Shown here: positions 1 through 64,000 of the stretch, piece after piece
How positions within the stretch are numbered: the stretch's first letter is position 1
Layout: each line of letters starts with the position of its first letter
Assembly (NCBI RefSeq): GCF_900605015.1
Contig: NZ_LR027573.1
Coordinates: forward strand, 313,995 to 377,994
From: Olsenella sp. Marseille-P4559
GTDB taxonomy: Bacteria; Actinomycetota; Coriobacteriia; Coriobacteriales; Atopobiaceae
Direction: 5' to 3'
DNA: 64,000 bases
The notes under the pieces: generated by a model
Seen by the model: the letters and a program-made list of their open reading frames with translations, nothing else
Told to the model about the DNA's origin: nothing
Databases searched by the model: none
Translations under genes and position numbers: made by a program

Positions 1-120
1 GATCGTGTCGCGAAAGTTGGTGTAAGCCCAAAAACGGGTCGTTGATGGGCATCTGAACAAAGGTGTGGTCACCGTCCTAGAATTCGTACTGCCTAAGGTA
101 ACGGATTCGAGGAAAGGACG

Positions 121-1434
121 ATGGCCACGATGGAAAGTGTAACGGTTGACGCCGCTGTGGCGGCGGCAGAGATGCCACGTTTCGACGACGGCTGCGTGAA
201 CATGCAGGAGCTGGCACGCCTGCTGATCGAGCAGGTCGTAAACGAGGTGAGGGACACGGTGGCCGCGGCGGCCGCCGAGGACGCGGGCCCCAGCCGTAAC
301 GGTTACCGCGACCGCACACTCAACACGTGCGTCGGCACGTTGGAGCTGCGCATACCCAAGCTCCGAGCTGGCAGCTTCTTCCCAGGGGACGTGATGGGGC
401 GCCACAGCCGCACGGACCGTGCGATGCTGGCTGCAGTGGTCGAGATGTACCGCAGCGGCGTCAGTACGCGCAAGGTGTCGGGGGTCGCTGAGGCGCTCGG
501 TGCCGGTGAGCTCGGCAAGGACCAGGCCAGCCGCATATGCGAGCGGCTGGACAGGGAGGTCGAGGACATGAACGGGCGCCTTTTCGGCCCCGATGTGCAC
601 TTCCCCTACCCATGGCTGGACGCCACGTATGCGAAGTGCCGCCGCGAGGGCCACGTCGCCTCCACCGCGGTGGTTACCGCAATTGCCTGCGACGAGAACG
701 GCAACCGCTATGTAGTGGGCTTCGACGTGGTAGACACCGAGTCGTACGAGTCGTGGCTGCCGTTTTTGAGGGGTTTGCGCGACCGCGGTGTACCCGGCGT
801 GCTGCTTGTCGTCTCCGACGCCCATGGCGGACTGACCAAGGCGATCGCTGAGGTCTCTCGGGGTGCGGCCTGGCAGCGCTGCGCTGTCCGCCTGATGCGA
901 GACTGCTGTGCGGTCGCCAAGTCGAAAAGCAAAGGAAAGCGTGTCGCGAGGCTCCTCTCGCCGGTTTTTAAGGCCAAAGATGCGCTGGTGGTGCGCGCCG
1001 CCTACCACAAGGCAGCTGAGATGGCGGACACCTTCTGCCCAGCCGCGGCCGAAATCTTAGACGAGGCGGAAGCTGACGCGCTGGCCTACCTCGACTTCCC
1101 GCCCAGCCACTGGAAGCGCCTGCGCGCCAACAATGTGCAGGAGCGCACGAACCGCGAGCTAACGCGCAGGTCGCGCGTGGTGCAGGTGTTCCCGAGCCCT
1201 GAGTCGCTCATACGCCTGGCGGGCGCGATCATGGCCGACGCGGACGATACGTGGCAGCAGTCGCGCTGCTTCTCTCAGGAGAAGGTGGGCGAGTCATGGG
1301 CACTCGTCGAAAAACGAGGCGAGGATGGCTGGGATACCTCGCTGCCGACGGAGGTCGAGCTCACGGTCGCCTCCAGGTTCGCGGATAGCATCCTCGCCGC
1401 AGCTGAGGTCGAGATGGAGAGGGAGGCGGCGTAA
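121..1434 (+). CDS. IS256-family (mutator type) transposase
   Basis: DDE transposase that catalyses cut-and-paste or copy-out transposition of the surrounding element. The mutator-family signature is visible: PYPWLDATYAK with the first Asp at about residue 167, VVSDAHGG with the second Asp at about 233, and NNVQERTNRE with the Glu at about 341. Length (437 aa) is typical or slightly long for IS256 enzymes. The ATG follows GAGGAAAGGACG. The gene looks intact, unlike the IS110 transposase further right. Its TAA stop overlaps the next ATG by one base, so the downstream 98-aa ORF is probably translationally coupled. Confidence 0.93.
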   Translation: MATMESVTVDAAVAAAEMPRFDDGCVNMQELARLLIEQVVNEVRDTVAAAAAEDAGPSRNGYRDRTLNTCVGTLELRIPKLRAGSFFPGDVMGRHSRTDRAMLAAVVEMYRSGVSTRKVSGVAEALGAGELGKDQASRICERLDREVEDMNGRLFGPDVHFPYPWLDATYAKCRREGHVASTAVVTAIACDENGNRYVVGFDVVDTESYESWLPFLRGLRDRGVPGVLLVVSDAHGGLTKAIAEVSRGAAWQRCAVRLMRDCCAVAKSKSKGKRVARLLSPVFKAKDALVVRAAYHKAAEMADTFCPAAAEILDEAEADALAYLDFPPSHWKRLRANNVQERTNRELTRRSRVVQVFPSPESLIRLAGAIMADADDTWQQSRCFSQEKVGESWALVEKRGEDGWDTSLPTEVELTVASRFADSILAAAEVEMEREAA

Positions 1435-1730
1435 TGAACGTCAGGGAGCTTGCGCGGCTTATCGAGGGGGCGGGTCCGAATGCCGAGGTGAAAATAGAGA
1501 TCCGGCTGCCGGACGCGGGGCTGAGCGCCAGTTGGCTGGAGGTAACGGGCGCCGACGCCGATGACTTCACAAGCACGCTCACGCTGAGGGCGGACCTGCG
1601 ATGCGAGGACTTTGTTGGCCTGCCCGGCAACTACGGACTTGTAGGCGGGATCTGCGATGCCAATGCGACCCGGCGCCGTTGGGAGGAGGCAGAGCAGAAA
1701 ATGCTTGATTGCATCGGCGATGAGGAGTAG
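1434..1730 (+). CDS. Small hypothetical protein, passenger of the IS256 element
   Basis: 98-aa acidic protein starting MNVRELARLIEG, with no family I recognise. It has no signal peptide or membrane segment; the body looks like a small alpha/beta fold with a charged C-terminus (EEAEQKMLDC). Its ATG overlaps the transposase stop, and it ends about 55 bp before the right inverted repeat, so it lies wholly inside the element. Classical IS256 elements carry only the transposase, so a coupled second ORF is unusual. A regulatory or accessory role in transposition is possible but unproven. Confidence 0.6.
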   Translation: MNVRELARLIEGAGPNAEVKIEIRLPDAGLSASWLEVTGADADDFTSTLTLRADLRCEDFVGLPGNYGLVGGICDANATRRRWEEAEQKMLDCIGDEE

Positions 1731-1807
1731 CTTCTGGCCTAGTTGCGAATTCTGGACGGTAGCCATAGGTCTCAACGAAATGTCCGATACACCAACATTC
1801 TCGACAC

Positions 1808-2087
1808 TACCCACAATCATTGCAACAACCACTACCACAATAAGCGCAAAAACCCTGAGGTAATACTGACGCTCGACATATACGCAGGCTTTGATTCGGA
1901 GGCCAAGCACGCCGCCGTGGGCAAGGCGGACGAGAGCTTCGGCATTGACATGAGCTCGACGGCGCTCTGGGGACCGCAGGCTGCATAGCCAGTCGCCGAG
2001 CCGGAGGGCCCCACGTTCACCGTTGGGCAGCTTGAGGCCATGCTCGCCGAAGCCAAGTGGAGGGAAGCCGACCATGAGAGCGCTTAG
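1808..2087 (+). pseudogene. C-terminal remnant of a tyrosine recombinase (integrase)
   Basis: Directly right of the IS256 end the frame reads KNPEVILTLDIYAGFD and then SEAKHAAVGKADESF. This resembles the region of phage-type tyrosine recombinases around the catalytic Tyr (NP-x-V-T-x-x-I-Y). Everything upstream, including the Arg-His-Arg residues, is missing. An in-frame TAG at 1986 interrupts the tail; reading resumes in the same frame (TFTVGQLEAMLAEAKW) to a TAG at 2085-2087. A short ORF starting MRALRALLQLLKAV overlaps the end (ATG 2074) and could be a coupled hydrophobic peptide, but its own end is unclear. I see no gene in 2088-2326. Confidence 0.55.
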
Positions 2088-2326
2088 AGCACTGCTGCAG
2101 TTGCTGAAGGCCGTCGCGCGCATAGCGCTCAAGTTCATGCAACCAGGCTTCTGCTCGAACCTACTTGAACCTGCTCGAACCCGAGGTTCGACCTCCGTGG
2201 GCTACCGGACCTGCGGGCCCCTCGGGCGGGCCGTTTTTACTCTAACCCACTATGCCCTTCTGGTAATAGCCCTGCGCCTGCCCTTACCTGCGAAACGCCC
2301 GGAAGCTATGACCGAGCTCTGCCCTA

Positions 2327-3772
2327 CTATGCCCTGTAGAGGTCATAGTACTGGGATGGGTCCGTCGGACTCGTGCCGTGCCAGCCGAGGATACCCTTCT
2401 TCGAGAGCGACTTCAGCGCCGCGCGTGCCACCCTTGGCGCTACGACCCAGATGGCCGGCGAGCTCCTTGACCGTCACCCTCCCCCTCCCGTACACGTACT
2501 GGAGGGCGGCACGCTCGTACTCGCCCAGGGCGCCGACCACGTCCTCGCCGAGGTCACTCGCAATCGAATCGCCCCGGCGCAGGACGCGCGAGGTCGCGCT
2601 GTTCTCCAGGGTGAGCCGCACCGAGGCGCCGTTCGGCTCCGAGAAGGTGGGCTCCCTCAGGAAGAAGCTCGCCATCTCATCGTAAATGCGCTGCACGCCC
2701 TCGCTGAGCTCCCTGACCCAGCCGAACTCCACCAGGGCGCGCGCGATCGTGGGATTGCGCGACCGGCGGGTGAACTTCATGTTCTCGAGCGTCACGATGT
2801 TGGGGAGCCTGCCCGGGCTCGTTATCTCGAGGCGGTCGTCGTACATCATCACGCGGATATGGTCGCCACTCATCGCGTAGTCGCGGTGCGTGACCGCGTT
2901 CACGAGCCCCTCGAACCAGGCGAACTCCGGGCACTCCGGTATGACCTTGAACCTCCCGTCGGCCCCGAGGTACTGGAACTCCCTCAGCTGGCTCGAGATG
3001 AACTCCTTCGCACCCTCGATCGTCTTGGGGAGCGGCCCGTCGAAGGTCCGATCCTTTACGATGTTGAGCCTGCGACCCGTCTCCATCTTGCTGCCGTCGA
3101 GGCGGATGACGCGCACCCGAGCCCATGGCATGAACCTGGCGGGGTTCTCCGAGAAGAGGAGTACCCCCGCGTTGGTGAGGTGACCATCCTGGAGGAAGCC
3201 GTAGCTCCGAAGGACCAGCTCGTCGCTCGCCTCCGTGCCAAGCTCGGTCTTGTAGCGAGACATCACCTCGGGGTCCACGTCCCCCATCGAGGAGCGCTCC
3301 TGCACCTCGTCCTCGTAGCGGCGTTGGTTCTTGTCGTACTCGAGCGCCAGCACCGGATCGCGCTCGAGCTCGACGCTGCTGTCCTTCTGGCGCAGGAAGA
3401 CCGCCCTGTCGCTGCGCCTGGAGATGACATGGCCCGATGAGGGACCTATCTCAAGCACGAGGATGCAATCGTCCTCGCCGTGCGAGTTGACGACCGGGAT
3501 GCGCATGGGATGGACCTCGGGCACTGGCTCGCACCCCATGAGCGCCCCTGCTCGAACTCCTCGATGTTGCGGGCGCCATCCCTCCTGAAGCCCGTGATTT
3601 CCCCATTGTCCTCGATGCCGATGACGAGCTTGCCGCCCGAGGCGTTGGCGAAGGCGCAAATGTGCCGGGCCGTTTCCTTCGGGTTCAGGCGGGCGCTCTT
3701 GCGGTCGAAGTATTGGTTCTCCCTCTCGGTGGAGAAAAGCACGGGGTTGTTCTCGTTTATTGGCTGTTGCAT
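2327..3772 (-). pseudogene. Frameshifted AlbA_2 (Schlafen-like) ATP-binding transcriptional regulator
   Basis: A RecG-like regulator family with an N-terminal AlbA_2 nucleic-acid-binding domain and a GHKL-like ATP-binding region. The start ATG (3772) follows TTTGGAGACGTGC. The N-terminal part reads ENQYFDRKSARLNP and SGGKLVIGIEDNGEITGF. Near 3540 the frame shifts; the middle part (EFAWFEGLVNAVTHRDY, DDRLEITSPGRLPN, VREL-EGVQRIYDEM) is in another frame. Near 2425 it shifts back to read SLSKKGILGWHG through to the TAG at 2327. The two shifts compensate, so start and stop are in the same frame. Either the gene is decayed or there are two sequence errors. It may have belonged to the mobile island. 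Confidence 0.75.
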
Positions 3773-4234
3773 GCACGTCTCCAAATAGCTCGGTACGCAC
3801 ATTCTACAGTACCTCGCAGCCAACTTGAGACGCTCGTCGGGCCGTCTGCCCGTCATATCGGCTAGGGCTGCTGCGAGAAACGCGCTCCCCGCGCTTTCCA
3901 CCGCGACGGGCGGCGGAGGGCCCTTCCGTAGCCCATAGCCGGCCGGCGCGGTGGGCAAGGGTGGTGAGCGCCGCCCTCCATGCGACATCGCATGCAACGT
4001 CGAGGCGCCAGCGTCCATCCCCCGGGTCCCCTGCGCTGCCAGGACTCCGGAGCCGCTATCGCCTGCCATGCCCTGCATCCGGTTGGCCTCCCCTGCCGCG
4101 TCCCTCCCGGGACTTTCCTCGGACCTTCGCAGGCTCGTCACGGGGGCGGGCCGGAACCGAAGGAGACCAGCTATATGAAGTCAAGACCTGAATACTAAAT
4201 TTCCAATCTTAGACAAGCAGGCGTTTACTGCACC
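3773..4234. other. Intergenic stretch with no recognised gene
   Basis: About 460 bp of GC-rich sequence upstream of the AlbA_2 pseudogene. An open frame continues upstream of its start on the minus strand to about 4141, but its residues resemble no protein and there is no second ribosome-binding site, so I treat it as non-coding leader. The last 40 bp before the IS110 repeat are AT-rich. Confidence 0.5.
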
Positions 4235-4271
4235 TTGAGAGCTGAATATCGAATGCTTCCAGAGACCGTTC

Positions 4272-5457
4272 CTAGCGATCGGGGTCGTAGGGAGCCTGGT
4301 CGCGCATGACAGCGAAGACGATATTGCACAGTTTCCTTGCTACTGCCGTCACAGCCACCCTGTGAGGCTTTCCCTCGCGGCGTTTCTTGTCGCAGGAGAC
4401 CTTGAGCTTCAAGTCGTACTGGTAGGCTCTGCTGGCCGCAAGCCAGATTGCCCTCCTGAGGTAGGGCGAGCCATGCTTGGTGATAGGGCGCCCCCACTGT
4501 CGAACTTGCCCGACTGGCTCACCTGTGAGTTCAGCCCTGCGTAGCTCACGAGGGCGAAGGCGTTCTTGAACCTGGAGATGTCGCCGGTCTCTGAGACGAT
4601 CTGGGCACCGGTCGCGTAGGAGGTGCCGGGGATGGTCAAAATGAGGGGCTCGACCCTTCTCGAGGAGACCCCTCACAAGCTTTGAGACCTTGGCGCACTC
4701 CTCGTCCGGGAAGTCCATCTGGCGCACGAGGGAGCGCACCTGAAACGATGCGGCCTCTTGTCCCAGCGCAATGCCCACTGATGCCCTGGCGCGTCGTCTG
4801 GGCTCTTCTGCCTTGCTACGGGCGGCCCCCCTCCCCCCGCCTCGAGGCATCTTGGATGTTTCGGGCAAGTGAGCCCTGCCTTCTGCGCCTGAGCCCGAAG
4901 GGCAAAGGTGACTTTGAGAGCACGGCCCTGGCGCCTTGGGAGAACATGTCCGGGAAGACGCCGTCGAACTCGGAGAAGTAGGAGTCCATAAGACAGATGC
5001 ACTGGGTCTTTATCTCAGCAAGCTCTGCTTTGAGCGACTGCAGGTAGCGCGAGAGCGTGCGCAGCGGCTGCACCTCGTCGGTGGCGAGTCTGGTCGTGTC
5101 GAACTGCCCTATGCGCAGGGTCTCGGCCATGAGGCGGCTGTCCACCCGGTCGTTCCTGGCGCCGGAAAGCCCCTTGAGCCTGCGGACGGCCCTGTCCTGC
5201 ATGGGGTTGATGACGCAGACCGCATAGCCGCGGGACGAAAGGTAGGCGTAGCGGGCCATCCAGTAGTGGCCGGTGGCCTCCATGCCGATGACCACGTCCT
5301 TCGGCTCCTCGGCCACCCCCTCGAGCCAGCTTACAGCACGCTCGAGGCCTTGGACCGAGTTCTTGAAGCCCATTGGCTTGCCAAGCTCTTTTCCATGTTC
5401 GTCCACTGCCGCAATCACGTGGTCTATCTTTGCGATATCCACACCTGCGTAGATCAT
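4272..5457 (-). pseudogene. IS110-family transposase, multiply frameshifted
   Basis: The start ATG at 5457 follows a strong site, AGGAGGAGGTCAGG. The N-terminal DEDD RuvC-like domain is intact: MIYAGVDIAKIDHV, VIGMEATGHYWMARYAYL and GARNDRVDSRLMAETL. After about 4890 the reading frame changes at least four times while all expected C-terminal segments remain. These are GQEAASFQVRSLVRQ, MTIPGTSYATGAQIVSETGD, YAGLNSQVSQSGKFDSGG (the Transposase_20 Ser region) and PITKHGSPYLRRAIWLAASR, ending APYDPDR. The protein would have been about 395 aa, normal for the family. It cannot be made intact, so the copy is dead unless errors in the sequence explain the shifts. Confidence 0.9.
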
Positions 5458-5664
5458 CCTGACCTCCTCCTGTGACTGCGGCGGGCCTACCCAGCACCTA
5501 GAACCGCAACCTCCTAAAAGAGATCCGAGGTAACGAGAAGCGAAGTTCCTCATCCAGCTCATTCGCGGCCTGCTCTAGATGGGGTAGGATGCCACTCTCC
5601 TTCGCGAGGTCTTGTAGCCTTAGCTGACATGTCGGCATCCCTACCCGCCAGATTCTGCATTGCA
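5458..5664 (-). other. Non-coding end of IS110 element; candidate bridge-RNA region
   Basis: About 205 bp between the transposase start and the right inverted repeat, with no ORF. In characterised IS110 elements the non-coding end upstream of the transposase encodes a structured bridge RNA that pairs with donor and target DNA. The position and size fit, but I have not folded the sequence and see no decisive loop pairing, so this is an inference from family knowledge. Confidence 0.25.
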
Positions 5665-5723
5665 TCTGGAAGCATTCGATATTCAGCTCTCAAATGCAAC
5701 AACTAAAAGATAGGAGGCTTCCC

Positions 5724-5792
5724 ATGGGCGTCCTTAGGCTCGTCTGGCGCTTCGTGCGCTGGCTCTTCCGCGCCGTTTCGCGGTGGATGTGA
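5724..5792 (+). CDS. Possible 22-aa cationic amphipathic peptide
   Basis: An ATG at 5724 follows GATAGGAGGCTTCCC, a strong ribosome-binding site, and encodes MGVLRLVWRFVRWLFRAVSR plus two residues, then TGA. Arg recurs at residues 5, 9, 12, 16 and 20 among Val, Leu, Trp and Phe, so a helix would be strongly amphipathic and membrane-seeking. It lies just outside the IS110 repeat and upstream of the ORF6N gene. It resembles small membrane toxins or leader-type peptides in composition only; I recognise no family. Expression is unproven. Confidence 0.4.
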   Translation: MGVLRLVWRFVRWLFRAVSRWM

Positions 5793-5942
5793 GCGCGCTT
5801 GATAGAATTGCATCAACGGTTCGAGGAGAAAGACTAAAGCCACGCCCGACAGAGAACTCGACGGGAACGAAACGGCAATCATCGCTTCCAGCGATGCGCA
5901 TATCAGGGACATGATCTACACCGTGCGGGGGGCCGGCAGGTC

Positions 5943-6809
5943 ATGCTCGACAGCGACCTTGCCGAACTATACGGAGTTGAGACGAAGGCACTCAATCGCG
6001 CTGCCAAGAGCAACGAGGACCGCTTCCCCGAGGACTTCCGCTTCCGGCTTACAAGAGAGGAGCTGGACAATCTAAGGTGCCAGATTGGCACCTTAGCAGG
6101 GCAGGGCACCGATTCTTCAGTCGGCCGCACGTACCTCCCCCGCGTGTACACCGAACAAGGCGTAGCGATGCTCTCAGGCGTGCTCCGCAGCAAAGTAGCA
6201 GTCGATACGAGCGTCCGCATCATGCGTGCATTCGTAGAAATGCGCCACTTCATCGCCGATAACGCTCATTTGTTCAAACAAATTAGGACCATCGACCGCA
6301 GGCAGGTTGAGTTCCAGGCGAAGATGGGACATCGCATAAGCGACCTCGAGCGCTCGACCTACGAGCGCTTCGAGCGCGTCTTCGACTACATGGAGGCCCA
6401 CGAGGCACCGAGCCAGAAGGTCTTCTTCGAGGGCCAGGTCTATGACGCGTTCGGGCTCTTGGCCTCCCTCGTGCAGAGGGCCAGGCGCGAGATCGTCCTG
6501 ATCGACGGCTACGTGGGCACGGGGGGCCTCAACATCCTCGCCAAGAAGGCGTCAGGAGTTGCCGCCACCGTGTGGACGCACCCAAAGACCAGCCTCACCG
6601 AGGGCGATGCCGCGACCTTCAACGCGCAGTACCCGAACCTGGGAGTCCACCGGACCACGACGTTCCACGACCGCTACCTGATCCTGGACGGCGCCGAGGG
6701 TTACTTCGTCGGCGCCTCGTTTAAGGACGCAGGCAAGAAGAGCTTTGCAATAACCAAACTTGAGGATTCTTCTATCGTAGGACCGATTGTCGCCGCGCTT
6801 GACGAGTAG
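5943..6809 (+). CDS. ORF6N domain protein with C-terminal PLD-like domain
   Basis: Phage/island-type protein of the ORF6N (KilA-N-like DNA-binding) group. Residues 1-90 carry VMLDSDLAELYGVETKALNR, FPEDFRFRLTREEL and YTEQGVAMLSGVLRS, the core of the domain. A helical linker follows, and residues 170-280 (FHDRYLILDG, YFVGASFKDAGKKSF) form the PLD-like tail common in this group. The domain should begin earlier: the sequence at 5878-5926 reads AIIASSDAHIRDMIYTVRG in another frame. One extra base in the G-run at 5927-5932 would join the two, so the true start lies upstream and the gene is probably frameshifted. Function is likely DNA binding in phage or island biology; the target is unknown. Confidence 0.75.
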   Translation: MLDSDLAELYGVETKALNRAAKSNEDRFPEDFRFRLTREELDNLRCQIGTLAGQGTDSSVGRTYLPRVYTEQGVAMLSGVLRSKVAVDTSVRIMRAFVEMRHFIADNAHLFKQIRTIDRRQVEFQAKMGHRISDLERSTYERFERVFDYMEAHEAPSQKVFFEGQVYDAFGLLASLVQRARREIVLIDGYVGTGGLNILAKKASGVAATVWTHPKTSLTEGDAATFNAQYPNLGVHRTTTFHDRYLILDGAEGYFVGASFKDAGKKSFAITKLEDSSIVGPIVAALDE

Positions 6810-7092
6810 GTGGACAGGGTGTCCAACCTCTAAGGTCACAAAGGTACAGAGATTGCTTCCGAGGCGTCTCGCCCCCCGAGGAGATAGTCGCAGCACCTGC
6901 GTCCGGTTCCTGGCGACACCAAAGAAAACGGAGCGATCGCACCTGCCATCCCCCAATAGGGCGCAGCCTCGCCTCGGTGTTCATGTCCAATTCCCAGATG
7001 CTGGGCCGCCACACAAAATGGGCCCAGCCAAATCGAGGTTCATTCCAAGGCCGTTCCGGCCTCATTCGCAGGGCCAATGTAGTACCAAGAAA
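6810..7092. other. Intergenic, no gene seen
   Basis: About 280 bp between the ORF6N gene and the tRNA terminator. A short hairpin, GGACA with TGTCC, lies just after the ORF6N stop and could be a weak terminator, though it lacks a T-run. No other structure is evident. This is where the right junction of the island with the tRNA gene would be expected. Confidence 0.4.
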
Positions 7093-7116
7093 GTAGGGAC
7101 CCTCACGAGTCCCTAC
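7093..7116 (-). terminator. Hairpin terminator downstream of tRNA-fMet
   Basis: A perfect 8-bp stem, GTAGGGAC and GTCCCTAC, with an 8-nt loop lies 11 bp past the 3' end of the tRNA gene on the minus strand. It is followed on that strand by a T-rich tract (TTTCTTGG). Position and shape fit an intrinsic terminator. Confidence 0.75.
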
Positions 7117-7127
7117 CAAGTGTTTTA

Positions 7128-7204
<77 letters not shown>

Positions 7205-7231
7205 ATGGGTTGCGCCTCAGCGCAAGAAGTA

Positions 7232-7260
7232 ACTATAAGCTCGCAGGAACAGACGGTCAA
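7232..7260 (-). promoter_or_regulatory. Sigma-70-type promoter for tRNA-fMet
   Basis: On the minus strand TTGACC (7260-7255) and TATAGT (7237-7232) are separated by 17 bp and lie about 28 bp upstream of the tRNA 5' end. Spacing and hexamers are near consensus. Confidence 0.75.
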
Positions 7261-7339
7261 CGCAATGCAGCATCTTCACAGATTGGACAAACGCCGCAGC
7301 TGAACCGAGAGCCGAGAGACGCACACCATCATCGCTCCC

Positions 7340-8137
7340 CTACTCCAACCCCTTGAGAATCGCGCGCATCTCCTTCTGCACGGCGTGCTCGACGTTGGTC
7401 CCCACGACCTTCTCGGCAATCTGCTTCACGGCGTAGCGCGCGTTGCCCATCACGTAGGGATGCCCCACATACCGAAGCATCGCGTAGTCGTTCATCGAGT
7501 CGCCAAACGCCGCCACGTCCGCACGGTCAATTCCGTAATAGCCAATCAACGTCTCCAGGCCCGTGGCCTTGCTTATCCCCTTTGGCGTCACGTCAATCCA
7601 CGTGTTTCCCGACGGCATGAACGAGAAGACATCGCCCAGCTCGCGCTCGAGCACATAGACCATGTCCATGATCTCGCGCGGGCGGTCGTAGCAGATTGCG
7701 GCCTTAATGATGCTCACGTCCGGTGACGGCGGGTCAAAAACGCGCTCGGCGTTGGGCAGGTCCTTGTCCAGCTCGCGCACGTAGCTGCTCTGGTCATTCA
7801 ACAGGAAAGTGTGCGTCCGGTCGTAAAGCACCAGGTGGAAGCAGTCGAACTCCTGGCAGGTGCGGAAGAGCCTCAGCACCGCCCGCGTCGAGAAGACCTC
7901 GCGGCCAAGCAGCTGCCCATCCGCATAGACCTGCCCGCCGAGAGACGCCACGTAGTCAACCCTGTCCGCCACGGGCTCGAACATCCAGCGCAGCGTGTCG
8001 TATCTGCGCCCGGAGCTCGCACAGAACATGACGCCTCGCTCGCGCAGCGCTTCTATCAGCTCAAACGTCTCCACCGGAAGTTGTGAGTTCTCGTCGAGCA
8101 GCGTGCCGTCCATGTCGGTCGCGATGAGTCGTATCAT
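7340..8137 (-). CDS. HAD-superfamily phosphatase, Cof type (IIB)
   Basis: A 265-aa cytosolic hydrolase expected to dephosphorylate small sugar- or cofactor-phosphates. Motif I is DMDGTLLD (residues 8-15), with nucleophile Asp8 and acid/base Asp10. Motif II is the Ser in FCASSGR, motif III Lys in PKGISKATGL, and motif IV GDSMNDYAML. The large insert between motifs II and III is the type IIB cap. The ATG overlaps the stop of the upstream HAD gene (ATGA) and uses a GGAGAGACA site inside that gene, so the two are translationally coupled. The real substrate is not predictable. Confidence 0.9.
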   Translation of the reverse strand: MIRLIATDMDGTLLDENSQLPVETFELIEALRERGVMFCASSGRRYDTLRWMFEPVADRVDYVASLGGQVYADGQLLGREVFSTRAVLRLFRTCQEFDCFHLVLYDRTHTFLLNDQSSYVRELDKDLPNAERVFDPPSPDVSIIKAAICYDRPREIMDMVYVLERELGDVFSFMPSGNTWIDVTPKGISKATGLETLIGYYGIDRADVAAFGDSMNDYAMLRYVGHPYVMGNARYAVKQIAEKVVGTNVEHAVQKEMRAILKGLE

Positions 8138-8985
8138 TGTCTCTCCTTCAAAAACGCCGGCATCTCGTGCGACCGCGCCGCACGGGCAATCTCGAAGAGC
8201 GCATCTGCCACGCCTTCGTCCGCGGACGCGCCGCAGGAGAAGTTCGCAACATCTCTGACCTCGGGCGTCGCGTTGGCCACGGCAACGGAGTAGTGAACCT
8301 CGCTCAAGAGCGCGATGTCGTTGCCGGAGTCACCAAAGACCACGACCTCGTCGCGCGTCGCCCCCACGGCATCAAGAATGGTATCGAGCGCCGAAGCCTT
8401 GTTAATCCCACGGGGCAGCACGTCAAACCAGTTGGGAACCGCCATCACGGTCTCCATCTCGGGACATGCCTCGGCGATGAGCTTCTCGCAATACGCGCGT
8501 CGCTTCTCGTCCCCGTTGCAGGCAATCGCCGCGGCAATGAAGTCGATCTCGGGCACCTCGTCCACGCGGCCGCCATTGAAGTGGATGAGCCGCTCGTACT
8601 TGCTCATCTCCTCCTCCGTGGCGTGCACGGCATAGGCGGGGTTCATGAGGTTCGAGTCCATAGGGAAGCACACGAGAAACATCCCGCGCTCGTGCCGAAG
8701 GGCATCCGCGATGCGGCACAGCCACTCGTGTGGGATGACGTAGGTCCACACGTCTCGCCCGTCCACGCGCACGCGCTTGCCATTGGACATGATGCCCGTC
8801 ATGAAGCACGATTCGTCCATATGGAAGAAGCGCATGAGCTCAACATAGTCGCGGCCGGTAGCAGGACCAAAATGGATGCCGGCGTTGGTGGCGTCGTGGA
8901 TGGCCTCAAGCGTGCGCGGCGAGACGTGCTGCGCCCCAAACGGGACGAGCGTGTTGTCCATGTCGGAGAGAACGAGCTTGATCAC
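8134..8985 (-). CDS. HAD-superfamily phosphatase, Cof type (IIB)
   Basis: A paralogue of the adjacent HAD gene. It carries DMDNTLVPFG (motif I), FGPATGRDY (motif II), PRGINKASALD (motif III) and FGDSGNDIALL (motif IV). I place the start at GTG 8985 (reads MIKLVLSDMDNTLV), preceded by GGGGGTTATCGCC. An in-frame ATG at 9027 would add 14 residues that do not resemble the family. The two genes overlap by 4 bp and form one transcription unit. Likely role: phosphatase on sugar phosphates or nucleotide-like metabolites; specificity unknown. Confidence 0.87.
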   Translation of the reverse strand: MIKLVLSDMDNTLVPFGAQHVSPRTLEAIHDATNAGIHFGPATGRDYVELMRFFHMDESCFMTGIMSNGKRVRVDGRDVWTYVIPHEWLCRIADALRHERGMFLVCFPMDSNLMNPAYAVHATEEEMSKYERLIHFNGGRVDEVPEIDFIAAAIACNGDEKRRAYCEKLIAEACPEMETVMAVPNWFDVLPRGINKASALDTILDAVGATRDEVVVFGDSGNDIALLSEVHYSVAVANATPEVRDVANFSCGASADEGVADALFEIARAARSHEMPAFLKERQ

Positions 8986-9153
8986 GGCGATAACCCCCGA
9001 AAACGCGATTGTGCAACTACGTACCATGATAGGGGTGCGCGGCCGCAGAACGAACGACAGATATCAGGAGCAGGCAAGCTCCGCGCAAGCGGGTCGCTGG
9101 AGGCGTACCGTGGCGAGAGGGCGCAGACAATCAGGACACGGCGGGCCTCTCGC

Positions 9154-9711
9154 CTAGCGGACCTGCGACATGCCGCCCACCAGCGCGTCGTCGCGGTTGA
9201 TGCGCACAAGGATGTGCTCCAGGTCGAGCACGCCGGGAAGCCTTACCGGACGTTCCCCTGCCGGGCGGATCTCGAGGCTCCTAAAGCCCGTGCCGCATCG
9301 CACGCCGCGCCACTCCATGCGCTCTATCTGGTCGTATCGCACCGTGCGGAGAGGCCCAATGTAGGGCCTCACGTCCATGAAGTCGTCGTAGAGCGAGACC
9401 CGGTAGCGACGCATGAACGCCCACAGGGCAAAGACCACGATCACGAATGACGAGAAGAACGGCACCACGATGTCTGCGCTGGCGTTGAATGCGCCAACGT
9501 TGCAGAGCCAGCCCAACATGAGCCCGATGGCCCCCATGAGCAGCATCGCAAACGCCAGGGAACGCAAAAGCGCCGAGGAGATCACAAAGGTGTCGTGATG
9601 GCTGTGGTGCCGCTCCGAGATATCAACGCTGCCCACCCACTCGACAAGGCCTGCGAGCACCGGCAACACCGCAGCCGCCACGGAGAAGAGGTCTGCCACC
9701 TGGGGACTCAT
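9154..9711 (-). CDS. Membrane protein, hypothetical (PH-like C-terminus)
   Basis: A 185-aa protein with two or three hydrophobic segments: about residues 8-28, 48-72 (LAFAMLLMGAIGLMLGWL) and 80-100 (IVVPFFSSFVIVVFALWAF). A hydrophilic C-terminus follows (YRVSLYDDFMDVRPYIGP, YDQIERMEWRGVRCG). The TM-plus-beta pattern resembles small bacterial PH-domain membrane proteins, but I do not assign a family. The start overlaps the pepT stop (ATGA), so it is coupled to peptidase T translation. It ends about 170 bp before the HAD pair. Confidence 0.65.
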   Translation of the reverse strand: MSPQVADLFSVAAAVLPVLAGLVEWVGSVDISERHHSHHDTFVISSALLRSLAFAMLLMGAIGLMLGWLCNVGAFNASADIVVPFFSSFVIVVFALWAFMRRYRVSLYDDFMDVRPYIGPLRTVRYDQIERMEWRGVRCGTGFRSLEIRPAGERPVRLPGVLDLEHILVRINRDDALVGGMSQVR

Positions 9712-10958
9712 CGCACTACCTTCTGCGGGACGGCGAACTTGGCAACCAGGTTCTGGAGTATCTCGACCGTGGTCTCAAGCGAGGAGACCGGGATGAACTC
9801 GCGCACCGAGTGCGCATTGTAGCCACCGGTCGCGATGTTGGGGCACGGCAGGCCGCGCAGCGAGAGCTGCGAGCCGTCGGTGCCGCCACGCACAGCGACA
9901 ACTGCGGGCTCCACGCCAGCCTCGCGGTTTGCCTCGAGAGCATCGTCGATGAGGAACGGGCAGTCGCCAAAGGCCTCGACCATGTTGCGGTACTGCTCGC
10001 GCAGCGTCACCGTGACGGTGCCCTCGCCGTAGCGCTCGTTCAGGAACGCAGCGATGTCTCGCAGCGTCTGCTGGCGACGTTCGAAGGCCTGGGCGTCATG
10101 GTCACGCACGATGTAGGCAAGCGTGACCTCGGCTGCAGTGCCGCGAATTACCGTGGGATGGTAGAAGCCCTCGCGGCCGCTTGTGTGCTCGGGGCGCTCG
10201 GCGGCGGGAACAAGCTGGTCAAACTCGGCAGCCAAGGCGATGGCGTTCACCATCACGTCCTTGGCCATGCCCGGATGGACCATCACACCGTACACGTGCA
10301 CCAGGGCCTCGGCGGCATTGAACGTCTCGTAGTTGAACTCGCCCAGCGCCTCGCCGTCGACCGTGTAGCCCCAAGCGGCACCGAGCTTTTCGAGGTCGAG
10401 CAGGGCGGCACCGTGACCGATCTCCTCGTCGGGAACAAAGGCCAGCCTGAGGGTGGGGTGAGGGATGGTTGGATTTGCGAGAAGGCGGGCAGCAAGCGCA
10501 CAGATTTCGGCGACGCCGGCCTTGTCGTCTGCACCCAGAAGCGTCGTGCCGTCAGAGCACACGATGTCCTGACCCGCGAAGTCCTCGAGATCTGGCACCT
10601 GCTCGGGCGTGGTCACGACAGGCTGGCCGTCCACGATGCCGGCTACGAGGCCACCGCCCTCGTAGCGGACCACGTGCGGACGCACGCCCAGCGAGGGTGC
10701 GTCGGTGGTGGTGTCAAGGTGCGAGCAGAGGCAAAGCGCGGGCAGCCCCTCGGCGCCCTCAGACGCCGGTACCGTGCCCAGGACGTAGGCGTGCTCGTCG
10801 ACGCTCACGTCCTGGCAGCCCATCTCCATGAGCTCGTCCGCCAGAAGACGGGCCATGCCGTGCTCCAGTGGGCTCGAGGGCACCTCCTCCTCGTTGTCCG
10901 GGTCGGAGGGGGAGTCAACCTGCACGTAGCGCAAGAAGCGCTCGAGGACATCGCTCAT
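9708..10958 (-). CDS. pepT: Peptidase T (tripeptide aminopeptidase, M20B)
   Basis: A cytosolic zinc metallopeptidase that removes N-terminal residues from tripeptides. M20 features: SHLDTTTDAP (first His-x-Asp zinc ligands, around residue 80), LLGADDKAGVAEI (bridging Asp), FVPDEEIGHGA (catalytic Glu-Glu), WGYTVDGEALGEFNYE, RGTAAEVTLAYIVRDHD, and VRGGTDGSQLSLRGLPCPN with NIATGGYNAHSVREF near the end. The length (416 aa) is normal. The start ATG follows AAGGAAGACCGC. A membrane protein is coupled downstream. Confidence 0.95.
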   Translation of the reverse strand: MSDVLERFLRYVQVDSPSDPDNEEEVPSSPLEHGMARLLADELMEMGCQDVSVDEHAYVLGTVPASEGAEGLPALCLCSHLDTTTDAPSLGVRPHVVRYEGGGLVAGIVDGQPVVTTPEQVPDLEDFAGQDIVCSDGTTLLGADDKAGVAEICALAARLLANPTIPHPTLRLAFVPDEEIGHGAALLDLEKLGAAWGYTVDGEALGEFNYETFNAAEALVHVYGVMVHPGMAKDVMVNAIALAAEFDQLVPAAERPEHTSGREGFYHPTVIRGTAAEVTLAYIVRDHDAQAFERRQQTLRDIAAFLNERYGEGTVTVTLREQYRNMVEAFGDCPFLIDDALEANREAGVEPAVVAVRGGTDGSQLSLRGLPCPNIATGGYNAHSVREFIPVSSLETTVEILQNLVAKFAVPQKVVR

Positions 10959-11084
10959 GCGGTCTTCCTTTCGGCTTGCGTGTGACGGCCCGCAGCCCGT
11001 GGGCCCGATTTCTCATCAGGCGAAAGTCTACACCGTTGTGGGGCGCGGGTCTCGGTGGCGCGGCGAGTGAGGGACGGGCGGAGA

Positions 11085-11300
11085 ACCCCGGCAAAAGCGT
11101 GCGGTCGTGCGTACGCACTAGTCGGGTCTTTTGCCGAGAAGGGCCCCCAAGGAGGCCGGTCTGGCAGGTTTTACGGCTCATGCGTGCGCACGAGTGAGGC
11201 TTTCTGACAGCCGTTCGGCGTTCGCCCAGGTGGGCGAGAGGGGCCTGGCAACAGGCGGGGCTCGTGCGTACGCATGACCAGACTTTCTCGCCAGCCCGTG
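11085..11300. repeat. Palindrome array A, locus 1 (three units)
   Basis: Inside the 469-bp gene-free interval 10959-11427. The core palindromes are TGCGTACGCA at 11108-11117, TGCGTGCGCA at 11181-11190 and TGCGTACGCA at 11265-11274. Starts are 73 then 84 bp apart. Each core sits in a longer imperfect palindrome whose outer arms resemble GGCAGAAA and TTTCTGCC. The 84-bp interval contains an inner inverted repeat, TTCGCCCAGGTGGGCGAGAG, also found at locus 2. It lies downstream of the activase gene and upstream of pepT. Confidence 0.85.
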
Positions 11301-11318
11301 GCCCAACTCGTGGATTCT

Positions 11319-11357
11319 CGCCGGTTAGGGCCAGATAACCGTTCGGGATTTACGGCA
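11319..11357. repeat. Repeat family B (CGGTTA hairpin plus TTCGGGATTTACGGCA)
   Basis: A CGGTTA/TAACCG stem with an 8-nt loop is followed by GTTCGGGATTTACGGCA (11341-11357). The same hairpin-plus-tail arrangement recurs at 22899-22936. It sits between array A and the hairpin at the end of the activase gene. Function unknown. Confidence 0.65.
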
Positions 11358-11401
11358 CGCCCAGCACCTACGCGCCCGCGGAAGCAGCGCGCAACACCGG
11401 A

Positions 11402-11430
11402 TGAGACAAAGGGGCTGTCCCTTTGTCTCA
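11402..11430. repeat. 29-nt stop-codon palindrome (family C), activase end
   Basis: A perfect 12-bp stem, TGAGACAAAGGG and CCCTTTGTCTCA, with a 5-nt loop GCTGT. Its right end supplies the TGA stop (11430-11428) of the minus-strand activase gene. It could fold in the mRNA and act as a transcription stop or 3' stabiliser, although no T-run follows. Confidence 0.8.
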
Positions 11431-14400
11431 CTTCACGCCGGCGCGGCGCTTGGCGTCCTCGATCTGGGCGAGCTGCTCGTCCGTGAGGCGAATCGCCGAC
11501 ACATCGTGGCCCAGGTCGTACCCCATGCCGCCCCCGTTCACGATGGAGTCGTGGCGGTAGCGCGACTCGTCCACGTACGGTGTCACGGCATCGTTCACCG
11601 TAGGGTCGTTGGGGTTCTCCAGGCGGAAACCGCGCGAGTGGTCGTTGCGGTAGTTCTCCTTGGCCACGCTGATCATGAGCTTGATGCGGTTGAGCTGGTT
11701 CACCTCGGACGCACCGGGGTCGTAGTCCACAGCCACGATGTTGCTCTCGGGGTGCATCTGGCGCAGGCGCTTGATCACGGACTTGCCCACCACGTGGTTG
11801 GGCAGGCACGCAAACGGCTGGGCGCACACGATGTTGGGCGTGCCATGCTCGATGAGGTCGACCATCTCGGCCGTGAGCAGCCAACCCTCGCCCATGGTGT
11901 TGCACAGCGACAGGACCTGCTCGGCCTTGTCGGCAAGGTCGAAGATGTCCTCGTAGGGCTCGAAGCGCGACGACTGCGCCAGCATGCGGTCCATCGGCTT
12001 GCGCGCGGCCTCGATGAGCTTGATGCCCGCCATGTGCGTCAAGCGCTTGGAGGCCTTGGAGCCAAGCTCGCCCTTCATGTTGATGGGGCCCATGAGGCCA
12101 AAGAGGAAGAAGTCGACAAGGCCAGGCACGTTTGCCTCGCAGCCCTCAGCCTCGATGACCTTGACCAACTGATTGTTGGCCGTGGGATGGAACTTGACGA
12201 GAATCTCGCCCACCACGCCAACACGTGGCTTGGAGCGGTCATTCACCAGGGGAATCTGGTCGAAGGCGGTGATAGTATCCCGGCAGATTGCCTCGAAGCT
12301 GCGCCTGTTGAGCGTGTGCACGGCCTCCTTCATGCGGGCCATGCACTTGTCGTGCAGCGCATCAACCGAGCCCCTCTCGGCCTCATACGGACGGGTGCGA
12401 TAGACGCACTGCATCATGAGGTCACCGTAGAGGAGGATGTAGGTTGCCTTGGTGAGAAGCGCGGGGTCTTTGATGGACCAGCCAGGGTTGTCCTCGTCGA
12501 GGCCCGTTGCCATGTTGATGGAGATCACGGGGATGTCGGGGTGTCCACTCTCGCGCAGGGCCTTGCGGATGAGGGCGATGTAGTTGGTGGCTCGGCAGCC
12601 GCCGCCCGTCTGGGAGATGAGAACGGCCGTGTGCGAGAGGTCGTACTCGCCGCTCTCGACGGCCTCCATGATCTGGCCCACCGTGAGGATGGACGGGTAG
12701 CAGATGTCATTGTTCACGTACTTAAGGCCCGCATCCACCGCGCCCTGGTCAACGGAAGGCAGAAGCACCAGGTTGTAGCCATAGTCGCGCAGCAGCGCCT
12801 CGGCAAGGTCGAAGTGCACAGGGCTCATCTGCGGAGCAAGGATGGTGTAGTGGGCGTCCTGCATCTCCTTGGTGTAGCGCACCTTCTGGAAGGCCGCGCT
12901 TTTGGCACCGCGGTAGACGGGCGTACGGCGTGAGAGGTCGGTCCTGCGGGCGTGCTCGAGCGAGCCGTCGGCCAGGTGCACGCCCACGGGCTCCATCTCG
13001 TGCGCTTCGCCCTCGGCGGTCTCCTCCTCGAGCTGCTCCTGCCGCTCCTTGAGTGCCGCCATGAGCGAGCGGATGCGGATGCGCGCGGCGCCAAGGTTCG
13101 AGACCTGGTCAATCTTGAGCACCGTGTAGATCTTGCCCGAGGCCTCGAGGATCTCCTGGACCTGGTCGGTGGTCAGGGCATCAAGGCCGCAGCCAAACGA
13201 GAAGAGCTGGATGAGGTCAAGGTCGTTTCTCGTCGCTACAAAGCGCGCGGCGCGATAGAGCCGGCTGTGGAACATCCACTGGTCAACCACGCGGATGGGT
13301 CGCTCGGGGCCCATCTTGTGCGCCACCGAGTCCTCGGTGAGCACGGCAAAGCCAAAGGAGTGCACCAGCTCGGGGATGGCATGGTTGACCTCGGGGTCGT
13401 TGTGGTAGGGGCGACCCGCCAGCACGATGCCATGGGCGTTGTGCTCCTCCATCCACCTCAGGGCCTCGTCACCGGCGCGGTGCATGGCGCTCTTGAAGTC
13501 GAGGTCCGCCTGCCAGGCAACGTTCACGGCCTCGTCGATCTCGGAGCGTGTGATGTGGGGACCGCGGAAGCGACCCTTGCCCTTGGCAGCGTCCTCCTCG
13601 CGCTGGACCGAGATGAGTTCGTAGAGGCGGCGCTTGAGCTCGCGCTTGTCGTCATACGGCACGAAGGGGGCGAGATACTCAACGCTCGGGTCCGAGAGCT
13701 CGTCCACGTTGAGTCCCAGAGCCTGCGGGTAGCTCATCACGATCGGGCAGTTGTAGTGGTTGGTGGCGGTGTCGTCCTCCTTGCGCTCCCAACGGATGCA
13801 GGGCATCCAGATGAAGTCCGGGTCCTTGGAAAGGAGGTCCATAATGTGGCCGTGGCTGAGCTTGGCCGGGTAGCACGCAGACTCCGACGGCATGGACTCG
13901 ATGCCGTCATCGTAGGTCTTCGACGACGTCTGGTCCGAGATCATCACCGAGAAGCCCAGCTTGGTGAAGAAGGCATGCCAGAAGGGGTAGTTCTCGTACA
14001 TGTTGAGCGCGCGCGGAATGCCCACCGTGCCGCGCGGTGCCGTGTCGGCGTCGAGCACGGGACGGTCAAAGAGCAGCTTGTTCTTGTACTCAAAGAGATT
14101 GGGGGCGTCGTTTTTGGTCTTGCCCGAGCGACCGGCACCCTTCTCGCAGCGGTTGCCCGTGATGAAGCGGTGGTCGCCGCCAAAGTCGTTGATGGTGAGC
14201 AGGCAGTTGTTCGAGCAGCGTCCGCAGTGGACGTTGGTGTGCTTGACCTTGAGGTTGTCGACGCCCTCGCGCGAGAGGACCGCCGAGGTACCCGTGGCGC
14301 CCGCACGGTCACGGGCGAGGAGGGCCGCGCCATAGGCGCCCATGCAGCCGGCGATGTCGGGACGGATGACCTGACGGCCGGTGAGCAGCTCGAAGGCGCG

Positions 14401-16125
14401 CAGGGTGGCGTCGCTCATGAAGGTGCCGCCCTGGACCACGCAGTACTTGCCAATCTCGTCAAAGTCGCGCAGCTTGATGACCTTGAACAGCGCGTTCTTG
14501 ATCACGGAGTACGAGAGGCCCGCGGCCACGTCGCCGATGGTCGCGCCCTCCTTCTGGGCCTGCTTGACACGCGAGTTCATGAAGACGGTGCAGCGGCTGC
14601 CCAGGTCAACGGGGGCCTTGGCCGTAACGGCCACCTTTGCGAACTCCTGGACGGTCATGTCCATGGACTTGGCAAAGCTCTCGATGAACGAGCCGCAGCC
14701 CGAGGAGCACGCCTCGTTGAGCATGATGTGCTCGATGACGCCATTTCTCACCTGCAGGCACTTCATGTCCTGGCCACCGATGTCGAGAATGAACTCGACA
14801 CCGGGGACGAAGGCCTTCGCGCCGCGCAGGTGCGCGACGGTCTCGATCTCTCCGGAGTCGGCGCGCAGGGCCTCGATGAGGATGCCCTCGCCGTAGCCGG
14901 TGGTGGTCACGTGGCCGATGGTCGTGCCCTCGGGCATCACGTCGTAGATGCCGTCCATGATGTGGCGAGCGGTGCCCAGGACGTCGCCGTCGTTGCTGCC
15001 ATACCAGGTGTAGAGAAGCTCGCCGGCATCGCCCACAACGGCGCACTTCATGGTGGTGGAGCCGGCGTCGATGCCGATGAAGACGCGGCCGTGGTAGCTG
15101 GCCAGGTCGCCCTTGGGCACGACCTCCCTGTTGTGGCGCTCCTTGAACTCCTGGTAGTCCTTCTCAGTGGCAAAGAGCGAGTCCAGACGCTGGACCTCGG
15201 AGCCCTGGACGTCCTTGAGCTGCTCGAGTGAGCGGATGACGTCCGCGAAGGTCACGAGCTTGTCGGACTCGCCGGCAAGCGCCGCACCCGTGGCCACGAA
15301 GAGGTGCGCGTTGGTGGGCACCACACGGTGCTCCTCGTCGAGGTTGAGCGTGACGTAGAAGCGGTGGCGCAGTTCGGAGAGGTACTGGAGCGGTCCGCCG
15401 AGGAAGGCCACATAGCCCTTGATGGGGTGTCCGCACGCCAAGCCCGAGACGGTCTGCGTGACCACGGCCTGGAAGATCGAGGCGGCCACGTCCTCGGGGC
15501 GGGCGCCCTCGTTGAGCAATGGCTGGACGTCTGACTTGGCAAAGACGCCGCAGCGGCTTGCGATGGGGTGAATCTGCGTGGCACCCTTGGCCAGCTCGTT
15601 CAGGCCCATCGCATCGGTCTTGAGCAGCGTTGCCATCTGGTCGATGAAGGCACCCGTGCCGCCGGCGCACGTGCCGTTCATGCGCTGCTCGATGCCGTTG
15701 TCAAAGTAGATGATCTTGGCGTCCTCGCCGCCCAGCTCGATGGCTACGTCGGTCTGGGGGATAAGCGCCTCGACGGCGCGCTTGGAGGCGATGACCTCCT
15801 GGACGAACTCGAGGTCAAGCCACTTGGCAAGCAGCATGCCGCCGGAGCCGGTGATCGAGACGCGCATGGGGACGTTGCCAACGATGCGCTGGGCGCCGGC
15901 GAAGAGTTCCTTGGCCGTGGCGCGGATGTCTGTGTGGTGGCGCTCGTAGTTGGCATAGACCAGGCTTCCGGACTCATCGATAACGGCAAGCTTGACCGTA
16001 GTCGAGCCCACGTCGATGCCCAGGCGCAGGCGTGTGCCGGTGAGGTCCTGTGGCATTGCGGGATAGAGCTCGGCGCCGTTCTGGGTAAGCTCGAGGGGCT
16101 CGGCGGTTGAGTTGTTCTCGGTCAT
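11428..16125 (-). CDS. Giant 2-hydroxyacyl-CoA dehydratase activase-like protein (BadF/BcrD + DUF2229)
   Basis: A 1565-aa cytosolic iron-sulfur protein of the acyl-CoA dehydratase activase/double-cubane-cluster family, whose ATPase part drives low-potential electron transfer. Two ASKHA ATPase modules are visible. The first has GIDVGSTTVKLAVID (about residue 36), NGTCAGGTGAFIDQ and SRCGVF. The second has GIDAGSTTMKCAVVGD (about 353), EACSSGCGSFIESF and SRCTVFMNSRVKQ. The repeated Cys suggest 4Fe-4S binding at each dimer interface. The C-terminal half (VGIPRALNMYENYPF onward; SQTGGGCRATNYIALIRKAL) is DUF2229 plus an HgdB-like region. No separate dehydratase subunits are adjacent, so the substrate is unknown. 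The ATG overlaps the TetR stop by one base; the stop lies inside a 29-nt palindrome. Confidence 0.92.
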   Translation of the reverse strand: MTENNSTAEPLELTQNGAELYPAMPQDLTGTRLRLGIDVGSTTVKLAVIDESGSLVYANYERHHTDIRATAKELFAGAQRIVGNVPMRVSITGSGGMLLAKWLDLEFVQEVIASKRAVEALIPQTDVAIELGGEDAKIIYFDNGIEQRMNGTCAGGTGAFIDQMATLLKTDAMGLNELAKGATQIHPIASRCGVFAKSDVQPLLNEGARPEDVAASIFQAVVTQTVSGLACGHPIKGYVAFLGGPLQYLSELRHRFYVTLNLDEEHRVVPTNAHLFVATGAALAGESDKLVTFADVIRSLEQLKDVQGSEVQRLDSLFATEKDYQEFKERHNREVVPKGDLASYHGRVFIGIDAGSTTMKCAVVGDAGELLYTWYGSNDGDVLGTARHIMDGIYDVMPEGTTIGHVTTTGYGEGILIEALRADSGEIETVAHLRGAKAFVPGVEFILDIGGQDMKCLQVRNGVIEHIMLNEACSSGCGSFIESFAKSMDMTVQEFAKVAVTAKAPVDLGSRCTVFMNSRVKQAQKEGATIGDVAAGLSYSVIKNALFKVIKLRDFDEIGKYCVVQGGTFMSDATLRAFELLTGRQVIRPDIAGCMGAYGAALLARDRAGATGTSAVLSREGVDNLKVKHTNVHCGRCSNNCLLTINDFGGDHRFITGNRCEKGAGRSGKTKNDAPNLFEYKNKLLFDRPVLDADTAPRGTVGIPRALNMYENYPFWHAFFTKLGFSVMISDQTSSKTYDDGIESMPSESACYPAKLSHGHIMDLLSKDPDFIWMPCIRWERKEDDTATNHYNCPIVMSYPQALGLNVDELSDPSVEYLAPFVPYDDKRELKRRLYELISVQREEDAAKGKGRFRGPHITRSEIDEAVNVAWQADLDFKSAMHRAGDEALRWMEEHNAHGIVLAGRPYHNDPEVNHAIPELVHSFGFAVLTEDSVAHKMGPERPIRVVDQWMFHSRLYRAARFVATRNDLDLIQLFSFGCGLDALTTDQVQEILEASGKIYTVLKIDQVSNLGAARIRIRSLMAALKERQEQLEEETAEGEAHEMEPVGVHLADGSLEHARRTDLSRRTPVYRGAKSAAFQKVRYTKEMQDAHYTILAPQMSPVHFDLAEALLRDYGYNLVLLPSVDQGAVDAGLKYVNNDICYPSILTVGQIMEAVESGEYDLSHTAVLISQTGGGCRATNYIALIRKALRESGHPDIPVISINMATGLDEDNPGWSIKDPALLTKATYILLYGDLMMQCVYRTRPYEAERGSVDALHDKCMARMKEAVHTLNRRSFEAICRDTITAFDQIPLVNDRSKPRVGVVGEILVKFHPTANNQLVKVIEAEGCEANVPGLVDFFLFGLMGPINMKGELGSKASKRLTHMAGIKLIEAARKPMDRMLAQSSRFEPYEDIFDLADKAEQVLSLCNTMGEGWLLTAEMVDLIEHGTPNIVCAQPFACLPNHVVGKSVIKRLRQMHPESNIVAVDYDPGASEVNQLNRIKLMISVAKENYRNDHSRGFRLENPNDPTVNDAVTPYVDESRYRHDSIVNGGGMGYDLGHDVSAIRLTDEQLAQIEDAKRRAGVK

Positions 16126-16844
16126 CAGTTGTTGTCCTCCTCATCGGGAAGCATGACTGCCAGCGCGAAGCCGGGCAGGTCGAGCTCGATTGGACTGTCG
16201 TACAGGTCACCGGGACGCACGAACATGAGGGCGGTCATGATACGCGCCATAGTGCGCACGCTCTCGCGCATGCCACCGTCGAGCCAGCGCAGAAGCACGC
16301 CGACCTCGGCGGATATCGCAAAGGTGAGGTAGTAGTCGAAGAACGCGCCCACCGCGCGCACGTCGATACCGTCAAGCGCGCGGTCGGCCACGACCGTGTG
16401 GACCATGGACCGGATGCGCTGCGAGAACGCGGGGTCTCCCCCCTCGCCCAGAAGCGGGCGCAGGTAGGAGCCACGCTCCTTGAAGTACGAGAGAAGCTCC
16501 AGCGAGCCCGGGCAGGGTTCCTGGTGGTTGATTGCCTCGGCAAGCTCGTCGAGGTGGACCTGGGAGAGCTTGGCCACCAGCGGGCGAAGCTCTGCAGCCG
16601 TATCGTTCTCGATGCAGTTTACGAGGTCTGGGATGTCTTTGTAGTGCGAGTAGAACGTGCGACGCGTGACGCCCGCGCGGTTGGTCACGGCGGTCACCGT
16701 GACGCGGCTGAGGTCGCCCGCGGAGCAGATCTCCTCCGCGAGCGCGTCGCGGAGCGCGAGGCGCGTCCTGCGCGTGCGGCGGTCGGTGACCTGCGGGAGG
16801 TCGGTTGCAGCCCCTCGCGGGACGTCGCTGACAGTCTGGCTCAA
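16125..16844 (-). CDS. TetR-family transcriptional regulator
   Basis: A 239-aa regulator. The N-terminal helix-turn-helix reads RRTRRTRLALRDALAEEI and VTVTAVTNRAGVTRRTFY, then SHYKDIPDLV, the classic TetR recognition helix. No ATG precedes this domain, so TTG at 16844 (after GGGGGCAAAAGAC) is the likely start. The helical remainder is a ligand and dimer domain with no recognisable effector. The stop overlaps the start of the activase gene, so the two are one operon and the regulator probably controls itself and the activase through the palindromes upstream. Confidence 0.88.
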   Translation of the reverse strand: MSQTVSDVPRGAATDLPQVTDRRTRRTRLALRDALAEEICSAGDLSRVTVTAVTNRAGVTRRTFYSHYKDIPDLVNCIENDTAAELRPLVAKLSQVHLDELAEAINHQEPCPGSLELLSYFKERGSYLRPLLGEGGDPAFSQRIRSMVHTVVADRALDGIDVRAVGAFFDYYLTFAISAEVGVLLRWLDGGMRESVRTMARIMTALMFVRPGDLYDSPIELDLPGFALAVMLPDEEDNN

Positions 16845-16865
16845 GTCTTTTGCCCCCGATTCTTC

Positions 16866-16915
16866 ACACCGTGAGTACTATTTCACGCCTTGTGAAGTAT
16901 TACACAGAGTGAGTA
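16866..16915. promoter_or_regulatory. Likely TetR operator cluster
   Basis: Directly upstream of the TetR start lies the palindrome TTCACGCCTTGTGAA (16882-16896). It is flanked by two similar elements ending GTGAGTA (near 16871 and 16909). Spacing and position fit autoregulation. The assignment is inferred from layout. Confidence 0.5.
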
Positions 16916-16959
16916 GTTATTTCCCGACGCGATTGCCACGGCGCAAGCGTCACATCTGC

Positions 16960-17002
16960 TCCACAATGGGGCAGGGGGAGTTTCCCTTTGTCTCATTGTG
17001 GA
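16960..17002. repeat. Family C variant hairpin
   Basis: Outer 9-bp arms TCCACAATG (16960-16968) and CATTGTGGA (16994-17002) enclose a GGGA/TCCC inner stem. The right part, TTTCCCTTTGTCTCATT, matches half of the 29-nt stop-codon palindrome. It lies just upstream of the DUF1905 fragment. Confidence 0.6.
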
Positions 17003-17012
17003 GGAGAAGGCC

Positions 17013-17189
17013 GTGAAGACCTACAGCTTTACCGCAACAATCGAGAAGGTCGAGGGAATCGACGGTGCGTTTGTGCAGGTGCCTCTCGATCTCCCTAAGG
17101 CATTTGGAGCGGGGAGCATCAAGGTTCACGCTGCTATTGGCAAGGACCGGGGGGTGGCGTGGACGTTTCTCTCGTCTGCGCGCAGATAG
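17013..17189 (+). pseudogene. Truncated DUF1905-type protein
   Basis: GTG 17013 follows GTGGAGGAGAAGGCC. The 58-aa product reads YSFTATIEKVEGIDGAFVQV and LPKAFGAGSIKVHAAIG, the first half of a DUF1905 beta-barrel. It then runs into unrelated residues (WTFLSSARR) where the second strand set (normally 30-40 more residues with a GD-x-V motif) should be. It overlaps the next gene by 31 bp in another frame. I read it as the stump left by a deletion that joined it to the DUF2200 gene, though a functional mini-protein is not excluded. Confidence 0.55.
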
Positions 17190-17503
17190 ACGGGCCCGCC
17201 AGGCGCTACGTTGACCTTTACCTTGCAAAGGTCGAGCGAAAGGGCCGCAGCCGAGAAGAGCTTTGGGCCGTGATCGAGTGGCTTCTCGGCTATGTGCCGT
17301 CAGACCTTGCTGACGAGAGGCTGGCGGCGGCAAGCCTTGCTGCGTGGCTCGATGACGCGCCGGCGTACAACCCGGCGGCAAGCCTCGTGCGCGGCAAGGC
17401 CTGCGGCATCGATGTTTCCCAGATAGAGGACCCGACCATGCACCGAGTCCGCGTGCTGGACAAGCTTGTGGACGAGCTGGCCAAGGGCCATCCGCTCGAA
17501 TGA
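17159..17503 (+). CDS. DUF2200 family protein
   Basis: A 114-aa protein of unknown function. DUF2200 signatures: VDLYLAKVERKGRSREEL, IEWLLGYVPSDL, APAYNPAASLVRGKACGIDV and VRVLDKLVDELAKG at the C-terminus. The first 15 residues differ from the usual start, consistent with a rearranged N-terminus at the DUF1905 junction. The TGA stop forms the left end of the 29-nt palindrome shared with the convergent arsC-like gene. Confidence 0.8.
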   Translation: MDVSLVCAQIDGPARRYVDLYLAKVERKGRSREELWAVIEWLLGYVPSDLADERLAAASLAAWLDDAPAYNPAASLVRGKACGIDVSQIEDPTMHRVRVLDKLVDELAKGHPLE

Positions 17504-17529
17504 GCCAAGGGGGCTGTCCCCTTGTCTCA
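17501..17529. repeat. 29-nt palindrome shared by two convergent stop codons
   Basis: TGAGCCAAGGGG and CCCCTTGTCTCA flank a GCTGT loop (one arm mismatch). The first three bases are the stop of the plus-strand DUF2200 gene; the last three, read on the minus strand, are the stop of the ArsC-like gene. It is probably a bidirectional terminator or mobile palindrome settled on the stop codons. Confidence 0.8.
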
Positions 17530-17889
17530 CAGCAGGCAATCAGACCACTCAGGCTCCTTGAAGCCGACAAGCACGAAGTCATCCCCCACCACAATCGGGC
17601 GCTTGACCAGCATGCCGTTGGTGGCGAGAAGGGCAAAGGCCTCCTCGTCGCTCATCCCTGCGTCAAGCCGGGCCTTCACGCCCATCTGCCGGTAGAGCTG
17701 ACCGCTCGTGTTGAAGAAGCGACGCACGGGAAGGCCGGAGCTGGCCTGCCACTCTGCGATCTCGACTGCGGTGGGGTTGTCCTCCACGATGTGACGGTCG
17801 GTGTAAGAAACGCCGTGCTGGTCCAGCCACGCCCTTGCGCGCTTGCACGTAGTGCACTTGGGGTACTCAACGAAAAGCAGGTCGGACAT
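17527..17889 (-). CDS. ArsC/Spx-family protein
   Basis: A 120-aa thioredoxin-fold protein of the arsenate reductase/Spx/YffB group. It has CTTC at about residues 12-15 (YPKCTTCKRARAWLD), a basic follow-up, FNTSGQLYRQMGVK and the cis-Pro region LVKRPIVVGDDFVLVGF. It could reduce a disulfide or act as a redox-sensing regulator. With no ars genes around, an arsenic role is not supported. The start follows AAGGAGAATACC. Confidence 0.87.
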   Translation of the reverse strand: MSDLLFVEYPKCTTCKRARAWLDQHGVSYTDRHIVEDNPTAVEIAEWQASSGLPVRRFFNTSGQLYRQMGVKARLDAGMSDEEAFALLATNGMLVKRPIVVGDDFVLVGFKEPEWSDCLL

Positions 17890-17949
17890 GGTATTCTCCT
17901 TGTAGATTTGATCAATGATGCATGCCGCTCAACGCCCAGCATCCGCCGC

Positions 17950-19467
17950 CTACAAATCTCTCCGCGTGAGAATCTCCTGCGGGATGAGGCGGCAGCCCTC
18001 CACCACGGTGCGCGCATAGACCGCGGCCTCCTCGGTGAGGCCGTCACGGAGAGGCGACATGTCAGGCATGCCGATATTCACCTGGCAGGTCTGCTCGTTG
18101 TCGGCGGGATTGGGGTAGCGCTCCTGCGCCCTGTCAATCATGAGCTGGTAGGCGGGGATGAATGGCGCAAACGGGTAGTGCTCGCCCAAGACATCGCGCA
18201 GACGCACCATGATGTCGATGCCCGCGCGGTCGATGTCTCCCCAGTAGAGAACCTCCACCGAGTCCGCGCCTAGCGTGTCGAGCAGCAGCGCCAGGCGGTT
18301 GTGCTCCAGGATGGGCGTGCCTCCGCCCAGAACCACGGCATGAATGCGCTCGCCCAGGATGGTGGTTCGTCCCTCCTCGTACATAAGGTCATGCACATCA
18401 AGCCAGGGGTCGAGGTTCTCGGTCACCAGCACGCGCATGTGCTTCCTGCGGCGCGGCGCGTGATAGAGAAGGTCCGGCTTGGGCATGGGCCTGTGGCGAA
18501 TGACGTCCTCCATGCCCATGGCACGCAGGAGGCGGTGACCATCCGAGCCGTACTCGAAGAACTTCTCGTCTCCGCCCATCTGGTAGGCAAGCTGGCGGCG
18601 CGTGATGTCGCCAGGCAGCGCGCCGTTGACCAGCGCGTCGTTGAGCGCGGTGAGCTGGCGCTCGAAGAGCGTGTAGGCACCGGGGTGGCTGAGAAGCCAA
18701 CCGTTCATCCAGAAGCGCTGGTCAAGCTCCAGAACTTTGGCGCGCATCTCGGTCTCGGCAGGGCCACCGCGACGGACGTAGGGGACGTCCGAGAGCTGCA
18801 CCGGCTTTGAGGGCGAGCCCTTCCCCATGCGGCGGACGCGACCGTGCGTCTGGCGAACGGGCGGCCTGGCAGGTGCGTCGGGCGCAGGGGGCTTCGTCTC
18901 CTGTGGCGCAACGAAATCAGGCGCGGTAGGCTCGGGCGCGCTGGGCTCTGTTGGCACAACCGCAGCATCGTCTGGCTCGGCCACTGGCCTCCGCTTCGAG
19001 ATACGGCGGCGAGCAGTGTGGCGCGGTGCGAGCGTTGCAGCCTCGACGGGAGGCTCAGTCGCATCGGGTGCCGCGACAACTGGGGCTTCTGGTGTCTCCG
19101 CAGGCTCTGGCGCTGGGTCGGACGTGAGCCCTGCCTCTGGCGCGGCGTCTGCCGGGGCAACCGGGGCCTCCGAGTCCTCCTCCATTGGCTTTCCCTCGGG
19201 AACGCGTAGTGTGTAGACGCCCTCCTGACCCTCGACGGGATTGAGTGCCCGAGACCTCACCGCTGCCTCGATGGCCTGGGCATCCTTTCCGCAGCGCTTG
19301 AAGATGGGAGCCAGGTCCTCCTCGGTCACAACCTCGCTCCGCACGCGCACGAGCGCGCTTGCCACCGACGCAGCCTTGTTCTTCTGCGAGGGCTCAAGGA
19401 CGGCGCACAGGGCCTCCCTCAGAAGGTCCAGGTTCCTGCGTTCCTCGTCCGTCAGCTTGCGGGCCAT
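17950..19467 (-). CDS. Orphan JetD-like protein (DUF2220, Toprim-related C-terminus)
   Basis: A 505-aa protein. Residues 1-95 are a helical, possibly winged-helix, N-terminus. Residues 100-225 are a Pro/Ala/Glu-rich disordered linker ending in basic RRRISKRR and RVRRMGKG stretches. The C-terminal 270 residues resemble JetD, the Toprim nuclease of Wadjet plasmid-defence systems: VLVTENLDPWLDVH, HAVVLGGGTPI and VLYWGDIDRAGIDIM (Toprim acidic motif), ending EGCRLIPQEIL. No JetA, JetB or JetC gene is adjacent, so it is an orphan or a relative with another job. The start follows AAAGGATTAAT. Array A locus 2 lies directly upstream. Confidence 0.75.
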   Translation of the reverse strand: MARKLTDEERRNLDLLREALCAVLEPSQKNKAASVASALVRVRSEVVTEEDLAPIFKRCGKDAQAIEAAVRSRALNPVEGQEGVYTLRVPEGKPMEEDSEAPVAPADAAPEAGLTSDPAPEPAETPEAPVVAAPDATEPPVEAATLAPRHTARRRISKRRPVAEPDDAAVVPTEPSAPEPTAPDFVAPQETKPPAPDAPARPPVRQTHGRVRRMGKGSPSKPVQLSDVPYVRRGGPAETEMRAKVLELDQRFWMNGWLLSHPGAYTLFERQLTALNDALVNGALPGDITRRQLAYQMGGDEKFFEYGSDGHRLLRAMGMEDVIRHRPMPKPDLLYHAPRRRKHMRVLVTENLDPWLDVHDLMYEEGRTTILGERIHAVVLGGGTPILEHNRLALLLDTLGADSVEVLYWGDIDRAGIDIMVRLRDVLGEHYPFAPFIPAYQLMIDRAQERYPNPADNEQTCQVNIGMPDMSPLRDGLTEEAAVYARTVVEGCRLIPQEILTRRDL

Positions 19468-19599
19468 ATTAATCCTTTCGTGCGGTTATGCAAGAAGGAT
19501 ACGGCAAACCCGAGAACCACCCCAAATGGGGCCTGTGCAATCTTGTATAACTCCACTGTGGGACGATCGCTAACCAGTAAGCCTGCCCTCTTCAAGACC

Positions 19600-19885
19600 C
19601 TGCTTGGCCGAGAAGCACGCTCGTGCGTACGCACGATGCCGACTTTCCGCCGAAATGGGCCCCCCGGGAACCCCGCCTGGCAGAAAGGTGCAATCATGCG
19701 TACGCACGACCGTGGATTCCCGGCATAGCCCCGGCGTTCGCCCAGTTGGGCGAGAGGCCCATGGCAACAGGCGGGGCTTGTGCGTGCGCACAATGCGGCT
19801 TTCTCGGCAGGGTGTGGTCCCCAAAGGGCCCAGCCGTCAGATAACCGCATTTATGCGTACGCACGACGACAACAAACTGCCACCA
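19600..19885. repeat. Palindrome array A, locus 2 (four units)
   Basis: In the 707-bp gene-free interval 19468-20174. Cores lie at 19624-19633, 19697-19706, 19781-19790 (TGCGTGCGCA) and 19854-19863, spaced 73, 84 and 73 bp. The segment 19731-19780 is nearly identical to locus 1 (GGCGTTCGCCCA, then ACAGGCGGGGCT). Outer arms again resemble GGCAGAAA and TTTCCGCC. The remainder of the interval (to 20174) holds nothing I recognise. Confidence 0.88.
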
Positions 19886-20174
19886 GGAGGGGCGGCACCG
19901 CCGCCGAGCCCAAATCGCCACGAGCCCCGTTTTGCGAAATGACGGTTGGTGGCAGAATCCGTTGCATTACTTATATGTCATGATGCCAGTCGCAAACCCC
20001 TGACCTGCGCTTCATCAAACCTAGAACCGCTTTGTACTCGGAGCGATCCCGAAAAACTGCCACCAACCGTAAATTCGTGCCAAACGGGATCCCACTCTCC
20101 GCCCCCGCACAAGAAAAGGCCCGCCGACGCAAGCCGACGGACCCAGACAAAACACGCGGCAACGAGAGAGACGC

Positions 20175-22679
20175 CTACTCGTTGTCGCCGCCCGTGGCCT
20201 TGGTGGCACTGACCGCAGTGGCAGCGTCCTTGGCGTCGTGCCACACCCAGTCGGTGAAGGCGGGGTGGTCGTAGCCGTTGTCAACCGCAAACTGGAAGGC
20301 ATCCTGACGGAACTTCTCCCACTTGGCAATCTGGTCGGCCCACTTCTCGGCGTCGATAATGCGCAACGCGTCGGCCGCGAGCGCCCAGCGGTCCATGTGG
20401 TTCAGGCGCAGCATGTCGTAGGGCGTGGTCGTGGAGCCCTGTTCCTCGTAGCCGTGGACGTGGAAGCTGTCGTGGTTGGGACGGCCCCAGATCAGACGGC
20501 GAATTGTGCCGGGATAGGCATGGAAGGCAAAGAGGACGGGCCTGTCGGAGGTGAAGAGCGCCTTGAACTGCTCGTCGGTGAGGGCCTCGTCGTTCTCGGA
20601 GGCGTTCTGGATCTTGAGCAGCTCAACCACGTTCACCAGGCGGCACTTGACGCCCAGCTTGTCGAGGAGCTCGAGCGCGGCCATGGTCTCCTGCGTGGGC
20701 ACGTCACCGCAGCAGCCAAGGACGATGTCGGGCTCCTCGTCGTCAGCGGTGTTGGACGCCCACTTCCACTCGGTGGCGCCAGCCGCGAGCTCCTCGCGGG
20801 CCTCGTCGAGCGTGAGCCACGTGGGGGCGGGCTGCTTGCCGGCAAAGACCGCGTTCACGCAGTTGGCCGAGGTATAGCAACGCTCGGCCACGGCCAGGAG
20901 CAGGTTCGCGTCGGCGGGGTAGTAGATGTTCACGACGTGATCGTTGTTGAAGCACTTGTTGAGAAGCACGTCCACAAAACCGGGATCCTGGTGAGAGAAG
21001 CCGTTGTGGTCCTGGCGCCAGACATGGCTCGAGAGGAGCATGTTGAGGCCGGAGATCGGCTTGCGCCAGGAGATCTCGCGCACGGTGGCCTCGAGCCACT
21101 TGCAGTGCTGGTTGACCATGGAGTCAACAATGTGCACGAAGCTCTCGTAGCTCGACCACAGGCCGTGGCGGCCGGTCAGGATGTAACCCTCGAGAAGGCC
21201 CTCGCACTGGTGCTCGGAGAGCTGCTCGATCACGTTGCCCACGGGCGAAAGGTGCTCGTCGTTGGCAGGGTCGTCGTTGAGGTCGCCGTTGAACCACTGC
21301 TTGTCCGTCACCTGGTAGCTGGGCTGCAGACGGTTGGAGGCCGTCTCGTCGGGACCGAAGATGCGGAACTTGTCGCGGTTGTTGTTGATGAGCTCGGCGG
21401 TGTACTCGCCCAGGACGCGGGTCGCCTCGGTGGCACCAAAGCCGTGGCCGCCGCCCTTGACGTCAATCTCGTACCTGGAGGTGTCGGGGAGGTCGAGGCC
21501 CTCAAGGAGCTTGCCGCCGTTGGTGTTGGGGTTGGCGCCCAGGCGCAGCTCGCCCTCGGGCATGAACTCGGTGACCTCGGGACGGATGGCGCCCTTCTCG
21601 TCGAAGAGGCCCTCGGGGCCATAGGACTCGAGCCAGCCCTTGAGGACCTCGAAGTGGGCCTCGGTGTCGCGGGCGGACGCCAGGGGCACCTGGTGCGCAC
21701 GCCAAGAGCCCTCGGTCTTCTTGCCGTCGATCTCCTTGGGGCAGGTCCAGCCCTTGGGGGTGCGGAAGATGACCATGGGGTAGAACGGGCGGGACGCCTC
21801 GCCGGCGGCCGCGCGACGCTTGATGTCGCAGATCTTGTCGAAGACGGCCTCGAGCAGCGCCGCAAAGCGACGGTGGATGGAGGCGTGGTCCTCCTCGTCG
21901 AAGCCGGCGACGAAGTTGTAGGGGTGATAGCCCATGCCACGGAAGAACTCGTCGCGCTCGGCATCGGAGATGCGGGCGAGGATGGTGGGGTTGGCAATCT
22001 TGTAGCCGTTGAGGTGCAGGATCGGCAGCACGATGCCGTCGGTGAGAGGGTCCATGAACTTGTTCGTCTGCCAGCTGGTGGCGAGAGGGCCGGTCTCGGC
22101 CTCGCCGTCGCCCACCACGGCAACCGCGAGCATGCTGGGGTTGTCGAGCACCGAGCCATAGGCGTGCGAGAGGACATAGCCCAGCTCGCCGCCCTCGTGG
22201 ATGGAGCCAGGGGTCTCGGGAGCGTAGTGACTGGGGATTCCGCCGGGGTAGGAGAACTGGCGGAAGAACTTCTGGAGGCCAGCCTCATCGTTGGTGATGT
22301 CGGGGCGAATCTCGCGATAGGTGCCGTCAAGGAGGGACTGCGCGGTGCCGGCGGGTCCGCCGTGACCGGGACCCATGAGGAAGATGGCGTTCTGGCTGTG
22401 GTCGCGGATGAGTCGGTTCACGTGGCCAAAGAGGAAGTTGAGGCCGGGCGTGGTTCCCCAGTGGCCGACGAGACGGTGCTTGACGTCCTCGCGCGTGAAG
22501 CCGACGGGGCCGTCCTGGTTCTTGAAGTCCGCACGCATGAGCGGGTTGGAGCGCAGGTAGATCTGGCCGACGGAGAGGTAGTTGGCGCAGCGCCAATACT
22601 TGTCGACCCACGCGATCTCGTCCTCGCTCACCGGTCCGTCGAGCTTCTTCCAGGGAGTTCCCAACACGGGCTGAGCCAT
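20175..22679 (-). CDS. xfp: Xylulose-5-phosphate/fructose-6-phosphate phosphoketolase
   Basis: A thiamine-diphosphate enzyme (834 aa) splitting xylulose-5-P or fructose-6-P with phosphate into acetyl-P and a triose- or tetrose-P. Family features: [16 protein letters not shown] at the N-terminus, [17 protein letters not shown] (around 105), [36 protein letters not shown] (ThDP motif, around 190), [22 protein letters not shown] and [13 protein letters not shown]. The length is normal. The ATG follows GAGGAGAACGAGT. It is the central pathway into which sugars from the nearby clusters would flow. Palindromes upstream and the adjacent LacI gene suggest repression by that regulator. Confidence 0.97.
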
Positions 22680-22726
22680 ACTCGTTCTCCTCTCGCTGGC
22701 GGCATGCTGTGCCGCTCACCCACCGA

Positions 22727-22772
22727 CTACTACTGTCTGCACATTTCACAGTGTAGTAGGTAAAACGTTTTA
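22727..22772. promoter_or_regulatory. Operator region upstream of phosphoketolase
   Basis: The palindrome TAAAACGTTTTA (22761-22772), with the central CG typical of LacI-family operators, lies about 80 bp upstream of the phosphoketolase ATG. Inverted arms CTACTAC (22727-22733) and GTAGTAG (22753-22759) lie beside it. The LacI regulator encoded next door is the obvious candidate to bind. Confidence 0.55.
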
Positions 22773-22857
22773 TCATCGTGAGAACAGATCGGATTTCTCA
22801 AGCGGTGCGTAAGGTCTGCACAATTGGGGAGTGCGAGGCAGGCGGGCAGCGCTAAAC

Positions 22858-22936
22858 GTTCGGGATTTGCGGCGAGAGAGACCTTCTCCGTAAAACATCG
22901 CCGGTTAGACGGTCGTAACCGGTCGGAATTTACGGC
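22858..22936. repeat. Repeat family B, second locus (two tails)
   Basis: GTTCGGGATTTGCGGC at 22858 and GGTCGGAATTTACGGC at 22921 are direct repeats 63 bp apart. The second is preceded by the hairpin CCGGTTA/TAACCGG with an 8-nt loop, as at 11319-11357. It lies in the 355-bp gap between the LacI gene and phosphoketolase. Confidence 0.6.
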
Positions 22937-23034
22937 AGCGCAATCATGCGTCGTCAACCCGCTTGAGCGGCAAGGATGCGCACCGTTCCCCACGCACGCC
23001 ACCCGCGGCCAGCCGACCGCCATGAACCCACCGC

Positions 23035-24057
23035 CTACAACCACCGGACGCTGTCCTTCTCGACCAGCCGTGGCGTGAGCATGCGCTCGACCGACGGCGC
23101 AACCTCTGCATCGTCACCGTGCTCCCCCACGCGCGCGAGCATCATGTCGGCCGCAACCTTGGAGATCGCGGGCACGTTCTGCTCGATAGACGTAAGCGCC
23201 GGCTCGAAGAGAGAGTCGGCCGCGCTGTTGTCGTAGCTCACCACCGAAAGGTCGTCCGGCACACGCAGGCCGTGCTCGTACACGCGCTTGAGCAGCCCCA
23301 ACGCAATGTTGTCGCTGCTCGCAAATGCCGCTGTGGCATCGGTGGCAAGAAGGCCCTCGGCCGCCTGCCAGGCGTCGGGAATGTAGTAGTCGCTCTCGAA
23401 GACCAGCCTGGGGTCAAAGTCAATCCCATGCTCGGCCAGCGCGCGCCTATAGCCAGCAAGGCGCAGTCGACCCGTGTTGGAGCCTGGGTTGATGATGCAT
23501 GCCACCCGCTGGTGCCCATGCCGCAAAAGGTGATCCGTAGCCAGGTAACCGCCAAGCTCGTTGTCGTAGCGCACGCGGTCTCGGCTCACGCCTTCGATAA
23601 AGCGGTCAACCATCACAAGCGGCACCGGCAGCTGCGCAAGGGCGTCGATAAGCTCCTGGTCGGTGGTGAACTCGTCCGCAACCACGAGGAAGATGCCGTC
23701 GACCCCGCGGTTCACCAACAGGCGGACCAACTCGGCGTCGCTCTCGGACGAGCCTACAGAATTGGTGATCAGCAGCAGGTAGCCCCGCTCGCGACAGAGA
23801 ATCTCGAGGTTGTTGGCGAGAGACGCAAAGTAGCGGCTCTGGATGTTAGGCACGACCAGCCCAAACGAGTGCGACTGCTGCATCACCAGGCTGCGCGCAA
23901 TCTGGTTGGGGATGTAGTGCTTGCGCAGCGCGACCTCCTTGATGCGGCGGCGGTTCTCCTCGCTCACGCGGCACGGTCGGTTGTTGAGAACGAGCGACAC
24001 CGTGGCAGACGAGAGTCCCACTTCGCGTGCGATATCCTTGAGCGTCACCTTTGCCAT
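23035..24057 (-). CDS. LacI-family transcriptional regulator
   Basis: A sugar-responsive repressor. The N-terminal helix-turn-helix reads AKVTLKDIAREVGLSSATVS with the hinge helix NQIARSLVMQ. A periplasmic-binding-protein-like effector domain follows (SFGLVVPNIQSRYFASLANN, GVDGIFLVVADEF, VVSYDNSAADSLFEPALTSI). I start it at ATG 24057 (MAKVTL), 11 codons inside a longer open frame, because the family begins just before the first helix. It lies upstream of phosphoketolase in the same direction and probably controls it. Confidence 0.9.
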   Translation of the reverse strand: MAKVTLKDIAREVGLSSATVSLVLNNRPCRVSEENRRRIKEVALRKHYIPNQIARSLVMQQSHSFGLVVPNIQSRYFASLANNLEILCRERGYLLLITNSVGSSESDAELVRLLVNRGVDGIFLVVADEFTTDQELIDALAQLPVPLVMVDRFIEGVSRDRVRYDNELGGYLATDHLLRHGHQRVACIINPGSNTGRLRLAGYRRALAEHGIDFDPRLVFESDYYIPDAWQAAEGLLATDATAAFASSDNIALGLLKRVYEHGLRVPDDLSVVSYDNSAADSLFEPALTSIEQNVPAISKVAADMMLARVGEHGDDAEVAPSVERMLTPRLVEKDSVRWL

Positions 24058-24260
24058 TGCCACATCCCGCCGCAAGTAGTAAGCCCGCATGTCGGTATAG
24101 AAGATAGCCTGAGAACAAACTCCACGCGAGCCAGGCTCGCAAATTTGGGATCTTGGGCTGCGGAGCCCGTCACTGCGGGACCACCCCGCATCTGCGTGCG
24201 GGCTGACTCCGCTCGGGCTACACTGTTAGCAGCCGTAACCCTACGTCTACCGGAGACCCC

Positions 24261-24929
24261 ATGGAGTTCAATATCGTCACCATCGTCCTCATCTGCGTCG
24301 CCGCAGCCTACTTCATTATCGAGCAGGTGCTACGCACATCAAGGCTTGGGAAGTTTGCGCTGCTCCTTCGCTCCGACAAGTACGACGAGGCGCTCGACCT
24401 GCTCGAGACCCCAGGCTCGAAGTGGCTGTTCCCGCCGTACAACCGCGAGTACATGAAGCTCAACGCCTACCTCATGAATGACGACGAGAAGAGCGCCGCC
24501 AAGCAGTTTGACCTGCTGTTCTCCATGCGGCCCTCCAAGAAGCAGCGCGCCGACCTCGTCGTGAAGGCGTACCGCTACTACATGGAGCACGAGCGCTACA
24601 AGGACGCCAAGCCCCTGCTGGAAGAGATTGAGAAGACCGCCGACAAGTCCGTGGCGGATGAGTCACGACTCATGTGGGACATCTTTGCCGAGAGCGACTA
24701 CAGCCACATCGACGAGATGGAAGTGCAGTACGAGAAGGCCAAGAGCGCGCAGGAGCGCATGAGGCTTGCGCTGCTGATCGCCACCCAGTACGAGAACGCC
24801 AAGAGAAAGCCCAAGGTCGAAGAGTGGCGCCGCAAGGCCGAGGGCGCCGCAAGGGAGCTCGAGGAGAACGCGCGGCATGTTGCGGAGAAGGGCGCGAAGG
24901 ACGACCCAAAGGACACAGGGAGGAGGTAG
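24261..24929 (+). CDS. Membrane-anchored TPR-like protein, hypothetical
   Basis: A 222-aa protein with one N-terminal transmembrane helix (IVTIVLICVAAAYFIIEQV, residues 5-23) and a cytosolic helical repeat body. The body (KYDEALDLLETPGSKW, NDDEKSAAKQFDLLFSMRPS, EHERYKDAKPLLEEIEKTAD) looks like TPR helices, with a charged coiled-coil-like C-terminus. The ATG follows CGGAGACCCC. It may be a scaffold at the membrane; I do not recognise a named family. It converges on array A locus 3. Confidence 0.7.
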   Translation: MEFNIVTIVLICVAAAYFIIEQVLRTSRLGKFALLLRSDKYDEALDLLETPGSKWLFPPYNREYMKLNAYLMNDDEKSAAKQFDLLFSMRPSKKQRADLVVKAYRYYMEHERYKDAKPLLEEIEKTADKSVADESRLMWDIFAESDYSHIDEMEVQYEKAKSAQERMRLALLIATQYENAKRKPKVEEWRRKAEGAARELEENARHVAEKGAKDDPKDTGRR

Positions 24930-24984
24930 GCGGGCGGAGCCATCAGAGCGACCATCAATGCCGCCCGACAGGCAACCGCCCCGA

Positions 24985-25195
24985 TGGCAGAAGATCGCGG
25001 TCGTGCGTACGCACGACCTCGACTATCTGTCAATTTCACCTGCCAGAGGTCCCGTGATGGCAGAAAATCGCCATCGTGCGTACGCACGACCTCGATTCGT
25101 TACCATGTTCTTCTCGGCCAACTGGGCAAACACCAGAGTCCCGGCAGATTTACTTACTCATGCGTACGCACGATTGAGACTATTTGCCCGTCGGG
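24985..25195. repeat. Palindrome array A, locus 3 (three units)
   Basis: In the 375-bp gap between two convergent genes. Cores at 25004-25013, 25077-25086 and 25161-25170 are all TGCGTACGCA, spaced 73 and 84 bp, as at loci 1 and 2. The first two lie in near-perfect larger palindromes: CGTGCGTACGCACGAC, with GGCAGAA upstream. The 84-bp interval carries CTCGGCCAACTGGGCAAAC, a relative of the inner repeat at loci 1 and 2 in opposite orientation. Confidence 0.88.
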
Positions 25196-25304
25196 ACAAA
25201 CCTGCGACTCAATTGCACCCCTGGCGGAGCCACGACCTGCAATTAAGCCGTAGTTTTCCCTTGGGCTGGCCAAACGGCTGGCCAAGCCAGGGCCAGCCCC
25301 TCCC

Positions 25305-26123
25305 CTAGTCCAGCATCGCAGGGTTGAGCATCACGCCGAAGTCGCGCGCGATGGCACGTAGGTCATCGTCGGTAATCGTCTGGCGCGCGCCGCCACAGGA
25401 GAGAACGCGCACGTAGACGCCCGCGCTCTTCTCGATGGTGTGGGCAAGCCCAAAGGCGGCATCGAAGTCTGCGCCGCTCACGAACAGGCCATGCATGGCC
25501 CAGACCGCGGCCTGGTAGGTCTCCATCTTCTTGCTCGTCGCACGCGCGATGTCAACGCCGCCGGGAACCATCCAAGGCACCACGCCCACGCCCTCGGGGA
25601 AGACCACCGGGCACTCCGTGGCACTCTGCCAGAGCGGCCGCGTAAAGTCGCGGTCGGTGAGCGGCAGCACGTAGGTGAGCGCGATCACGTTGGTGGCGTG
25701 GCAGTGGTAGATCACGCGGTTGGTTCCGCCGGTCACGCGCTTGCGCACGCTGTGGTTCATGAGGTGCGTGGGGAACTCGCTCGTGGGCACGCTGCCGCCG
25801 AGAAGGCCCCACACCACGCGCCAGCGCTCGCCCCTCTCGTCCAGCTCGCAGATGCCGATGTTAGCCGCGGGGTCAAGCGCGACGTTTCTCAGGTACTTCC
25901 CCGAGCCCGTCGCCACGAAGTACTCCCCCGCCAGGTTGGGCAGGGCAACGCCAATCTCGTGCCATCTGCGCGGCTCGTCAAAGAACGGTCGCGCGGCCTC
26001 CACGTCCTCCTCGCTCAGGCGATACGTGAGGTTGCCGCCGTTGCGCTCGTGCCAGCCCTGCAGCCAGCCGTCGTTGCACATGCGCGCGAACCCCTGCACA
26101 AAGTCCAGATCGACCATAGCCAT
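25305..26123 (-). CDS. rhaD: Rhamnulose-1-phosphate aldolase
   Basis: A class II zinc aldolase (272 aa) cleaving L-rhamnulose-1-phosphate to DHAP and L-lactaldehyde. Signatures: GWLQGWHERNGGNLTYRL (N-terminal), ATGSGKYLRNV, VIYHCHATNVIALTY (zinc His), PEGVGVVPWMVPGG, and AVWAMHGLFVSGADF (zinc His). The start is the first of two close ATGs, after GGGAAGCAGCGATC. It is the last gene of rhaB-rhaA-rhaD, 33 bp after rhaA. Confidence 0.96.
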   Translation of the reverse strand: MAMVDLDFVQGFARMCNDGWLQGWHERNGGNLTYRLSEEDVEAARPFFDEPRRWHEIGVALPNLAGEYFVATGSGKYLRNVALDPAANIGICELDERGERWRVVWGLLGGSVPTSEFPTHLMNHSVRKRVTGGTNRVIYHCHATNVIALTYVLPLTDRDFTRPLWQSATECPVVFPEGVGVVPWMVPGGVDIARATSKKMETYQAAVWAMHGLFVSGADFDAAFGLAHTIEKSAGVYVRVLSCGGARQTITDDDLRAIARDFGVMLNPAMLD

Positions 26124-26156
26124 GATCGCTGCTTCCCTTCTCGCCAGACCACCCGC

Positions 26157-27440
26157 CTACGCGCGGGCGCTCAGAACCTCATCCTCGTATGCCTTGACCT
26201 TGTCCCACAGTTCGCTTTCGACCGGCGCACCCTCGCGACGGCAGTACTCGTCCCACACGTCGCCGAAGGGCATGCACTTGAACTGCTCGAGCACGATCAT
26301 CTTGCGCGAGTCTTGGAACGTGTCCTGCATCTCCTTGAGCTGGTCGTTTGGCTGGAGCAGCTGGAAGAGCAGGGCCTTCTCCATGGATCGCATGCCGCAC
26401 GCCCATGCGCCAATGCGGTTGATGGCGGCGTCGAAGAAGTCCATGCCGATCATCGACTTCTCCCAGGCACCCGGCACGCGCACGATCTCGCCCGCAAGCT
26501 CGCGCAGGTCGTCGTTGAAGAGGGTCACGTGGTCCGAGTCCCAGTGCATGGGACGCGTGACGTGCAGCGGCAGGTGGTCAAAGAAGAGCGCCAGTGCCGA
26601 GAGCTTGTCTGCCACATTCTCGGTGGGGTTAAAGTGACCGGTGTCGAGAAGCACGCAGGCGCTCCCGCCGTGGCGCGCTGCCCAGCCCTCGTAAAGTTCC
26701 TGGTCGCCCACCGTAAAGCCCTCGACGCCGATGCCAAAGACCTTCTGCTCGAAGGAGTCAACCACGTGCGGCGCGGGCTCGGCATAGATGCGATCCAGCG
26801 CGTCTACCAGGTTCTTGCGCAGGCCATAGCGGTCGGTGGGGGTATCCTTCAGGCCGTCGGGAATCCAGAAGTTGAGAAGAACCTCGTCGTCCAGCTCCTC
26901 GCCGATCCTCTCGGAGATCTGCCTGCAACAGATGGCGTGACGAATCCAGAACTCGCGGGTTTCCTCGTCTGGCGAGCTCACCGTAAGGCCATGGTTGACA
27001 CGCGGATGCGAGAAGAACGTGGGGTTGAAATCGATGCCAAAGCCGTGCTCGCGCGCCCACTCGACCCAGGGGCGAAAGTCCTCGTAGGTGAGTTTGTCGC
27101 GGTCGTGCCAGGGGTTCTCGTCCGAGAAGACCGCGTAGCTGGCGTGCAGGTTCACGCGCTTGGCACCCGGGACGAGGCTCGCGGCGTAGGCGAAGTCCGC
27201 CTTGAGCTCCTCGAAGTTGCGGGCACGACCGGGGTAGTCGCCCGTGGTCATGATGCCGCCCGATGCGGGGTTGTCGCCCTGGTCAAAGCCCTGCACGTCA
27301 TCGCCCTGCCAGCAGTGCATGGAGATGGGCTTGGCAGCCAGGCGCGCGAGAGCGGCCTCGGTGTCGATGCCGTAGGCGGCGTAGCGGGCGCGGGCCGCCT
27401 CGTAGGCGGCGGGTGCGGCGACGGTGGATGTGTTACTCAT
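26157..27440 (-). CDS. rhaA: L-rhamnose isomerase
   Basis: Converts L-rhamnose to L-rhamnulose in the cytosol, using a divalent metal. Visible features: SMHCWQGDDVQGFD (N-terminal), GGIMTTGDYPGRARN, DFNPTFFSHPRVNHGLTVSS, LLNFWIPDGLKDTPTDR, EGFTVGDQELYEGWAARHGG and LLDTGHFNPTENVADKLSAL. About 427 aa, near the usual 420. ATG 27440 follows AAGGAGGTCACACCAC and overlaps the end of rhaB by 8 bp, so translation is coupled. Confidence 0.97.
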   Translation of the reverse strand: MSNTSTVAAPAAYEAARARYAAYGIDTEAALARLAAKPISMHCWQGDDVQGFDQGDNPASGGIMTTGDYPGRARNFEELKADFAYAASLVPGAKRVNLHASYAVFSDENPWHDRDKLTYEDFRPWVEWAREHGFGIDFNPTFFSHPRVNHGLTVSSPDEETREFWIRHAICCRQISERIGEELDDEVLLNFWIPDGLKDTPTDRYGLRKNLVDALDRIYAEPAPHVVDSFEQKVFGIGVEGFTVGDQELYEGWAARHGGSACVLLDTGHFNPTENVADKLSALALFFDHLPLHVTRPMHWDSDHVTLFNDDLRELAGEIVRVPGAWEKSMIGMDFFDAAINRIGAWACGMRSMEKALLFQLLQPNDQLKEMQDTFQDSRKMIVLEQFKCMPFGDVWDEYCRREGAPVESELWDKVKAYEDEVLSARA

Positions 27441-28869
27441 GTGGTGTGACCTCCTTGATATCAAAGCTTTGAGCGATTGCCGCGCGGGCAGCGGCAAGGT
27501 CTGGAAGCTCCCCCGCAAAGATGAACTGCACGATCAAGTTCCCTAGGGCGGTGCCCTCCGTGGGGCCGGCGTAGACGGGAAGTGCGCAGGCGTTGGCCGT
27601 AGCCTGGTTGAGGTAGGCGTTGGCAGCGCCTCCGCCCACAATGTTCACGCTGGTAAACGGCGTACCCGTGAGCGCCTCCATCTGGTGCACCGTGCGCGCG
27701 TAGTCCGCGGCAAGCGAGTCGAAGACCACGCAGGCCACCTCACCCGTTGTCTTGGGTGCGGGCAGGCCAGCCTCTTCACAGGCGGCGCGCACCTCCCCCA
27801 CCATCGAGGCTGGCGAGAGGAAGCGCGCGTCCTCGGCGTCCACAACCGCACGGAAGCCCTGCTCGTGAGCGGTGCTGGCGGCAGAGACAAGCTCGCCCCA
27901 GCTGGGGAGGGTCCCATCCGGGCGTGCGGACTCGCGGCGCACGCGCTGAATCATCCAGAGGCCCATGATGTTCTTGAGGAAGCGATACCTTGCCTGGTAA
28001 CCACCCTCGTTCGTGAAGTTTGCCGCCGCGCTGACGGGCGTGGTGACAGGCGCCACAAGCTCCGTCCCCAAAAGGCTCCAGGTGCCAGAGCTTAAGAAGG
28101 CGGCGTGGTCGTCCCGCGCGGGGACAGCTAAAAAGGCCGAGCCCGTGTCGTGCGTGGCGGGAAGCACCACCTCGGCGTCAAAGCCCACGCGACGGGCGAC
28201 CTCTGGGCGAAGGCGGCCCAGCGAGCAGCCCGGCATGCGGACAGGCTGGAAGATGTCTGCCGGCAGGCCCAGGCGGGCGAGAAGCTCGCGGTCCCAATCG
28301 CGCGACGTAGCCCCAACTAGCGCGGTTGTAGACGCGTTAGTGTACTCGTTGGCCTTCTCGCCTGTAAGGAGGAAGTTGAGGTAGTCGGGCACCATGAGGA
28401 GGGCTCGGGCGGAGACCAGCTGCTCGGGATGCTCACGCTTGAGGGCAACCAGCTGGTAGGCTGTATTGAAGGGCTGATACTGGATGCCCGTGCGCGCATA
28501 GTGCTCCGAGAAGTCGAGCACGCCCGTGCGCCCCAGCTCCTCCCGCACGCCTTCTGTGCGGGGGTCACGGTAGCCAACCACGCCGCCTACGCGGCGGTCG
28601 TGGTCGTCGAGCAGCACAAAGTCCACGCCCCAGGTGTCGATGCCCACCGTGGAAGGCGTGAGGCCACGCTGGTGGGCGGCCGAAAGGCCGGCGACGACAT
28701 TTTCCCACAGGGCGTCGATGTCCCAGCAGAGATGCCCGTCTTTGCGCGTGAGGCCGTTCTCAAAACGGTGGACCTCCGTGAGGCGGATGCGGCCCGTCTC
28801 GTCCAGCTCTCCCACGATGGCGCGACCGCTCGACGCCCCGATGTCTATTGCCAGGTGGCGCGAAGTCAT
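27433..28869 (-). CDS. rhaB: Rhamnulokinase
   Basis: A FGGY-family kinase (478 aa) that phosphorylates L-rhamnulose. N-terminal DIGASSGRAIVGELDETG, GIDTWGVDFVLLD, GYRDPRTEGV, VPDYLNFLLTGEKANEYTNA (substrate loop), then the ATPase half with LPATHDTGSAFLAVP, LSSGTWSLLGTEL and NIVGGGAANAYLNQATANA. First gene of the leftward rha operon. A divergent transporter gene lies to the right, so both share the 299-bp regulatory gap 28870-29168. Confidence 0.97.
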   Translation of the reverse strand: MTSRHLAIDIGASSGRAIVGELDETGRIRLTEVHRFENGLTRKDGHLCWDIDALWENVVAGLSAAHQRGLTPSTVGIDTWGVDFVLLDDHDRRVGGVVGYRDPRTEGVREELGRTGVLDFSEHYARTGIQYQPFNTAYQLVALKREHPEQLVSARALLMVPDYLNFLLTGEKANEYTNASTTALVGATSRDWDRELLARLGLPADIFQPVRMPGCSLGRLRPEVARRVGFDAEVVLPATHDTGSAFLAVPARDDHAAFLSSGTWSLLGTELVAPVTTPVSAAANFTNEGGYQARYRFLKNIMGLWMIQRVRRESARPDGTLPSWGELVSAASTAHEQGFRAVVDAEDARFLSPASMVGEVRAACEEAGLPAPKTTGEVACVVFDSLAADYARTVHQMEALTGTPFTSVNIVGGGAANAYLNQATANACALPVYAGPTEGTALGNLIVQFIFAGELPDLAAARAAIAQSFDIKEVTPHE

Positions 28870-28979
28870 GTTGCCTCCCTGAGTGTTGGGCAGAATATCG
28901 CTGTCGGTGTCTACGATACCTGTCTGTTCCCTCTTTTCGGTTGTGACTTAGGTAATTAATACCATAAATTCGCTAAACA

Positions 28980-28997
28980 TTGGAAATTGTTTTCCAA
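28980..28997. promoter_or_regulatory. Operator palindrome in the rhaB/transporter divergent promoter
   Basis: TTGGAAA (28980-28986) and TTTCCAA (28991-28997) form a perfect 7-bp inverted repeat with a 4-bp spacer, about 110 bp upstream of rhaB and 170 bp upstream of the transporter. It overlaps AT-rich sequence that could hold both promoters. No regulator gene is adjacent; any of the window's regulators could bind. Operator identity is inferred. Confidence 0.5.
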
Positions 28998-29168
28998 CCG
29001 GCATTCGAGCGTCTCTAGGGAACCTGTCACCGGCATAACCCAACCGTCTGCAAACTATTTTCATATTTTTCTGAATTCTTGTTAACATATTCCATACCGA
29101 GCCAAGCACTTGCTGGATTCGTCATCATTTCGGGCCAGTGGCCCACAACGCCTGACAGGGGGAAGCAC

Positions 29169-30674
29169 ATGGCAGAGACAGCAACGTCCCAGAAGCCCAG
29201 GAAGGGACTCTGGGAGAGTCCCTTCACCAGCTCGCTCGCGAAGCGCGACCGCGTCACGCCGCCCGAGGTCATCTTTGGATACTTCCTCGGCCCGTTTGGC
29301 GGACTTCTCGCCTCAGGCATCTTCACGAGCCAGCTGCAGAACTACTTCACGGACGTCCTGCGCCTCGATCTCTCGTTCCTCACGGCGCTGCAGCTGGTCT
29401 CGACCGTTCTCATCGTCATAGCGAACCTCATGGTTGGCCAGCTCATAGAGCGTACGCACTGCCTTGCCGGGAAAGCGCGTCCTTGGATTCTGCTTTCCGC
29501 CCTTACCCTTGCGGCGTCCACGGTCCTCATGTTCTTCGTGCCGTTTGAGGGCACCGCGCGCATGGTCTGGATTGCCATAGCCTTCAACCTATATTACTCG
29601 GTGGCATATCCCATCTACAACACTGCCAACTCGACGCTGGTCGCGGTCTCGACGCGCGACACCGAGAAGCGCGGGACCATGGCATCCTTCACAAACATCG
29701 CCGGATTTGGCGTCATGGGCGCCGGCACCATGGTCTTCCCCATCCTCGTCTCGTTCTATCTCAAGGAAGACCAGAGCCTCTGGCTCCCTGCGATGTCCGC
29801 CATTGCACTCTTTACTCTCATCACCGTCTACCTGCAGTTTCGCTTTACACGTGAACGCATCACCGAGGAGGTGAGCGCCTCTCAGGCAGAAGGCGAGAAG
29901 AAGGAGGCGCCGTCGCTCTCGCGCCAGCTCTCCTCCGTGGCGCACGAGCCCATGTGGTGGATCATCATCGTCGCGTACCTGCTCTACCAGTTCAGCGGTG
30001 CCTTCAAGAACGGATCGATGGTGTACTTCTGCAAGTGGGTCCTCGACAACGGGTTCTTTGGGACCGCAGAGGCATGGGGTGCATCGCAGTCGCTCCTCAG
30101 CATCATGGGCGCGCTTCCCATGGCGGCAGCCATCCTCTTCGTAATCCCTCTCTGCAACAAGTTTGGCAAGCAGCGCGTGTGCATCGTGGGCATGGTGGTC
30201 GGCGTTATTGGCGGAATCATCGCCGGGCTTGGCGGAAGCAACATCGTGCCCGTTGCAGCGGGTGTCGCCATCAAGTGCCTTGGGTCCGCTCCGCTTGGCT
30301 ACATGATCCTTGCCATGCTCGCTGATGTAATTGACCACATCGAGTACAAGAACCACATCCGCACCGACGGCCTCACCATGTCCATCTACAGCTGCATCGC
30401 AGTTGCCGCCACGCCCATCTGCAACGCGATCTTCTCGGGCATCCTGGGCAGTGTGGGATACGACCAGGCGGCAGATATTGCGCTTGGCGTTGCCGCCCAG
30501 TCTGCCGCAGCCCAAACGGCAATCGCCGGCTGCTACATCTGGGTCGAGACCGTGGCATTCGCTATCTGCGGGGTGCTGCTTCTGTTCTTCACGGTCGAGA
30601 AGAACCTCCCGGTGGAGCAGGCCACCCTCAAGGGGCGCAACGAGGGGGTGGCAGCGGGGGCCGAGAGCGCATAG
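29169..30674 (+). CDS. GPH-family sugar:cation symporter (MFS)
   Basis: A 501-aa, 12-TM transporter of the glycoside-pentoside-hexuronide family, probably importing rhamnose or a rhamnoside. Start ATG 29169 follows GGGGGAAGCAC. TM1 is VIFGYFLGPFGGLLASG; the conserved loop 2-3 reads IANLMVGQLIERTHCL. Then KARPWILLSALTLAAST, FNLYYSVAYPIYNTANSTLV and, in the second half, VIDHIEYKNHIRTDGLTMSI. The divergent position to rhaBAD supports the substrate guess. It converges on the GH2 gene across a long hairpin. Confidence 0.9.
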   Translation: MAETATSQKPRKGLWESPFTSSLAKRDRVTPPEVIFGYFLGPFGGLLASGIFTSQLQNYFTDVLRLDLSFLTALQLVSTVLIVIANLMVGQLIERTHCLAGKARPWILLSALTLAASTVLMFFVPFEGTARMVWIAIAFNLYYSVAYPIYNTANSTLVAVSTRDTEKRGTMASFTNIAGFGVMGAGTMVFPILVSFYLKEDQSLWLPAMSAIALFTLITVYLQFRFTRERITEEVSASQAEGEKKEAPSLSRQLSSVAHEPMWWIIIVAYLLYQFSGAFKNGSMVYFCKWVLDNGFFGTAEAWGASQSLLSIMGALPMAAAILFVIPLCNKFGKQRVCIVGMVVGVIGGIIAGLGGSNIVPVAAGVAIKCLGSAPLGYMILAMLADVIDHIEYKNHIRTDGLTMSIYSCIAVAATPICNAIFSGILGSVGYDQAADIALGVAAQSAAAQTAIAGCYIWVETVAFAICGVLLLFFTVEKNLPVEQATLKGRNEGVAAGAESA

Positions 30675-30825
30675 CGCAGAGCTCCTCATTGAATCGCGCA
30701 GTAGTCCGGGCACCGCAGGCAAGTTGCGGGGCCCGAACTTTTCGTCTGCCGCTAGGCAACCCTGCCGGCTGTGCCCCCTGCCGGAGCCCCCATCGCTGGC
30801 CCCTTTCGGAGCCCCCTCTGCCTTT

Positions 30826-30900
30826 CTTTTGCGGAATCCGTGAATCGCGATACTCACGAACTGCGGAAACGTCCAGTTCGATTCACGGATTTCGCAAAAG
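30826..30900. repeat. Long inverted repeat between convergent operons, likely bidirectional terminator
   Basis: Arms of 22 bp (30826-30847 and 30879-30900) match at 21 positions: CTTTTGCGGAATCCGTGAAT versus the complement of CACGGATTTCGCAAAAG. Inside lies a 6-bp stem, GAACTG/CAGTTC. T-runs flank both outer ends on the relevant strands. It sits in the 350-bp gap 30675-31024 between the convergent transporter and GH2 genes. The rest of the gap has no gene. Confidence 0.7.
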
Positions 30901-31024
30901 AATGATATTGCCACCGCGCGGCATTGCCGACAACCGGATCGCAGCCGAGCGGGATTGCTGCCGACTAAAACCGCCGCCGGCAGCACCTCCGGCGGCGGCA
31001 TCGATGGAGTTGGAGGCGAACCCG

Positions 31025-33520
31025 CTAGCGAATGACCGGAACCTCCAGCGTCGCTGAGAGCGTGCCATCGGTGACCGAGAGGCGCACGCCGCTCGAGTCC
31101 GGTGTCGGTCGCACGACCGCCAGGGCCTCACCAAAGTAGGTCTGGGCCTCCCCCGTGACAAAGCTGCCCTCGTTGAAGGGCGAGGCGCATCCAAAGCCGA
31201 GAAGGTCTCCACCCTTGAGGGAAGCCTTCAACACACCCCTCGCAAGTGGACGCGTCTCGCCTTCCGCCCCGGTATAGCGCACGCGGACAAAGGCGAGCCT
31301 ACCAGCGCCAACGCCGACGACCTTCTCGTCTGCCCCACCATGCCACACGTCCCGGCGCACAAACCCGCCCGGCACGCCGGCATACTCGACCTCGGCACGA
31401 AGCTCCGTTGGACCCTCGGCGCTTCTCAGCGCATGCCGCCTCAGCTCGCGTCCATCCTCGTCAAAGGCAACGGCCTCGAGCATTCCCGGCTCAAACCTGC
31501 AGGACATTCGGGCCACGCACGAGCCCCTGAGCCTCCTGCGCCCGACCTCTCGGCCGTTGAGGAGCAGCGTCACCTCGTGCGCATGCGCGTAGACCTCGAC
31601 GTTGGCGACCCTCCCCTCGCAGTCATCCCAGCTCCACGATTCGATGGCGTTCGACATCTTCCAGGCGCTCGGCGAGTGCCGCTCGCCGGTGTGGTTCACG
31701 GGACAGACGGCGAGGTAGGGGCCAGCCTCTCCGGCAAGCGCTACCCGCGTGTAGAGTGCCTCGCCCAGGGGCTTGCCCGTGAGATCCACGCGACCCGACC
31801 CCGCCGTGAGCCAGCCAAAACCACTCTCGCGCGGCGCGTAGTCCTTGTACTCCCAAGATCCAACGCCCGTCTCGCCGAGGTAGTCCATGCCCGCCCACAC
31901 GAAGTCTCCTATGAGCCGCGGTTCCCTCTCGGCGAACTCGCTGAATCGCTGCGCGTCGGAGCAGAAGGTCTCGCTCCCCAGGATGAGCCGGTGCGGATAC
32001 GCTCGCAGGTCGTGCTTGTAGCAGTCGATGCCGTAGTTGTAACCGGCAACGTCCATCTGCGCGAAGGCGTCGCGCGTAACTCGGTCGCATGCGGGAAGCG
32101 CAGCGCCCTTCTTCATGAACCCAGCACCGAGAAGTCCCGCCAGCCTGTTGTAGAACTCGCTGCCTACCGCGCGGTGAGGAGCAACGTCCTGCCGTGCGGC
32201 CCGCTCGGCCTCTCGACGTGCCTTCTCGTCGGAGTACTGGCCCAGCCCCAGCGAGCTCAGCAGGTTGAAGAAGATGTTGACGCCGCAGGTGACGGGTCGC
32301 GTGGGGTCCAGCGCGTGCAGGCGCTTGACCATCTGACGGGTGAGAAGGACGCCGCGCTCCTGTGCCGTCTCGGCAACCTCGTTGCCAATCGAGTAGAGCA
32401 CGACGCTGGGGTGGTTGCGGTCCTTCTCGACCATGTCTTCCAGGTCCTTGCGCCACCACGCGTCGAAGTGCTCGACGTAGTCGTGGAGCGTCTTGTGGAT
32501 GTACCAATGGTCCACGTACTCGTCCATCACCAAGACGCCAAGATGATCGCAGGCGTCGAGCAGCGCCTTCGAGCAGGGGTTGTGAGCAGAGCGCAGGGTG
32601 TTGTAGCCTTGCTCGCGCATGAGAAGGACCTTGCGCCACTCCGCGTCGGCATAGGCGCAAGCGCCCAGCACGCCATTGTTGTGGTGGACGCAGGCGCCTC
32701 GCAGCACGATTCGATTGCCGTTGAGGAGCAGCCCGTCGTCGCCCCACTCGAGGGTGCGGATGCCGCAGAGCGTCTCGGCGTGGTCGATGCGGCCGTCCTC
32801 ACTAGCAAGGGCGACGCTGCATCGGTAGAGGTCCGGATGCTCCGGCGACCAGACGCGGGGCTGGGGCACCTCGAGCGTGAGCGCTCCGGTGCCATCAGCA
32901 CCCAGCTCGACGCTGCCAGCGGCGACGGGCTCAGAGGAGTCTTCCGGCAGCAGTTCGACCGTTGCCAACCCAGTGTCGCTCGCCCTGAGGGCAACCCTGA
33001 CGCTGGCGCAGCTGCCGTCCAGCGAGAGCGTGCGCACGGCGATGCCGTTTGGCAGGAGCCGCACCCGCTCACCCACCCACAGCGTGACGGGACGGTAGAT
33101 GCCCGCCCCGGAGTACCAACGGCTGTTGGGCTGGTCCGAGTTCCTTGCAACAACGCGCAGCTCGCACGGCCTCCCGGGCTCTGCCAGCCCGTCGAGGTCA
33201 ACGTAGAAATTCGTGTATCCGAAGGGCCTTTCCGCCACGAGCGCGTCGTTGACCCACACCTCCGCGAGGTGGTAGACCCCCTCGAACTCGAGAACGAGCG
33301 ACTTGCCCGCCAACTCCTCCGGCGGAACCCAGGTCTTGGTGTACTCGTAGTCGCGCCCCTCGAACCAGCCGCTGTTCTGAGCCGATACCGCCTGCGGGCT
33401 GCGCTTCTCGCCAATCATCGCGTCGTGGGGAAGCGTGACGTCCTCGAGAGGCGCGTTCTTCTCGCCTTCGAGGGCAAGCCTTCGGAACTGCCATCCGTCA
33501 TTGAACGACTGGGCCCTCAT
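31025..33520 (-). CDS. GH2 beta-galactosidase-like glycoside hydrolase
   Basis: 831 aa. An N-terminal jelly-roll (FNDGWQFRRLALEGE) is followed by a beta sandwich and the GH2 barrel. RGACVHHNNGVLGACAY and SAHNPCSKALLDACDHLGVL precede the acid/base Glu in VLYSIGNEVAETAQ; the nucleophile Glu is in RLILGSETFCSDAQR. A C-terminal DUF4982/Ig-like tail follows. No signal peptide, so it acts in the cytosol. Start ATG 33520 (MRAQSF) follows GGGGGAATAGCG and lies 2 bp from the rhamnosidase stop, so the two are one operon. Beta-galactosidase is the likeliest activity; beta-glucuronidase or another GH2 specificity is possible. Confidence 0.88.
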   Translation of the reverse strand: MRAQSFNDGWQFRRLALEGEKNAPLEDVTLPHDAMIGEKRSPQAVSAQNSGWFEGRDYEYTKTWVPPEELAGKSLVLEFEGVYHLAEVWVNDALVAERPFGYTNFYVDLDGLAEPGRPCELRVVARNSDQPNSRWYSGAGIYRPVTLWVGERVRLLPNGIAVRTLSLDGSCASVRVALRASDTGLATVELLPEDSSEPVAAGSVELGADGTGALTLEVPQPRVWSPEHPDLYRCSVALASEDGRIDHAETLCGIRTLEWGDDGLLLNGNRIVLRGACVHHNNGVLGACAYADAEWRKVLLMREQGYNTLRSAHNPCSKALLDACDHLGVLVMDEYVDHWYIHKTLHDYVEHFDAWWRKDLEDMVEKDRNHPSVVLYSIGNEVAETAQERGVLLTRQMVKRLHALDPTRPVTCGVNIFFNLLSSLGLGQYSDEKARREAERAARQDVAPHRAVGSEFYNRLAGLLGAGFMKKGAALPACDRVTRDAFAQMDVAGYNYGIDCYKHDLRAYPHRLILGSETFCSDAQRFSEFAEREPRLIGDFVWAGMDYLGETGVGSWEYKDYAPRESGFGWLTAGSGRVDLTGKPLGEALYTRVALAGEAGPYLAVCPVNHTGERHSPSAWKMSNAIESWSWDDCEGRVANVEVYAHAHEVTLLLNGREVGRRRLRGSCVARMSCRFEPGMLEAVAFDEDGRELRRHALRSAEGPTELRAEVEYAGVPGGFVRRDVWHGGADEKVVGVGAGRLAFVRVRYTGAEGETRPLARGVLKASLKGGDLLGFGCASPFNEGSFVTGEAQTYFGEALAVVRPTPDSSGVRLSVTDGTLSATLEVPVIR

Positions 33521-33522
33521 CG

Positions 33523-36093
33523 CTATTCCCCCGCTTCCTTGGCTGCCGGCATCGTGCAGACGAACGAGTACGTACCACACCACACCTCGTGCGCGCTGCC
33601 ATCGGGCAGCACGACCTCGCACGAGGTGCCCAGGGGCACCTCGACATCGAGCGAGAATGCCGTCCCATCAAGTTTCCAACTGCTTCCAAGCCTGCCGAAC
33701 GGGGTCTCCACCGTGCCGCTGGCAGACCGGAGGCCTCCCCCGACGAGCGGCTGCACGCGGGACCTGCGGTATCCCGGCTCGAGTGGCTCCAGGCCCGCCA
33801 CCCGCCGGTAGAGGAAGTCTCCCACCGCTCCGCTCGCGTAGTGGTTGTACGAGATCATCTGATCGGTGCCGTCGTCGCCGATGGGGCAGCTGCCGTTCTC
33901 GTCCAGGCCGTCCCAGCGCTCCCAGATCGTCGTTGCGCCGTGGACCACCTCGTAGAGCCACGAGGGACACTCCGTGCACTCGAGCATCTTGAAGGCCACG
34001 TCCTTCTGGCCGTGGTCCGCAAGGGCGAAGAGGATGTACGGGGTGCCAGGAAAACCGGTGCCAATGCGGTATTCACCCTGCTCGACCAGCTGAGAGAGAC
34101 GAGCCACCGCCGCACTGAGCTCTTCGCCCTTGAACATCCCAAACTGAATCGGCAGGACGTAGGCGGTCTGGAACTCCCGCTTGAGCCTGCCGTGGCCGTC
34201 GGTGAAGACGTTACGATACGCCCTGGCAACGCGCTCGCTCAGACGCCCGTACTTCTCGGCGGCGTCCTTCTCGCCAAGAATCTTCGCAATGCGCGCAACG
34301 AGGCCGCTCGTGTGCTGCAGGCTCGCCGTGGCCGTCCACCTACTGCGGCCCTGCCACTGGCTCATCTTCGGTACGTCGGGGGCAACCCAGTCACCAAAGT
34401 GGAGCACCGCGGGCGTGTGCCAGATGTAGTGGTAGTCACCCACGCCAAAGCCAGCCCAGAAGCGGCATGCGTCGACATAGCGCCTCATGGTTTCAAAGTT
34501 CTCGCGCAGTACCTCCTCGTCCCCCTCTGCCAGGTAGAGCGCCCACGGCACCAGGACGCAGGCGTCGCCCCAGAAGTCCACCGCCATGGGAGGGATGGTC
34601 GTGGGGAAGCCAAAGCCCTGCGACGGGACGGTCACGGGGATGCCGCCCGTGCGGTACTGCTCCACTCGCACGTCGCGGAGCCATTTACGCAGGAAGCGAC
34701 CCATGTCAAAGTTGAAGCAGGCGGTTGGGGCAAAGACCGCGATGTCACCGGTCCAGCCCATGCGCTCGTCTCGCTGCGGGCAGTCGGTGGGGATGTCCAT
34801 GAGGTTGGACTTCGAGCTCCACACGATGTTTTCCTGCAGGCGGTTAAGGCGCTCGTCTGAGCAGACGAACTCGCCGGTCTGGCGCAGGTCGGAGTAGAGC
34901 GCCCGGGCGCGCACCTCGATGTTCGCCTCGTCCACACCACTCACCGACACATAACGAAAGCCCATGTACGTGAGACGCGGCGAGAACTCCTGGCGCCCCT
35001 CGCGGCAGACGTAGGTGACGGTTGCCTTCGCCGTGCGCAGGAAGTCCGTGTTGAGCGTTCCGTCCGGCTTCAGGATCTCCGCGTGGCGCACGACGATGGT
35101 CTGGCCTTCGAGCCCATCCACGACGAGGTCGACGACGCCTGCGAAGTTCTGCCCAAAGTCGTAAACCAGCTCGTTGCCCACCTTGGTGCAGCTCTCGGGC
35201 CGCATGAGCTCGTGGGCGCAGACGGGCGCGCCATCCTCGGCGAGAAGCGCCGGGCTCACGTGCAGGGTCTCGCGCGCGGCCGGGCGCCAGGCGGCGTTGT
35301 CCAAGCTCACGCGTGCGTCGTACGTCTCGCCGTCGTAGAAGCAGGCCATGTGGCACGGACCGTCCTCGGTGACCTCCCAGCCGTCACCGGTCCCCAGGAC
35401 TTGTGTCGACCCGTCTTCATACTCAACGCGCACCTCAAGAAGGAGCGCCTGCCTGTCGGCGGTGACGCGGTTCGCGCGCGTGTAGGAGAACGGCCCCACC
35501 GCCCAGCCGCCGGCGACGGTCACCACAAGCTCGTTCGTCGCAGCAAGCCGGTCTGTCACGTCATAGGCCTGGTACTGGAGCGTAGAGGCGTACGAGGTGA
35601 AGCCTGGCGCAAAGTAGCGCTCGCCCACGCGCTCGCCGTTGAGGGAGATGTCGTAGATGCCAAGCGCCGTGGCGTAGACGCGGGCACGGCGCACCCCGCC
35701 CTCGAGCGGGAAGCCATACCGAAAGACCATGGGCACAGGCGCAACGCCCCTCTCGCCAAAGTGGTAGGAGGCATCGCTTATCCACTCTGCCTCCCAAGCA
35801 CCGCCGAGAAGCCCCGTCTCGAACTCGATCGTGCCCTTCGCGGACTCGCCAGCATCATCGGTTGCGCAAATGCGTGCCTGGTAGGTGGTGCATGGCGAGA
35901 GAGGCGCACCATCGTAGCGCACAGACGCCCGACCGGTGTCGCGCCATGTCCAGCCATTGGCCTCGAGCGTGACCTCGCACAGGCTCGCCCCGCTGCGGTC
36001 GCTCTCGAAGGCGAACGAGAAACGCGGGTGCGTCTCGTCTGTCACGCAGCCGTTCTCAAGGCCCTCACAGGCAAATCGTCGTAGTCTCAGCAT
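33523..36093 (-). CDS. GH78 alpha-L-rhamnosidase
   Basis: About 856 aa. Releases L-rhamnose from glycosides and acts in the cytosol (no signal). Domains: N-terminal beta sandwiches (LENGCVTDETHPRFSFAF, YFAPGFTSYASTLQYQAYDV), then the (alpha/alpha)6 barrel with the catalytic motif TDCPQRDERMGWTGD, TIPPMAVDFWGDACVLVPWA, and a C-terminal beta domain (YNHYASGAVGDFLYRRVAGL). I start at ATG 36093 because GGGG lies 6-9 bp before it, whereas the upstream ATG at 36105 has none. It feeds rhamnose to rhaABD. Confidence 0.93.
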   Translation of the reverse strand: MLRLRRFACEGLENGCVTDETHPRFSFAFESDRSGASLCEVTLEANGWTWRDTGRASVRYDGAPLSPCTTYQARICATDDAGESAKGTIEFETGLLGGAWEAEWISDASYHFGERGVAPVPMVFRYGFPLEGGVRRARVYATALGIYDISLNGERVGERYFAPGFTSYASTLQYQAYDVTDRLAATNELVVTVAGGWAVGPFSYTRANRVTADRQALLLEVRVEYEDGSTQVLGTGDGWEVTEDGPCHMACFYDGETYDARVSLDNAAWRPAARETLHVSPALLAEDGAPVCAHELMRPESCTKVGNELVYDFGQNFAGVVDLVVDGLEGQTIVVRHAEILKPDGTLNTDFLRTAKATVTYVCREGRQEFSPRLTYMGFRYVSVSGVDEANIEVRARALYSDLRQTGEFVCSDERLNRLQENIVWSSKSNLMDIPTDCPQRDERMGWTGDIAVFAPTACFNFDMGRFLRKWLRDVRVEQYRTGGIPVTVPSQGFGFPTTIPPMAVDFWGDACVLVPWALYLAEGDEEVLRENFETMRRYVDACRFWAGFGVGDYHYIWHTPAVLHFGDWVAPDVPKMSQWQGRSRWTATASLQHTSGLVARIAKILGEKDAAEKYGRLSERVARAYRNVFTDGHGRLKREFQTAYVLPIQFGMFKGEELSAAVARLSQLVEQGEYRIGTGFPGTPYILFALADHGQKDVAFKMLECTECPSWLYEVVHGATTIWERWDGLDENGSCPIGDDGTDQMISYNHYASGAVGDFLYRRVAGLEPLEPGYRRSRVQPLVGGGLRSASGTVETPFGRLGSSWKLDGTAFSLDVEVPLGTSCEVVLPDGSAHEVWCGTYSFVCTMPAAKEAGE

Positions 36094-36191
36094 GCCATTC
36101 CCCATTTCAAGAAGGGCGGGCATGGGACGCATCCCCTGCCCGCCCGCTGCTGTCCATTCTCACCGACGCGAAGGCGTCGGCCATGCGCTCG

Positions 36192-36644
36192 CTACTTGGT
36201 GCCCTTACCCCTGCCCACAAAGGCAGAGACCACAGAGAGGAGCCAGGTTACCAGGGACACCACGATGATCGCAACCGCCTGCATGGCGGCTTCGTGGGCC
36301 TCAACGTTGCCAAGCTCGAGGTTCGAGCCAAGGACCTGGGCCAGTGACTCTACGCGTGCGGAGATGAACATCACGCCCGCGACCGCGACGAAGGCGGGAA
36401 CGGCAACGCGAAGGACGTCGGAGAGGACCGCCTTGGCGCCTCCTCGCGAGCCGCACCCTAGCGCGATGACCAGGACCTCGCAGGCGACTGCCAGGACGAG
36501 AAGCACGACGATGACGGGGCTGAGGTCGACATAGTACGCGCGGGTCGCGTTCATGACATAGAGCACGAACGTCACGATGCTCAGCAGGCAGACGCTGACG
36601 TAGAGCACACCCGCTGCCCCCAAAGACTTCTTCTCAGAACCCAT
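36192..36644 (-). CDS. Small four-TM membrane protein, partner of permuted GH3
   Basis: 150 aa with four hydrophobic helices: GAAGVLYVSVCLLSIVTFVL, LSPVIVVLLVLAVACEVLVI, VAVPAFVAVAGVMFISA and AIIVVSLVTWLLSVVSAFV. Both ends are short and charged. Its ATG overlaps the stop of the upstream GH3 gene by one base, so the two proteins are made together. It could anchor or pass signals for the surface GH3 enzyme, but no family is recognised. Confidence 0.7.
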   Translation of the reverse strand: MGSEKKSLGAAGVLYVSVCLLSIVTFVLYVMNATRAYYVDLSPVIVVLLVLAVACEVLVIALGCGSRGGAKAVLSDVLRVAVPAFVAVAGVMFISARVESLAQVLGSNLELGNVEAHEAAMQAVAIIVVSLVTWLLSVVSAFVGRGKGTK

Positions 36645-39600
36645 TAGTTCTCCTCCTTAGCTTCCTTCTCGTCACGCGCGCCCTTCACGGCGTCGCGCAC
36701 GTACAGCGCGCCGAACACGGCGGCAAGTCCATAGCCGGCGACCGTGGCTCCGTTGAGCGCGGCCTCCCACCAGGGCGTGACCCTCACGGTCTTGATGTTC
36801 TGGGCGGCACTCTGGGCAAACGCATAGAGCTGGTACTTCATGTTCTGGCGGGCGTACTCGACGAGCGTCGCATCCGAGACGATGAGGTCGTGGGTCATGT
36901 AAGGCCAGCTCTCCTGGACGTCTGCCAGGGTCTCGTCGGTCGAGAAGTCGGCCATCATCGTCACGCCACCGTAGATGCACATCTCGGGACGGAAGTAGCC
37001 AGGGTTGCTCACCATGTCGGTCGACATGAGACCGTTGAAGCCCCACTCACCGCGAAGGATGTTGCGCAGGAGGCCCCACGATCCGTTGACGGGCGTCGCG
37101 CCGACCCTACCGAAGGCGGTCATGATTCCAAGGGCGCCAGCATCCTCGAAGGAGGCGCGGAAGGCGCGCAGCTCGCCCTCGCGGGCCTTCTGCTCGGTGA
37201 AGTAGGGAGCAATGCCTCCGCGCCTCGACTCCTGGTCGTTGAAGGCAAAGTGCTTGGGGCCGATGATCACGCCGTACTCGAGCGCACCCTCAACCGTGCG
37301 GACGGACATGGCGCTCGAGAGCACCGGATCCTCTGAGTAGTACTCGAAGTTGCGTCCGTTGTAGGGGCAGCGGTGAATGTTGGCAGCGGCACCCCAAAGC
37401 AGGTAGTTGCCACTCCAGAGGCCATCGTTGCCCAGCAGCTCGCCCCAGCTCTTTGCGATGTCCTCGCTGAAGGTGCTTGCGATGGCCGTCTCGCTTGCCA
37501 TGGTATTGAGGACATAGGAGGCATTTGCGTCGTCGGTGTGGAGGCCGCGGCCAGAGATCGTAGTGTTGAAGCCATTGGGGCCGTCGTTCTGGTAGACGAC
37601 GGGATTCTGGATCTCGGGGATAAGGTCGGACTGGCTTCCGCCCTTGATGATCTTTGCGAACAGCGTGTCCACGGGGATCTCGTCCACGAGCCTGTCCCAC
37701 TGGGAGTCGTCGACGTTGTCATCTCCCGCGAGGTCGGCGAGAGTCAGGCCCGCCGAGGCGCCGTCGATGTCAGTGACCTCGCCGTTCTGGGTAATCTCGT
37801 ACTGCTCGCAGCAGAGGTTCTTGATCCACTCCTCTTGCTTGTCACCGTCGATTGTCAGGTCGTCGTAGGTGCGGGGGAAAGTGCCGTTCCAATCGCTTCT
37901 CGTGAGCTGGGTGGCGTAGTCCGGCTTGTAGTAGTTCACGTCGGCGCTCGCGAGCTGATTCGTAACCTCGGTGCCATTCTTCGACTTCGAGAGCGTCGAG
38001 TCATCGACGGTGCCCTCGGAGCCAATGGACTTGATGCTCACCATGGACGCGTCGCCCTCCGCGCCCTTGCCCTGGGCAGCCAGGACGTTGTTCACGGCTG
38101 CATGGGCGTTCTCGGCAATGAGGAAGCAGTAGTCTCCCCCATCGAGAATCCAGCCACCCTTGCCGCTCTTTGCGAAGACATCCCAGCTGGCCATGTCATA
38201 CAGGTCGGCGGTGATGGTGAGCTGCTGGTCGTCACCTGGCTTGAGCTCGTCGGTCTTCGCGATGCCAATGAGCTGGATCGCGGACTTCTCGACGCCCGCC
38301 TTCTTGTCGTAGTCGGTGTAGGGCACGGAGACGTAGAGCTGAACGACATGCTTGCCAGCTACGGAGCCGTTGTTGGTGACGGTAACCTTTGCGGTGACGG
38401 TCTTCTCGTCCATGTTCACCTGGACGTCGTCGAGCGTCTGCTGGAAGGTGGTGTAGGACAGGCCATAGCCGAAGGGATAGGCGACCTCCTTATCGTAGTC
38501 CCATGATGAGGCACCGTTGGAGGCTCCGGCAGAACCGGTCGCGTTGCCTCCGCCGACCACGGCATCGTAGTAGCGGGTCTCGTAGTACTTGTAGCCGGTG
38601 TAGATTCCCTCTGCCTCGATGAGGTAGTAGGCGGATGCCGTGCTGTTCTCGCCACCGAGGAAGCCGCCCGCGATGTCGGTGCCCATGGTGCCCATAAGCG
38701 AGCCTGGCCAGGTGATCATGGACGTGTCGGCGATTTTGATGGAACCGAAGTTCTGCGATGCGGGGGCCATGGCGGTGTCCACAGCGAAGGTGTCGGGGAG
38801 GCAGGCCGAGGGGCTCACGGTACCATCGAGGACGTCTGCCACGCCGAGCATGCCATACGCGCCGGGGAAGCCGATGTTGAGGATGGCGGTGATCTTGGAG
38901 GCGTCCTTGAGGTCGCCCAGCTCCATGGTTGAGCCGCTATTGACGAGCACAACCACCTTGTCGAAGTGCTCCTCGGCGAGCTGGATGAGGGCGCGCTCGT
39001 TGGTGCAGATTCCCAAGGGGTTCTTAGTTCCATAGGTCTCGGCGTCGATGCCTGCGGCACCGGGGTAGTAATCGCTGCCCTCAGAACCGGGACGGGAGAG
39101 CACCACGATCGCTGCGTCTCCGTACTCAGCGAAGCTGCTGGCAAAGTCCTCGCTTGCGCCACCCTCGCTAACGTAGGTGTCGAAGGACGGCTCGTTAGGC
39201 ACGTAGGGGGTCGCAAAACCAGCGGGGCGATACTTGTAGGAGACGGACTTCATCCAGGGCGTCGGGTTGGCGGCGGCGGTGTCCTCGACGGCGCCAAGGG
39301 TCTCGTAGATGCCGGTCATGGTGGGGTTGAGCTCAAAGCCCGCCTGTTCGAGTGCTGTCACCAGATCGACCGCGGCGTCAGTGGTAATTGTTGAGCCCAT
39401 CTTGCCGCCCAGGAAGGGGTACATGGAGCCCATCCCCAGGAGCGTCACCTTTGCACCCTTTGCAAGCGGCAGCGCCTGGCCCTCGTTCTTCATGAGGACG
39501 GTGCCCTCCTGGCCAACGCGGCGCCCCAGATCCTCGTGTGCCTTAATCAGGTCATCGGTCGTCGCGATGCTCGGAGTGAACTTGTCATCCGCCGTCTGCT

Positions 39601-39742
39601 CGGAGCTCGTCGTACCCAGAGCGGAGTCGATGGTCCCCCTCCAGGAGTCCACAACGCCGTGCAAGCCCGTCAGTCCAAGGCCGGCAGACAGTGCAAGGGC
39701 AACGGCACCACGGCGCGTGACCTGCTTCTGTTCAATCCCCAT
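36644..39742 (-). CDS. Surface-anchored GH3 beta-glycosidase with permuted domain order
   Basis: 1032 aa. A twin-arginine-like signal (QVTRRGAVALALSAGLGL) leads. The GH3 C-terminal sandwich comes first (GQEGTVLMKNEGQALPLAKG, SEGGASEDFASSFAEYGD). Then come YPFGYGLSYTTFQQTL and a fibronectin-III-like domain (TVTNNGSVAGKHVVQLYVS), and only then the TIM barrel (WGAAANIHRCPYNGRNFEYY, GPKHFAFNDQESRRG) with the nucleophile Asp in GLMSTDMVSNPGYF. A C-terminal TM helix (AALNGATVAGYGLAAVFGAL) and charged tail anchor it. Usual GH3 order is barrel first, so this is permuted. It would hydrolyse glycosides outside the cell. First gene of the leftward operon; RpiR may control it. Confidence 0.88.
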   Translation of the reverse strand: MGIEQKQVTRRGAVALALSAGLGLTGLHGVVDSWRGTIDSALGTTSSEQTADDKFTPSIATTDDLIKAHEDLGRRVGQEGTVLMKNEGQALPLAKGAKVTLLGMGSMYPFLGGKMGSTITTDAAVDLVTALEQAGFELNPTMTGIYETLGAVEDTAAANPTPWMKSVSYKYRPAGFATPYVPNEPSFDTYVSEGGASEDFASSFAEYGDAAIVVLSRPGSEGSDYYPGAAGIDAETYGTKNPLGICTNERALIQLAEEHFDKVVVLVNSGSTMELGDLKDASKITAILNIGFPGAYGMLGVADVLDGTVSPSACLPDTFAVDTAMAPASQNFGSIKIADTSMITWPGSLMGTMGTDIAGGFLGGENSTASAYYLIEAEGIYTGYKYYETRYYDAVVGGGNATGSAGASNGASSWDYDKEVAYPFGYGLSYTTFQQTLDDVQVNMDEKTVTAKVTVTNNGSVAGKHVVQLYVSVPYTDYDKKAGVEKSAIQLIGIAKTDELKPGDDQQLTITADLYDMASWDVFAKSGKGGWILDGGDYCFLIAENAHAAVNNVLAAQGKGAEGDASMVSIKSIGSEGTVDDSTLSKSKNGTEVTNQLASADVNYYKPDYATQLTRSDWNGTFPRTYDDLTIDGDKQEEWIKNLCCEQYEITQNGEVTDIDGASAGLTLADLAGDDNVDDSQWDRLVDEIPVDTLFAKIIKGGSQSDLIPEIQNPVVYQNDGPNGFNTTISGRGLHTDDANASYVLNTMASETAIASTFSEDIAKSWGELLGNDGLWSGNYLLWGAAANIHRCPYNGRNFEYYSEDPVLSSAMSVRTVEGALEYGVIIGPKHFAFNDQESRRGGIAPYFTEQKAREGELRAFRASFEDAGALGIMTAFGRVGATPVNGSWGLLRNILRGEWGFNGLMSTDMVSNPGYFRPEMCIYGGVTMMADFSTDETLADVQESWPYMTHDLIVSDATLVEYARQNMKYQLYAFAQSAAQNIKTVRVTPWWEAALNGATVAGYGLAAVFGALYVRDAVKGARDEKEAKEEN

Positions 39743-39875
39743 CTGATTGCTCCCTCCAAATGCGTGATTGCCGGCCGCAAACTCGTTCGCCGCTTACGCG
39801 GCCCTTCATGTGGCCAGTCTCTGCGGCACTCATGCCGTTTTCATAAAAAAGAATGCCATAGAAATCAAATTATAT

Positions 39876-39888
39876 GAAAATGATTTTC
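39876..39888. promoter_or_regulatory. Candidate RpiR operator
   Basis: The palindrome GAAAATGATTTTC lies about 135 bp upstream of the permuted GH3 gene, in the 318-bp AT-rich gap 39743-40060. An RpiR regulator is encoded immediately to the right in the same direction. The AT-rich palindrome with a central T/A-type spacer fits the family's sites; direct evidence is lacking. Confidence 0.45.
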
Positions 39889-40060
39889 CGCCAATGGTAC
39901 TGTGGACCCTGCGAGCGCGATATAGAAGGGATTGGCGTTATCCCCATTGCACAGAAGCGGGCGATACTCCCCTCGGGGAAGCATCGCCCGATGAAACAGC
40001 GGATGCCCGGTAAGGCCGGCGCTTCTCGCTAGCCTTCCTGCTTGCCCGCCTTCCTTCTCG

Positions 40061-40930
40061 CTAGCCATTCTTCTCGCTAGCGATGGTACGGTTAAAGAGC
40101 TGGAGGTTGTACTCGTTTGCGTCACGCGAGCTGTGGAAGAGCAGCAGGAGGATCGACTCGAGCACGTAGTTGATCGAGTTGTGAGAAAAGTCAAAGTCGT
40201 TTACGAGCAGATAGTCTCGGGAGGCAACCTTGAGGAAGACGTCCGCGCGCTCGACAAGCGGTGAGCCCTCGTTGCGCGTGACCACGATGGTGGAGACGCC
40301 GCGGTCGATGGCATTGTTCATTATCTTACGCAGGCGGTCCGACCGACCGGAGTTCGAGATCACGACCAGGCAGTCCTCCGGCTGCATGAGCGAGGCGGTA
40401 ATCATGGCACCGTCGCTCGTAGAGGGGGAAATGGCGTTGACGCCTGCCTGGGAAAACTTGATGGCTGCGCTCTGCGCCATAGGAAGCGAGCTGCCCACGC
40501 CCACGAACATCGCGATGCGCGCAGACGAGAGCATGCCCACCGCCTTGGTGACGCTTTCCTCGCTGAGGGCGGCGAACGTGCTTCTCAGCTCCTCGATCTT
40601 TGTTTCGAGCACATAGTCGAGCGAGCCACGGATATCGGAGAGGCCTATGCCGCGCGAGTCATCGAACGAGCGCTCCTTGCTCGCGGTCTCCTCGCGCGCG
40701 AGGGCATAGCGCATGTCCGCAAAGCTTGCGTAGCCCAACGAGCGGACGAAACGCGAAACGGTAGTGTTAGAGATGCCCGAGAGGCGGGCTATCTCGACCG
40801 CCGAGAGCGACGAGACGGTCCCCTTGTGGTTGAGAATGAAATCCGCGACGGCCTTCTCGGCATCCGAAAGGTCCTCGTAGCGCTGCAGAATTGCGTCGAT
40901 GACCCCTCCGCGGGTCTCGTTTCCTGTCAT
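40061..40930 (-). CDS. RpiR-family transcriptional regulator (HTH + SIS)
   Basis: 289 aa. N-terminal HTH: YEDLSDAEKAVADFIL, then EIARLSGISNTTVSRFVRSLG. The C-terminal SIS sugar-phosphate-binding domain reads RIAMFVGVGSSLPMAQSAA, LVVISNSGRSDRLRKIM and VSTIVVTRNEGSPLVERAD. It likely senses a phosphorylated sugar and represses or activates the GH3/GH78/GH2 operon downstream. Confidence 0.93.
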   Translation of the reverse strand: MTGNETRGGVIDAILQRYEDLSDAEKAVADFILNHKGTVSSLSAVEIARLSGISNTTVSRFVRSLGYASFADMRYALAREETASKERSFDDSRGIGLSDIRGSLDYVLETKIEELRSTFAALSEESVTKAVGMLSSARIAMFVGVGSSLPMAQSAAIKFSQAGVNAISPSTSDGAMITASLMQPEDCLVVISNSGRSDRLRKIMNNAIDRGVSTIVVTRNEGSPLVERADVFLKVASRDYLLVNDFDFSHNSINYVLESILLLLFHSSRDANEYNLQLFNRTIASEKNG

Positions 40931-41083
40931 GGCTTCCCCTCTCTGGATAGGACTCTAGGGTAGCACCCAAAGAACTCCAGGACTCCAGGAGAGACATCGC
41001 CGGCGCGAACCTAGGGCACCGTCGGCGGAAGCGAGCTCCTTGCGCTATTCTGAGTGCGCACATGCGTTAACGAGGGGAACCAC

Positions 41084-41719
41084 ATGGACAAAGATCGCAT
41101 GGAGGCGTTCAGCGATGGCGTGATTGCCATCATCATTACAATCATGGTTCTTGGGATTTCTGCGCCGGAGGGCAATTCGCTCGCCGACCTTCTCAGCCTT
41201 GTCCCTGCCATCTGCGCCTATGCGGTGAGCTTCGTTGGCGTGGGAACATACTGGAACAACCACCATCACCTGCTCAAGCTCGTCTGTCGCGTGAACGGCC
41301 GCATGCTCTGGGCCAACCTCGCTTTCTTGTTTATGCTCTCGTTCTTCCCTCTCGCAACCGACTGGATGCAGAAGACTGGATTCTCGGCACTGCCCACCAC
41401 CTGCTATATGTTGCTCAACATACTTGTTTCGCTTACGTATATGAATCTGGAGCGCATCATTCGTCACCAGTTGAGTGGGAGCACTCCGGCTGCGGCAGCC
41501 ACCGAAAGCGAGATGGCAAAGCGTGCCGCCATGGAAAAGCGCTCGCTCTTGAAGGAGCGGCTAACCTTGGCATTTGAGACGGTAGCGCTGGTGCTGACGC
41601 TGCTTTTACCCAGCTCACACTATGCCGTTGTGCTGCTTGCCCTGGCCTTCCTCCTGTGGATTGTGCCCGACCTACGCATCGTACGGCTGCTCGATTTCCT
41701 CTCCGAAGAGGATGGGTAG
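41084..41719 (+). CDS. TMEM175-family potassium channel-like protein (DUF1211)
   Basis: 211 aa, six TM helices. The family hallmark, RMEAFSDGVIAIIITIMVL, opens the protein (FSDG forms the pore in homologues). YWNNHHHLLKLV and LFLFMLSFFPL-type segments follow, then a charged loop and IVPDLRIVRLLDFL at the end. Start ATG 41084 follows GAGGGGAACCAC. It is monocistronic, and the role is probably ion conduction across the membrane. Confidence 0.88.
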   Translation: MDKDRMEAFSDGVIAIIITIMVLGISAPEGNSLADLLSLVPAICAYAVSFVGVGTYWNNHHHLLKLVCRVNGRMLWANLAFLFMLSFFPLATDWMQKTGFSALPTTCYMLLNILVSLTYMNLERIIRHQLSGSTPAAAATESEMAKRAAMEKRSLLKERLTLAFETVALVLTLLLPSSHYAVVLLALAFLLWIVPDLRIVRLLDFLSEEDG

Positions 41720-41730
41720 ACTTCCGCAGC

Positions 41731-41981
41731 TGCACAAAAACGCCCTATCGCGGGGGATTCGGCACCTCGTTGCACAAAAACGCGCTAACGCGGGACACTA
41801 AAAGCCAGCCAATATCAAATTTACAACTACATATACAGTTTCTATAATATTTTACCTATTATTTCCATTATTATGTATCAAGAAGTTCAAACACTGATAT
41901 CGGTCTCCCAAATGCCCCCGCGATAGCCCGTTTTTGTGCACCGTACCCGAGATTTCCCAGCGATAGGACGTTTTTGTGCAG
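41731..41981. repeat. Double inverted TGCACAAAAACG array around an AT-rich core (family D)
   Basis: Four 12-mers, TGCACAAAAACG, each followed by a variant of SCTATCGCGGG. Two direct copies on the plus strand (41731 and 41771) and two inverted (ending 41941 and 41981), each pair exactly 40 bp apart. Between them, 41800-41910 is strikingly AT-rich against the GC-rich background, with TATAAT-like boxes. It fills the 309-bp gap 41720-42028 between two convergent genes. No ORF is present. Confidence 0.85.
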
Positions 41982-42028
41982 GAAGTGCTTGGCGCACCAC
42001 CGCCGGCCACGCGAGCGACCTTGATTCG

Positions 42029-42406
42029 CTACTCGTTCATGCCAGGATGACGTCGCAGGCGCTTGACTGCGGCGCGTCGGCCCTTCTCATCCAGCCGCCG
42101 ACGCACGGACGCCCGCGTGGGCTTGGTCGCATGCCGCTTCTTTGGCCGGCGTGAGCGTCGGGCCAGTTCGGCATGAATTTTCTCGAGGCAGCGCTCACGA
42201 TTCCGCAGCTGACTACGCGACTCCCTGCTCACCACGGTAATGTCCGTAGGCACATGGCGCATGCGAACGGCGGAGTCTGTCGTGTTGACGCCCTGTCCGC
42301 CCGGACCCGTAGCGCGAAATGCCTCCGCCTCGCACTGGCGCGCAAGTTCCGCCGATGAAAGGTTCGCATAGTGGGCATAGTCACGATATGTTAGTTTCTT
42401 CTCCAT
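42029..42406 (-). CDS. Release-factor-like GGQ protein (ribosome rescue, ArfB/PrfH-like)
   Basis: About 125 aa with only the peptidyl-tRNA hydrolysis domain: the GGQ loop is in ATGPGGQGVNTTDSAVRMRH and a basic C-terminal tail follows (RRSRRPKKRHATKPTRASVR). It lacks codon-recognition domains, so it probably frees stalled ribosomes, like ArfB. ATG 42406 reads MEKKLTYRDYA; an upstream TTG is possible. It faces the array and the TMEM175 gene. Confidence 0.85.
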   Translation of the reverse strand: MEKKLTYRDYAHYANLSSAELARQCEAEAFRATGPGGQGVNTTDSAVRMRHVPTDITVVSRESRSQLRNRERCLEKIHAELARRSRRPKKRHATKPTRASVRRRLDEKGRRAAVKRLRRHPGMNE

Positions 42407-42654
42407 GGGCAAACCTTACGCCAAGGCGGGAATCGCGTCGAGAGGATGTCGCAGTACCTGGGCGCATCAATCGTGCTCGAGATTTTCAGATAACTTAAGT
42501 CATATGCCCCTGTCGTGTTCACCCTAGGAAGCCGCAGAGGATGCCCCCGCTGTTGGATAGAATCCAGACAACCGCAGGCTATCCCATCAGACAAAGAACG
42601 TGCCACAGCCGGTTCACACCTTGGCGCGACGCGGTGACGCGATTGGGGGATACC

Positions 42655-43226
42655 ATGTCCAAGTCCAACAGCAGCACTACCGCTGACGCAATCACAAGGC
42701 GGTCGTTCGTCCTTGGTGGCGCGCTTGGAGCCCTCACGCTTGCAGGCTGCTCCAACAGCAAGTCTTCGGAATCGGCCAAGGGCGCGGAAGGCGCTGCAAC
42801 GGCGGGTGCGTCGACTGACACTCTCGGCACTAACCCCACAGATCTCTCATCCGTCACGATAGACCCCGCCGCTTGGTGCAGGCCGTCTACTACGCCACGA
42901 AGGCCTACGTCACCAGCTGGTCGAACGCCCTCTGGCGCGAGCTCAAGGGCACCGGCGTCACCGTGACCGCCCTCATACCCGGCGCCATGCAGACGGGCTT
43001 CGCCAACGCGGGCGGGCTTGCCGACACCAGGCTGTTCGCAAACGCGGTCGACCCCATGCAGGTGGCACGAGACGGCTACGAGGGAATGCTCAAGGGCGAA
43101 CTCAACGTGACGAGCGGCCTGCCCGGCTGACAGCGTCCCATGATGGCACTGGCACCGCTCTTCCCCAAGAAGACCATGCTGGACTTTGTGTATGACCAGC
43201 AGGTCGCCGGCAGCGCCAACAAGTAA
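42655..43226 (+). pseudogene. Chimeric remnant: Tat-lipoprotein N-terminus joined to SDR C-terminus
   Basis: ATG 42655 begins a secreted lipoprotein with a twin-arginine and lipobox signal (RRSFVLGGALGALTLAGC). After about 70 residues, near 42870, the coding sense jumps frame into the C-terminal half of a short-chain dehydrogenase: VYYATKAYVTSWSNALWREL (Tyr-x-x-x-Lys active site), then LIPGAMQTGFANAGGL. A TGA at 43128-43130 sits where SDR homologues read Trp; the frame continues RPMMALAPLFPKKTMLDFVY to TAA at 43224-43226. I read it as a deletion fusion of two genes, followed by a nonsense mutation. Confidence 0.75.
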
Positions 43227-43253
43227 ACTGCTAGGCAGACGGAGGTGACCACC

Positions 43254-44243
43254 ATGAAGCGATACATCCTTGACCGCGAGTACTCGCGCATGCTGGCGGC
43301 GTTCGGTGTGAGCGCCGAGGAGGCCCTGCGCCGCGCGGGAGCTCCCGAGGACACCTTCGTGCGGGAGACGCCCACCATGACCGCCGAAGACTACTTCGCG
43401 TTCATGGAAGCCGTGGGCCAGCTGGCAGCCGGCGAGGACGCCGCTGTGCGCATGGCCAGCGCACAGGGCATCGAGCAGTTCAGCCCGCCTATCTTCGCCT
43501 CGTATTGCGCACGTGACGGCCGCGCCTGCATCGAGCGCCTCATGCGCTACAAGCGCCTCATTGGCCCCATGGAGTTCATCGTGGACGAGAAGGGCGGCCT
43601 CCTCTCCGTCGAGATGACCTGCGGCGATGCGGACCTCACCATGCCCGGCTTCCTCGTGCAGGTGGAGTTTTCCTTCCTGGTGAACCTCCTGCACACGGCA
43701 ACGCGCCAGCACATAGGCGCCGCCGAGGCCCAGATGCAGGAGCCGCCTGAGGGCACGTCCTTCTCGGCATTCCTTGGGTGCGAGCCGCAGAAGGGCCCGC
43801 GCAACGTGCTGGCGTTTGTCTCGACGGACATGGACGTCCCCTTCGTAAGCCACAACGATGCCATGTGGAGCTACTTCGAGCCCGAGCTGGGCCGGCGCCT
43901 GGCGGAGCTCGAGGTGGACGAGTCCCTCTCCGCCCGCGTCCGCAGCGCCCTGGTAGAGATGCTGCCCGCCGGCGAGTGCGGGGCGGACGACGTAGCGCGC
44001 AGGCTTGGCATGAGCCGTCGCACCATGCAGCGCAAGCTGGGCGAGGAAGGCACCACGTTCCAGAGGCAGTTCAACCACACGCGCGAGCTCTTGGCCAAGC
44101 ACTACCTCACAACCACGTCCATGGGCACCGACCAGATTGCCTACCTGCTGGGATACCTTGAACTCAACAGCTTTTTGCGCGCATTCAACTCGTGGTGCGG
44201 CATGAGCCCCAGCGAATGGCGCAAGCGCAACACAACTGACTAG
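43254..44243 (+). CDS. AraC-family transcriptional regulator
   Basis: About 330 aa. Start ATG 43254 (MKRYIL) follows CGGAGGTGACCACC. The N-terminal two-thirds is an arabinose-binding-like effector domain (TAEDYFAFMEAVGQLA, EQFSPPIFASYCAR). The C-terminal HTH pair reads DDVARRLGMSRRTMQRKLGE and QIAYLLGYLELNSFLRAFNS. Such regulators usually sit beside the dehydrogenase they control, which here is the broken SDR upstream; it may now be orphaned. Confidence 0.9.
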   Translation: MKRYILDREYSRMLAAFGVSAEEALRRAGAPEDTFVRETPTMTAEDYFAFMEAVGQLAAGEDAAVRMASAQGIEQFSPPIFASYCARDGRACIERLMRYKRLIGPMEFIVDEKGGLLSVEMTCGDADLTMPGFLVQVEFSFLVNLLHTATRQHIGAAEAQMQEPPEGTSFSAFLGCEPQKGPRNVLAFVSTDMDVPFVSHNDAMWSYFEPELGRRLAELEVDESLSARVRSALVEMLPAGECGADDVARRLGMSRRTMQRKLGEEGTTFQRQFNHTRELLAKHYLTTTSMGTDQIAYLLGYLELNSFLRAFNSWCGMSPSEWRKRNTTD

Positions 44244-44278
44244 CAAGGAGACAAGGAAAGCGGCCACATAGCTAGAGA

Positions 44279-44314
44279 GTAGGCCTGGGACGCTTGTTCG
44301 GCATCCCAGGCCTT
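44279..44314. terminator. Bidirectional intrinsic terminator
   Basis: A strong stem: AGGCCTGGGA and TCCCAGGCCT, with a loop around TTGTTCG. It lies between the end of the AraC gene (plus) and the GH3 pseudogene end (minus), and T-rich sequence follows on the plus strand. Confidence 0.8.
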
Positions 44315-44356
44315 ACTTGACTTAGAGCGTTACCAAGACGGCACTCGGCGCCGGCG

Positions 44357-47300
44357 CTACTTCTGTACCTTCTCGGCGGCACGCTCGGCTGCGCGCTTCT
44401 TGTGGTTCCTCCAGCCGGTCCAGACGATGAGGGCAATGCCGGCCACGCCCACGACATTGATGCCGATACGGACCTTCATCGCGAACTGAACGCCCGGCAC
44501 ATAGATGCTGCCCGGCATGGAGCCGCACATGGCCTTGGAGTTCACGATCGTATAGAGCAGATGGTGCATGGCCTCGCGGGCATAGTGGTACTGCTCGGAA
44601 TCGTTCGAATCGAAGGCCCACTCGTTGCCGGTCGTAGGCATGTACGTGAGCTTCGTGTCGCCACCAGCCTCGATCATCTGCTGGGCACTCATGAACTTGC
44701 CGTCATTGGCTGCATCGGTGATGACCCAGCCCTCGAAGCCCCACTCGTTGCGAGCGACTTCGGTCAGAAGCGCATAGCTGCCTCCTGCCCAGGTGGCACC
44801 GACCCTGTTGAACGATGTCATGATTGCCTGGCAGGCAGGATGCTCGCGGGTGGCGTTCGTGTAGGTGCCGTCGCCGTTGTCCTTCACATAGCTCTCTTCG
44901 ACGGTGCCCGCTTTGGCGCACATCTCGAAGGGCTTGAGGTAGGTCTCGCGGATGGACTGCTCGTTTGCCCAGGTGACGAGGCTTCCGCCATCACCACGGT
45001 CACCACGGTGGTTTTCCTGGTCGTTCAGGGCAAAGTGCTTCATCGTGCAGTACATGCCCTTCTCGGCAGCGGCACGGATCTCGAGCGATGCGCAGGTGCC
45101 GCTCAGGAACGGGTCTTCCGAGTAGTACTCGCTGTTGCGGCCGGAATACGGCGTGCGGTGGATGTTCATGCATGGGGCATACCAGCCAGAGGCGCCACCG
45201 AGGATGGCCTCATTGCCAATCATGTTGCCGAAGGAGGTGGCAAGGTCCTGGTTCCAGGTCTGCGCCAGCACGATTGGGCTGCAGAACGACATGGCCCCTC
45301 CCGCCACCATGGATCCGGAGCCTCCGTAGATAAGGCCCGACGCAGAGTCGGCATCGAGGCCGAAGGGCTTGCCGACGCTCTCGAGGTACTCGGTGCCGTA
45401 GCCGCCACGGTTGATGCTGATGTCGTAGTCGGAGACGGTAAGCTCGTCCAGGAGGCTGTCCCACTTGGAGTCGCTGTAGTCAAGCCCGCGCATGTCGGCG
45501 AGCGTGAGGCCGTTCTTCTGCCCATACGTGGGCGTATCGCTGAAGTCGGAGCTTTCCGTCTCTGGGTTGCCCGAATCGTACGAGTTGAGCCTGTCCAGAA
45601 GTGACTGGCTCGCTACCTTGCCATACACATAGCTCTTGCCATCTGCATCGTTGATCTCGTTGCCCCACGTAGAGATCTCGTCCGTGACCCCTCCATCGTG
45701 CTTCGGGAACGTGCCCGTCCAATCAGAGCGCGTGAGATAGGTCACATCTCCTACTGCATCGTCGAAGCGGTTCGTGACCTCTGCACCGGTCTGCGTATCC
45801 GTTGCATACGTCATCGTGTCGACCTCGGTGTTGGCAGGGACGTACGTGGCAACCATCACAGTGTCCCCTGCCGCATCGGCAGGGGTAGCACCCTTTGCCG
45901 CAAGCACATTGTTCACGGCGTCGTGGCTCGTATGAGCGACGGTGAGGTAGTAGGTACCGGCATCGAGGATCCAGGTCTTGGCGCCGTTCGAGTCATACGA
46001 GGCAAGCTGGCTCTGGTCGAACGTGACGGTCACGTCCTGGCTCTCGCCGGGCTGAAGCTCGTCCGTCTTTGCATAGCCCACAAGCACGACAGAGGACTTC
46101 TCGACGCCGTTTGCCTTGTCATAGTCCATATGGGGAGACTGTGCATAGAGCTCCACGACATCCTTGCCGGCAACGTCGCCGGTGTTCGTCACCTGTACCG
46201 TTGCCGTGCAGGTTGTGCCGTCCCAACTCGTTTGGAAGCCAGACCAGTCGAACGTCGTGTAGGAAAGTCCGTAGCCAAACGGGTAGACGACCTCATCCGC
46301 ATACGTATAGTCTCCGGCATTGCCCTGTCCGAGCACAGCATCCTCGTAGCGCGTCTCGTAGTACTAGTAGCCGACATAGATGCCCTCGGCATAGCTCACG
46401 TAGTTGTAGCCGGTATCTGTGCCATCCTCATTGAGATAGGCGTAGTCGCCGAAGTTCTGGGCTGCCGGGCTTGCAAGCGTATCTGCAGCAAAGGTATCCA
46501 CCGTGCGACCGCTCGGATTGATGCGCCCACTGAAGATGCCGGCGAGAGAGTTCACGCCATACGTACCCGTACTCGGCACATAGAGGACGCTCTTGATGTT
46601 CGGGAACTGGGAGAGCCAGCCAAGCTCCATTGCCTGGGAGGTATTGACTACGAGCACGACATCAGAGTAGTTGTCATTGAGGTACTGCAGGATCTCGAGC
46701 TCCGTGGGGTCAGGCTCGAGGTACGTCTTTGCTTGGTCCTCTGCATTGCCTGCATGGTTGTACATCGAGCGTGCGGCATCCCTGCCCTCGCCGGCAACGC
46801 GCTTCAGAACGAAGACAGGAACCGTGCCCTTGGCAGAGTCGAGCACGCCGTCAGAACCCTGGAGCACAGAGAGCGGGCACTCATTGATGGAGAAGTCCTC
46901 TGCGTCGCCCCAGCTGATGGAGCCGTTGCCTAGGCTGTAGTCCTTGCCAGCACCTGTGAGGTAGAAGTCCTCGAGCGTGGCATTGACGTTCATGCCCTCC
47001 GCTTCGAACGCCTCGTTCAGGCTGTCATACGAGCCGCTGGTGCCCAGATAGGAGCTTGCGGTCGTTTGACCAGAGAGCGTCTTTCCCGACTCGCCAAAGA
47101 AGCTGAATGTGGTGCCTTGCGCAAAAGGCATCGTGTTACCGTCGTTCTTGAGCAGCACGTATCCCTCACCAGCAATCTGCTCGTCGAGCGACTTCTCTGC
47201 GTCTTTGATAGTGTCAGTCGTGTAGTCAGCCTTGTTGTACTCGAGGTCGAGTCCTGCGGTATCCACCTTCGAGTTGTCCCAGGACTGCTCGTAGCCGAGC

Positions 47301-47443
47301 ATGTTGTTCAACATGCGTGCATAGGTCGGCAGCACCGTATTGCCCGCCACCATAAGCACGGAAAGAAGCACCACGAGCACAGTCTTTAGCACGCTCTTTA
47401 TGACCCGCCCTACCTTGCGGGCAGTGCTGATCCTTTTGACCAT
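44357..47443 (-). pseudogene. Second permuted, membrane-anchored GH3 gene with in-frame amber codon
   Basis: Same architecture as the GH3 at 36644-39742. An N-terminal TM anchor (IKSVLKTVLVVLLSVLMVAG) precedes the GH3_C-type region (AGEGYVLLKNDGNTMPFAQG). Then YPFGYGLSYTTFDWSG, a fibronectin-like domain and the barrel last, with GWVITDAANDGKFM (nucleophile Asp) and KHFALNDQENHRGD. A TM helix and KRAAERAAEKVQ tail close it. Codon 360 (46366-46364) is TAG between EGIYVGY and YYETRY; the intact paralogue has AAG (Lys). Start ATG 47443 follows GGGAGGGGCA. Either a recent nonsense mutation or a sequence error. Confidence 0.85.
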
Positions 47444-47626
47444 TGCCCCTCCCATCAGAGTATCGATGCTGCCCTTACCAGCGAAAACATAGCTTCAGCT
47501 GGGCTTGGGTGCTTGGGTGTTGACTGATTCTGCCGGCTGCGCGACAGAAGCCGCTCTGCCAGACCGTGAGGACAGGACCGGTTGAATCTAGTACGCTACA
47601 GGAGGTGGGGATGGAAGGGGTGTCTC

Positions 47627-48346
47627 ATGACAGACTGCAGGATACTCATGGTGGAGGACTCCGATGAAGAGGCCACCATCCTTCTCAACCACCTCGAGCA
47701 CTATGGGAAAGTGCATGGCATCCGCTTCATCACGACGCGCTCGGTCACGGCCTTCGAGCTGGTAAACGACGCCATTCAGGCAGACCTCGTCTTCATGGAC
47801 ATCGACCTGCCCGGCATCAACGGCATGGAGGCGGCAGAGATGCTTCGCGAATCAGACACCACGACGCCACTCATCTTTGTGACTAACCTCGCTCAGTATG
47901 CGGTACGCGGCTATCAGGTCGATGCACTGGACTTCATGGTCAAGCCCATCGCATATGGGGACTTCTCGATGCGCATGGACCGGGCCATGCGCGCCGTGAA
48001 GAAGAACGCAGGCAGGACCGTGGCGATTCCCACCGCTGGCGGAATGCGACTCGTTGAGATTGATGACATCATCTATGTCGAGCTGTCCAAGCACGACCTC
48101 GTGTTCCATCTGTGCGGAATCCAAGGGGGCCTTCGGAGACGAGGCAGCATAAAATCGCTGGTAGATGAGCTTCCAACGGACAAGTTCCTCCTCGTGAGCC
48201 AGGGATGCATCGCAAACATGGGGCACATCGCGACGGTGCGCGGGGATGCGGTCATGCTCGATGACGGCACGATGCTCTACTTCAGTCGATCGCGCAAGCG
48301 TCCAGGCATGGAAACGCTCGCACGATACCTGGGTGGCACCATATGA
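47627..48346 (+). CDS. LytTR-family response regulator (AgrA/ComE-like)
   Basis: 239 aa. Receiver domain with the acidic pair (LMVEDSDEEA) and phosphorylated Asp58 in DLVFMDIDLPGINGMEA, Lys in ALDFMVKPIAYGDF. The LytTR DNA-binding domain follows: GGMRLVEIDDIIYVELSKHD and KFLLVSQGCIANMGHI. Start ATG 47627 follows GGAAGGGGTGTCTC; a longer upstream frame looks non-coding. It overlaps the kinase gene by 4 bp. Confidence 0.92.
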   Translation: MTDCRILMVEDSDEEATILLNHLEHYGKVHGIRFITTRSVTAFELVNDAIQADLVFMDIDLPGINGMEAAEMLRESDTTTPLIFVTNLAQYAVRGYQVDALDFMVKPIAYGDFSMRMDRAMRAVKKNAGRTVAIPTAGGMRLVEIDDIIYVELSKHDLVFHLCGIQGGLRRRGSIKSLVDELPTDKFLLVSQGCIANMGHIATVRGDAVMLDDGTMLYFSRSRKRPGMETLARYLGGTI

Positions 48347-49749
48347 CGCCGATCCCCATAGACATCGTTGCCCAGGCCATCTCGTCCACCGCGATGTTCG
48401 CGGAGGTCCTCTGCGCATCCAGCCTGTTTGCGCATGGGCAGCCACGCAGATCTCAAGCGCCCGTGCGCGCAGCGGCCATTGTGGTTGGTTTTCTCGGTAT
48501 CTCTGTAATCATGATCTGCGTGACGTTTCTCGTTGCCAGTCCCGAGGACATCCAGTGCGCAATGGAGATTGGGAGAATCGGAGCGGAGCTCCCCGCGGTC
48601 ATCGCCCCCTTGGCGTTTTGCGCCATGGCCCTCGTTGCCACCATACCTGCGTTGCCCTCCTGCTTCGAGATGAGCTTTCTCGCAGCGACCTATTGCGCGA
48701 CAGCGGGGTATGCGCTTCAAAACCTGGCGAGTAGCGTCTGGGAGCTTATTGGCCTGACTCCCGTAGGTGCGAATCGCCTCTTCACAGCGATGCCCCTTGC
48801 TCTCACCGTTGCATACTACGCATTGGTATATGCAATGGCATGGCAGGTGTTCATCCGTCGCATTGACCCCTCGGGGCTTGCCGGGCATCTCGACCCAACG
48901 CTTCTTCCCATGATTGCCGTGGTTGTGTTTGGCGTGATTGGCTTCGACCTCATCCTGAAGTATGTGGTCCTTGGCGCACTCCGCATGGATGCGGTCATAT
49001 GCCTGCGTCTCATCCATATATTGGTCTGCTCGTTCGTGATGGCCGCAGAGGTGCAAGTCGTGGCGGTACACCGGCTCGCGGGCGAGAAGGCCACGGCAGA
49101 GCGCCTGCTCGCCGAGCGCGAACGCCAATATGCCATGAGTCGGGAGAACATCGAGGCCATCAATCTCAAGTGCCACGACCTGCGCCACCAGATAAGGACG
49201 CTCGCCGACGGTGGCACCTCCGTAGACAGGTCCGCGCTCGACGGCGTGGCCAGCGAGATTCGCGTATACGACTCGGCAGTGCGCACGGGCAACGAGGCCT
49301 TGGACACGATTCTCACGGAGAAGAACCTTGTGTGCGAGAGAAGCAGCATTACACTTAGCTGCATCGCCGATGGCACGGCGCTAGCGGGGATGGCACCCGC
49401 TGATATTTACTCCTTCTTCGGAAACGCCCTCGACAACGCGGTACGAGCGGTGACTGCGCTCGACGACCAAGCGCACCGGTCAATCTCGCTCATCGTTCGC
49501 ATGCGCGCTGGCATGGCAAGCGTCCATGTCGAGAATTACTATGATCCGGGTACCCATGACCTGGAGTTTTACGACGGCCTCCCACGGACCACGAAGGCCA
49601 TTACCGCAGACCATGGCTTTGGCACCCGTTCCATGCGCGCCATCGTAGAGCGCTACGGCGGCACCATCAGCTTCTCCGCTAGCGATGTGACGTTTTGCGT
49701 GGATGCCCTGTTGCCTATGGAGAAGAACGGTGCGCCGAACTCGTGCTGA
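48343..49749 (+). CDS. GHKL sensor histidine kinase (AgrC-like)
   Basis: 468 aa. The N-terminal half has 6-7 TM helices (VRAAAIVVGFLGISVIMICV, PAVIAPLAFCAMALVATIPA and others). The cytosolic half has the H-box INLKCHDLRHQIRTL with His278, the N-box FFGNALDNAVRAV and the G-box DHGFGTRSMRAIV. Its start overlaps the regulator stop (ATGA). The paired regulator is LytTR type. No agrB or agrD peptide-pheromone gene is evident in the window, so the ligand is unknown. A role in control of the adjacent GH3 gene is only a guess from position. Confidence 0.92.
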   Translation: MTPIPIDIVAQAISSTAMFAEVLCASSLFAHGQPRRSQAPVRAAAIVVGFLGISVIMICVTFLVASPEDIQCAMEIGRIGAELPAVIAPLAFCAMALVATIPALPSCFEMSFLAATYCATAGYALQNLASSVWELIGLTPVGANRLFTAMPLALTVAYYALVYAMAWQVFIRRIDPSGLAGHLDPTLLPMIAVVVFGVIGFDLILKYVVLGALRMDAVICLRLIHILVCSFVMAAEVQVVAVHRLAGEKATAERLLAERERQYAMSRENIEAINLKCHDLRHQIRTLADGGTSVDRSALDGVASEIRVYDSAVRTGNEALDTILTEKNLVCERSSITLSCIADGTALAGMAPADIYSFFGNALDNAVRAVTALDDQAHRSISLIVRMRAGMASVHVENYYDPGTHDLEFYDGLPRTTKAITADHGFGTRSMRAIVERYGGTISFSASDVTFCVDALLPMEKNGAPNSC

Positions 49750-50186
49750 GCACGGCACCGCGGCCGCACTGGCTTTTGAGGCCGCCAACTGACCCTGCCC
49801 CCACCTACAGCCCCTCCCGCCCAGCGAAGGGCAGGAGCAGCAGATGGGTTCACATCCATGGGAACCGACCAGATCGCCTGCCCCCAACCTCGAAGCTCAT
49901 CGCGTGACAAGGCAAGCCTTACGGACATGGCTGAGTAGAGAGAAGCCTGTCTCACAACCAAGTGAGTGATGGGGCAAGGCAACCCGCCTCCAGCGGGGTG
50001 CGCCACTCCCAGCACGGCACGCCACCCCGTGGCCCTGGTGTCGCCAGACCTTCGGCGGCAGCAATTAATGCACGTAACTTTACGGTTGCTTCTCGCCCAA
50101 CTGGGCAAACGTCGAGGAGACCAAAAGCTGCGCGCGATAATCTCAGAGGCACCAGTTCCAGACGGCCCCAAGGGCACCCGCAACAC
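49750..50186. other. Intergenic, with degenerate relative of array A
   Basis: 437 bp with no gene. Around 50060-50120 the sequence GGTTGCTTCTCGCCCAACTG GGCAAACG resembles the inner repeat found in the 84-bp interval of array A (locus 3 reads CTTCTCGGCCAACTGGGCAA). The 10-bp core there is degraded to TGCACGTAAC. The rest is unremarkable GC-rich DNA. Confidence 0.45.
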
Positions 50187-51713
50187 CTAGGCAAGCTCCA
50201 ATGCCAGCAGGTCCAGGCACCCATTCAAGCACGCAAGCTCAATCGAGACGCGAGCGCCGAGTCCATGCACATCCACCTGCGAGGTCTGCCACTCGGCACT
50301 ATCCAGCTGAAGTCTCCCTACAGAGGCACCGTCCACTCGAACCTCCAGCGATCCGCTGCCGCGCCCCACAACTCCGACGCCACGGGTTCTCGTCAGGTCG
50401 AAGTAGCGGTAGAGCGCATAGCAGCCGCCAGACATTCCTCCCACGAAACGCACCGCATCTGACCCCTCGCCCTCGTGGGTCACCATGGGGATGCCTTGCA
50501 CTGCCCGGTTGCCCGTATGCGGCATGTGCCCGTTCGTGAGGTGGCAGCAGATGGTGGCGGGATAGGTGCCCCGCCCGCGCAGGTTGCCCTCGCTAAGTCC
50601 GCACGAGGTCAATGGCACCTGCGCAATCGAGCCATCTGCCTGTGGAAAGATCTTCTCGGCACACATCTGGCGAGACCAGTCAGTGCCGTGCGTCAGCCGA
50701 TGGTAGAACACATACCACTGGTCACCGATGCGCTCAATGGAGCCGTGCGTGGTGCCCGTGGCATTGGCGCGGTCGCGCTCGTCGCGGCCGTCCACGCCCA
50801 CGTCGCCGTTGCTCACCAGCACTCCACCATACGTGAAGCCCCCGTCGGGGCGGTCGCTTGTGGCGTAGCACAGCTCGTGGTTGTTCACCGAGGAGTATAC
50901 GAACACGTAGCGCTCCCCCACCTTCCGTATGCTGGACGCCTCGAAGAACCCATGGCCCACCATGCCATGCCCCGCAGACAGTGCTGGAATGGCGAAGTGG
51001 CTGGCGAACGGCGTGTGCCTGGTGTCTGTGGGTAGCACCCGGACGGGCTGCGTGGCCACCGTCAGCATGTCATCCTGCAGCGTGCAGGTGACGGGTCCCA
51101 TGACGCCACCAGGTTGCGCGGCTATCTGCTGCGGCGTCTTGCCAAACATGCCCGCCTCCACGCGACGGAAGACCGGGCGCAGCACGACAGGCATCTGGTC
51201 GAATGGCCACCACGTGCCGTAGTACAGGCGGATGGTGCCGCCGTCGTTCATGACCGCCGGGTCGAAGGGCACGAAGCGCCGCAGGAGCGAGCCATCCTCA
51301 TTTCGAACGAACCCCAGGTAGTCATAGTTGCCGTCGGGCTCATCGCACACTGCCACGCTGATTGGCCCCTGGTAGCCGGCCAGACAGTAATACAGGTAGA
51401 AACGGCCGTCGTTGCCACGCACTACGTCAGGGGCATAGGCGTAGCGACGCCGAGGGCTCCACAGCGGGTCCTGCCGCGGACTGTAGCTGACGCCCCTGCT
51501 AGTCCAAGCCGAGAGGTCATCTACCGGTGCCGAGAAGAACTCGTAGTCGCCCATGCAGAACTCATTTCCGCCCTCGACGTCGTGGCTGCCAAAGAGATAG
51601 GCGCGCCCGCCAAAGACGTGCACCTCGCCGTCAGCCACGTAGACGTCCTGCGGCAGGAAGGGGTTCACCGCCTGGCCCCGCAGCCCGTCGAACTCACGCA
51701 AGCCAGTACTCAC
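50187..51713 (-). CDS. GH43-family glycoside hydrolase (beta-xylosidase/arabinosidase-like)
   Basis: 508 aa, five-bladed propeller plus a C-terminal CBM6-like sandwich (FVGGMSGGCYALYRYFDLTR, GSLEVRVDGASVGRLQLDSA). Catalytic regions: NPFLPQDVYVADGEVHVFGG, RRRYAYAPDVVRGNDGRFYL (Asp) and GHGFFEASSIRKVGERYVFV (general acid Glu). GTG 51713 is the start, overlapping the esterase stop (GTGA), so it is coupled. No signal peptide: intracellular trimming of arabinose or xylose residues from imported oligosides is likely. Last gene of the leftward operon. Confidence 0.87.
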   Translation of the reverse strand: MSTGLREFDGLRGQAVNPFLPQDVYVADGEVHVFGGRAYLFGSHDVEGGNEFCMGDYEFFSAPVDDLSAWTSRGVSYSPRQDPLWSPRRRYAYAPDVVRGNDGRFYLYYCLAGYQGPISVAVCDEPDGNYDYLGFVRNEDGSLLRRFVPFDPAVMNDGGTIRLYYGTWWPFDQMPVVLRPVFRRVEAGMFGKTPQQIAAQPGGVMGPVTCTLQDDMLTVATQPVRVLPTDTRHTPFASHFAIPALSAGHGMVGHGFFEASSIRKVGERYVFVYSSVNNHELCYATSDRPDGGFTYGGVLVSNGDVGVDGRDERDRANATGTTHGSIERIGDQWYVFYHRLTHGTDWSRQMCAEKIFPQADGSIAQVPLTSCGLSEGNLRGRGTYPATICCHLTNGHMPHTGNRAVQGIPMVTHEGEGSDAVRFVGGMSGGCYALYRYFDLTRTRGVGVVGRGSGSLEVRVDGASVGRLQLDSAEWQTSQVDVHGLGARVSIELACLNGCLDLLALELA

Positions 51714-52612
51714 CGGCCGCCACCGTCCATGAACGCGAACGCCGCAGCCAGCGCCGCACGTGCCTCGGGCATGCGGGTGAAAACCTGGAACGCGTGGCAA
51801 CACCCGTGCTGGATGTCGATTGCGCAGGGGTGCCCCGCGTCGCAAAGCCGCTGGTGCAGCTCGCGCGAGTCGTCCAGCAGAGCCTCGGTGTCTGACGCGC
51901 TGAGAAACACCGGCGGCAAGCCCGCATAGTCACCGTACAGGGGCGAGACGATGGGGTCGCGCAGGAATGCCCGGTCGTCTCGGTGCTTCCCGTAGACCAG
52001 ACGCAGCTGCCCCTGCTCGACAGCGTGCCGCAGCATGTAGTCGGTATCCGCGTTTGCCCTGTGCGAGGCAAGCACCTCAGCCTGCGTCACCGAGGCAGAG
52101 AGCGCGACGATGCCCTTGGGCTGTGCCATTCCCCGCTGCTTGAGCAGCAACGCCAACGACAGCGCCAACGTGCCACCAGCGCTCTCGCCTGCCAGGATAA
52201 CCTCGCTGGGATCGACCCCTAGGGCGAGAAGGCCCTTCCACGCCGCAAACGCGTCATCCACCTGTGACGGCCACAGATGCTCTGGCGCCAGCCGGTAATT
52301 GCAGCTCACGCAATTGTAGCCAAAGCGGTCGGCGATGTATTGGCATATCTCGCGGCGCTCGCGTGCGGACCCCACGGTAAAGCCACCACCATGGATGTAG
52401 AGCACCCAACCGTGGTGATTGCCGGGCTTCGTGACACGCTCCCCACCCAGTCCGTTAAGGTCAATCTGCTCGACCACCACGCCCCTGGGAGGACGAGGCG
52501 GCTTGCGGTCGTTGCGTTGCCTCTCGGCCACGTAATCGTGGGACTGGCCGGGCTCATCCTGCGGCATCAGCCGGAAGACCACGTTCATCAGGTGTGCAAA
52601 CGCGCTGGTCAT
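51710..52612 (-). CDS. Alpha/beta-hydrolase esterase (hormone-sensitive lipase group)
   Basis: 300 aa. HSL-type esterase: oxyanion motif YIHGGGFTVGSARE, nucleophile Ser in LAGESAGGTLALSL, Asp in LSASDTEALLDDSR, His in HGCCHAFQVF. Probably deacylates (for example deacetylates) carbohydrate or plant phenolic esters in the same pathway as the GH43 and GH3 enzymes. It begins 2 bp from the SGNH gene stop. Confidence 0.9.
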   Translation of the reverse strand: MTSAFAHLMNVVFRLMPQDEPGQSHDYVAERQRNDRKPPRPPRGVVVEQIDLNGLGGERVTKPGNHHGWVLYIHGGGFTVGSARERREICQYIADRFGYNCVSCNYRLAPEHLWPSQVDDAFAAWKGLLALGVDPSEVILAGESAGGTLALSLALLLKQRGMAQPKGIVALSASVTQAEVLASHRANADTDYMLRHAVEQGQLRLVYGKHRDDRAFLRDPIVSPLYGDYAGLPPVFLSASDTEALLDDSRELHQRLCDAGHPCAIDIQHGCCHAFQVFTRMPEARAALAAAFAFMDGGGR

Positions 52613-52614
52613 GG

Positions 52615-53355
52615 CTAGCCCCTCCTGCAGCTCTGCGGAGCAACCTCGTCGAGAGCGGGCAGGATGTACCCGTCACGCCACGCAAGCTCTCCCTCGTGGT
52701 TCAGGTGGATGCCATCACTCCTAAAGAGGTCGCTACGATACTCGCCTGCGTCATACGTCATCGCAGACGCATCCACGAACGTCATGTAGTCCGAGTGCTC
52801 CTCGCACAGCTTTGCAAGCTCCTCGTTCACACGCTGCGTCAGCGCAGTGTACTCGGAACGGCCCGGGAGCAGCAGTCCGCTCATCACCACGAACTTGGCA
52901 TCGGGAAGCCTATCGTGGAACGTCGCGTACATGTCCCTCTTGTAGTCCATGCACTTGCGAAGCTTCTCGTCATCTGTCCCCACCATCTGTGTGTAGTCGT
53001 TCGACCCAGTTTGAAACACCACGACCGCAGGGTCATACGGATAGAGCAGACGGTCCGCATACTTGACCAGAAGCTCGTCCGTACTTCCGCCGAACCCATG
53101 GTTCTGGACCCTGTACTGCGGGAAGTCGTCATCCAGCTGGCTCCACAACGTGAAGTTGCTCATGCCGTAGAAGACGACCTCCCCCTCGCGCGAGCTCGCG
53201 TCGTAGCGGTCCTCGATTGACCTGACGTCGGGCTCCCAGTCGCGCAGCCCCGCGAACGGGCCCCAGCCTATGCGCTGCCCCGTGACCACGAGACCCACAA
53301 GCACCGCCACGGCACCTGCGGCAACATCGAACACCATCTTCTTTCCCAGGTCCAT
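52615..53355 (-). CDS. SGNH/GDSL hydrolase
   Basis: 246 aa with one N-terminal hydrophobic segment (VFDVAAGAVAVLVGLVVTG), likely a membrane anchor. SGNH blocks: FYGMSNFTLWSQL (block I, Ser in GMSN instead of GDSL), NHGFGGSTDELL (Gly), FQTGSNDYTQMV (Asn), and FRSDGIHLNHEGE (Asp-x-x-His). Length is typical. It would remove acyl groups from sugar-containing substrates near the membrane. It sits between GH3 and the esterase in the operon. Confidence 0.85.
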   Translation of the reverse strand: MDLGKKMVFDVAAGAVAVLVGLVVTGQRIGWGPFAGLRDWEPDVRSIEDRYDASSREGEVVFYGMSNFTLWSQLDDDFPQYRVQNHGFGGSTDELLVKYADRLLYPYDPAVVVFQTGSNDYTQMVGTDDEKLRKCMDYKRDMYATFHDRLPDAKFVVMSGLLLPGRSEYTALTQRVNEELAKLCEEHSDYMTFVDASAMTYDAGEYRSDLFRSDGIHLNHEGELAWRDGYILPALDEVAPQSCRRG

Positions 53356-53365
53356 ACGCTTGCAC

Positions 53366-55714
53366 CTACCTTCTGTGCCAGGGCGCGTGGCCGTTGGCCA
53401 GGTTCAGGAGCGCGTTTGCCAGCCACACGGGCATGGCACCACCCGAGCAGTTCACCAGGCCAAACAGCGCACATCCCGCGCTGGACATGATTGACATGCG
53501 GCACTGCGGGTCGGTCTTGTCCTCATAGCCGCGCTCGATGGCGCCCTTGATCTGGTCGGCGAAGAAGCGGCAGGCACCGGAGGTCTCGGCCATCTCGAGC
53601 AGCGAGTCCGTCTCGTCGTAGCTGCCCTTGGTGTGGCGTGCCTCGGGGGGAATGGCGTACCCGAGCAGGGCCTCGAAGTCTGCCTGGGTGGGCTTTCCCT
53701 TGGGCGCCTGGTACCACGTGCCGGCAAGCGCATCGGGAGCAGTGGCCCCGGCACCTGTCACCTCCAGCGTGCCCGAAAGCCGTACGTCCTCAACCGAGGA
53801 GCCAACAAAGACCTGGTAAATGCCACTGGAGATCTTCCAACCACCATCCCAGGCGGAGAGGGACCTCTCGTCCAGCTCCACGCTCACACGCTGCGTCTCA
53901 CCCGGCGCAAGCGGCACGCGCGCAAAGCCCGCAAGCTGGACGCGCGGCCGGGGCACCCCATCCGCAGGCGCGCCAACGTAGACCTGGGCCACCTCCGCAC
54001 CAGCACGCTCCCCGGTGTTCGTGACCGCAAAGCTCGCCGTGCGGCTAGCGGCATCCACCTCAAGGTCACCGTACGAGAAGCTCGTGTACGAGAGCCCGTG
54101 CCCAAAGCAGTGCGCAACGGGGACGCCTGCGGTCTGGTAGTAGCGGTACCCCACAAACACGCCCTCGCGGTACTGCGACTGACGATGCGGGTTGCCCCAC
54201 CACCCCATGCACGGAGCGTCTCCCGCGCACAGCGGCCAGGTCTCGGGCAGCTTGCCGGAGGGATTCGCCACGCCCTCGAGCACGTCGACCGTCGCCTCGG
54301 CACCCGCCTCCCCGCCAAGACCTGCGTACAGCGCCGCGGCAACGTCCTTCTCCCAGGGCATCTCGACAGGGCTTCCGCACTGCAGCACCACCACGGTGCG
54401 CGGGTTGACGGCGGCCACGAGCCGGTCCATCCCCTCGGGCAGGCGCATGTCATCTCGGTCGTAGCCCTCGGACTCGATGGTCTCGGGCAGTCCCACCACC
54501 ACAACGGCCACGTCCGCCTCACCGGCCGTGCGCACGGCCTCCTCTACCAGCTCATCCGTCGTCTCCCCGGTGCGGGCGTTATAGCCTGCGGCGTATGACC
54601 AGCCAGGACGCAGCTCGCGCACGCTTGAAACATGCCGTGCGTTGATGTGGCTGGAGCCCCCACCCTGATAGCGGGGCTTCTCAGCCAGCTGCCCTACAAG
54701 CGCCACGCTCGCGCCCGCCGCAAGCGGGAGCACACCATCGTTGGCGAGAAGCACGTGCCCCTCGGCGGCAGCACGACGCGCAACCGCACGGTTGGCGACA
54801 ACGTCCACGGCAGGCGCTCCCTCCGCATCGTTCGCATGCGCGATCGCCAGCGCGGCCAGACGCCTGGCAGACTCGAGCACGCGCTCGCGGCGCAGCCTAC
54901 CCGAGGCCAGCGCAGCAGACGCCTGTCCCTGCAGGTGCCTGCCACCGCCGGGCATGGCCAGGTCGCAGCCGGCCTCGTAGGCGTCAGCGCGATCGTGCAT
55001 GCCACCCCAGTCGGTCACCACGACGCCATCAAAGCCCCACTCGTCACGCAGGATGTCGCGCAGAAGGTGGCTGTTGTCGCTGCAGTAGATGCCGTTGAGC
55101 ATCACGTAGGCGCTCATGACCATCTGGGGCTCGGCCTCGCGGACCACCATCTCAAAGGCACGCAGGTAGATCTCGCGCAGCGTCCGCTCGTCCACGATGC
55201 AGTCGTTGGAGAAGCGCTTGTACTCCTGGTTGTTCACGGCAAAGTGCTTGATGCACGAGCCCGCGCCCGTGAACTGGACGCCCTGCACGTAGCGCGTGGC
55301 CAGGGTGCCCGTCAAAAGCGGGTCCTCGCTGAAGTACTCGAAGTTGCGGCCGCAGAGCGGGCTTCTCTTGATGTTGAGCCCCGGCCCCAGGACAACGCCC
55401 ACGCCAAGCGCACGAGCCTCGGCCCCTATGGCGCGCCCCACCTGCCCGGCAACGTCTGCGTCCCAGGTGGCGGCAAGCGTCGCCAGCGCGGGGAAGCAGG
55501 TTGCCGGCTCCGAGACGGTCATGCCCTTGGCGTCGGTGCCGGGCTTTTGGTAGCGAAGCCCGCTGGGGCCGTCGCTCACCGTGAGGGCTGGCACCCCCGC
55601 CTGGGAAAACCCCTTCGACCTCCAGAAGTCCGCGCCAACGCCAAGGTCCACGAGCTGCTCTTCGCTCAGTGCGCCCACGGCCTTCTCGGCGGCCCTGGTG
55701 TACTTGGAATCCAT
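53366..55714 (-). CDS. GH3 beta-glucosidase, conventional order
   Basis: 782 aa with the barrel first: VSDGPSGLRYQKPGTDAKG, FPALATLAATWDADVAGQV, CGRNFEYFSEDPLL, CIKHFAVNNQEYKRFSNDC, and nucleophile Asp in GVVVTDWGGMHDRADAYEAG. Then the C domain (ALVGQLAEKPRYQGGGSSHI), a fibronectin-III-like domain (FAVTNTGERAGAEVAQVYVG) and an extra C-terminal stretch of about 130 residues not usual in small GH3 enzymes. No signal peptide, so cytosolic. Start ATG 55714 follows GGAGGGCTAGAAG. It would release glucose after rhamnose removal. Confidence 0.92.
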   Translation of the reverse strand: MDSKYTRAAEKAVGALSEEQLVDLGVGADFWRSKGFSQAGVPALTVSDGPSGLRYQKPGTDAKGMTVSEPATCFPALATLAATWDADVAGQVGRAIGAEARALGVGVVLGPGLNIKRSPLCGRNFEYFSEDPLLTGTLATRYVQGVQFTGAGSCIKHFAVNNQEYKRFSNDCIVDERTLREIYLRAFEMVVREAEPQMVMSAYVMLNGIYCSDNSHLLRDILRDEWGFDGVVVTDWGGMHDRADAYEAGCDLAMPGGGRHLQGQASAALASGRLRRERVLESARRLAALAIAHANDAEGAPAVDVVANRAVARRAAAEGHVLLANDGVLPLAAGASVALVGQLAEKPRYQGGGSSHINARHVSSVRELRPGWSYAAGYNARTGETTDELVEEAVRTAGEADVAVVVVGLPETIESEGYDRDDMRLPEGMDRLVAAVNPRTVVVLQCGSPVEMPWEKDVAAALYAGLGGEAGAEATVDVLEGVANPSGKLPETWPLCAGDAPCMGWWGNPHRQSQYREGVFVGYRYYQTAGVPVAHCFGHGLSYTSFSYGDLEVDAASRTASFAVTNTGERAGAEVAQVYVGAPADGVPRPRVQLAGFARVPLAPGETQRVSVELDERSLSAWDGGWKISSGIYQVFVGSSVEDVRLSGTLEVTGAGATAPDALAGTWYQAPKGKPTQADFEALLGYAIPPEARHTKGSYDETDSLLEMAETSGACRFFADQIKGAIERGYEDKTDPQCRMSIMSSAGCALFGLVNCSGGAMPVWLANALLNLANGHAPWHRR

Positions 55715-55717
55715 CTT

Positions 55718-58390
55718 CTAGCCCTCCCTTGCCGCACGCGCGACGCACTCGAACTCGTGAACACCGGCACCCACCTCGCGGGTGGACCCGTCCGGCAATA
55801 CCACCGTAGCCGCACAGTTGGCAGGCACCTCCACGGCAAACCTCCAGCCGTCCCCCACACGCTGCCAGCCACAGCCGACAAACCCGCAGGGGCTCTCGTA
55901 GCCTGCCTTTGCATACGCGAAGCGGCCTCCCGGACGCGATGCCACCGTGAAGTGCCGCTCGCCGTCGGGCGTGATGCCGCACATCACGCGGAAGAGCCAC
56001 GCGCACACGGCACCCTTGGAGTAGTGGTTGAGCGAGGCGATGCCTCCCTGGGCCTGTGTGCCCTCCCACGACTCCCACACCGTGGTGGCACCCATCTTGG
56101 GCATGAAGAGCCAGCCCGGCATCTCCTCGTTTTCCAGCAGGCGGTAGGCGGCATCCAGGTCATACTCGGCAAGCACGTCCAGGATGAGCGGCGTGGAGAG
56201 AAACCCCGTGCCCAGACGCCACCCGTAGCTCTCGCATGCCTTCACCAGGCGCTCGCGCGCATATGCGGTCTGCTGGGGGTCCAGGAGGCCAAAGGCCAGA
56301 GGCCGCACCAGACGCGCCTGCCTGCCCGTGTCGAGCGAGAACTCGGGCAGCCGCGAGAGCTCTTGGTAGGCAAGCTTGCAGCCCTCGGAATACCGGCGAT
56401 ACCTGGCCTCGTCCTCCTCATGCCCAAGCTCGCGGGCAATCTGGGCCATGCATCCCAGCACGTAGGCCGTGTAGGCGGTTGCCACCTCGGGATGCGGTGC
56501 CACGGTGTCCTTCCAGTCCATCTTGTGGACGTCTGCGGGCTCGGCCCACTCCCCATAGCACTGACCCATGTTGACCAGGTACTTCTTTGCCTCGCCATGG
56601 ATGCCAACGCGCTTGGAGAAGGGGCCGCGCCGCCCGCAGTGACGAATCATGAACTCCGCGTAGCGGCGCATCCCGTCGTAGAGCTCCACCAGCACCGAAG
56701 CATCGCCGTAGTGCCTCCAGTAGCGGTACGGGATGAGAATCCCGGCATCCGCCCATCCCACCGAGCCGTCAAGGAAGCGCATGTAGGAGTCGACGCCGCC
56801 CGCAGGCGCCACCTGGGGGAGCTTGCCATCCCTCTTCTGCCAGTCGAAGAGGTCATGCAGCCACTTACGCTCGAACGAGCGGCAGTCGAAGAGGTACGAG
56901 AGGGTCTCGAAGAAGATCTGCGCGTCTCCCGACCAGCCGTGGCGCTCACGCGTGGGGCAGTCGGTGGGAACGTCGAGCGAGTTGCCCTTCGTGGACCACA
57001 CGGTGCTCTCGAAGAAGCGGTTCAGGAGCTCGTTGGAGCATTCGAAGCTCCCGGTCTGGCGCATGTCGGAGTAGAGCGCAATGGCCGTAAGGTCGCCTTT
57101 GCCCAGCCTGGCGTCTGTCTCCACCTCGACGTAGCGAAACCCGAACACGGCAAACGTGGTGCAGTAGTGGTTGTGGCCCTCCCGGCACACGTACTCCACC
57201 TGCTGCAGCGGCGTGGCAAAGCCCTCGCGAGCGCACTGGATGTTCTTGAGCGTGAGGTTGCCCTCCTTGTCCAGCATCTCCCCGCAGCGCAGAAGCACGT
57301 GCTTTCCCTCGTGGGCAAAGAAGTCGAGCTCCACCCAGCCTGCGATGTTCTGGCCCAGATCAAAAAGCATCCGTCCGTTTGGGGCAGTCACGGGCGCAGG
57401 TGAGAAGCGCTCGTGCATCGTGACCGGCACGTTGTTCGAGGCCGTGGGGGCAACGTCATGGCGAGCAGCGCGGGCATGCCCGGCGTAGCTGGGGGCGCGC
57501 GTGGCGTCGACTATCTCGCCGTCCTTGTTGTCGGCAAAGAGGATGGGGCCGTCATTTGACCACTGCCAGTCCGTATCTGTGGCAACACGATCAACGTGGC
57601 CGTCGGCATACGTCACCTCGAGCTGCGCCAAAAGCTTTGTCTGGGTGCCATACTGGTTGAGAAGCCCCCACGCGCCACAGGACCCGCGATACCAGCCATC
57701 GGCAAGCTGGACCGTGAGCTCGTGCGCACCCGTCGCCAGCGCGGCAGTGACGTCGTAGGTCTGGTACTGGACGCGCTTGCGATAGTCCGTGTGGCCCGGC
57801 GCCATGCAGAAGTCCCCGACCTTCTCGCCGTCAATGCGTGCCTCGTAGAGGCCGCATGCGGTGATGTAGAGACGTGCCCGCACCGGAGCCTTGCCCACAG
57901 CGAACGCTCGACGGAAGCAGTCCACGGGGTAGCGGCCCTCGAGGATGGGCTCGGTCACCACCTGGTCGGGGCTCGCTGGGCGCATGGCGGCGACCATCTG
58001 CCTGAAGTTGCCCATCGCACCTGTGCGCGGGGTGGGAACGTCGTAGCTGCCGCTGATCCAACGGGCGCACCAGTCATCTGCCGAGAGAAGCCCCTCCTCG
58101 ATGCTTGCGGACTCGGACCAGGGACCGCAGGCGTCACCGTCATCCCAGAGGCGCACGCGCCACGTAACGCGCTCGCGGCTGGCAAGGGTGGCACCGGGCC
58201 AGGCGATGCGCATGGAGGCGCTTGCGACCTTGCCCGTGTCCCAGAGCGTGGCACCCGCACCATCCTTGCATTCCACCTGGTAGGCGCTCTGGGAAAGACC
58301 GTCCTCGTCAATCCAGGCAAGCTCGGGGCACCTGACGTCTATGCCCAGGGGATTCGTGAGACACGCTGCGGTGAGGTTTGTGGCTCGCAT
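55718..58390 (-). CDS. GH78 alpha-L-rhamnosidase
   Basis: 890 aa, cytosolic. N-terminal sandwiches (LTNPLGIDVRCPELAWIDED, AGATLWDTGKVASASM), CBM67-like middle, then the catalytic barrel: VPTDCPTRERHGWSGDAQIF with the catalytic Glu in RER, QVAPAGGVDSYMRFL, and the C-terminal domain (LNHYSKGAVCAWLFRVM). It shares the family pattern with the 33523 gene but is a distinct paralogue. The ATG follows AAGGAGGGCTAGCC. It lies 2-3 bp from the transporter stop and 3 bp before the GH3 gene, in one operon. Confidence 0.93.
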   Translation of the reverse strand: MRATNLTAACLTNPLGIDVRCPELAWIDEDGLSQSAYQVECKDGAGATLWDTGKVASASMRIAWPGATLASRERVTWRVRLWDDGDACGPWSESASIEEGLLSADDWCARWISGSYDVPTPRTGAMGNFRQMVAAMRPASPDQVVTEPILEGRYPVDCFRRAFAVGKAPVRARLYITACGLYEARIDGEKVGDFCMAPGHTDYRKRVQYQTYDVTAALATGAHELTVQLADGWYRGSCGAWGLLNQYGTQTKLLAQLEVTYADGHVDRVATDTDWQWSNDGPILFADNKDGEIVDATRAPSYAGHARAARHDVAPTASNNVPVTMHERFSPAPVTAPNGRMLFDLGQNIAGWVELDFFAHEGKHVLLRCGEMLDKEGNLTLKNIQCAREGFATPLQQVEYVCREGHNHYCTTFAVFGFRYVEVETDARLGKGDLTAIALYSDMRQTGSFECSNELLNRFFESTVWSTKGNSLDVPTDCPTRERHGWSGDAQIFFETLSYLFDCRSFERKWLHDLFDWQKRDGKLPQVAPAGGVDSYMRFLDGSVGWADAGILIPYRYWRHYGDASVLVELYDGMRRYAEFMIRHCGRRGPFSKRVGIHGEAKKYLVNMGQCYGEWAEPADVHKMDWKDTVAPHPEVATAYTAYVLGCMAQIARELGHEEDEARYRRYSEGCKLAYQELSRLPEFSLDTGRQARLVRPLAFGLLDPQQTAYARERLVKACESYGWRLGTGFLSTPLILDVLAEYDLDAAYRLLENEEMPGWLFMPKMGATTVWESWEGTQAQGGIASLNHYSKGAVCAWLFRVMCGITPDGERHFTVASRPGGRFAYAKAGYESPCGFVGCGWQRVGDGWRFAVEVPANCAATVVLPDGSTREVGAGVHEFECVARAAREG

Positions 58391-58392
58391 GG

Positions 58393-59889
58393 CTAGCCCT
58401 CCTTGGTGGTGACGGCTGGCGCATCGGCCGCGCCAGAGGCCTCGTGACGCGCCTTGATCTCTTCCTGCTCCTGCTTGATGGTCTTCTCGACGTTCAGGCG
58501 AGAGAGCAGCACCACGATCACGATGGACGTGATGATGTCAAGCACCAGGAAGAAGACGAAGACGGCCTTGGTGGCGTCGCTTTGCTGAGCGGCAACGGTG
58601 ACGCCGTCCACGACGGAGGGCGGCACGTAGCCCGTGACGCCAAGCATGAGGTTGAAGACGCCGTTGGCAACGCCCACGCACACGGTCTGAATGATGGAGT
58701 AGATGGCGCTGGAGAGGCCGTCGCAGCGGAAGCCAAAGCGCCACTCGCAGTGGTCAAGCACGTCGGCAAAGAGGGCCATGAAGACGTAGGAGGCTGGCAG
58801 GCACCCCACGTTCTTGATGAACTGGCCCACGAGGACCACGGGCATGCTCGTGGGGAAGAGCGCGCAGACGGCAGAGCCCACGGCCATGATCACAAAGCCC
58901 CAGAGCGTGGAGTTGCGCAGGCCGACGCGCTTGGCGACGGGCCACACGGCAAAGATGCCTAGGCCCATGGGGACGCCGCCGATCACGTTGATGAGCGTCA
59001 GGGTGATGCCGTCGTTGTAGGAGCCCAGCACGTAGTTGCAAAAGTAGAGCAGCGACAGGTTCTTGAAGTTAAGGGAGAGCGTGTAGATGAAGAGGTAGAG
59101 CATCAGGATGACCCAGTACCTGTCGCCCATCACGGTGCGGATCTGCTCGCGGAAGGGCACGAGCTCCTCGGCTGCCTGCTCGCCCTGCTCCTCGGTCACG
59201 CGCTCGCGGGTGAAGTAGTACTCCATGAGGATGAGCGGCAGTGCGACGGCGCCCAAGATCCAGCCCATCACGGCCCATGCCGCCTGGTCGGCGCCGATCA
59301 CCGGCAGCACGAGCATGGGGAAGAGCATCGCGATGATGATGCCCGTGGCCATGGTCTGCGCGATGTTGTTCATCACCGAGAGCGAGCCGCGCGCCTCGGA
59401 GTCGCGCGTGGAGAGCGGCACCATGAGGTTGTGCGCCATGGTGTAGAGGGAGTTGGCACACAGGTAGAAGAGGTTGTAGCTCACCACCACCCAGATGACC
59501 TCGGCAACAAGGCCCAGGTTGGGCACCGTGAAGCAGAGGACCGTGGTCGCAAAGAAGATGGGGGCTGAGACGAGCAGGTACGGGCGGGCCTTGCCCTGGC
59601 GCGTGTGCGTACGCTCGATGAGCTTGCCCACTCAAAGGTTCACCACGGCGTTTGCAACCTTGGAGACGATTGGGAAGATGAGAAGGAAGAGCCCTCCCCA
59701 GAGCAGTGTGAGTCCCAGCACGTCGGTGTAGAACACGTTGAGGTAGCTGGCGAGAACCGAATTCACGAGTGCCGGGCCAACGGGTCCCACCAGGTAGCCT
59801 AAGATCTTCTCGGCCGGCCGCACCTCTTCTGACCTCACCCGAGAGTCAAAGACCGGTTTGTTGGCAAATGACAGCCGCAGGCCTCCCAT
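58393..59889 (-). pseudogene. GPH-family sugar transporter with in-frame TGA
   Basis: A 12-TM MFS transporter, 498 residues if read through, near the 501 of the rha-linked paralogue. ATG 59889 ([15 protein letters not shown]) follows GGGGAGGAAACACGCC. TM1 is [17 protein letters not shown]. At codon 86 (59634-59632) TGA interrupts AVVNL-VGKLIERTHTRQ, where the paralogue reads IANLMVGQLIERTHC. The sequence continues intact to KTIKQEQEEIKARHEA. A GTG right after the TGA could restart, but it would lose TM1-2. It should import the glycosides hydrolysed by the operon. Confidence 0.8.
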
Positions 59890-59948
59890 GGCGTGTTTCC
59901 TCCCCTTCTCTGCGCCCCTATGGGCTTTCGCTTTCATCTCGTTGTCTG

Positions 59949-59959
59949 TACTGTACGGG
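59949..59959 (-). promoter_or_regulatory. CCCGTACAGTA motif upstream of transporter
   Basis: On the minus strand CCCGTACAGTA lies 60-70 bp upstream of the transporter ATG. The same 11-mer occurs at 62657-62667 in the SDR/AraC divergent promoter. Shared sites suggest a common activator, perhaps the divergent AraC protein. Confidence 0.5.
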
Positions 59960-60021
59960 GCGGGAGAACCAAATTCTTACGTATTTGTGTTGTAGCTATT
60001 CGTTTTGTCATGAGACAAGGG

Positions 60022-60050
60022 TGAGACAAGGGGAAACTCCCTTTGTCTCA
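60022..60050. repeat. 29-nt stop-codon palindrome (family C), SDR end
   Basis: TGAGACAAGGG and CCCTTTGTCTCA arms around a short A-rich loop; one arm imperfect. Its right end supplies the TGA stop (60050-60048) of the minus-strand SDR gene. A partial extra copy (TGAGACAAGG) precedes it at 60011-60020. Confidence 0.78.
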
Positions 60051-61583
60051 TTTTGGATACTCGCGCATCTCGTCAGGCTTGTGCAGGGGGTTCCACACCT
60101 GCGCGAAGAACGGGTCAACCTTCGCACGGGCACCGTAGTTCCAGCTCTTGGCCTCGCAGGTCGGGCACCAATGGCCACCTTCAAGCACGAGGCGCGGGCT
60201 GGCCTCGAACTCGTGCCCAAACGCGCAACGGAAGCGCAGCTTTGCTTGCCAGTTGCCCTTCTCCATGCTGGTGGAGAGAAGCTTACCGCCGCGGAACTCC
60301 GCAGCGCCGCGCATGTCCTCCAGCGAGAGCTCCTCCTCGGGCTTGGACTCGTCATAACCGTGGTCGATTGGGACCACGTGGTCCCAGTCGGTGAACTCGG
60401 GCATGTCGCTTACCCTCTCGGGCAGCGCCTCCCAGGCGGCGCGGCTGCCCCAGTAGGCGTCGATCCTGTCGTCCATCCCCTCCTGGATGAAGTGGCGCGT
60501 GCCGTGGTCGGCGTCGAGCAGCTTATCGAACGTCGACTTCTTGATGATCGAGCCCATGAGGCGCTGCCCGCCGGGAATTCGACAGAGAAAGCGCGCGGAC
60601 CCTATGGCAGCAGGCCCCATGGCCCTGAGGTATTCGTCATAGAAGTACTGCATGGAGTCGCTGCGGAAGTGGAGGAGGTCCTCGAGCCTGTCGGAGTCGA
60701 GGTAGTACTGGCCATGGAAGTTGCGGGTGGCAACGTACCTGTTGTCGATGACCGGGTCCAGGCTCGTGAAGCCCAGCTCACCGTAGAGCTTGCGGTACAT
60801 GGCGACGGTGCTCACGCGGCAGCTCTCGCCGCCGCCGATGTTGTAGACGTGGCACCAGAACGAGGGATCGAGCGTACCCTTGGCGTCATAGGAGGCAAGG
60901 TGCGCCATGGCTCGTCCGGAGTCTCGGTCCGAGCAGTACTCGAGCACGTTGAAGAGGCAGTTGTGGAACTGAATCGCATCTCGTACCTGCACCATCGCGG
61001 GCCCTATGATGCCCGTCTGGCGAAGGCTCGCCCAGCGCGCAAGGCCAGACTCGATCACGTAGCGCTCCGCAGCCACCTTGGACACGGCGTAGTAGTCAAA
61101 CATGCTGGGCTTGATTGGGTCGCCCACACGACCCCAATGGATGGGCGGCATGCGGTCGCCGGTCTCGGCCACGGTGCCGATGTAGACAAAGGCCGTGGTA
61201 TCGTCTTGCCCCAGCTCGTGGATCGTGTCGATGAGGCGTTTGGTGCCACCGAAGTTCACGCGCATGGCGGTCTTTGGATGGTAGTCGGCCGCCGGCGAGA
61301 CAAACGCCGCGATGTGGAGGACAAGGTCTGTGCCCTCGAGGCAGCGACGCAGCGCCGCGCCGTCGTCGAGGTCGCCCCACACGACCTCAAAGCCGCGCGT
61401 TCCCTCGAACGGTGCCATCTCGCTGCGGTTCTTCTTGGAGTCACGCACCAAGGCCACGAGGTCGTAGGCATCCCCGAGCTCCGGCACCATCTGCCTGAGC
61501 GACGCCATGCCCATGCCGCCCGAGGCTCCCGTCATGAGGACGCGCGCCTTTCTCGGCATGCTGGGCTGCCCTGCGGTTGCCAT
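60048..61583 (-). CDS. Extended SDR (NAD-dependent epimerase/dehydratase-like) with C-terminal zinc-ribbon-like tail
   Basis: 511 aa, longer than the usual 300-350. Rossmann TGASGGMGMASLRQ (GxxGxxG, about residue 18), DLDDGAALRRCLEGTDLVLH, YIGTVAETGDRMPP, and the Tyr-x-x-x-Lys motif in FDYYAVSKVAAERYVIE. Residues 330-511 are extra: they end with FRCAFGHEFEAS and EGGHWCPTCEAKSW, paired Cys (CxxxH...CxxC) like a zinc ribbon. Start ATG 61583 follows GGGGGAGTAGCC and lies 2 bp from the next SDR's stop. It may oxidise, reduce or epimerise a sugar or aglycone in the cluster; substrate unknown. Confidence 0.85.
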   Translation of the reverse strand: MATAGQPSMPRKARVLMTGASGGMGMASLRQMVPELGDAYDLVALVRDSKKNRSEMAPFEGTRGFEVVWGDLDDGAALRRCLEGTDLVLHIAAFVSPAADYHPKTAMRVNFGGTKRLIDTIHELGQDDTTAFVYIGTVAETGDRMPPIHWGRVGDPIKPSMFDYYAVSKVAAERYVIESGLARWASLRQTGIIGPAMVQVRDAIQFHNCLFNVLEYCSDRDSGRAMAHLASYDAKGTLDPSFWCHVYNIGGGESCRVSTVAMYRKLYGELGFTSLDPVIDNRYVATRNFHGQYYLDSDRLEDLLHFRSDSMQYFYDEYLRAMGPAAIGSARFLCRIPGGQRLMGSIIKKSTFDKLLDADHGTRHFIQEGMDDRIDAYWGSRAAWEALPERVSDMPEFTDWDHVVPIDHGYDESKPEEELSLEDMRGAAEFRGGKLLSTSMEKGNWQAKLRFRCAFGHEFEASPRLVLEGGHWCPTCEAKSWNYGARAKVDPFFAQVWNPLHKPDEMREYPK

Positions 61584-61585
61584 GG

Positions 61586-62599
61586 CTACTCCCCCTTCAT
61601 CGAGATGACGTCGGCCTTGTTGTCGGCAACGTCAAGCGAGAGGCGAATGGAGTCCCCAATGGCGGCATCGATGTCGTCATCGGTCACGCCCAGGGGCACG
61701 GCTCCCAGGCTCTTGTCGATGAAGAGCTCGGAGGTCTGGATGTCTGCGAACTTCACCATGTTGAGACCGCCGTCGATGCCGCTCCTCCTCTGGTCGCGGC
61801 GCAGCTTCCAGCCGCTGATGGCGTATATCCAGGTGGGAATGGTGCGAATGGGCTTCTCGGGGCAGCCCATGTGCTTGTGGACATGGCGCAGCATCTCCTC
61901 CCACGTCATGTTCCACCAGCCAATGGGATAGCAGTTGCCGCCGCGGTTGCGCTCGATGGCACCGGCGATGGCCTGCCCCACCTGGCGCACCGTGACCATG
62001 GCCGTGCCGCCGCGGGTCCACAGGGTGGCACCCTTCATGCTACGGATCTGCCCGACGAGAAACACCCACACAGGCTTTCGGCCGGGCTGCGTGCCAAAGA
62101 TGTAGGGCAACTCGAGCACTGCGACGTCAAAGCCGGGTCCGGCAACGTCCATAGCGGCGTTCTCCTGGTCGATGCGGCTCCTGATGTAGGGGTGCCACTT
62201 CGTGAGCTGCATCTGCGGCCACTTCTTGGCAGCGTAGGCGAAGTAGCTGCCGCAGATGGCAACGTGCTTGACGCCGCACTCCTTGGCGAGCGGCAAGAGG
62301 CGCCTGATGGGATCGATGTTGAACTTCCTATAGAGGTCATAGATGGGGGCCGGCCCCTCCACGCGCTCGTCGACGCCGGCGGCAAAGACAAAGGCGTCGC
62401 AGCCGCGCAGGTGGGAGCGCATCTCGTCGTCGCTCATCTCGAGGTAGTTTCCAAACTCGACCTTCATCTCAGGCGGAAGCGTGGCTCCCTTGGGCACGGG
62501 TGGAAGCGCCAGTGCCGTAACCTCGTGACCACGTGCGATAAGCTCGCGCGCTGCCTCGCTTCCCAGAAGTCCCGTTCCGCCAATCATGAAAACCTTCAT
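61586..62599 (-). CDS. NAD(P)-binding SDR-like dehydratase/epimerase
   Basis: 337 aa. The start ATG 62599 (MKVFMIGGTGLLGSEAARE) follows AAGGAGAAGGTGCTTC. An N-terminal Rossmann motif, GGTGLLGS, is followed by FGNYLEMSDDEMRSHLRGCD and VAICGSYFAYAAKKWPQM, which may be the active-site region. VLELPYIFGTQPGRKP and WWNMTWEEMLRHVHKH are typical of extended SDRs. It is the first gene of the leftward operon, divergent from the AraC regulator, and pairs with the next SDR. Confidence 0.85.
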   Translation of the reverse strand: MKVFMIGGTGLLGSEAARELIARGHEVTALALPPVPKGATLPPEMKVEFGNYLEMSDDEMRSHLRGCDAFVFAAGVDERVEGPAPIYDLYRKFNIDPIRRLLPLAKECGVKHVAICGSYFAYAAKKWPQMQLTKWHPYIRSRIDQENAAMDVAGPGFDVAVLELPYIFGTQPGRKPVWVFLVGQIRSMKGATLWTRGGTAMVTVRQVGQAIAGAIERNRGGNCYPIGWWNMTWEEMLRHVHKHMGCPEKPIRTIPTWIYAISGWKLRRDQRRSGIDGGLNMVKFADIQTSELFIDKSLGAVPLGVTDDDIDAAIGDSIRLSLDVADNKADVISMKGE

Positions 62600-62638
62600 G
62601 AAGCACCTTCTCCTTACTTTGCCGAGCATCATCGAACT

Positions 62639-62715
62639 TCATCCAGAGTAGTCATGCCCGTACAGTAGGGATATCTTTTGTGTCATCGTTTTTGTAGACT
62701 TGTCCTCATCCAGAG
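62639..62715. promoter_or_regulatory. Divergent SDR/AraC regulatory region with direct repeats
   Basis: Between the SDR start (62599) and the AraC start (62745). TCATCCAGAG occurs at 62639-62648 and 62706-62715, 67 bp apart, and CCCGTACAGTA at 62657-62667. Direct repeats on one face fit AraC-type binding. The inference is from layout only. Confidence 0.5.
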
Positions 62716-62744
62716 GCCGCGACCACGATTGGCGGAGAAGCCCT

Positions 62745-63932
62745 ATGGACCTCGAGGGGATCGACTACCTGGCAACGCTCATGGCGAGCATCGCCGTTGT
62801 GCCCGCGCACGTCTACCAGCGAAACTCCCTGGCCTCGGCACACATCCCCGTGAGGCTTCCCGCAGACCCGCTTGCCCTGTGGGAAAAGCAGGCGCTCGAC
62901 GTCGACGGCCCTGTTGGCTACGTTCCCGTCGACGACAACCTCTACCTTGGCGTTGTCGTTGCCGGAGACGCACGGCTTGTGCTTGGGCCCATACCCGAGG
63001 CTCCCCTCCAGAGCACCCAGGTCACCGCCATGGCAGCCCAGCTCGGCGTCTCCCCCGCCGACCTGCCGCAGTTCACGGCCGGCATGCGCTCGCTCACCAC
63101 GCTGCCGACACTCACCACCGTGCAGGTGCTCTGCGCCATCGCGTTTGCCACCAGCGGCGAGAGGGTCGACATCGACCAGGTGATGGTCCACGACGACGTG
63201 CAGCGCGTGCTCGACTCGAACCTCGCCAAGGAGGAGTTCCGAGCAAACGAGTTCTCCACACACGAGGGACCGAAAAACTCCTCGCTCAAGATCGAGGAGG
63301 TCGTATGCGCCCTCGTGCGGCAGGGTCGCCCGGACGAGCTGCGCGCATACTTCTCGCGGCTCCCGTCGTTCAGGGCAGGCGTGCTCTCCTCGAACCCCCT
63401 GCGCAACGCCAAGGACACCTTCATTGCCGCCACAACGGTCATCTCTCGAGCGGCAATCTCAGGAGGAATGGGTTCGTGCAAGGCGCTTGCGCTCAGCGAC
63501 TCCTACATCAACCGTTGCGAGCTTGCCGGAGACACCCAACGGGTGGGCGAGCTTGGCTACCACATGGCCGTCGAGTACGCCGAGCGCGTGGGTCGCCTGC
63601 GCCTGGGCGAGAACCCCTCCGAGCTCGTGCTCAGTGCCACAAACTACGTTCGTGCGCACATCTTCGAGCCCATCCGCACCGAGGACGTGGCCAAGGCGCT
63701 CTTTGTGAGCCGTGGGTTTCTCTCCACGCGCTTTAAGCAGGAGACGGGCATGGGACTTGCAGACTACATACGGCACGAGAAGATCGAAGAGGCAAAGTCG
63801 CTGCTCGCAAACACCGACCAATCGCTACTCGACATCAGCACCTACTTGGGATTCTGCTCCCAGAGCCACTTCAGCGAGGTGTTTCGCCGCGAGACCGGCA
63901 TGACCCCTCGGGCGTGGCGGTTGCACGGATAG
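62745..63932 (+). CDS. AraC-family transcriptional regulator
   Basis: 395 aa. ATG 62745 (MDLEGIDYLATLMASIA) follows CGGAGAAGCCCT. A long N-terminal effector region has YLGVVVAGDARLVLGPIPEA and YFSRLPSFRAGVLSSNPLRN. The C-terminal HTH pair reads VAKALFVSRGFLSTRFKQET and ISTYLGFCSQSHFSEVFRRE. It likely controls the divergent glycoside operon. Confidence 0.92.
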   Translation: MDLEGIDYLATLMASIAVVPAHVYQRNSLASAHIPVRLPADPLALWEKQALDVDGPVGYVPVDDNLYLGVVVAGDARLVLGPIPEAPLQSTQVTAMAAQLGVSPADLPQFTAGMRSLTTLPTLTTVQVLCAIAFATSGERVDIDQVMVHDDVQRVLDSNLAKEEFRANEFSTHEGPKNSSLKIEEVVCALVRQGRPDELRAYFSRLPSFRAGVLSSNPLRNAKDTFIAATTVISRAAISGGMGSCKALALSDSYINRCELAGDTQRVGELGYHMAVEYAERVGRLRLGENPSELVLSATNYVRAHIFEPIRTEDVAKALFVSRGFLSTRFKQETGMGLADYIRHEKIEEAKSLLANTDQSLLDISTYLGFCSQSHFSEVFRRETGMTPRAWRLHG

Positions 63933-63936
63933 GCAA

Positions 63937-63964
63937 CTGACGCGCAACACTCTTCTCGTATAAT
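63937..63964 (+). promoter_or_regulatory. Sigma-70 promoter for a gene beyond the window
   Basis: CTGACG (63937-63942) and TATAAT (63959-63964) with a 16-bp spacer, just downstream of the AraC stop. The -10 box is perfect. The gene it serves starts beyond 64000. Confidence 0.6.
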
Positions 63965-64000
63965 GGCTGGGCATGCACGCAGCGGCCACCAGCGAAGGAC

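Follow-up and report, generated by a model that had tools for sequence, protein, structure and literature searches.

The usual explanations for dispersed palindromic repeats in bacterial genomes are selfish DNA in decay and RNA hairpins. In the BIME and RIB/RIP elements of enterobacteria, inverted REP units are arranged around an IHF site. Repeated binding sites are also a feature of Mu/Tn7/IS21-type transposon ends, each of which holds several transposase sites and has TG...CA termini, while parS, matS, and the gyrase sites of BIME-2 are dispersed chromosomal sites of 13 to 25 bp, conserved over wide groups and served by one architectural protein. A REP unit is defined by a GT(A/G)G head followed by a GC-rich imperfect palindrome, and REP units are thought to bind protein and to evolve along with it, as in RAYT-REP co-evolution (PMC2817692). 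The Correia elements of Neisseria, or NEMIS, are MITEs of 105 to 156 bp, the longer of which contain an IHF site (PMC2229807). We found no description of such repeats in Coriobacteriia in the literature searched. The element described here is a variant of these dispersed palindromic intergenic elements. Despite a resemblance to REP/BIME and to Correia-type repeats, it has the tested defining features of neither, and we classify it as a new variant because RAYT linkage, the REP head, target duplication, and near-identical copies are all absent. In function, it is closest to the longer Correia elements and to those REP/BIME that contain IHF sites.

We analyzed a 64-kb stretch of DNA (the window) from the 3.09-Mb, 10-contig genome of Olsenella sp. 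Marseille-P4559 (G000). One copy of the element occupies positions 41731 to 41980, where two direct and two inverted units surround an AT-rich core. An initial annotation had described four near-identical units arranged as two inverted pairs, 40 bp apart within each pair. This description agrees with our results, since TGCACAAAAACG has four exact matches in the window, all of them within the element (41731 and 41771 on the plus strand; 41929 to 41940 and 41969 to 41980 on the minus strand), and direct repeats at a spacing of 40 lie on both sides. When up to 2 mismatches are allowed, the window contains 9 matches versus 3.5 expected, and 0 of 100 shuffles reach 9. The repeat unit proper (TGCACAAAAACGNNCTATCGCNGGG, ~25 bp) is longer than the version first given, and the extent originally assigned to the element (41731 to 41981) starts correctly but runs one base too far. 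The outer left unit, TGCACAAAAACGCCCTATCGCGGGG (41731 to 41755, plus strand), includes the pattern TGCAnnAAA..CTATCG, which is nearly invariant in a 30-copy alignment. Exactly 40 bp downstream of it, beyond an inter-unit linker (41756 to 41770), is the inner left unit (41771 to 41795, plus strand). The inverted inner right unit (41916 to 41940, minus strand) and outer right unit (41956 to 41980, minus strand) are likewise 40 bp apart, and the inverted arms, 26 to 31 nt in length, are 87 to 92% complementary.

The core (41796 to 41915) had been described as AT rich, and indeed its GC content falls to a minimum of 21% at 41811 to 41900, compared to 54 to 70% per kb across the window. It contains the motif ATCAA (41814 to 41818, plus strand), the motif AACTA (41825 to 41829, plus strand), known from the alignment and consensus of the copies, and a right-hand counterpart of ATCAA (41894 to 41898, minus strand) that reads CTGAT in the window copy and TTGAT in the consensus. 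The IHF consensus fits the core partially, at just the ATCAA half. As the initial annotation had stated, no open reading frame lies inside: no called gene falls within the window copy. The left neighbor, which encodes a TMEM175-like (PF06736) membrane protein (41084 to 41719, plus strand), ends 11 bp before the element, and the right neighbor, which encodes an RF-1 domain (PF00472, ArfB/YaeJ-like) protein (42029 to 42403, minus strand), converges on the element with its gene end 48 bp away. The only Rfam match, a subthreshold one to MIR841, a plant miRNA family (26 of the 200 bits needed; 41733 to 41979, minus strand), is an artifact of the long inverted repeat. Elsewhere in the window (36644 to 39742), we observed a glycoside hydrolase family 3 protein with reversed domain order, in which the C-terminal domain (residues 81 to 376) precedes the N-terminal domain (residues 750 to 912).

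Further pairs, which the initial annotation had suggested seeking in the genome and its relatives, are numerous. The genome of origin has 17 exact 12-mer matches, and independent BLAST searches found further full-length copies there, many of them diverged. A sequence-only profile was built from 30 copies, comprising copies from elsewhere plus the window copy, and in it the window copy has an E value of 2.5e-40; this copy is far above chance expectation. With both-strand matches halved for counting, the profile gave ~21 copies of this type (type I) in the genome of origin and 15, 10, 12, 10, 7, 11, and 4 in the other seven species compared, all eight belonging to the genus Tractidigestivibacter (family Atopobiaceae). 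The total of ~90 copies consists almost entirely of full-length elements (249 to 251 bp), and fragments, such as a half copy in G006, are rare. The ~21 copies per genome argue against an origin-like region, one of four options initially offered for the locus. Profile and pattern scans of the genome of origin found neither isolated end pairs nor an autonomous version. A scan of named genomes for the exact unit gave no match, probably because the unit subtype of this genome is nearly confined to it. Spread across genera is patchy (1 of ~31 species in genus g4 and 1 of 3 in genus g27). The sister species of G085 and G128, two carriers in other genera, are without matches, and elsewhere among 397 genomes of the order there are just single, chance-like matches. 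A phage, plasmid, or viral origin was rejected, as the unit is absent from viral contigs, no phage matched, and the single plasmid match, to 44 bp of the core in a Clostridiaceae plasmid, is weak and was taken as chance. Matches of the generic pair pattern in viral contigs, each occurring once, were also taken as chance.

The geometry of type I is nearly invariant. In the 59 copies with all four units, drawn from 8 species, the spacing within pairs is 40 bp in 58 and 39 bp in one, the inner units are 144 to 146 bp apart, and the total length is 249 to 251 bp, a range to be read in light of the four-unit scan, which favors 249 to 250 bp. An N{30,33} pattern, which permits other spacings, nevertheless yielded a spacing of 40 for almost every type I case. 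Linkers from different copies have near-random identity (34 to 35%) while their length stays fixed. The unit consensus is TGCAYAAAAnnGCYCTATCGnACGG, and the consensus of the whole element is symmetrical, its core being a palindrome at this level (ATCAAnnnTTnAACTA...TGCATATTTT and their mirror images). Like BIME and RIB/RIP, these elements are dispersed, intergenic, and palindromic, with inverted units flanking a core that may bend DNA. Unlike BIME, they have four 25-bp units at an exact 40-bp spacing and lack a GTAG/GGAG head, their units are not GC-rich palindromes and have no linked Y1 transposase, and there are ~4 to 21 copies per genome rather than the usual >100. A five-unit copy was observed in G002 (contig 2, 460770 to 461058; L220), with an exact duplication of the 40-bp unit-plus-linker module in its right arm. 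Locally perfect inverted halves occur in single copies, in the core of one (L023, 2060 to 2150) and in the outer arms of another, where the linkers are identical (L229, 2478 to 2729; G085 contig 362), a pattern expected from template switching or from conversion of one arm by the other.

Three more element types, with different units, occur in Tractidigestivibacter and two further genera (243 to 246, 252 to 256, and ~225 to 243 bp). Type II (unit TGCATCGAACTCGCCTTCGTTACAC, 243 to 246 bp) coexists with type I in Tractidigestivibacter. G085 carries at least 14 type III elements (252 to 256 bp), in which the unit is TGCAYGAAACTCGCCTTCGTGCGACGYA and the core is asymmetrical, while G128, from a third genus, has six elements of ~225 to 243 bp with unit TGCATAAAAnnnTCGCTCGTGCTACATT. 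At the window locus, type I is also present in five further species (in one as a half copy), G004 has type II, and G007 retains one type II unit. Two more loci vary in type. One is occupied by type I in three species and by type II in G002; here the flanking coding sequences match at 98 and 90%, but the intergenic block is different throughout. At the other, five species have type I and G007 has type II. Different types at one place can mean kept sites with type turnover, or a hot spot. In a comparison of two closely related species, the entire intergenic block flanked by conserved genes has been replaced, and the two versions each contain one element, of different types (L074, 1739 to 2289, versus L384, 1452 to 1982). 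Neighbor genes common across genera were considered for types II, III, and IV and dropped, since the elements lie on different gene sides and the number is near chance. Other Atopobiaceae genera have inverted repeated units with different spacing (L173, ~1430 to 1600, in G148, and L169, ~1335 to 1485, in G073; AACTGTACATTTA... and GGTAAAAAATCGTCTTAGTTGGGG), and in G119 of genus g4 two type I units form a 74-bp inverted pair (L172, ~1474 to 1548) that looks like a bidirectional terminator or a deletion derivative.

The several families with different ends in one genus, the patchiness over genera, and the occupation of one locus by different types in different species would all be consistent with a MITE-like nonautonomous element. 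Its paired end units would serve as transposase-binding sites in the manner of Mu/Tn7/IS21-type ends, an unlinked transposase would move it, and the short fixed core would be a length that still lets the ends be brought together. The copies have the hallmarks of MITEs in that they are small, noncoding, AT rich, dispersed among intergenic regions, and bounded by terminal inverted repeats. Like Mu, Tn7, and IS21 ends, they have repeated sites of transposase size at each end and TG...CA termini. However, unlike those transposons, they have no internal or linked transposase gene and no target duplication, their core is conserved at the motif level, and rve transposases are missing from two carriers, G007 (10 copies) and G004 (4 copies). 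Like Correia elements, they are intergenic palindromes with inverted ends and an AT-rich core holding a protein-binding motif (PMC2229807), although here the motif is putative; unlike them, they lack a TA target duplication, are 250 bp long and fixed in length, have doubled ends, and are 65% identical rather than near identical. Target-site duplication is at chance level (39 independent copies, k of 2 to 9, offsets of -3 to +3), and identity within a genome never exceeds 80% (10 genomes; means of 0.60 to 0.71), so that there is no signal of recent amplification. Mobility is further disfavored by the genome of origin, where neither an autonomous copy nor isolated end pairs were found, and by the absence of the unit from viral contigs, phages, and plasmids apart from the weak 44-bp core match. 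Of the transposase classes covered, Y1 and rve, the latter was rejected as a common mover because of the two carriers that lack it. PF01797 (Y1 transposase-like) proteins (L399 to L406) are present in 7 of the 8 species, one or two in each, with long open frames (~195 to 310 amino acids), and absent from G000, and no repeat units were found within ~1.5 kb of eight examined PF01797 loci. A RAYT/REP link was therefore rejected, the Y1 gene having no units nearby and being missing from the genome with the most copies (21). The mobile-element option of the initial annotation remains the main rival with regard to origin, given the dispersed, patchy, and multitype distribution, but neither target-site duplication, an autonomous copy, near-identical copies, nor a Y1 or rve transposase in all carriers accompanies it, and we consider it possible but doubtful.

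Copies at the same locus in several species form 15 groups. Selection was estimated from 18 orthologous pairs, which are not independent, as species recur in several of them. Indel events per substitution were 0.044 in the element versus 0.171 in adjacent noncoding DNA, making them ~4 times rarer. Substitutions per site in these pairs were fewest in ATCAA (0.015), the slowest-changing part of the family, and low in the units (0.078 and 0.094) and in TGCATA (0.09), and they rose to 0.15 to 0.21 in the linker and spacer and to 0.31 to 0.40 in the center. Overall, the element and its flanks substitute alike (543/4461 versus 760/6232), so that the element shows no hypermutability. Between orthologues, purifying selection acts on the units and the core motifs. 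Such selection on motifs and length in fixed orthologous copies speaks against a MITE-like element. We conclude that today's copies are of old date and maintained by selection, and we infer that the original spread was probably via an ancient mobile process.

Within any one copy, all four units are of the same subtype. This subtype varies from species to species, also among copies at one locus. Most copies in the genome of origin have CGCGGGG and several others have the GATATCGnACGG form, while CGGACGG or CGAACGG is found in most other species and CTAACGG in most G007 copies. At one locus in three species, insertion offsets match, and the copy from the genome of origin (L064) has a unit subtype different from that of the other two (L075 and L109). 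All six within-copy comparisons between units exceeded between-copy identity (z of 5.8 to 11.2), compared to a z of 0.1 for linkers. Covariation between arms is weak in the genome of origin alone (P = 0.09), where subtype differences are partly a mixture of two subtypes, and strong with 53 representatives, in which it is mainly confined to the units and alike for all unit pairs. Shared subtypes would be expected if many sites co-evolve with a single trans-acting factor, and the presence of at least two subtypes in one genome suggests paralogous factors. Species-specific subtypes also fit the MITE-like alternative, as repeated waves of transposition would give lineage-specific subtypes too.

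Confinement of covariation to the units bears on a possible role in RNA, in which a hairpin in read-through transcripts would terminate transcription in both directions or stabilize or process mRNA, as proposed for Correia/NEMIS and ERIC. Predicted folds are strong on both strands (z of -4 to -23), units read outward finish in T tracts, gene settings are mostly tandem or convergent, and the 74-bp unit pair of G119 resembles a bidirectional terminator. Nevertheless, a strong predicted fold is expected of any long inverted repeat. Chimeras of two copies fold about as well as natives, which are not consistently more stable. Overall, pairing is no stronger between the two arms of a native copy than between arms taken from separate copies, and in type III it is weaker. 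Neither linkers nor spacers covary between arms, and no compensatory changes preserving pairing were found. Hairpin or RNA structure was thus rejected as the selected property. Moreover, a hairpin needs neither exact 40-bp and 145-bp spacings nor an AT-rich core with motifs of its own, and an RNA role appears improbable.

Repeated operator-like sites around an AT-rich core could instead form an operator or bidirectional promoter for adjacent genes, and a few copies are indeed located upstream of genes, one of which, in G002 and G005, is nrdD-like (a name based on sequence only). However, of 100 elements with both neighbors called, 57 are in tandem, 30 in convergent, and only 13 in divergent settings, and the window copy itself is between convergent genes, which gives no support to the bidirectional promoter initially listed. 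The neighbors are functionally unrelated housekeeping genes that indicate no common pathway, and the presence of 10 to 20 copies with the full 250-bp architecture also counts against local gene control. We regard control of adjacent genes as very improbable. Given the mixed gene orientation and lack of a common pathway, an architectural or insulating role fits better than gene control.

Among the four options of the initial annotation, the protein-organized one is best supported, by exact geometry, purifying selection at the motif level, covarying units, and the absence of hairpin selection. Conserved sites at fixed spacing and under selection, as expected of a protein-binding architectural site, are present in the element. 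It is an even call, in our judgment, that the element is a chromosomal assembly site with fixed geometry for a putative sequence-specific DNA-binding protein. Four protomers or two dimers would occupy the units in a defined helical arrangement, and the flexible core, perhaps bent by an HU/IHF-type protein, would let both sides meet, forming a compact nucleoprotein loop at some 10 to 20 intergenic places per chromosome. The host may benefit through nucleoid architecture or through insulation of supercoils or transcription. The sites may first have spread by an ancient transposition-like process, after which the specificity of the protein would have drifted and the sites followed. Such elements would act like partition, macrodomain, and nucleoid-protein sites, several dispersed sites being bound by one architectural protein; parS, matS, and gyrase sites, by contrast, are short and lack a four-site, 250-bp geometry. 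Observations that count against an assembly site include the patchy distribution, which is unusual for a host-essential site, and the unrelated neighbor genes, which indicate no target process.

Extending this reading to the family is more tentative. Atopobiaceae might possess previously undescribed architectural sites, ~250-bp four-site loop scaffolds for paralogous DNA-binding proteins whose specificity drifts quickly, with all sites in a genome rewritten together while the geometry stays fixed. Sequence and geometry are separable in these elements, as linkers are randomized and inter-site distances are fixed to ~1 bp across species and four element types with different site sequences. Such a pattern suggests that a large protein-DNA complex forms at set positions on the chromosomes of Actinomycetota common in the gut and rumen. 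The elements would offer a clear target for finding a DNA-binding protein and may provide a natural example of a protein whose specificity has changed in step with that of its entire set of sites.
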